From the IMG/VR virus record IMGVR_UViG_3300020020_000163, positions 1-22,482 of that record: a stretch of 22,482 bases of DNA. One strand, given 5' to 3'. The position numbers were made by a program, and so were the translations under genes. Positions 1 through 22,482 of this stretch are shown piece after piece. Origin of the DNA: a virus. How positions within the stretch are numbered: the stretch's first letter is position 1; each line of letters opens with the position of its first letter. Below the pieces are notes generated by a model, which ran no database searches, was not told the DNA's origin, and worked only from the letters and a program-made list of their open reading frames with translations.

Positions 1-127
1 GTGGTGGCTCGGTCTGCTCGGGCTTGGGTCGTGTTGCGTCGATGGCGTGGCGTCGGTCCCATCGTGCACGCATCGCGTCGAGGCGTTGGCTGTGTACCGG
101 GTGGCGGTGGACGTTGCGGCGGGTCAT
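1..127 (-). CDS. Partial small basic protein of unknown function, runs off the window
   Basis: An open reading frame starts with ATG at 127-125 and stays open for 42 codons to the window edge. Its start overlaps the stop of the upstream gene as ATGA, the same translational coupling used throughout this operon, which is the main reason to believe it. The visible part begins MTRRNVHRHPVHSQ and is rich in Arg and His, so it may bind nucleic acid, but no domain is recognised. The C-terminus is missing. No function is assigned. Confidence 0.5.
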   Translation of the reverse strand, partial: MTRRNVHRHPVHSQRLDAMRARWDRRHAIDATRPKPEQTEPP

Positions 128-297
128 CGCTCGGGCCGACTGTCTGGCTGGACAGGCGTGGTGAGTGGTTCTTCCACGATGAGGGCGACATGGCGTGACC
201 CGTTGTGCTCGTCCAGACAGCCGTTGATGTACTCGGGGTACAGGCGACCGCAGCCCTCACACTGGAAGATGCCTTCGTGCATCGAGGCGAACGCCAT
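124..297 (-). CDS. Small CxxC-containing protein, 57 aa, unknown function
   Basis: The protein has 57 residues and starts at ATG 297-295, overlapping the previous stop as TGATG. It contains CEGCG near residue 13 and a second cysteine near residue 27 (NGCLDEHNGSRH), with nearby histidines, so a single zinc-binding knuckle is plausible. The C-terminal third is proline- and charge-rich and probably disordered. It is one of several small Cys-rich proteins in the early region of this phage. A regulatory or host-takeover role is possible but is pure inference. Confidence 0.6.
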   Translation of the reverse strand: MAFASMHEGIFQCEGCGRLYPEYINGCLDEHNGSRHVALIVEEPLTTPVQPDSRPER

Positions 298-437
298 CAC
301 TCCACCTCCGGGACGTGGTAAGGGCCACCCGGACCTGCCGAGCAACCCATCAGGTGGCCTCCGTCGTAGGCATCACAGAGCGGACACTTCGGCCGCTCAT
401 CACCCCTGTCGGCTGAGTCAGGTTCGTTGACGGTCAT
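297..437 (-). CDS. Small CPLC-motif protein, 46 aa, unknown function
   Basis: The protein has 46 residues and starts at ATG 437-435, overlapping the stop of the Rpf-like gene as ATGA. It ends in a TGATG overlap with the next gene. It carries KCPLC near residue 17 and another cysteine in the HLMGCSAGPGG segment, a pattern compatible with a tiny zinc-binding fold. It is too short for family recognition. Its reality is supported by start/stop coupling on both sides. Confidence 0.55.
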   Translation of the reverse strand: MTVNEPDSADRGDERPKCPLCDAYDGGHLMGCSAGPGGPYHVPEVE

Positions 438-871
438 CGGTAGCCGAGTTTTCTTGAGCAGGCGGGCCATGCGCCCCAGCCTTGGATGAGCCAGAGTCGG
501 TCGGCGCGGTAGATCTGCTCGGCCCGGCTGTGCTGGTGTGGGTAGCCGGTGCCTCCGACTGCGCGCCAGGACGTCAGCGCGAACTGCAGTCCCCCGTAGT
601 AGCCGTTGCCGGTGTTGATGGCCCAGTTGCCACCGGACTCGCACTGTGCCATGCGGTCCCATTGGGCGTCGGTCGGTGTGCCGTTGAGCTGTGCCATCGT
701 GACGATCGGGTCGGTCGGTGGTGGCAGGGTCGGGGTCTCCTGGATGCGCAGGCCGCGCAGGGCGACGGCGGTGGCGATGCCTTGCTCGATCGGTGGCATC
801 TCCTGGCTGCGGGCGGTGTCGTGCCAGACGAAGGCGAGCACGAGCGTGATCACGATCAGCATGCGCTTCAC
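434..871 (-). CDS. Secreted resuscitation-promoting-factor-like (Rpf) muralytic protein
   Basis: The protein has 145 residues. It starts at GTG 871, overlapping the RepA-like stop as GTGA; ATG at codon 4 is an alternative. Residues 1-23 look like a Sec signal peptide: a basic start (VKRM), a hydrophobic core (LIVITLVLAFVW) and a small-residue cleavage zone near TARSQ. A proline-rich linker around residues 46-55 leads to an Rpf-type lysozyme-like domain at about 68-145: WDRMAQCESGGNW, then YYGGLQF, SWRAVGG, AEQIYRAD and GWGAWPAC. E78 matches the catalytic glutamate of Rpf proteins, and C77/C138 match their conserved disulfide. Rpf proteins cleave actinobacterial peptidoglycan and can wake dormant cells. 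The gene sits in the replication region, away from the lysis cassette, so a role other than final lysis is likely. The domain call is firm; the biological role is inference. Confidence 0.88.
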   Translation of the reverse strand: MKRMLIVITLVLAFVWHDTARSQEMPPIEQGIATAVALRGLRIQETPTLPPPTDPIVTMAQLNGTPTDAQWDRMAQCESGGNWAINTGNGYYGGLQFALTSWRAVGGTGYPHQHSRAEQIYRADRLWLIQGWGAWPACSRKLGYR

Positions 872-2079
872 AGCTGATCCTCGACGTCGTCGAACAGACC
901 CGGAACTGGGTCCGGGACCAGGGGTTCCCCTACGGGTAACCCCCCTGGTTCCCGTTGGACCGCCGACCTTGGTTCCCGATGGTTCCGGGAACCAGGATCG
1001 ATGGCCTGTGCAGGTGGTTTGTCAGATTCGGCGAGAGTGGTTCCCGTGGTGCCGGTGCTCGGGTTCCCAATTCTTGGTTCCCGGGGTTCGGGAACCAAGA
1101 TCAGGGCCCTTTCGCGACGGTGTCGGAGGGCTGCTCCGACGACCTGTGTGCGTGCTCCGCAGCCGGCCGCGGTGAGGGCGTCGCTCGCCTCGCGGCGCTT
1201 CGCGTCGAGCGCGACGCCGAGCCGGTCGAGGTCGTCGGCGACCTTCTTGGTGCCCTGTGGATAACCGATCGCGCCGGTGGTGAGCCGGTAGGTCAGCCCG
1301 TCGTCGTCGCTCACCTTGACGAGCTCGACGACCTCGGGGATCGCCTCGAATCGGCGCTTGACGGCGGTGAGGCGGTAGCGGCTGCGGTCGAGCTCGGTCA
1401 TCCTCCAGACGACATCGACGTCGTCGTTCTTGGCGGAGCTGCCACGCTGCCCGCGATCGAGATCCTTCCCGGCGTGGTCGATGCGGATGAAGGCCCGGCC
1501 GGCGCGCTTGAGCCTTTGCCCGGTCCAGCGGTACCAGGCGCGCACGGTGTCCGACTTGTCCTCGTCCCCGGAGACGGCGCGACCGAAGGTGTCGATCACG
1601 ACCACTTCGGCGCCGACGAGCTCGGCCATCGCGGCGACGGCCTCGCCTCCCGGCTGCCCGTCGAGCGGCGCCAGTTGCGGGAGCAGTTGGTAGTGGAGGT
1701 GCTCGAGCTCTTTCGGTTCGTAGCCCATCGCCTCGAGCCGGCCGATCAGGTCGTCCTCGGTCATCTCGTAGTCGAGATAGAGCACGTCGATCGGCTGCTG
1801 TGTGACCCCGAAGATCTCGCGCCCGGTCGCCAGTGCGGCGACGAGCCACAGCACGAACAGCGACTTACCGGTGCCGCCCTTGGCGAAGATGGCGGCGGAG
1901 CGGCCCCGTGGCAGGATCGGCGCGGCGAGCCAGTCGGTCTCGGGCCGGTTGTGGTAGCGGGCGAAGGCCTCGTGCCAGTCGACGAACGGCGAGACCGGCG
2001 TGTAGTCGCCGTTGCTCCCGTTCGTGCCGGCGGCCTCGAACACGGCCAGCAGTTGCTCGTAGGTGAACTCGGTTGTCAT
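868..2079 (-). CDS. RepA-like AAA/RecA-fold replicative ATPase (helicase family)
   Basis: The protein has 403 residues and starts at ATG 2079 in an ATGA overlap with the zinc-ribbon gene. The core is a RecA-like ATPase of the AAA_25/RepA hexameric helicase type. The Walker A motif is AKGGTGKS at 66-73, DVLYLDYEM follows at about 98-106, and the Walker B is VVVIDTFG with D163. RIDHAGK at 199-205 corresponds to the sensor region. Residues about 295-325 may be a small helix-turn-helix. From about 329 the protein is low complexity, rich in Pro, Glu, Arg and Gly. That tail is encoded by DNA packed with GGTTCCCG repeats, described separately. In phages and plasmids, proteins of this family unwind the origin or act as the replicative helicase. 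The neighbours (zinc ribbon, methylase, nuclease, exonuclease) fit a replication/recombination block. Confidence 0.85.
   Translation of the reverse strand: MTTEFTYEQLLAVFEAAGTNGSNGDYTPVSPFVDWHEAFARYHNRPETDWLAAPILPRGRSAAIFAKGGTGKSLFVLWLVAALATGREIFGVTQQPIDVLYLDYEMTEDDLIGRLEAMGYEPKELEHLHYQLLPQLAPLDGQPGGEAVAAMAELVGAEVVVIDTFGRAVSGDEDKSDTVRAWYRWTGQRLKRAGRAFIRIDHAGKDLDRGQRGSSAKNDDVDVVWRMTELDRSRYRLTAVKRRFEAIPEVVELVKVSDDDGLTYRLTTGAIGYPQGTKKVADDLDRLGVALDAKRREASDALTAAGCGARTQVVGAALRHRRERALILVPEPREPRIGNPSTGTTGTTLAESDKPPAQAIDPGSRNHREPRSAVQREPGGLPVGEPLVPDPVPGLFDDVEDQL
921..1099. repeat. GGTTCCCG iteron-like repeat cluster, candidate replication origin
   Basis: About eight copies of GGTTCC(C/G)(G/C/A) lie in 180 bp. 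They start at 923, 947, 971, 981 (with its inverted partner at 987, giving the palindrome TGGTTCCGGGAACCA at 980-994), 1039, 1062 and 1076, with an inverted copy CGGGAACC at 1089-1096. The last pair forms an 11 bp perfect inverted repeat, CTTGGTTCCCG at 1073-1083 and CGGGAACCAAG at 1089-1099. The repeats fall in different reading frames of the RepA-like gene, encoding REP, GNP and TGTT by turns. This suggests selection on the DNA itself. Iterons inside an initiator gene are known, for example the lambda origin within gene O. Origin function here is inference. Confidence 0.55.
1256..1264 (-). promoter_or_regulatory. Consensus DnaA box inside the RepA-like gene
   Basis: TGTGGATAA on the plus strand is the reverse complement of TTATCCACA, the consensus DnaA box. 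It lies within the RepA-like coding sequence about 160 bp from the GGTTCCCG cluster. A single 9-mer can occur by chance and here also encodes YPQ codons, so it is only supporting evidence for an origin. Confidence 0.35.
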
Positions 2080-2414
2080 CGTGCGACCCTTCGCAGCGCT
2101 CGGTTTGCTTCGTCTCTCGTGATCAGTCCGCTGTCGACCGCCCGCCGTAGCCGTCCCGCCCAGACCAGGATCGAGTCGGTCCCGCGCAGCTGGCCGCGGG
2201 TGCGGTCCCAGACCGCTTTGGTGACGTCGTCGAGGGCGTCGTAACGGGCATCTCCGGCACTGGAGCGCAGCCACGGCGGATCGAGCAGCAGACGGCGCTC
2301 CAGGGCCCTCTGGTCGGCTTCGCGGGCCTCGCACCACGGGCACCACTCGCCGTCGCGCTCGAGCCCTTCCCACTCGGCGCGACAGGTCGCGCAGACGCGG
2401 TCGATCCATTCCAT
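2076..2414 (-). CDS. Zinc-ribbon protein, 112 aa, unknown function in the replication block
   Basis: The protein has 112 residues and starts at ATG 2414 directly after the TGA of the tiny upstream gene. It overlaps the RepA-like gene by ATGA. An N-terminal zinc ribbon is visible as CATC at about 8-11 and CPWC at about 25-28. A mixed-charge helical region follows (READQRALERRLLLD), then a C-terminal segment with VDSGLITRDEANRALRR that resembles a short helical hairpin. Its position immediately upstream of the ATPase, with coupled translation, suggests a helicase accessory or DNA-binding role. That is inference; no family was recognised. Confidence 0.7.
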   Translation of the reverse strand: MEWIDRVCATCRAEWEGLERDGEWCPWCEAREADQRALERRLLLDPPWLRSSAGDARYDALDDVTKAVWDRTRGQLRGTDSILVWAGRLRRAVDSGLITRDEANRALRRVAR

Positions 2415-2480
2415 TCACGTCGCCGCCCATATGGCAACGGCGGCGATGAAAAGCATGACCACGATCCATGCGACAGTCAC
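2415..2480 (-). CDS. Tiny hydrophobic peptide, 21 aa, single membrane segment
   Basis: A 22-codon reading frame starts at GTG 2480, overlapping the methylase stop as GTGA. It ends at TGA 2417-2415, which abuts the ATG of the next gene. The product begins VTVAWIVVMLFIAAV and is almost entirely one transmembrane-length hydrophobic stretch. Without it there would be a 62-base gap in an otherwise gapless operon. The coupling at both ends and the composition argue for a real mini-gene, but the evidence is limited by its size. Function is unknown. Confidence 0.4.
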   Translation of the reverse strand: MTVAWIVVMLFIAAVAIWAAT

Positions 2481-3562
2481 GAGCCGACCCTGACGGTGAC
2501 GGGGCGGTTCGCCTCGGCCAGGACCCGCGCCATCGTCGGCGGGACGGCGTTGCCGATCATGCGGGCTTGTGCGGTCTTGGTGCCGGTCCACACCCAGTCG
2601 GCGGGGAAGTCCTGCAACCGGGCGAGCTCGGCGATGGTGAGCCGGATGGCGTTCTGTGACTGCTCGCCCGGCTGGTGGTGCCCGCCTGGCTGGAACACGC
2701 GGGTGTCACCGGCGATGGTCGTCGCGGGGCGGGTGAAGATCCACTGCGATTGCGACTGTGTGCCGACGGTGGGCGACGGGCGTTCGGTGACGTCGCAGGT
2801 GATGAGTTCACCGGCACGGTTCGTCTGCCGGTAGTCGAGGGTGATGCGGCGGACGAACCCGCCCGGGTCACCACCCCCACCGATACGGAGAGCGAACGCC
2901 GGCTCGGACGCCGGGCGCGCTGGACGGTCGCCATGACGCTCCACCATCCCAGCGCCGCGTTCGTGGTACGCCTCCCACTCGTCACCCCACCCCAACGCGT
3001 CGGCCATGCTGACCCACTTGGCGGTGAACATCCCGGCCTGCTCGGTGTGCGTCACCGTCGGCCAGGTGATCCGCCCACCGTCACGACGGGCGACGATGAA
3101 GCACCGCTCCCGGGTCTGCGGCACCCCGTAGTCGGCGGAGTTGAGTACCCGCCAGTCGACGTCGTAGCCGAGCTTCGACAGTGAGCGCAGGACGCCACCG
3201 AAGTACTCGGCGTGCTTCTTGAACGTCAGCCCTTTGACGTTCTCGATGATGACGACCGGCGGCAGGCGCAGGGCGATGATCCGCAGCGTCCACGGGAACC
3301 CGTCGCGGTCGTCGAACTCGCCGTCGCCGTCACCCGCTGCGGAGAACGGCTGACACGGCGGTGACGCCCACAACAGGTCACACTCGGGGATCAGGTCGTC
3401 GTTCGCCGGGTCCGACAGGTCGTGCAGGTGGCAGGTCATCCCGTTCGCGTTGTGCGTGTCGACCGCCGGATGCCAGACCTCGAACCCCTCGGTCACGTAC
3501 CCGGCGTCCTCGACGCCACGGGACGAGCCACCCGCGCCGGCGAACAGGACCACCGCGCTCAC
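2477..3562 (-). CDS. DNA (cytosine-5) methyltransferase
   Basis: The product has 361 residues from GTG 3562, which overlaps the upstream stop as GTGA and sits just before motif I; a longer in-frame extension upstream overlaps the nuclease-like gene and is unlikely. The C5-methylase motifs appear in order: motif I VVLFAGAGGSSRG at about 4-16, motif IV PPCQPFS at 68-74 with catalytic C70, motif VI IIENVKGL at about 105-112, motif VIII QTRERCF at 149-155, and motif X GNAVPP close to the C-terminus after the target recognition region. The enzyme transfers a methyl group from S-adenosylmethionine to C5 of cytosine at a specific site. No partner restriction endonuclease is apparent nearby, so it is probably a solitary phage methylase protecting the genome from host restriction. 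The recognition sequence cannot be read from the protein. Confidence 0.93.
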   Translation of the reverse strand: MSAVVLFAGAGGSSRGVEDAGYVTEGFEVWHPAVDTHNANGMTCHLHDLSDPANDDLIPECDLLWASPPCQPFSAAGDGDGEFDDRDGFPWTLRIIALRLPPVVIIENVKGLTFKKHAEYFGGVLRSLSKLGYDVDWRVLNSADYGVPQTRERCFIVARRDGGRITWPTVTHTEQAGMFTAKWVSMADALGWGDEWEAYHERGAGMVERHGDRPARPASEPAFALRIGGGGDPGGFVRRITLDYRQTNRAGELITCDVTERPSPTVGTQSQSQWIFTRPATTIAGDTRVFQPGGHHQPGEQSQNAIRLTIAELARLQDFPADWVWTGTKTAQARMIGNAVPPTMARVLAEANRPVTVRVGS

Positions 3563-3879
3563 GACAGGTCCACGACGCGCAGGGTCCAGTCGCCGGCCGC
3601 GCTCTTGCGCCAGCCGTGGACGTGGACCCGCCACCCGGCGGCGCGCACCGCGGCCAGGTTCTCGTGCTCGGTGATCTTGCGTTCCCGGGCGGCCATGTTC
3701 GACCCGGACGTGACCTGCACGGCGAGGGTCTCGTCCCCGCGGATCGCGAGCAGGTCGATGAACCCGAACAGGTCGCGGGTGATGTTGGTGTTGGGGATGC
3801 GCTGCTCGACGACGCCGACCGTCCAGTGCAGGGCGCGTAGGTGTGCCACCGATCGGGCGGTCGGCGTCGGCTTGGTCAT
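3559..3879 (-). CDS. Small PD-(D/E)XK-like nuclease / resolvase-like protein
   Basis: The protein has 106 residues from ATG 3879, one base after the preceding stop, and overlaps the methylase start as GTGA. The central segment RDLFGFIDLLAIRG, then ETLAVQVTSG, has the look of a PD-(D/E)XK nuclease core: an aspartate on one strand, then hydrophobic-x-(E/Q)-x on the next. Here the usual E-x-K is replaced by Q-V-T. The C-terminus has GWRVHVHGWRK. Similar small proteins are common in actinobacteriophage replication regions, usually unannotated or linked to VRR-NUC or resolvase-like folds. Because the lysine is missing, catalysis is uncertain. The exonuclease and methylase neighbours support a DNA-processing role. 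Confidence 0.55.
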   Translation of the reverse strand: MTKPTPTARSVAHLRALHWTVGVVEQRIPNTNITRDLFGFIDLLAIRGDETLAVQVTSGSNMAARERKITEHENLAAVRAAGWRVHVHGWRKSAAGDWTLRVVDLS

Positions 3880-3880
3880 G

Positions 3881-4084
3881 TCAGAACATCGACGTTTGCT
3901 CGACGTCGCTCCGGTTACGGCGGCGGTTACCGATGTCGTCGACGCAGTCTCGGCAGACGTCGCGCAAGGCGAACACGAGGCGTCGCTCGCCGGCGTCGAC
4001 GCGCCGGTATTCCATCCGTTCAAGGAATTGCTCATACGGGTTACGGACGACTCGCTTGCATTCGGCGCAGACGAACGTCGACAT
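3881..4084 (-). CDS. Small zinc-finger protein, 67 aa
   Basis: The protein has 67 residues from ATG 4084, overlapping the upstream stop as TGATG. Two cysteine pairs, CAEC at about 6-9 and CRDC at about 44-47, can bind a single zinc ion. The spacing is long, with a charged helix (YEQFLERMEYRR) between them. The C-terminus is basic and probably disordered. Likely a DNA- or RNA-binding accessory factor in the recombination block; no specific family recognised. Confidence 0.65.
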   Translation of the reverse strand: MSTFVCAECKRVVRNPYEQFLERMEYRRVDAGERRLVFALRDVCRDCVDDIGNRRRNRSDVEQTSMF

Positions 4085-4479
4085 CAGAACGGTTCCTCAG
4101 CGGCGATCTTCTGCTGCTCCTGGTACAGGCAGTAGCGCTCGCCGACGGCCTTGTCGGCGTCGGTGGCCGCGGTCAGCTCCCACGGCGGGGACTGGCCGGC
4201 CTTGGCCGTCCCCTTGCCGAGCCGGCCGATGACCATCTCGCCGATGCTCGAGCGGAGCTGGCCCTGCAGCTTGCGGGGGAAGACGAGCGCGTCGTCGAAG
4301 CGCTCGCCCTTGCGTGGTCCGTCGAGCACGGCGATGTTGGCGACGATCGGCGTCGCCGGCCCGAACGACGTCTGCATCTCGTCGGCCTGCTTGACGACGT
4401 CGAACAGCAGCAGCGAGCCCTCGAGCTCGGCGAGCGGCAGCTTGTCGCCACCGGCGGATGGGTCTCTGAAGTTGGGCAT
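4084..4479 (-). CDS. Probable ssDNA-associated recombination accessory protein, 131 aa
   Basis: The start is ATG 4479, preceded by a strong Shine-Dalgarno AGGAG seven bases upstream. The gene is separated from the exonuclease by a 29-base gap, so it has its own ribosome site. The N-terminus is short and polar. The body contains GSLLLFDVVKQADEMQTSFG, then ANIAVLDGPRKGE, LVFPRKLQGQLRSSIGEMVIGRLG and a SPPWEL segment. This arrangement occurs in many actinophage proteins encoded beside Cas4-like exonucleases, where an OB-like ssDNA-binding role is often suspected. A distinct RecT-type annealing protein is not seen nearby. The association with recombination comes from context; the molecular function is unproven. 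Confidence 0.6.
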   Translation of the reverse strand: MPNFRDPSAGGDKLPLAELEGSLLLFDVVKQADEMQTSFGPATPIVANIAVLDGPRKGERFDDALVFPRKLQGQLRSSIGEMVIGRLGKGTAKAGQSPPWELTAATDADKAVGERYCLYQEQQKIAAEEPF

Positions 4480-4508
4480 GGCTTTCTCCTTTGCTTGGTG
4501 TGTTGAGA

Positions 4509-5816
4509 TCAGGTCGGGACGAGGCGCAGCAGCTCGGGCCCGTCGTCGATCGCGACGCGCAGCCGTCCGGCGCGCAGCTCGGCCGCGGCCTCGCAGAACC
4601 GGCGCGCCTCGGCGACGCCCATCGAGCCGACGGCCTTGCCGACGCTGATCGTCGGGAACAGCGGCGCGTCGCTCTCCGTCGCTCGAGCGGCCAGGGCGCG
4701 CACGAAGTCGGACTCGATCACGCCGTCCTCGGCGAGCAGGATCAGCGCGGCGTACAGCCAATAGCGGCGGAACGTGCGCTGCTCGCCCATCCGGAACCCG
4801 ACACCGGCCTGACGCGCCTCGAGCTCGATCGCGCTGGCCCATTCCTTGCCGGCCTTGTCGAGCTTCGTGTAGCGCTCGAAGACCTTCGTGTAGCGCTCGT
4901 CGTCGATCGTGTCGCCCTCGTCGTACTGGGAGGCGATGGCGACGGCCTTCGCTGAGGGATGCCGGGCGCGTGAGTCGTTCACCGGTGCCACGGTCACGAG
5001 CGGCGAGATCCAGCGTCGGGCCTCACGGCGCACGGCGCGGATCTCGTTCGCCAGGACCGCGGCGCGGTAGCCGGCCACCAGGTCGATCTCGTACAGCGTG
5101 CAGACGCCTTGACCGGCGGGCAGGTGAATGATGATCCCGGTGGTCTTGTCGATCGCCGGGGTCGGGAGCCGTTCGCCGGCGTCGACGTCGTAGAGCAGTG
5201 AGTGGGCGTAGGCGGCGAGCTGTGCGCCCCAGCCGAGCCCGCCGTAGTCGACGCTCGCGCCGGTCTTGAGGTCGGCGATGAACCGCATCCGGTCGCTGGA
5301 GCGGGTCAGGATGCGATCGGCGGTCCCGGCCAGTCGCAGCTCGTCGCAGACCAGGCGGCACTCGATGTACAGCGGGTCGACCTCGAACCCGGCGGCGATC
5401 AGCGCGTTCACGTAGGCCTCGATGTCGGCCTCGTACGGGCCGGCGATGACCTTCTCGCCGCGATCGGTGCGTTCGGTGAGGGCGTGGACAGCGCTGCCGA
5501 TGTCCGCGGACTTGTGCGCCTGCGCGACGCCGGCGGCGGCGTCGGAGATCTCGTTCATCTCGTTCTTCTGCGCGTCGTCCCACGTCGACGGGTCACCACC
5601 GACCGCGAGGACGCGGGCGACGAGTGACAGGTCGTAAGCCATCCCGTAGGCCCGATTCCGCCTGTCCCAGCGCTGGATGTTGTAGGTGTCCTCGATCAGC
5701 TTCGCTGCTGCGCTGGAGCGGTCGTAGGCGATCACCTTCCCGTCGGGCTGCCGGATCAGCGGCCAGCCGTTGTCGTTGCGGAAGAAGTCGGTCGCCCGAA
5801 CAGTGGTCAGCGTCAT
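4509..5816 (-). CDS. Cas4/RecB-like PD-(D/E)XK exonuclease
   Basis: The protein has 435 residues from ATG 5816, in an ATGA overlap with the small membrane gene upstream. The nuclease motifs of the RecB/Cas4 family are visible: H111 in GSAVHAL, E152, D167 in LAGTADRI, D182-L-K184 in FIADLKTG, and Q199 with Y203 in WGAQLAAYAHSL. These residues bind Mg2+ and cleave the phosphodiester backbone. There are no clustered cysteines, so the iron-sulfur cluster of true Cas4 is absent. The C-terminal ~170 residues are a helical extension. In phages, such enzymes usually resect DNA ends for homologous recombination or replication. The downstream accessory protein is the likely partner. Confidence 0.85.
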   Translation of the reverse strand: MTLTTVRATDFFRNDNGWPLIRQPDGKVIAYDRSSAAAKLIEDTYNIQRWDRRNRAYGMAYDLSLVARVLAVGGDPSTWDDAQKNEMNEISDAAAGVAQAHKSADIGSAVHALTERTDRGEKVIAGPYEADIEAYVNALIAAGFEVDPLYIECRLVCDELRLAGTADRILTRSSDRMRFIADLKTGASVDYGGLGWGAQLAAYAHSLLYDVDAGERLPTPAIDKTTGIIIHLPAGQGVCTLYEIDLVAGYRAAVLANEIRAVRREARRWISPLVTVAPVNDSRARHPSAKAVAIASQYDEGDTIDDERYTKVFERYTKLDKAGKEWASAIELEARQAGVGFRMGEQRTFRRYWLYAALILLAEDGVIESDFVRALAARATESDAPLFPTISVGKAVGSMGVAEARRFCEAAAELRAGRLRVAIDDGPELLRLVPT

Positions 5817-5962
5817 CGCTGCCGCTCGAGCTCGGAGAGCAGCCGCAGGTGGCTGGCCTTGCGGTTGTGGCGCAGGCGGCGGCTCGGGCCGCGTTCGTGG
5901 CGGTCGATCGCCAGGGCGCCGGCGAGCGCGCCGAGCGCGACGAGGATCAGGATCGCGGTCAT
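5813..5962 (-). CDS. Small single-pass membrane protein, 49 aa
   Basis: A 49-residue frame begins at ATG 5962, eight bases after the stop of the HTH gene, and ends in an ATGA overlap with the exonuclease. The N-terminus, MTAILILVALGALAGALA, is a transmembrane helix. The rest is strongly basic (RHNRKASHLRLL) and would face the cytoplasm in an N-out orientation. No Shine-Dalgarno is obvious, so translation probably depends on coupling. Function unknown; an N-terminal anchored peptide in the early operon could affect host membrane or superinfection, which is speculation. Confidence 0.6.
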   Translation of the reverse strand: MTAILILVALGALAGALAIDRHERGPSRRLRHNRKASHLRLLSELERQR

Positions 5963-5971
5963 CGCCGCGGG

Positions 5972-6163
5972 TCAGACGTCGTCGCGGCGGGCTTCGAGGA
6001 ACTGCGCGACCTGCTCGTCGCTGATCCGGTCGTAGCGGCCGACCTTGTGGCTGCCGAGCTGGCGGGTCCTGATCCAGCCGCGCACCGTCTGGGGGTGGAC
6101 GTGGAGCATCTCGGCGACCTCGTCGACGGTGTACATGCGCGGCAGAGCAGAAGACATGCTCAC
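5972..6163 (-). CDS. Excisionase / MerR-like helix-turn-helix DNA-binding protein
   Basis: The product is 63 residues from GTG 6163, chosen because a strong GGAGG (6175-6171) lies seven bases upstream; ATG 6157 is the alternative. The protein is a winged HTH of the excisionase/MerR type: YTVDEVAEMLHVHPQTVRGW forms the helix-turn-helix and GSHKVGRYDRISDEQVAQFL the wing and following helix. Such proteins act as recombination directionality factors that bend attachment-site DNA or as small transcription regulators. Adjacency to the integrase remnant and the attP makes an excisionase role most natural. Its ribosome site lies in one copy of the repeated TCCAGGCTC motif, which suggests autoregulation (inference). 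Confidence 0.8.
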   Translation of the reverse strand: MSMSSALPRMYTVDEVAEMLHVHPQTVRGWIRTRQLGSHKVGRYDRISDEQVAQFLEARRDDV

Positions 6164-6172
6164 TCGGATTCC

Positions 6173-6317
6173 TCCAGGCTCACTCAGGTGGGCGGGTGTG
6201 AGCACCTAAGCACTACCTGGCTGTGAGGGGCCAGTGGACAACCTTGCCGGTGGCGGGGTCCAGGCTCACCGTGACTCACCCACAATACGTGACGTTCGCT
6301 AGCGTATGTCCAGGCTC
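6173..6317. promoter_or_regulatory. Three direct repeats of TCCAGGCTC(AC), candidate operator or arm sites
   Basis: TCCAGGCTCAC occurs at 6173-6183 and 6259-6269, and the shorter TCCAGGCTC at 6309-6317, all in the same direction. Between them is a palindrome CGCTAGCG at 6297-6304 and, on the minus strand, a weak promoter-like pair TGGACA (6312-6307) and TATTGT (6287-6282) with a 19-base spacer. A one-mismatch DnaA-like box TGGGGATAA lies just beyond. The first repeat overlaps the ribosome site of the HTH gene. The region looks regulatory even though it is read as the tail of the integrase remnant. It could hold operators or integrase/excisionase sites. Confidence 0.4.
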
Positions 6318-6816
6318 TGGGGATAAGTTTTTCTGCGTGCGGCAGTGAAATCCCCGTCACGGGTGAGCGGGACGCGATCGCGGCGTTGCGGCAGTCGAGT
6401 GTCAGGCGCATGTCGAAGGAGTCGAGCAGCCGCCGGTACTCGAGGTCGGTGACGTAGCCGATGCGGGCCGGGTCGACCCGGTCGGCGCCTTTCGGGCGGG
6501 CGACGCGCCCCATCGGGTTGCGGCCCGGGAGCTCGGACTCGGTGTGCAGCCAGCGGTACAGGTGGGCGAGGAACTGGTGATCCTTGACCAGCGTCGACCC
6601 GGACACTCCGGTCGTGCGGCGGGAGTCGAGGTAGTCGTTCAGGTCGGCCGATGAAACCTCGAGCAGGTCGACACCGCGGGCCGCGATCCAGTGCGCGTAG
6701 CGGTTGAGGATCGAGAGTGCGTTCTGCTGGTAGGCGTCGGTCCAGCGTTGCCGGTGGGCCTGGATCAGGTCGCCGATCAGCGGGTGGGCGGGTCTGGCTC
6801 GTCGTGCCGGGTTCAT
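6184..6816 (-). pseudogene. Truncated tyrosine integrase lacking its catalytic domain
   Basis: The frame has 210 codons from ATG 6816, with AGAGGA upstream as ribosome site. Residues about 10-105 form the SAM-like core-binding domain of tyrosine recombinases (ALSILNRYAHWIAARG, then DLNDYLDSRRTTGVSGSTL and FLAHLYRWLHTE). RIGYVTDLEYRRLLDSF at about 118-134 is the normal entry into the catalytic domain, and LDCRNAAI at 139-146 matches the helix that precedes the first catalytic arginine. From about residue 147 the similarity stops. The remaining ~65 residues show no R-H-x-x-R box or catalytic tyrosine, and only about 160 bases remain before the stop, while a full integrase needs about 150 more residues. 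No other frame supplies the missing part before the HTH gene. The likely cause is an internal deletion joining int to a regulatory region. Confidence 0.75.
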
Positions 6817-6835
6817 TCAGGGTTCCTCTCGTCTG

Positions 6836-6845
6836 ACCTGCAGGT
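6836..6845. repeat. 10 bp palindrome ACCTGCAGGT upstream of the integrase remnant
   Basis: A perfect palindrome ACCTGCAGGT lies 20 bases upstream of the integrase start codon, between the attP core and the gene. A related half, TGACCTGG, is at 6907-6914. It could be an operator for the HTH protein or an integrase arm site. Only the symmetry is visible. Confidence 0.3.
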
Positions 6846-6918
6846 GAGGGTTCCCCTTGCTTTTTCTCACCGGCCGACGGTCCCGGTCGGGAGCCTTTAG
6901 GGCTTCTGACCTGGACTT

Positions 6919-6965
6919 TCGAGCGGACGACGGGATTCGAACCCGCGACCCTCACCTTGGCAAGC
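6919..6965 (-). other. attP core: 3' half of tRNA-Gly(GCC)
   Basis: The minus strand carries CTTGCCAAGG (the GCC anticodon loop), the T-arm GCGGGTTCGAATCCCGT and the 3' acceptor strand CGTCCGCT. This is the 3' half of a tRNA-Gly from the anticodon loop to the discriminator. There is no matching 5' acceptor (GCGGACG) or D-arm upstream, and the preceding bases do not pair with the anticodon stem, so it is not a functional tRNA. Tyrosine integrases commonly use tRNA 3' halves as crossover cores because integration rebuilds the gene. Lysis genes on one side and int on the other mean both flanks are phage, so this is attP rather than attL or attR. Confidence 0.82.
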
Positions 6966-6967
6966 CG

Positions 6968-7025
6968 TCTTGTGCGTGTCAATGTGTAAATGACATGCTA
7001 CCAGCAGGTGTATTAGCGCACAAGA
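6968..7025. repeat. Inverted and direct repeats beside the attP core (possible arm sites)
   Basis: TCTTGTGCG at 6968-6976 and its exact inverse CGCACAAGA at 7017-7025 flank an AT-richer segment. Next to each is GTGTCA (6976-6981 and 7026-7031). The stretch between the lysis operon and the tRNA core has no gene. Such repeats are typical of integrase arm-type or excisionase binding sites, but a long-loop hairpin at the end of the late transcript is an alternative. No U-tract terminator was seen. Confidence 0.4.
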
Positions 7026-7057
7026 GTGTCAGTGAGTGCGAAAGGTGATGGCCGAAT

Positions 7058-7183
7058 TCACTTTCCCTGTTGCTCGCGGCGGAGGTACTCGAGGACGTAG
7101 CGGGTGATCCTGATCGTGACGAGCGCACCGCCGACCAAGCCGAGCACGAACGCCCCGGCGACCGCGACGTCCGCCCAAGTCAC
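7058..7183 (-). CDS. Small membrane protein, 41 aa, probable second holin/antiholin-like component
   Basis: A 41-residue frame starts at GTG 7183, overlapping the stop of the holin-like gene as GTGA. One transmembrane helix (VAVAGAFVLGLVGGALVTI) is followed by a basic, charged tail (RITRYVLEYLRREQQGK) that would remain in the cytoplasm. Two adjacent small membrane genes after an endolysin are common in actinophage lysis cassettes, where the second may modulate the first. It could equally be an independent holin. The assignment is from context and topology. Confidence 0.6.
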   Translation of the reverse strand: MTWADVAVAGAFVLGLVGGALVTIRITRYVLEYLRREQQGK

Positions 7184-7359
7184 AGCACCAGCAGCGCGAG
7201 TGCGGTGAGCGCGAGCCCGGCGGGCAGCAGCGCGCCGCTGGTCGGGTCGGGCCGCTTCGTCCAGGCGAGCACGGCGTGGATCACGAAGACGATCACGGCG
7301 ATCAGCAGTAGCCAGTCCGCAAGCGTGATATGGCCTGAAATCAGAGCGTCGGAAATCAT
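7180..7359 (-). CDS. Holin-like protein, 59 aa, two membrane segments
   Basis: The frame starts at ATG 7359, three bases after the endolysin stop, with a purine-rich GGGAAGGGAT upstream as ribosome site. The product has two hydrophobic helices, WLLLIAVIVFVIHAVLAW at about 16-33 and LLPAGLALTALALLVL at 44-59. They are joined by a short polar loop (TKRPDPTSG). Size, topology and position fit a class II-type holin, which forms membrane holes that let endolysin reach the cell wall. The sequence alone does not identify a holin family. Confidence 0.7.
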   Translation of the reverse strand: MISDALISGHITLADWLLLIAVIVFVIHAVLAWTKRPDPTSGALLPAGLALTALALLVL

Positions 7360-7362
7360 GGC

Positions 7363-7536
7363 TCATCCCTTCCCTTTGGCGATGAAGTCGGCCCAGACGA
7401 CCGGGTCGGTCGGGAGCGCGGAACCGAAACGCATCTCGTACTCGTGGAGGTCCCCGCCGGCGAGCCCGGTCAACTTCCCGTCGCCGTACACGATCGCGAT
7501 CTCCCCGGTGTCACGGTTGCGGATGATGAATGCCAT
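7363..7536 (-). CDS. Probable internally initiated C-terminal endolysin fragment, 57 aa
   Basis: Inside the endolysin gene, codon 210 is an ATG (7536-7534) preceded by a perfect AGGAG (7547-7543) with a six-base spacer. This is one of the best ribosome sites in the window, and it lies exactly between the proline linker and the C-terminal domain, so the product (MAFIIRNRDTGEIAIVYG onward) would be that domain alone. In-frame internal starts that make free wall-binding subunits are known in some phage endolysins, such as Lys170 and CTP1L. Here the site is seen in sequence; its use is inference. Confidence 0.55.
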   Translation of the reverse strand: MAFIIRNRDTGEIAIVYGDGKLTGLAGGDLHEYEMRFGSALPTDPVVWADFIAKGKG

Positions 7537-8163
7537 GTCGGTCTCCTGTTCGTCGGGTGGCGGGATCGGCTCGGGTCCGGGTGTGGAGTGGTGATCGGCG
7601 ACGTCCTCACGGAAGGCGCCCATGTCCCACAGGTCACCGCCCGTGGCGTAGCGCGAGTGGCCGGCCGGGTCGATCTTGCGTGACGGTGCGTACTCGAAGT
7701 GCGAGTGGAGCTGCTCGATGCCGTAGGCGAGCTCGAGCTCGGCGCAGAGCCGGACGTAGCACTCCTGCTGGCCGGACGGCCATGTCTCGCCGGTGCCGTT
7801 GTTGGCGGCCTCGATCCCGATCGCGTGGCTGTTCATCGTGTCGTCATCGGCGAGTCGGCACGGGTCGATCCCTGACCCGTTCGTGTTCGTCGCGCCGGCG
7901 GCCATCACGAAGATCTCCGGGACGCGGGAGATGTACAGGTTGGCGAGCGGTGCGGCGTCGGCCGTCCAGGTCATGTAGCCGACGTCGGACCAACCGTCGC
8001 TGGAGGGCCCGGACGCGGTGTGGTGCGCCATGACGTGAGTCGGTCGGCCCGGGTCGTACCCTCCGCTCGAGCGGCCGCGGGTCTCCCAGCCGTCGACCTC
8101 GATCACCGGGAACCCGGTGCGCCGGCACACGTTGGCGAGGTCGAGCAGGTAGCGGGAGCCCAT
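7363..8163 (-). CDS. Endolysin, N-acetylmuramoyl-L-alanine amidase (Amidase_2 type)
   Basis: The protein has 266 residues from ATG 8163, overlapping the upstream stop as TGATG. Residues about 15-190 form an Amidase_2/PGRP-like zinc amidase domain. VMAHHTAS contains the H47/H48 zinc ligand region, HAIGIEAANNG at 113-123 is the conserved central strand, and LHSHFEY with SRKIDPAG supplies a second histidine and the K-x-D at 163-165. The enzyme cleaves the bond between muramic acid and the peptide stem. There is no signal peptide, so release depends on a holin, and holin-like genes follow directly. A proline-rich linker (PGPEPIPPP, about 195-203) joins a C-terminal ~57-residue domain, probably for wall binding. 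An internal start before that domain is listed separately. Confidence 0.9.
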   Translation of the reverse strand: MGSRYLLDLANVCRRTGFPVIEVDGWETRGRSSGGYDPGRPTHVMAHHTASGPSSDGWSDVGYMTWTADAAPLANLYISRVPEIFVMAAGATNTNGSGIDPCRLADDDTMNSHAIGIEAANNGTGETWPSGQQECYVRLCAELELAYGIEQLHSHFEYAPSRKIDPAGHSRYATGGDLWDMGAFREDVADHHSTPGPEPIPPPDEQETDMAFIIRNRDTGEIAIVYGDGKLTGLAGGDLHEYEMRFGSALPTDPVVWADFIAKGKG

Positions 8164-8708
8164 CAGGCGTCGACGATCGTCCCGGTGTCGGTCGACTCGG
8201 TCCGGCCGGACGTGAGGCGGGCCTCACGGTTCGCCTGGCGGGCGATGGTCTTGCACTCGCGAGCGAGGTCCTTGATGATCGCCGCGGGGTTGGCGTTGAT
8301 GTCGGCGTTGGTCATCGCCGTGATCGCGTTGAGCGCCTCGACGACGAGCACGAGCTTGTCGACCGACTCGTCCGACTCGTCGATCATCTGCACGGTGTTC
8401 GTCTGTGCTTCGATGGTGGCGAGCTCGTCGGTGGTGAGCGGGCGTGCGGTCCAGACCTCGGTCGGGACACCACCGACGAGCTCGAGTGAGTAGTCGTGCG
8501 TCGTCGTCGCGGTGTCGGGTGGGCGTGGTGTCGTGACGATCGGTTGCCACCCGTGCGGGCCGATGACCTCCGCCTCCCAGGTTGTCACGTCCATGTCGTG
8601 TTGGCGCAGGTCCCACCAGCGGCCGAGCGCGGTGATGTCGTCCGGGTCGAGCAGGTCCGGCGGGTGCGAGGCGGTGGCGGTGTTGTCGAGGACACGGGCG
8701 TAGCTCAT
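8163..8708 (-). CDS. Tail-region protein of unknown function, 181 aa
   Basis: The start is ATG 8708, with AAAGG eight bases upstream. The N-terminal half is acidic and Trp-containing (ITALGRWWDLRQHDMD, EAEVIGPHGWQPI). The middle contains ARPLTTDELATIEAQ, and the C-terminal half is a predicted helical region (KLVLVVEALNAITAMTNADI, AIIKDLARECKTIARQANRE). The layout is reminiscent of small tail-fibre-associated or tail assembly proteins, in which a variable N-terminus is followed by a helical tail counting residues such as 'TNADINANP'. It lies between a LamG-like tail protein and the endolysin. Function is not assigned. Confidence 0.6.
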   Translation of the reverse strand: MSYARVLDNTATASHPPDLLDPDDITALGRWWDLRQHDMDVTTWEAEVIGPHGWQPIVTTPRPPDTATTTHDYSLELVGGVPTEVWTARPLTTDELATIEAQTNTVQMIDESDESVDKLVLVVEALNAITAMTNADINANPAAIIKDLARECKTIARQANREARLTSGRTESTDTGTIVDA

Positions 8709-8718
8709 CGGGTGCCTT

Positions 8719-9414
8719 TCATGGTGTGCCGTAGTAGGACCGTGACCATGCGAGCAGGTTCGCAAGGTCGGTCGCCCCCAGGATCGAATCAGCGGTAGCG
8801 AAGAACGCCGCGGCGGCACTCGTCGCGAACGAGTTGGCGAGGTTGAAGATTCCCATAGCGGAACGGCTGCCCGTGCCAGCAGATGCCGTCACGACCGTCA
8901 CCCCGTCGACGATGATCTTCGTGGATGCCCCATTGAAGACCAAGACGAACAGATGCTTGGCAAGGTCCGCAGTACCGCCACTGATGATGGTCGACCCGCC
9001 ATACGCCTTCCATGAGGTTTGCCACTGGGGCCCCCATCCCCCTCCAAAGTCAGCGAAGACGCCGTTGACGGCGTTGAACTTGGCGACAATGACGACCGTG
9101 AACGGTTGCACCACAGCCGAATGGGTCGCCCCGATGAAGTCGTTGCTCGCGGCGGTGGATTCGACCGCCGGTTTCGAGTTGAGCGCGGCGTACGCGGACC
9201 GGTAGTCGGGCCGTTTCCCGGCGTCCGCTTGCGCCAGGTTGAGCGTGCCGACCTCGTCCGGCCAGGACGAGACCGCGGCACCGTTGGCGAGCCCGAGCGC
9301 GATGAACTCCGGTCCCTGCGTCCAGTAGGCGTGCGACCATGCGACGTTCGCGATCGGGTCCCACGGCGGCGGGTTCTGTTTCGCGGACGCGACGATCCCG
9401 AGCGTGGACGGCAT
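8719..9414 (-). CDS. LamG/concanavalin-like tail appendage protein, 231 aa
   Basis: The product starts at ATG 9414, overlapping the fibre gene stop as TGATG. After a proline-rich N-terminus, residues about 30-225 look like a jelly-roll lectin fold: SSWPDEVGTLNLAQADAG, ESTAASNDFIGAT, FTVVIVAKFNAVNG, KHLFVLVFNG, TKIIVDGVTV and a closing LANLLAWSRSYYG. Proteins of this kind commonly end phage tail operons and are thought to bind host surface sugars. Base composition at about 8880-9120 is visibly lower in GC than the flanks, suggesting module exchange. A receptor-binding role is inferred. Confidence 0.65.
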   Translation of the reverse strand: MPSTLGIVASAKQNPPPWDPIANVAWSHAYWTQGPEFIALGLANGAAVSSWPDEVGTLNLAQADAGKRPDYRSAYAALNSKPAVESTAASNDFIGATHSAVVQPFTVVIVAKFNAVNGVFADFGGGWGPQWQTSWKAYGGSTIISGGTADLAKHLFVLVFNGASTKIIVDGVTVVTASAGTGSRSAMGIFNLANSFATSAAAAFFATADSILGATDLANLLAWSRSYYGTP

Positions 9415-10013
9415 CAGGCCAGATCTCCGGTGAGCGCCCATGTCGTCGCGCCCATCTTGACGGCGGTGACGAACGAGCCGATTGCCCGGGCGACGGCGGA
9501 CGGGGTCGGGGCGACGTCCCATGTCGCGCCCGCGCCGAGGACGAACGTCGCCGCGCCACCGATGCACACGAAATCGACCCGTTGCCCGGTCGTCGGCCCC
9601 GCGGATGGGAGCGTGACGGTCGCGGTGCCGGTCAGTCGCTTCAGCTTGCCCGCATCGGCGGCCACAACGGCGTATGCGCTGCCCGCGGCGGTTTCGACGG
9701 TCTGTGCCGTCGACCAGTCCCCGTTCGTCCCGGCGGGGCCTTGTGCGCCGGTGGAGCCGGTGGGACCGGTCGAGCCTGTCGCCCCGGTCGGGCCGGGGTC
9801 ACCTTGCGGGCCAGTCGCCCCTGCCGGACCTGTCGCGCCGGTAGCGCCGGTAGCGCCCGCCGGACCGGTGGCCCCTGCCGGACCTGTCGGACCCGGAACA
9901 GTCGACGCCGGCCCGGGTGGGCCTGCCGGTCCTGGTGGCCCTCCGACCGAGCCGACATGGACGACGTCGAGCGGACCGTCGACCTCGACCACGATCACGT
10001 CGGGGCGGCTCAT
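9414..10013 (-). CDS. Collagen-like repeat tail fibre protein, 199 aa
   Basis: The start is ATG 10013, with an ATGA overlap to the upstream gene. A ~22-residue N-terminal part is followed by Gly-X-Y repeats at about 24-97, beginning [14 protein letters not shown] and rich in [10 protein letters not shown]. The repeat is broken once (STVPGP). The C-terminal ~100 residues ([46 protein letters not shown]) resemble the small beta-rich heads seen after collagen repeats in phage fibres. Collagen repeats form a trimeric shaft that extends a receptor-binding or capping head. The repeat stretch is recombination-prone, so length may vary between relatives. Confidence 0.82.
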
Positions 10014-10369
10014 CGCCGGGCCGCCGGCATCACGAGCGAGTCGGTCACATCAGCCATGACGGCGACCGTCCCAGCGAGCGGTGTGAGGACCTCCCCGCCG
10101 GCGGTGGTGACCTGCAGGTCCCAGACGCCTTTCAGTGGGCAGGTGTCGAACATCTCCGGTGTCATCGTGACGTCGACGATGTTCGGGAGCGTGACGACGG
10201 TGTCGAGCGTCACGATGTGCGTCCCGGCCGACTTCTCGCGGATCTCCGCTTCGACCTCTGCGCCGGTCAGGTCGTAGGGGACGGTTCCCGTGTCGTCTGC
10301 CCAGAGGATCACGCGGAAGTTGTGCGTGTCGCCGCGGTAGAGCTTGAGGTTGTAGGTGCCGGGTGTCAT
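10010..10369 (-). CDS. Baseplate/tail accessory protein with beta-rich fold, 119 aa
   Basis: The product starts at ATG 10369, overlapping the stop of the upstream gene as ATGA. A longer frame through this position is a shadow. The sequence [47 protein letters not shown] and [16 protein letters not shown] gives alternating strands. The pattern matches a frequent family of small phage tail proteins related to the N-terminal domain of baseplate upper proteins (BppU-like). It probably attaches the fibre gene product downstream to the tail tip. The fold call is from pattern memory, not from a search. Confidence 0.6.
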
Positions 10370-10596
10370 GTGATTGCCTCCAGTTCGTCGCGGAGCTGCC
10401 GCAGATGTGTGCCGGTCACGGTGAGCTCGTCCCGGAACGCGTCGACGACACGGATCGCGTCGAGCCGGCGCCGGTCGCGTCGGGCGTCGTCGGGGTCCTC
10501 GCGGATCGCTTCGACGATCTCGATCAGCGTCGCGATCCGTTCGCGGATCGGGTCGCTGGCGTCGTAGCCGTCCTCCGGGTCCCAGTCGCCGATCAT
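10366..10596 (-). CDS. Small acidic helical protein in the tail operon, 76 aa
   Basis: The gene starts at ATG 10596 in a TGATG overlap with the tail tip gene and ends in an ATGA overlap. The product is dominated by charged helix-forming residues (IRERIATLIEIVEAIREDPD, RVVDAFRDELTVTG, LRQLRDELEAI). This suggests a short coiled coil or helical bundle, perhaps an oligomerisation or chaperone element for the fibre. No family recognised. Confidence 0.6.
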   Translation of the reverse strand: MIGDWDPEDGYDASDPIRERIATLIEIVEAIREDPDDARRDRRRLDAIRVVDAFRDELTVTGTHLRQLRDELEAIT

Positions 10597-13500
10597 CAGC
10601 CGACCAGCGCCAGTTGGATGCTCGACAGGCGCGACGAGTTGGCGCCGGTTCCCCAGGTGAACGTCGGGAAGGTGTGCGTCCCGGCGTCGACCTCTTTCTC
10701 GACGACCTGTGTCGACCCGTAGTTGTTGACCGTCCCTGATGTCTTGCGGCTGGTGAACCCGTTCGCGGCCGACATGTTGCAGCCGCCGTAGAACTCAACG
10801 AACGGGATGCACAACAGGATGGTGTTGTCATCGGCGACTGTTCTCGGTGGGGGTGTGGCCGAGACCACGGTCGTGGTGCCGGAGTAATACGGGGCGAGCT
10901 CGTTGACCGTGCCCACCCCCGAATACGTGACGATGTAGCCGTGACGGTTGACGACGGCGCTCGAGTAGTCGAACGTGGGGTTGGCGTCTCCCGCTTGCAA
11001 GATGCGATGGAAGATGGTGCCGACACGCCCGCTGATCGCCGTGCCGACACGTGTCCATCCCGTTTCATCGAGCATCACAGCCCCGCTGCCGCCCCACGAG
11101 TACATGACGGCGATCGCCAACTGTCCAGGAACCCATCCGGCGGGCAGCGGGAGCGTGATCGTCGACAAACTGGCCGCCTCGATGACGGTCGAAGTGGCGG
11201 TGACGAACACCGGAGCGGGGGCGACGACCGGGACGTACCCGGGGATCTCGGTGATCGCGAGGACCCGGTCCCACACCGCACAGTCCGTGATCCACGACGC
11301 CGCCGTCAACTGGATCGACGTCGAGCTGGCGATCCGGGCGGCGACCGCAGCCGAGGTCCCCTCGACGACACCGTTGGCATAGAGCTTCAAGTCACCGCCG
11401 ACGTCATGGGATAGGACCAGGTCGTAGTCGGTGTGCAGCGCGAGGACGGTCGAGCCGACGATCTCGGTCGTGCCGCCGCCGGAGTGGCGGGCCTGGCCGA
11501 CGACCTTGAACCCGGCGCCGGAGTTACGGAGCGAGATCACCATCCCACCGAACTGGAACAGCCACTGCTCCGGGCCCGGCAGGGTGGAGGTCTGGATTCG
11601 GCAGGCGATCGTCTGGTCGGTGCTGCCCGACGGCGGGGTCGGTCCGGTGCTCGAGCCGATCACACCCTGACCGTGGGAGAGCATCGCCGGGACGCTCGGG
11701 CTGCCGACGAACCCGATGCTGGCGAACGCGTTGCCGAGCGTCAGCGGCGTGTTGCTCACCGCCTCTTCGATGCGGTCCACCGCGCAGACCTGGGGCCAGT
11801 AGGCGAACAGGTCGGCATCGTTGTACGGGGCGGTCCCGAGACGGGCCGGTTCGAGACAGGCGATCGTGAACGGCTCCGAACACGTCCATGCTCCCGGCGT
11901 GCCGGAGCAGACCTCCCTGGAGCACATCCGGTACCACTTGGTCGGGTCGAGCGCACCGGTCGGGTAGACCAGATCGGAACCTGACGGGAGGCTGCCGGAG
12001 TCGATCACCGTCCACGCGCTGATCCCGTCGGACTGCTCGAGCTGCCACTCCAGGGTGCAGCCCGGTGCGGGTGGCGGGAACTTGATGATCAGACCGCCAC
12101 CGGGATCGTCCGGGTCTTCTTCGACGTGCGGTTCGGCCGGCTCGAGCGTTTCGAAGGCGAGCGACCGGATCGATGAGAAGTGGGTGATGATCCCGTCGAC
12201 CTCGCGGATCAGCCGGACCTCGAACTGGTAGCCCGTCTCCGGGCGCAGATGGGACCAGGCGGCGGCGGTGATCGGGTAGCCGACCGTGTCCCATGCCGAG
12301 GTCGCGTCGAGCATCCGGATCTGAGTATGGGTCGGGGTGATCACCTGCGCCGGGTTCGTCCACGAGAACGACGCGGTCTTGTCGGTCACCGAGACCAGGG
12401 TCAGGTCATCGACCGGGGCGATCATGTAGCCCTCCGCGGCGGCGCCGGCAATGTCGGCGGTGATCTCCAACGACCAGTTCGTGTCACACCCGCGGGGCAG
12501 GACACGTTCCCGGTACGAGCGCATGAACCCGTCGGCGGTGACCTCGAGCCCGCCCGCCCGGTTCTGGTGGACGATCGTCAGCGGGTCATGGATGTCGATG
12601 TTCGCCGGCCCGGGATGGAACCCGTCCAGGTCGACGGTCGTCGTCAACGGGCGGGCCTGCAGGATGGCGTTGGCGCGGAACGCGAGCAGGTCACCGGCGG
12701 CGGTGTCGTTCGCCGCGATCCAGGTCGCCTGCATCGTCTTGCGGTCGTGGCGTTGGATCGAGATCGGGTCGTCGTCGTTGTAGGTGTGGGCCGGGATCGA
12801 CCCGGACGCCGGGGTCGTGATCACCACATGGTTGATCACCGCGAGCTCGGACTTGTCGAGCCCGAACGGGTTGATCGCATCGGTGTCGACCGCGTACGCC
12901 GCGCCCGGCTCCCCGGCACACGCGCCCCAGTGGAACACGACCGTGTCCGGGACGAACCACGGCAGACCCGCCGCGCCACCGGCGAGCGCGTCGGTGTGGA
13001 ACGTGTCCCACACCGGCGGGCGGATGACGAGCTGTCCTTTGCGGTTCGTGAACCAGATCAGCCCGGCCGGGTCCAACGTCGCGTCGAGCTCGGTGATCGC
13101 CGACGCCTGCGCCGGCCGTGCCGCGAGCAGCTTGATCGGGGCACCACCCGGCGCGGTGATCGCCCCGTGGACGAGCTGCCCGTACGGCCAGCCACTGTCC
13201 GCGATGAAGTGCCCGATCCGGTCTGCCCAGTTCTCCTCGGGCCTCGCCGGGAGCGGCACCGCGACGAGCGACGTCAGCGTGTCGCGGGCGACGATGGTGT
13301 GCTGACGGACCCGGCCCTTCGAGTAGCTGGCGTCACCCCATGACTCGACCTTGTCGGTGAACCGCGGGTTCCATTCGACGACCACCCCGCCGTCGACGCG
13401 GATGAACCCGGAGCGGATCAGCAGCCCCGGGCCGAGCTCGACGTTCGTCCCGAACACCAGGGTCGTGTCGGTGTTCCAGGGGGCGAGCAGGTCGTCGTCG

Positions 13501-13739
13501 GTGAACAGGTCGATCGTCGCGACCGACGCCCGGTAGCGGCCCTGGTAGCTGTCCGCGCCCCTGGTGTAGTCGTAGCCGGTGAAGTAGCCGGTGATGTCGT
13601 GCCAGACGATCGCCGACCCGGCCGAAGGGTCGGCGATCTCCAGGACGTGGCGCCACTCACCCGCGCCGTGGACGAACCCGGCCGGCACACCTGCGGTCGC
13701 GACCGGCTCGGTGTCGACGAGGTTCTCGATCGTCGTCAC
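10596..13739 (-). CDS. Large tail tip / minor tail protein with Fn3-like and LamG-like regions, 1047 aa
   Basis: The start is GTG 13739, overlapping the tape measure stop as GTGA. Residues 1-430 resemble the core tail-tip (distal tail/tail-associated) proteins of actinophages, with FTGYDYTRGADSYQGRYRAS and LVIRPP as typical segments. About 442-535 looks like a fibronectin III module (VDDLTLVSVTDKTASFSW, LRPETGYQFEVRL), with a second, Cys-containing one at about 545-628. About 660-830 is LamG-like (TIACRIQTSTLPG, DYDLVLSHD, LKLYANGVVEG, AVWDRVLAI). Residues about 845-1047 form another beta-rich domain (LPAGWVPGQLAIAVMYSW). The protein likely forms the tail tip and contacts the host surface. 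The 3' part (about 10600-11100) is lower in GC, suggesting exchange of the receptor-binding end. Confidence 0.8.
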   Translation of the reverse strand: MTTIENLVDTEPVATAGVPAGFVHGAGEWRHVLEIADPSAGSAIVWHDITGYFTGYDYTRGADSYQGRYRASVATIDLFTDDDLLAPWNTDTTLVFGTNVELGPGLLIRSGFIRVDGGVVVEWNPRFTDKVESWGDASYSKGRVRQHTIVARDTLTSLVAVPLPARPEENWADRIGHFIADSGWPYGQLVHGAITAPGGAPIKLLAARPAQASAITELDATLDPAGLIWFTNRKGQLVIRPPVWDTFHTDALAGGAAGLPWFVPDTVVFHWGACAGEPGAAYAVDTDAINPFGLDKSELAVINHVVITTPASGSIPAHTYNDDDPISIQRHDRKTMQATWIAANDTAAGDLLAFRANAILQARPLTTTVDLDGFHPGPANIDIHDPLTIVHQNRAGGLEVTADGFMRSYRERVLPRGCDTNWSLEITADIAGAAAEGYMIAPVDDLTLVSVTDKTASFSWTNPAQVITPTHTQIRMLDATSAWDTVGYPITAAAWSHLRPETGYQFEVRLIREVDGIITHFSSIRSLAFETLEPAEPHVEEDPDDPGGGLIIKFPPPAPGCTLEWQLEQSDGISAWTVIDSGSLPSGSDLVYPTGALDPTKWYRMCSREVCSGTPGAWTCSEPFTIACLEPARLGTAPYNDADLFAYWPQVCAVDRIEEAVSNTPLTLGNAFASIGFVGSPSVPAMLSHGQGVIGSSTGPTPPSGSTDQTIACRIQTSTLPGPEQWLFQFGGMVISLRNSGAGFKVVGQARHSGGGTTEIVGSTVLALHTDYDLVLSHDVGGDLKLYANGVVEGTSAAVAARIASSTSIQLTAASWITDCAVWDRVLAITEIPGYVPVVAPAPVFVTATSTVIEAASLSTITLPLPAGWVPGQLAIAVMYSWGGSGAVMLDETGWTRVGTAISGRVGTIFHRILQAGDANPTFDYSSAVVNRHGYIVTYSGVGTVNELAPYYSGTTTVVSATPPPRTVADDNTILLCIPFVEFYGGCNMSAANGFTSRKTSGTVNNYGSTQVVEKEVDAGTHTFPTFTWGTGANSSRLSSIQLALVG

Positions 13740-15532
13740 GGGCTGGTCCGTGACCCGTTACGCGACAGGTAGATGTTCCCGGCGCCGACCGTCGCGGTCG
13801 GGGTCGTCCCGGGCGGGTAGATGATCGTCTGGTTGATCGTCGGCTGCGGGTTCGGGATCGCGTACGCGCCGAGCCTTGCGGCCTCCCCGGCCGACGTGGA
13901 CGTGGCGAGTACGACCGGGATCGTCAACGGGTTCGCGTTGAGCGCATCCTGCGCGTTGAGTATCGCCTGGTGGGTGTCGGGCGCGCCGAGCTTGGTCGGG
14001 ATGACGACACCGAAGTCGCGGAGCTCGTTCTGGATCACTGTCTGCGCCTGCTCCCCGGTGATCGACCCGGCCTCCAGCGCGAGCTTCAGGTTCGCGATCA
14101 GCGTCTTCTGCGCCCTCGTCGCGTCCCCACCGAACAGCCCCTCCAGGATCGCCAACTGCTGCTTCGCAAGCTCGACCTCGGACATCTCGATCGAGACCCT
14201 GATCTTCGCCTCGAGATCGTCGAGCCCGAGCAGCGTCGTGATCTCCGCCGATGTCAGCCCGGTCGCCTTGGCGAGCGAATCGACGAACCCTTTGGCGATC
14301 GCCTGCGCGGCGGCCGGCCCGGACTCGGCGAACACGGCGGCGACGTTCTCCTGGATCGGGCCGCGGAGCTTGCCGATCTTGTCGAGGAAGTCGTCGGCGT
14401 TGACGTCGTTCGGGTCGAACAGGTTCGGGAGCCCGCCCGGCTGCTTGTTGAACCACTCGACGAAGTCACGCATCTCCTGATGCAGCTTCTGTGCTTTCGT
14501 CAGCGTGTCGATCGGCTCGTTGCCGGTTTCGAACAGCTTGTTGAGCGCGTCCTCTTCGATCGAGTCGATCGTGTCGGCCAGGTCGCGCAGCGACAGCTCC
14601 GAGTCCACGACGGCGCGATCGAAGTCCTCCTGCGCCGCAACGACACCGAGCAGTCCCGCCTGGTGCTCCAGGTGCATCTCCGACGTCGTCTTGAACGAGT
14701 CGTTGTACTTGTCGACGATCGTGGTGCCCTTGTCGACCGTGGTGTTGAAGAACTGCTGTGAGATCGCCGCGGCCCGGGTGCCCAGGGCGAGCTTGCCCCG
14801 CGCCTGGAGCAGTGCGGAGTAGACGTCGAGGACATCTTCGGCGTTCTGGCCGTCGGCGATCATCGCCTCGGCCCACGCCTTGAGGTCCTTCGTGTTGTCG
14901 GCGGCGATGTCGGAGAACTCGTCGACGTCGATACCGAGCGACACGACCTTGTCGGTGATGTCCCGCATCACCGTGTCGTCACCCCACGGCAGCGCGGCGA
15001 GGGCGGACTCACCGAAGTCGCGAACCGTCACCTTGCCGGCCTCGGTCAGCTCTGCCTTCAACGCCTCGACCGCGGTCTTGCCTTCGAGCAGCGCGTCCTT
15101 GAACGCCTCGACCTGCTCGGTGTCGAACGCGTCGGCTTCGGCGAGCACCGCCATCTGCGCGGTGATCTGCTCGATCGCCGCGGCGACGCCGGCCATCCCA
15201 CCGGCGGTGACAGCCAGCCCCTTGAGGGCGATGTCGCCCTCGGTGGCGTACTCGGCGAACTGGCCGAGCGCGACCCCTGCCGACCCGGTGACACCGGCGA
15301 GCTGACCGAGGTCCTGACTGGCGTTCCCGGCGAAGTTCGCCATCACGCCGCCGGTCTTGTTCGTCGTCCGGCCGAGGTCTTCCATCTTGCGCGTCGCCGC
15401 GTCGGTGTCGGCGTCGACCGCGATCTCGGCCGTCATCGCATCGAGTTCCTTCACCTCCCCTTCGATGCGCTCGAGGTCGCGGGTGATCTTGTCGTCGACC
15501 CCGATCTCGACTTCGATCTTCTTGCGGGCCAT
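13736..15532 (-). CDS. Tail tape measure protein, 598 aa
   Basis: The start is ATG 15532, overlapping the previous stop as TGATG. The protein begins with a charged helix (ITRDLERIEGEVKELDAM). It then has an Ala/Gly-rich hydrophobic segment around residues 75-125 (TGSAGVALGQFAEYATEG, AGGMAGVAAAIEQ) and long helical regions including EDFDRAVVDSELSLRDLAD. This is typical of tape measure proteins, which set tail length and are expelled during DNA injection. At about 1.5 angstrom per residue its length predicts a tail near 90 nm, short to medium for a siphovirus. No peptidase or lysozyme motif was seen. The end (TINQTIIYPPG) matches a strand found at the tail tip end of many tape measures. Confidence 0.85.
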   Translation of the reverse strand: MARKKIEVEIGVDDKITRDLERIEGEVKELDAMTAEIAVDADTDAATRKMEDLGRTTNKTGGVMANFAGNASQDLGQLAGVTGSAGVALGQFAEYATEGDIALKGLAVTAGGMAGVAAAIEQITAQMAVLAEADAFDTEQVEAFKDALLEGKTAVEALKAELTEAGKVTVRDFGESALAALPWGDDTVMRDITDKVVSLGIDVDEFSDIAADNTKDLKAWAEAMIADGQNAEDVLDVYSALLQARGKLALGTRAAAISQQFFNTTVDKGTTIVDKYNDSFKTTSEMHLEHQAGLLGVVAAQEDFDRAVVDSELSLRDLADTIDSIEEDALNKLFETGNEPIDTLTKAQKLHQEMRDFVEWFNKQPGGLPNLFDPNDVNADDFLDKIGKLRGPIQENVAAVFAESGPAAAQAIAKGFVDSLAKATGLTSAEITTLLGLDDLEAKIRVSIEMSEVELAKQQLAILEGLFGGDATRAQKTLIANLKLALEAGSITGEQAQTVIQNELRDFGVVIPTKLGAPDTHQAILNAQDALNANPLTIPVVLATSTSAGEAARLGAYAIPNPQPTINQTIIYPPGTTPTATVGAGNIYLSRNGSRTSP

Positions 15533-15972
15533 CAGCGGATGCTCCGATCGACCAGCGCATCGGTCGTCTTGAACAGGACCGCGTCAGCGTCAGCGACGAG
15601 CCGGTCCCAGCGGCCGTCGCCCTTCGTCGGGGTGTGGATCGTGACGTGCGAGTAGACCGCGTTGATCCGGCCGGACAGCTTCATCGCCTGCTTGAGGCGC
15701 GGCCGGATCTCGTACCCGCCGCGGCGCCCGTAGGACTTGATCGACCACGCCCCGGCGGGCACCCCGGCGAGCACCGCGTCGGCGCCATCATCGGTGACGC
15801 GCTTGGAACGGACCTTGCTGGTCAGCTTGACGACGCGCCCGTTGACGCGCATGTGCCCGCCGACCCGTTCAGATCGTGGGACGAACCAGCGTGCCGTCTG
15901 GGTGACTGCGGCCGCCGGGACAGCTTCGATCCTGCGGGCCAGCGCTGCGAGCTCTGCTGCTGCGCCGGTCAT
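15532..15972 (-). CDS. Basic tail/neck protein of unknown role, 146 aa
   Basis: The protein has 146 residues from ATG 15972, ten bases after the tail tube stop. It is basic (WFVPRSERVGGHMRVNGR, LTSKVRSKRVTDDG, EIRPRLKQAM) and ends with DALVDRSIR. It occupies the position where two frameshift-linked tail assembly chaperones usually sit, between tail tube and tape measure, but it does not resemble them. The general pattern is closer to HK97 gp10-like tail completion proteins. The role is not settled; tail completion is the best guess. Confidence 0.5.
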   Translation of the reverse strand: MTGAAAELAALARRIEAVPAAAVTQTARWFVPRSERVGGHMRVNGRVVKLTSKVRSKRVTDDGADAVLAGVPAGAWSIKSYGRRGGYEIRPRLKQAMKLSGRINAVYSHVTIHTPTKGDGRWDRLVADADAVLFKTTDALVDRSIR

Positions 15973-15982
15973 GTCGACCGGC

Positions 15983-16480
15983 CTAGGCGTTGGCGGGTTC
16001 GGTTTGCCTCTTGCCCTTCGCCGCCCGCGCCTCCCGGGCCTCCAGGGCCGTCGGTGACGCGGTCAACGTCGGCGGCTCAAGCAGCGGCCAACGTTGCGTC
16101 GTGACCTGCCACGCCGCACCCGGGTCGCCACCGAACGCGGTCGCGGTGACGTAGCACGAGCCCGACATGGACGGCACCGCGGCCGGGTTCGCCGATGTGA
16201 ACTCGAAGTCACACAGCGCCCCATCGTTGGTGAGCGTGAACTCCGACAGGCTCGGGGTGTTCCCCCAATCCTGCAGGAAGCTGATCACCATCGCCCACGA
16301 CGACGCGCCGGGCGTGTCGTGCGGTGCGTTGCAATAGGTCCCCGGCGTCGTCGTGTTGTTCTGTGTCGGCTCGAGCACGATGTTGGTCACCTGGCAGCCG
16401 TACTCGACCAACGGTGTGATGCCCTCGAGGGCGATCTTGATCGTGCCGGCATTGTTCGGGTTGATCTCATAGACGGGCAC
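15983..16480 (-). CDS. Major tail tube protein, 165 aa
   Basis: The start is GTG 16480, with a strong GAGGAGG six bases upstream, suggesting high expression. The sequence has a tube-type beta organisation: GTIKIALEGITPLVEYGCQV, SLSEFTLTNDGALCDFEFTS, SGSCYVTATAFGGDPGAAWQ and VTTQRWPLLEPPT. A polar tail ends the protein. Position after the terminator-like gene and before the tape measure, size and ribosome site all fit the protein that polymerises into the tail tube. Two cysteines in the core are somewhat unusual for a phage protein. Confidence 0.75.
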   Translation of the reverse strand: MPVYEINPNNAGTIKIALEGITPLVEYGCQVTNIVLEPTQNNTTTPGTYCNAPHDTPGASSWAMVISFLQDWGNTPSLSEFTLTNDGALCDFEFTSANPAAVPSMSGSCYVTATAFGGDPGAAWQVTTQRWPLLEPPTLTASPTALEAREARAAKGKRQTEPANA

Positions 16481-16491
16481 TCAGGGCCTCC

Positions 16492-16881
16492 TCAGGGGCA
16501 GAGATCAGCATCTGACGTGAAGCTGATCGGGATGGTTCTCGCTAGGGCGGGAGGTTCTCCCGTGTCCGCGCCTCCGGTGGAGGCGAAGATCAACGGGCCG
16601 TCGAACCTCACTTGGGATGGGATCAGGGATTGCAGGACGATCGCCTCGAGCTCGACCAGCAGCTCGTACTGGCCGACCTGGTTGTTGCGTGGCACGACGC
16701 AGGTGACGTCGAACCCGTAGCGGAGCGTGCGGTTGCCGTCACCGAGGACGTCGTCGGATGGGGCGAGCACGACGCAGGGCAGCACCGAGATCGGGGTGCC
16801 CGGCAGCACGACGGGGATCTTGTACTTGCCGGCCTCGACGAGTCCGTCGGCGATGAGCTTGCGCAGGTCGGCGACATTCAC
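16492..16881 (-). CDS. Tail terminator / head-tail joining protein, 129 aa
   Basis: The start is GTG 16881, overlapping the adaptor stop as GTGA. The sequence has an N-terminal helix (VADLRKLIADGLVEAG), then PVVLPGTPISVLPCVVLAPS, RTLRYGFDVTCVVPRN and a helix (YELLVELEAIVLQSL). This alternation and the proximity to the tail tube match tail terminator or tail completion proteins (gpU/gp17-like), which cap the tube and join it to the head. Assignment is from pattern and gene order. Confidence 0.6.
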   Translation of the reverse strand: MNVADLRKLIADGLVEAGKYKIPVVLPGTPISVLPCVVLAPSDDVLGDGNRTLRYGFDVTCVVPRNNQVGQYELLVELEAIVLQSLIPSQVRFDGPLIFASTGGADTGEPPALARTIPISFTSDADLCP

Positions 16882-17237
16882 CCGATTCCCCAGCTGACCT
16901 GAAGGTGCAGGAAGTAGTGCCGCCAGTGCTTGAACAGGTGCTCGGGTTGGAAGACCGGCGCGAAGCTGGCGTCAGCGACGGCGACCTGCGCGCCGTTCGG
17001 TGAGAACGCGTCGAGGTAGAGCCGCTCGGCGAACCCGACGAGACCGGTCACCGCCAGCGCGTCGTCGGGGAGACCGACCTCCCCACGGCCGGTCCACTCG
17101 ATGACGTACAGGACCGCGGCGTCGACAGCGTTCTCGATCCAGGCGTCCTCCTCGGTGGAGGAGTGGACGTTGACGGCGACCCGGTCGACGATCTCGGGAA
17201 CACGCGTCTCGATCTCGCCGACCACGATCACCGCCAT
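16878..17237 (-). CDS. Head-tail adaptor (connector) protein, 119 aa
   Basis: ATG 17237 was chosen as start because it forms a TGATG overlap with the previous stop; an in-frame GTG lies just upstream at 17240. The helical content (VPEIVDRVAVNV, EEDAWIENAVDAAVLYVIEW, TGLVGFAERLYLDAF) and the C-terminal LFKHWRHYFLHLQV match the gp6-like head-tail connector proteins that dock under the portal. Its place two genes after the capsid supports this. Confidence 0.7.
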   Translation of the reverse strand: MAVIVVGEIETRVPEIVDRVAVNVHSSTEEDAWIENAVDAAVLYVIEWTGRGEVGLPDDALAVTGLVGFAERLYLDAFSPNGAQVAVADASFAPVFQPEHLFKHWRHYFLHLQVSWGIG

Positions 17238-17461
17238 CACTCGTCCTCGTCGTCCTCGCGCAGTGATGCCCGGTTCTTCCCGGCGCGCTCGGCAGCGAGC
17301 ACGGCGTCGCGCTCGTCGGGGTGTTCGTCGAGGTACGCCTCGACCTCGGCGACGGTGTGGGCGCCCGGGTCGAACGTGTCGCCCTCCGGTGGCGCCTCGG
17401 CGTCACCCCAGATGGGGGCGAGCCCGACGGCCTCTCGGTTCGGATCGTCGAAGAACGTCAT
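17237..17461 (-). CDS. Small acidic protein between capsid and connector, 74 aa
   Basis: The true gene starts at ATG 17461, overlapping the capsid stop as ATGA; a longer frame through this region is a shadow. The product is acidic and Pro/Glu-rich (GLAPIWGDAEAPPEGDTF, AEVEAYLDEHPDERDAVLAA) and ends REDDEDE. The central helix around 37-62 resembles short SAP-like or E3-binding-like helix pairs seen in small phage head proteins at this position. Function unknown; a head-joining or decoration role is a guess. Confidence 0.65.
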   Translation of the reverse strand: MTFFDDPNREAVGLAPIWGDAEAPPEGDTFDPGAHTVAEVEAYLDEHPDERDAVLAAERAGKNRASLREDDEDE

Positions 17462-18660
17462 GCCGTGGTCACCCGGACGATCCCGGCCGGCTCGATCACG
17501 ACGACGTCGAAGTCGCCTGCGTAGCCGACCTGGACACCCCAGACGGACGGCTCGACGACTTGCAGGTTCCCGTACTTGTACTCGAACGCCTTCACCGCGG
17601 AGGTCGAGTAGACGAGGATCGTGTCGGTCGCCAGACCGGCGGACATGATCACGGTCAGCCCGGAGATCGTGCCCTGCTCGCCCTGGCCGATGCTCCCGAC
17701 CGGGAACCCGGTCGAGTAGGCGTTCGTCGGATTGATGTTCGGGAACAGCGGCCCGATGATCCCGAGCTGATCCGGGGACACCGCGACGACCGTGCGCCCT
17801 TGTCCCTTCGTCGCCGCGAACACGGTGCCGGCTGCACCCCAGATCGCGGTCGCGATGTTCGCCCCGGTCGGTGTCGCCGGGATCACCGGCCCGACGGTCG
17901 CCGCGGCGGTCATCACTGCGCCGACTTCTTCCTCGGTCTCGATCGCGTACTGGCCGGCGAGATCGGCGATGACCATGTCGAGGATGGATGGTGAGCTGCG
18001 GTTGATGTCCTGCTTGGAGACGTTCACGTAGCCGCCGAAGGTGTCCGCACCGAGCGCCGTCTTCGTGATGGTCATCTTGCGGCTGGCGAGCTCGGTCTTC
18101 TCGCCGGCCTGCTTGGCGACCAGGGTGTGCTGGGTGACCCGGGCGTAGGACCACGCGCCCGAGCCGAGATCGGTCGGCCCGATCGTGTTCACGATCGGAC
18201 GAGCGATCTGGATGTAGTCGACGAGCGGGCCGACGATCGTCTCCGGCAGCAGCCCCGGGTTGTCGGCCGTCGTCTGGTGGGCGGCGACGCGGTGGAAGAC
18301 GTCGAGCCGGTTACGCGAGTCCTCGTCGCCGAGCTGCGCGTAGTACATCTCGGCGATGTAGGCGCCGGCGGTCCGGTATTCGACCTTCGCCGCCTGCGGG
18401 TTGCGGGCGTTGGCATACATGCCGACGAGCTCCTGCGTCCGGGCTCGGGACTCGATCGCGATCCGGGCGCCCTCCTGGAGCGGCTTCATCTGGGTGGAGA
18501 TGGCCTGCATCCGGTCACGGGTCCGGGTGTACAGCTCGGTCTCCTCGGCGGTCATGTCCCGGCCGGCGGTCTCCGCGGCCTCGACGAGCCCGTCCATGAA
18601 CGTGCGCTTCTCTTCGAGCTCGGCCTGGAAACGGGCGAGCATGGCATCGGTCGCGGACAT
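17458..18660 (-). CDS. Major capsid protein, HK97 fold, 400 aa
   Basis: The start is ATG 18660, with GGGAG six bases upstream. Residues 1-80 are a charged coiled coil (LARFQAELEEKRTFMDGLVE, TELYTRTRDRMQAISTQ), the delta-domain scaffold normally cut off by the prohead protease. The HK97 fold follows: PGLLPETIVGPLVDYIQIAR, TKTALGADTFGGYVNVSKQD, SILDMVIADLAGQYA and a C-terminal VGYAGDFDVVVIEPAG. Presence of a delta domain fits the adjacent protease and the lack of a separate scaffold gene. The gene has its own leader with a possible switchable hairpin, described separately. Confidence 0.9.
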   Translation of the reverse strand: MSATDAMLARFQAELEEKRTFMDGLVEAAETAGRDMTAEETELYTRTRDRMQAISTQMKPLQEGARIAIESRARTQELVGMYANARNPQAAKVEYRTAGAYIAEMYYAQLGDEDSRNRLDVFHRVAAHQTTADNPGLLPETIVGPLVDYIQIARPIVNTIGPTDLGSGAWSYARVTQHTLVAKQAGEKTELASRKMTITKTALGADTFGGYVNVSKQDINRSSPSILDMVIADLAGQYAIETEEEVGAVMTAAATVGPVIPATPTGANIATAIWGAAGTVFAATKGQGRTVVAVSPDQLGIIGPLFPNINPTNAYSTGFPVGSIGQGEQGTISGLTVIMSAGLATDTILVYSTSAVKAFEYKYGNLQVVEPSVWGVQVGYAGDFDVVVIEPAGIVRVTTA

Positions 18661-18666
18661 CAGCGA

Positions 18667-18705
18667 CTCCCTTCGGAAAATCAGAAACGGAAATGGTTTC
18701 CGAAG
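18667..18705 (-). promoter_or_regulatory. Capsid leader with alternative hairpins next to the ribosome site
   Basis: In the 127-base gap before the capsid gene the transcript contains CUUCGGAAA (18705-18697) and UUUCCGAAG (18679-18671), a 9 bp inverted repeat. The second arm runs straight into the GGGAG ribosome site (18671-18667). A competing inner stem pairs CGGAAA with UUUCCG (18702-18688) with a 3-base loop. The two share CGGAAA, so only one can form. The outer stem would pull in the bases beside the ribosome site and the inner one leaves it free. A small separate stem CGAGG/CCTCG lies at 18756-18769. Function in capsid dosage is inference. Confidence 0.45.
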
Positions 18706-18787
18706 TCCGGCGACATCGCTTCGCTCGATCCGGCAGCAGTACCTGGCTACTCGCCCGAGGGTCTCCTCGACTTACGTGATGCGGATG

Positions 18788-19378
18788 TTAGACCGCGGGT
18801 GCGACGAGGTCAATCCCGGCCCGCTCCGCCATCATCTCCAGCCGGATGCGGTCCAGGTTCGGCGTCGCCGTCCGCACCACCGGCACGCCCCCGGCAGTGC
18901 GGACCGCGAGCACTTTGGCGCCCTTGTACGCCGGGTCGCCGGTCAACGCGATGTGGACGAGCTTGGCCCGGGTGACCTTGCGCGAGCGCCGGTCGGTCGA
19001 CCACTGCTCGCCACCGGAGAGCACACCGAAGCCGACGGACGAGCCGATCAGCCCGTCGTCGGCGAGCTCGAGGAAGTCGTTGCCGGCGGCGGTGCGCGAG
19101 ATCCGCAACTCGGCACGCAGCCCGCGAGGGTCCTTCGGGTGCAGCGCGACGACCCGGCCGAGCGGGCTTTCGAGGTCGTGGGCCCGGTTCACTGTGACCT
19201 CACCGTGAACACCGGCGAACGCTTCACGATCGAACGACTCGGTGATCCAGCGACCGCGGTACTCGACCTCGGTCGGCTCGTCATAGGGCACCGCGATGAG
19301 GTCGATCATGCGTTGCGCGTGGCGGACCTCGAGCGTCGACGCCTTGCGGTACTCGATCGGGTGGTCGGTGTCAGCCAT
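18788..19378 (-). CDS. HK97-type prohead protease, 196 aa
   Basis: The start is ATG 19378, overlapping the portal stop as TAATG. The catalytic elements are visible: H67 in VTVNRAHDLESPLGR and serine in LIGSSVGFG at 113-114, with RAKLVHIALTGDPAYKGA at about 138-155 closing the core. These enzymes (peptidase family U35/S78) cleave the scaffold part of the capsid protein and themselves during head maturation. The gene precedes the capsid as usual. Length fits the family. Confidence 0.88.
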   Translation of the reverse strand: MADTDHPIEYRKASTLEVRHAQRMIDLIAVPYDEPTEVEYRGRWITESFDREAFAGVHGEVTVNRAHDLESPLGRVVALHPKDPRGLRAELRISRTAAGNDFLELADDGLIGSSVGFGVLSGGEQWSTDRRSRKVTRAKLVHIALTGDPAYKGAKVLAVRTAGGVPVVRTATPNLDRIRLEMMAERAGIDLVAPAV

Positions 19379-20646
19379 TAGGTCAGGACCTCCGCAGGGG
19401 TGAGTGTCACCGGCGCCCGACCGGAGATCACGAAACGTTCCAGCTGGCGAACCTCGTCGGGCGTGATCGCACCGATCCGGGTCAGGATGTCGTAGACCTG
19501 CGCCCGCTCCAGCGGGCCCGGGCGGACGTACTCGTCACGGTTCAGCTCGACGTCGGTGCCGCGTGGCAGCGCCCACTGCGACAGCGCGGCGACGACCGGG
19601 TCGACCTTCGGCTTGAGCCCGGCACGCCAGTGGTAGTCGAACAGCGCCTCGACGTTCGAGTAGGTCATCGAGTCACCCCCGGACGGCAGCCCGACGAGGA
19701 ACGGCGGCACCCCCAACAGGACCGCGATCCGGCTGTCGGTGTAGCGCGACAGGTCGAGCAGCGCCATGTCCTCCGGGGAGATCTGCAGCTGCTCGATCTC
19801 GATCCCGCCGGACAGGATCGCCGGCATCCCGAGCGAGTTCATCCGCGACTCCCACCACTGCGACTGCAGCGCCGCGGCCTGCGTCGCGGTCAGCTCCTCC
19901 GGGTGCGTGATCACGTAGTACGGGACGCCACCCGACTCGACGACCCGGCTCGCGTAGCGCTGCAGCAGTCCGGCGGCGACCATCCTGGTCCGCCCGGCGT
20001 CGAGCGGGCCGACACCGTGCGCGCCCGATGATGTCGACTTGTAGCGGATGTGCAGCAGGTCGGCACCCGGGTCGATCGAACCGATCCGGTACTCGCGGCG
20101 ACCGTCCGAGCCGAGCTCGACCTCGACCAGCCACGGCTCGAGGACATGGAACCGGGCCGGGTACCCGTCGGCGTAACGCGCCGTGCAGATCACGAACGCC
20201 TCACCCATCTGGTAGTCCCACCACAGCTGTTTGGCGAACTCGTGCCAGGACGTGTACAGCTCCGGGTCCGGGTTCGCCATCCACGACGGCGGGCGGACGA
20301 GCTCGCCGCCGGTCAGCGTGTACGGCGGCATCGTGGCGATGATCGAGGCGTTCAGGTCGAGACACATCCAGGCGGTGTCGACGAGATTCTCGAACTGGCC
20401 GAGGATGGGTGTCGCCCATTCCGCCGGCCAGCCCGACCATGGCGACGCGGTGAACCGTGTCGGCCCGCGGGGTGTGCCCTCGGCCTCGACGATCTCCAGC
20501 CCGTGCGGGTCGCCCGGCGTGTAGTCGGGGACACCAACCGACGCGGGCGGGACACCGGGAGGGTTCTCGTTCGGCGTCACCGGTGTCGTCGATGTGGCGG
20601 TCTTCGACGGGCGAAGTGATCGCTCTTCGCTCCGAAACAGCCCCAC
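19378..20646 (-). CDS. Portal protein, HK97 family, 422 aa
   Basis: The start is GTG 20646. Typical portal segments are WMCLDLNASIIATMPPYTL at about 92-110, a central LLHIRYKSTSSGAHGVGPL, the helical QAAALQSQWWESRMNSLG, and the C-terminal TDSRIAVLLGVPPFLVGLP followed by SNVEALFDYHWRAGLKPKVD. The protein forms the dodecameric ring at one vertex through which DNA is packaged and ejected. The N-terminal ~60 residues are Pro/Thr-rich and likely disordered. Position between terminase and protease is canonical. Confidence 0.92.
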   Translation of the reverse strand: MGLFRSEERSLRPSKTATSTTPVTPNENPPGVPPASVGVPDYTPGDPHGLEIVEAEGTPRGPTRFTASPWSGWPAEWATPILGQFENLVDTAWMCLDLNASIIATMPPYTLTGGELVRPPSWMANPDPELYTSWHEFAKQLWWDYQMGEAFVICTARYADGYPARFHVLEPWLVEVELGSDGRREYRIGSIDPGADLLHIRYKSTSSGAHGVGPLDAGRTRMVAAGLLQRYASRVVESGGVPYYVITHPEELTATQAAALQSQWWESRMNSLGMPAILSGGIEIEQLQISPEDMALLDLSRYTDSRIAVLLGVPPFLVGLPSGGDSMTYSNVEALFDYHWRAGLKPKVDPVVAALSQWALPRGTDVELNRDEYVRPGPLERAQVYDILTRIGAITPDEVRQLERFVISGRAPVTLTPAEVLT

Positions 20647-20664
20647 GGGCCACCACTATCGCAG

Positions 20665-20673
20665 TTATCCACA
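20665..20673 (+). promoter_or_regulatory. Consensus DnaA box between terminase and portal
   Basis: TTATCCACA lies in the 34-base gap between terL and the portal gene. It is a perfect DnaA box, but single, and no cluster surrounds it. It may be chance. Confidence 0.25.
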
Positions 20674-20680
20674 GCCCTGG

Positions 20681-22411
20681 CTAGTGGATCGCTGGCTCCG
20701 GCGCGGAATCGTGCGCGGCGAGCAGCGCCCACGCCGCGGCCCGGGCCAGGTCGGCACGGGCACCGGCAACGACCGCCAGCCCGGACGGCAGCTCGCGGAC
20801 ACGGACCGTGGTCACCTGCTCCAGGTCCGGCGCGTCGTCGTGGATCACCTGACCGGACGCGGCCAGCTGGCGCAGCAGCGCGAGCCCGGCACGAGTCTGC
20901 GCCGCACTCTGAACCTTCGCCCGCAACCGCGGCTCGACCTCACGGACGAGCGTCTGACCGACCTGCAGGTGAACCCGCTCCCTGACCGCCCGGAGCAGCT
21001 CGACATCGGCGAACGCCTCCGCCCACGACCCGCACAGCCAACCGTCGAGCTCATAGCGGCCGTCGCCGAGCTTGGCCACGGCGGCGACGGCCGCACCGCG
21101 ACCGTAGTGGTCCTCGACGGCGACGAAGATCTTCTCCGTGCCGGTGTCGACCCGGTCGGTCAGCGTCGCCCAGACAGCCGGGTCGATCAGCACCGTCCCC
21201 GGATCGGACGAGACCCGCACCGGCCAGATGTTCAGGAACTGCGAACGGAACGACTCGACCGGGTCGTCCTCGTCCGGGTCCAGCGACTCACCGGCCAGCG
21301 CCCGGGCCAGCTTCTGCTCGAGCAGCCGCTGGCGACCGACCGACCAGTGCGGCGACGCCTGACGCCAGGCGCCCATGTCGTCGATCTCGGCGTCCCGGCG
21401 CGCCGACCACTCCAACAGCAGCATCGACTCCGGTGCGTCGATCTGCAGCAGCGCCGCGGCACGGTGGTTCGGGAACAACGCCGTCGCCTTGCGGTGCGCC
21501 GTCGAAGCGAGGACCATCTGCGGTGAGATCCGCTCCGCCATCGTCGGCTCGAGCCCGTCCTCGACGACCTCGGTCGCGACACCCCACGCCTCGTCGACGA
21601 GGACGTACGACCCCGGGTAGCCGTAGACCGAGCCCTTGCCACGCACGATCCACCGCGACCCGGAGATCGGCTCCGTGATCTGCTCGTTCCCGTTCTGCTC
21701 ACGCACCGGATACCCGCGCCCCTTCGCCCACGCCCGCGCCAACCGCTGAACCTCCTTGCACACCGGCAGATCCTTCCCGGTGTGGAGCAGCGTCTGCTCC
21801 TCACCGAACAGCCCGGCCTGATGCAGTCGCCACATCGCCGCACCGCGCAGCAGCGTCGACTTGCCGACCTGACGCGCCGTCGTCTCCAGCGCCTCCAACC
21901 AGACCAGCTGCCCGTCGGCGTCGTGCTCGAGCTGGCGGATCAGCGTCAGGCGTTGGAACCAGCGGAACGTGATCCCGGCCTCGGCCCGCAGCCACTCGAT
22001 CGCATCCACACCGTACGAGCCGACCGCGCCCGGGTGCGGGACCGTCATGAACCGCGGCCACGACCCGTCCGGCGGGACCTTGCGGATCTCGGCCAGCCAC
22101 GGCACATCCCACACCGCGTCACCCGGGCCCGGACTGTCCTCCCGCTCATCCTCGACCTCGGGAGGTTGCGCCGGGGTGCGGTGCTGCTGCCAACCACCGA
22201 GCTCGGCACCCTGGATGCGCTGACACTTCCCGCACGCCGGCAACGACCGACAACACCCCGACCCCTCGACATGCTGATGTCGCGACAACGCCGGGACATG
22301 ATCCAGCTCCGACGCCGGAGCGCCGCACTGGTGACACACCGCACCAGGGCGGATCAGCGCCCTCCGTCGGCGCTCATGAGCCGGCCCGTACGGCGAGCCC
22401 TTCCGTGGCAT
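20681..22411 (-). CDS. Terminase large subunit with N-terminal HNH-like zinc domain, 576 aa
   Basis: ATG 22411 is the preferred start, with TTG 22420 three codons upstream. Residues about 22-75 hold CHQC (26-29), LDHVPAL (D37, H38) and CGKC (60-63), an HNH-type zinc scaffold. The usual CxxCH is CxxCQ here, so the third catalytic position is altered. The ATPase follows: Walker A ARQVGKST at 179-186, Walker B YVLVDEAW at 269-276, and motif III LASTAH at 301-306. The C-terminal half (ILIDPAVWATLTD, KIFVAVEDHYGRG, DGRYELDGWLCGSW) is the RNase H-like nuclease. The enzyme cuts and pumps DNA into the prohead. HNH proteins encoded beside terminases are known to aid packaging cuts; here the domain is fused. 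No small subunit is seen, but it may lie just outside the window. Confidence 0.9.
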   Translation of the reverse strand: MPRKGSPYGPAHERRRRALIRPGAVCHQCGAPASELDHVPALSRHQHVEGSGCCRSLPACGKCQRIQGAELGGWQQHRTPAQPPEVEDEREDSPGPGDAVWDVPWLAEIRKVPPDGSWPRFMTVPHPGAVGSYGVDAIEWLRAEAGITFRWFQRLTLIRQLEHDADGQLVWLEALETTARQVGKSTLLRGAAMWRLHQAGLFGEEQTLLHTGKDLPVCKEVQRLARAWAKGRGYPVREQNGNEQITEPISGSRWIVRGKGSVYGYPGSYVLVDEAWGVATEVVEDGLEPTMAERISPQMVLASTAHRKATALFPNHRAAALLQIDAPESMLLLEWSARRDAEIDDMGAWRQASPHWSVGRQRLLEQKLARALAGESLDPDEDDPVESFRSQFLNIWPVRVSSDPGTVLIDPAVWATLTDRVDTGTEKIFVAVEDHYGRGAAVAAVAKLGDGRYELDGWLCGSWAEAFADVELLRAVRERVHLQVGQTLVREVEPRLRAKVQSAAQTRAGLALLRQLAASGQVIHDDAPDLEQVTTVRVRELPSGLAVVAGARADLARAAAWALLAAHDSAPEPAIH

Positions 22412-22482
22412 CGGCGCCAACCTACGCCGAACCAGGCCGAACGTGCCCGATTACCACTGTCGGGGGGGTATTGACCACGGAG
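22412..22482. other. Upstream region of the terminase gene with periodic GCCGAAC repeats
   Basis: This 71-base stretch has no credible gene. GCCGAAC occurs at 22426-22432 and 22436-22442, with a variant GCCCGAT at 22446-22452, giving a 10-base period. Downstream is a run of seven G (22463-22469). A 10-base period places repeats on one face of the helix, as in protein binding sites. Since the region lies upstream of terL it could be a terminase binding (cos/pac) site or an operator; evidence is only the repetition and position. Confidence 0.3.

Follow-up and report, generated by a model that had tools for sequence, protein, structure and literature searches.

Mycobacteriophages D29 and TM4 are the closest described cases of temperate phages that lost lysogeny through deletion. 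D29 arose by deletion from a temperate parent of the L5 type, and one end of that deletion lies inside the repressor gene (PMC5712189). It has lost 3.6 kb around the repressor, is non-lysogenic, and is homoimmune with L5; temperate phages related to D29 keep the lost segment (PMC5712189, PMC3203893). For TM4 (Cluster K), comparison with temperate relatives indicates that int and attP were lost together in a deletion of about 3.5 kb, while a predicted MerR-like Xis gene was kept (PMC3203893). TM4 probably lost a repressor in a second deletion (PMC3203893).

The locus analyzed here adds a case of this kind from another phage group, one that is uncultured; the principle is already known from D29 and TM4. 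As in D29, a natural deletion would end inside the repressor gene, temperate-type relatives carry the lost segment, and the homoimmunity of D29 with L5 parallels what the operators kept here predict. The locus differs from D29 in that a single junction truncates int and has cost nearly all of the repressor, and in that the lytic life style is one we infer. As in TM4, the case is built by comparison with temperate relatives: integration functions appear to have been lost and a MerR-like/Xis-like gene retained. Unlike TM4, this phage still carries attP as well as the first half of int, and a single deletion suffices as an explanation. The locus would be a clear record, at the sequence level, of a soil phage giving up temperate for lytic growth through one deletion.

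The stretch of DNA analyzed (hereafter, the window) is the 22,482-base virus record IMGVR_UViG_3300020020_000163, which is linear and possibly incomplete. All of its main genes lie on the minus strand. They include terminase, portal, protease, capsid, and tail genes, an endolysin (7363 to 8163; phrog_880, E value of 1.6e-23; 56% identical in the related contig L176), a holin-like gene (7058 to 7366), and attP; position was part of the basis for naming the portal, protease, capsid, and holin genes. The gene at 7058 to 7366 is presumed to encode a holin from its place beside the endolysin, and its homologues flank attP on the same side in L176 and another relative, L177. Beyond attP lie an integrase stump, a helix-turn-helix (HTH) gene, a Cas4-type exonuclease downstream of it (4509 to 5816; phrog_466, E value of 1.3e-58), a phrog_870 protein, and a C5-cytosine methylase. 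An AAA-domain (helicase-like) protein and a transglycosylase-like protein are also encoded. The latter, in the early region (434 to 871; PF06737, Rpf-type), has homologues in several relatives, and a tail-region protein (9414 to 10013) carries collagen-like GPxG/GATG repeats. Terminase relatives were found in many IMG/VR contigs. Among annotated phages, those whose exonuclease resembles that of the window mainly have hosts in Mycobacterium, Streptomyces, and Gordonia, which makes an actinobacterium the probable host here, and it is from this probable host type that a soil origin of the group is suggested.

The attP core (6921 to 6963) is a 43-nt sequence shared with relatives and corresponding to the 3′ part of a tRNA-Gly(GCC)-like gene, an identity read from the sequence that ARAGORN and Rfam did not detect. 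The core is identical in L176 (IMGVR_UViG_3300005355_000313) and G017 (also L023; IMGVR_UViG_3300011423_000038) and has three differences in L177; similar sequences occur in other phage records as well. These three contigs were found by a degenerate-motif search of viral contigs, which also returned L179, a contig without a matching integrase. L176 and G017 resemble the window in lysin, attP core, and integrase type; they differ from it in having a full integrase with its catalytic domain and, beyond, a repressor-like gene.

Next to attP, the window encodes a 210-amino-acid open reading frame (6184 to 6816, minus strand), of which residues 1 to 149 match phage tyrosine integrases. Residues 24 to 143 matched the PHROG family phrog_1, "integrase" (E value of 5.7e-10); the Pfam Phage_int_SAM_1 profile gave only a subthreshold match (E value of 0.0025). 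These 149 codons (6370 to 6816, minus strand) cover the core-binding domain and the entry into the catalytic domain and are 45 to 48% identical to the intact integrases of L176, L177, and G017. In alignments with five intact relatives, similarity ended abruptly after LDCRNAAI-A-S at residue 149 (bases 6816 to 6370). Where the window stops matching, the intact proteins run on as SLMYxSGxR: the window reads LDCRNAAIAS and then RSPVTG, and L176 at that point reads LDCRNAAICSLLYRSGAR. The alignment thus places the cut a few residues before catalytic Arg I, as the earlier note on this DNA had proposed. The catalytic domain (PF00589) was absent from the whole record in a profile search and was full in all five relatives (E values from 1e-16 to 4e-24). 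As judged from domain content, the stump is a tyrosine integrase remnant that has the core-binding part, lacks the catalytic R-K-H-R-H/W-Y residues, and is not predicted to be an active member of the family. No close relatives were recovered by single-protein scans of viral and genome collections, a PDB sequence search gave chance matches only, and annotated phages gave only partial matches at 37 to 40% identity, in Pseudomonas phages. The integrases of three terminase relatives (G005, G007, and G009) and two exonuclease relatives (G001 and G002) had no detectable homology to the stump.

The remaining 61 codons (150 to 210; 6184 to 6369, minus strand) are not integrase. G+C at third codon positions dropped from 0.96 (codons 101 to 149) to 0.59, and overall G+C dropped from about 0.70 to 0.58 to 0.63, in line with the lower G+C noticed earlier. 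This tail ends 26 bp before the start codon of the HTH gene and overlaps the region that lies between that gene and the position of the missing repressor (6158 to 6344). The 186-bp region aligned with the corresponding control regions of two relatives, G029 (score of 95; shuffle maximum, 48) and G044 (score of 81; shuffle maximum, 55), and in neither case did any of 500 dinucleotide shuffles reach the observed score; the control regions of L176 and G017 gave no significant alignment with it. A conserved repressor leader, AAAACTTA..CC.CAG, was present in the window and the relatives (GAAAAACTTATCCCCAG in the window versus CGAAAACTTACCCACAG in G029), as was an HTH leader (TGAGCCTGGAGGAATCCGAGTGA versus TGAGCATGGGGGAATCTGAGTGA). 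These alignments identify the tail as divergent repressor/HTH control region read out of context in a chance frame, which bears out the suggestion that the remainder was a control region. The repeats and palindrome remarked on before are also there. The window has exactly three copies of TCCAGGCTC, which all fall within 6173 to 6317, against 0.26 expected; when the full window was shuffled 100 times, one shuffle reached three copies; the palindrome CGCTAGCG lies at 6297 to 6304. On the minus strand, the operator-like repeat is GAGCCTGGA, at 6173 to 6181, 6259 to 6267, and 6309 to 6317. The first copy shares its position with TGAGCATGG of G029 and G044, and such similar sites number two in G029 and one in G044. 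The three repeats are probably operators. In the same region, a repressor leader stretch at 6320 to 6332, with equivalents in G029, G044, and G017, is TTATCC(A/C)C-like and resembles a DnaA box.

The HTH gene itself (5972 to 6157, minus strand) is the first of the early operon and encodes an excisionase/MerR-like protein of the HTH_17 type (PF12728, E value of 2.1e-12; phrog_66, "excisionase and transcriptional regulator," E value of 3.7e-9). Its homologues in G029 and G044, the closest HTH genes, are 76% and 59% identical, respectively.

Five IMG/VR contigs (G029, G044, L176, L177, and G017) carried the order lysin, attP, full integrase, and four of the five also had, farther on, a small repressor-like gene and a gene for an HTH protein; L177 ends just after int. 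In G017, L176, and L177, the attP core lies beside a lysin gene, and the full integrases are 311 to 330 amino acids long. The tRNA-like core of G029 and G044 is another one, and their integrases are less closely related (about 34% identity). In G029, G044, and L176, the full integrase is followed by the small repressor-like gene in the opposed, converging orientation, then the control region, then the HTH homologue. Thus, the missing lysogeny genes are kept in the same place in G029, G044, L176, and G017, whose temperate type is read from their genes, and the segment sought between the stump position and the HTH gene, a repressor plus the int C terminus, is present in the first three. The repressor assignments vary in support: the products of L176 and G017 match HTH_31 below the cutoff, those of G029 and L176 weakly match a PHROG transcriptional regulator family, and that of G044 was recognized only by its likeness to the products of the other relatives. 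G017 also encodes most of the window's structural genes at about 35 to 74% identity. Between its int and repressor lies a methyltransferase-like gene (L117:3164-3961, minus strand), perhaps a moron. No repressor homologue was found elsewhere in the window, itself linear and possibly incomplete; the match to the G029 repressor is the control region itself. Nor was the int C terminus found elsewhere in the window in any frame; the match to the L177 integrase C terminus was an artifact of splitting the L177 protein at an earlier RNA motif.

Remnants of both genes flank a single junction in the window: int codons 1 to 149 lie on one side of it, and across it come the repressor leader and the control region. 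The earlier note had placed the join at 6340 to 6350; the alignments upheld the junction and shifted it to 6365 to 6372, where integrase similarity ends and repressor-leader similarity starts (with uncertainty within about 6345 to 6372), since 6345 to 6369 resembles a repressor start. A GTG at 6345 on the plus strand stands 12 nt from the AAAACTTA leader, a spacing also seen for the repressor start in G044 and close to the 11 nt in G029. The segment from 6345 to 6369 (plus strand), GTG plus about 8 codons, is the probable start of the lost repressor gene, although 25 nt is short. The size of the missing segment depends on the relative used as a yardstick: about 1.0 kb by G044, 1.4 kb by G029 and L176, or 1.7 kb by G017, the last figure taking in the extra methyltransferase-like gene.

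We consider it probable that one deletion took out the catalytic domain of the integrase together with almost the entire repressor and that a once-temperate phage is now lytic; the gene order of G029, G044, and L176 supports the deletion proposed before, including its suggestion that a repressor was lost. In the ancestor, a temperate phage of soil, the order would have been endolysin, holin, attP, int, and a repressor tail to tail with int, then, past a divergent control region, the HTH gene at the head of the early operon. A single internal deletion of roughly 1.0 to 1.7 kb would have brought int codon ∼149 up against roughly codon 8 of the repressor, taking in one step the integrase catalytic domain, nearly the whole repressor, and anything between. 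Left in place would be attP, the start of int, the operator-like repeats, and the HTH gene, with neither attP nor this excisionase-like gene having an integrase to work with. The stump would now be read 61 codons into the operator region, without catalytic residues. Because int and the repressor lie tail to tail, integration and immunity would have been lost at once, leading to obligately lytic growth, and the kept operators could still bind the repressor of a related prophage. With the nearest integrases at 45 to 48% identity and no direct parent known, both the single event and its exact ends are what we infer from these comparisons. The tail-to-tail arrangement in this uncultured group means that both integration and immunity can go in one deletion.

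An assembler that skipped about 1 kb of a phage that is really temperate would produce the same junction, and this explanation we regard as unlikely. It draws on there being one assembly only, the junction having been found in no other IMG/VR contig in a search that may not have covered the nearest records. Speaking against this explanation, repeats reaching 12 nt are absent across the junction, which makes the usual k-mer collapse within a contig unlikely (a check insensitive to a chimera or to a minority variant in the sample), and the expected gene order is kept on both sides.

The intact attP core and HTH/Xis-like gene, together with the existence of phages that have the same attP core and a full integrase, could also fit a phage that is still temperate with help, its integrase supplied in trans by a related prophage. 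The repressor is lost too, so the helper would also have to supply immunity, and the window has a structural gene set and no sign of satellite life; we hold this to be very improbable.

The 149 codons of the stump contain no stop or frameshift, and the stump keeps 82% of the columns invariant in the other three integrases, compared to 85 to 90% for the intact ones. These features hint weakly that the deletion is recent. They might also be read as selection for a working 210-amino-acid protein, a catalytically dead regulator that binds attP; if true, such a stump would serve the phage against related temperate phages, either by blocking their integration or by regulation directed at them. A deletion of recent date would leave the gene looking no different, and the tail is a control region in a chance frame. 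No relative has such a protein: every integrase homologue found was full-length, no other stump of this kind occurred among about 85 related contigs, and the widely conserved 210-amino-acid product that would have counted against a deletion was not seen. We therefore give this reading scarcely any credence.

Replacement by a serine recombinase was ruled out within the record (PF07508 was absent from all of it in a profile search), a frameshift was ruled out by the DNA that follows, which matches control regions and holds the int C terminus in no frame, and a cryptic integrated prophage was judged unlikely because attP is undivided between the holin-like gene and int.

Two further terminase relatives, L003/G003 and L131/G016 (75% and 60% identical to the window in terminase), gave no match to PF00589 within their contigs, and the stretch from their lysis genes to their early genes showed no repressor. 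Because these relatives are without an integrase in their contigs, loss or absence of lysogeny may be recurrent in this phage group. The gene order of G003 is also rearranged: homologues of window genes g10010, g9414, g8719, and g8163 lie between protease and capsid (L003, 13723 to 15813) and not after the tail genes as they do in the window.
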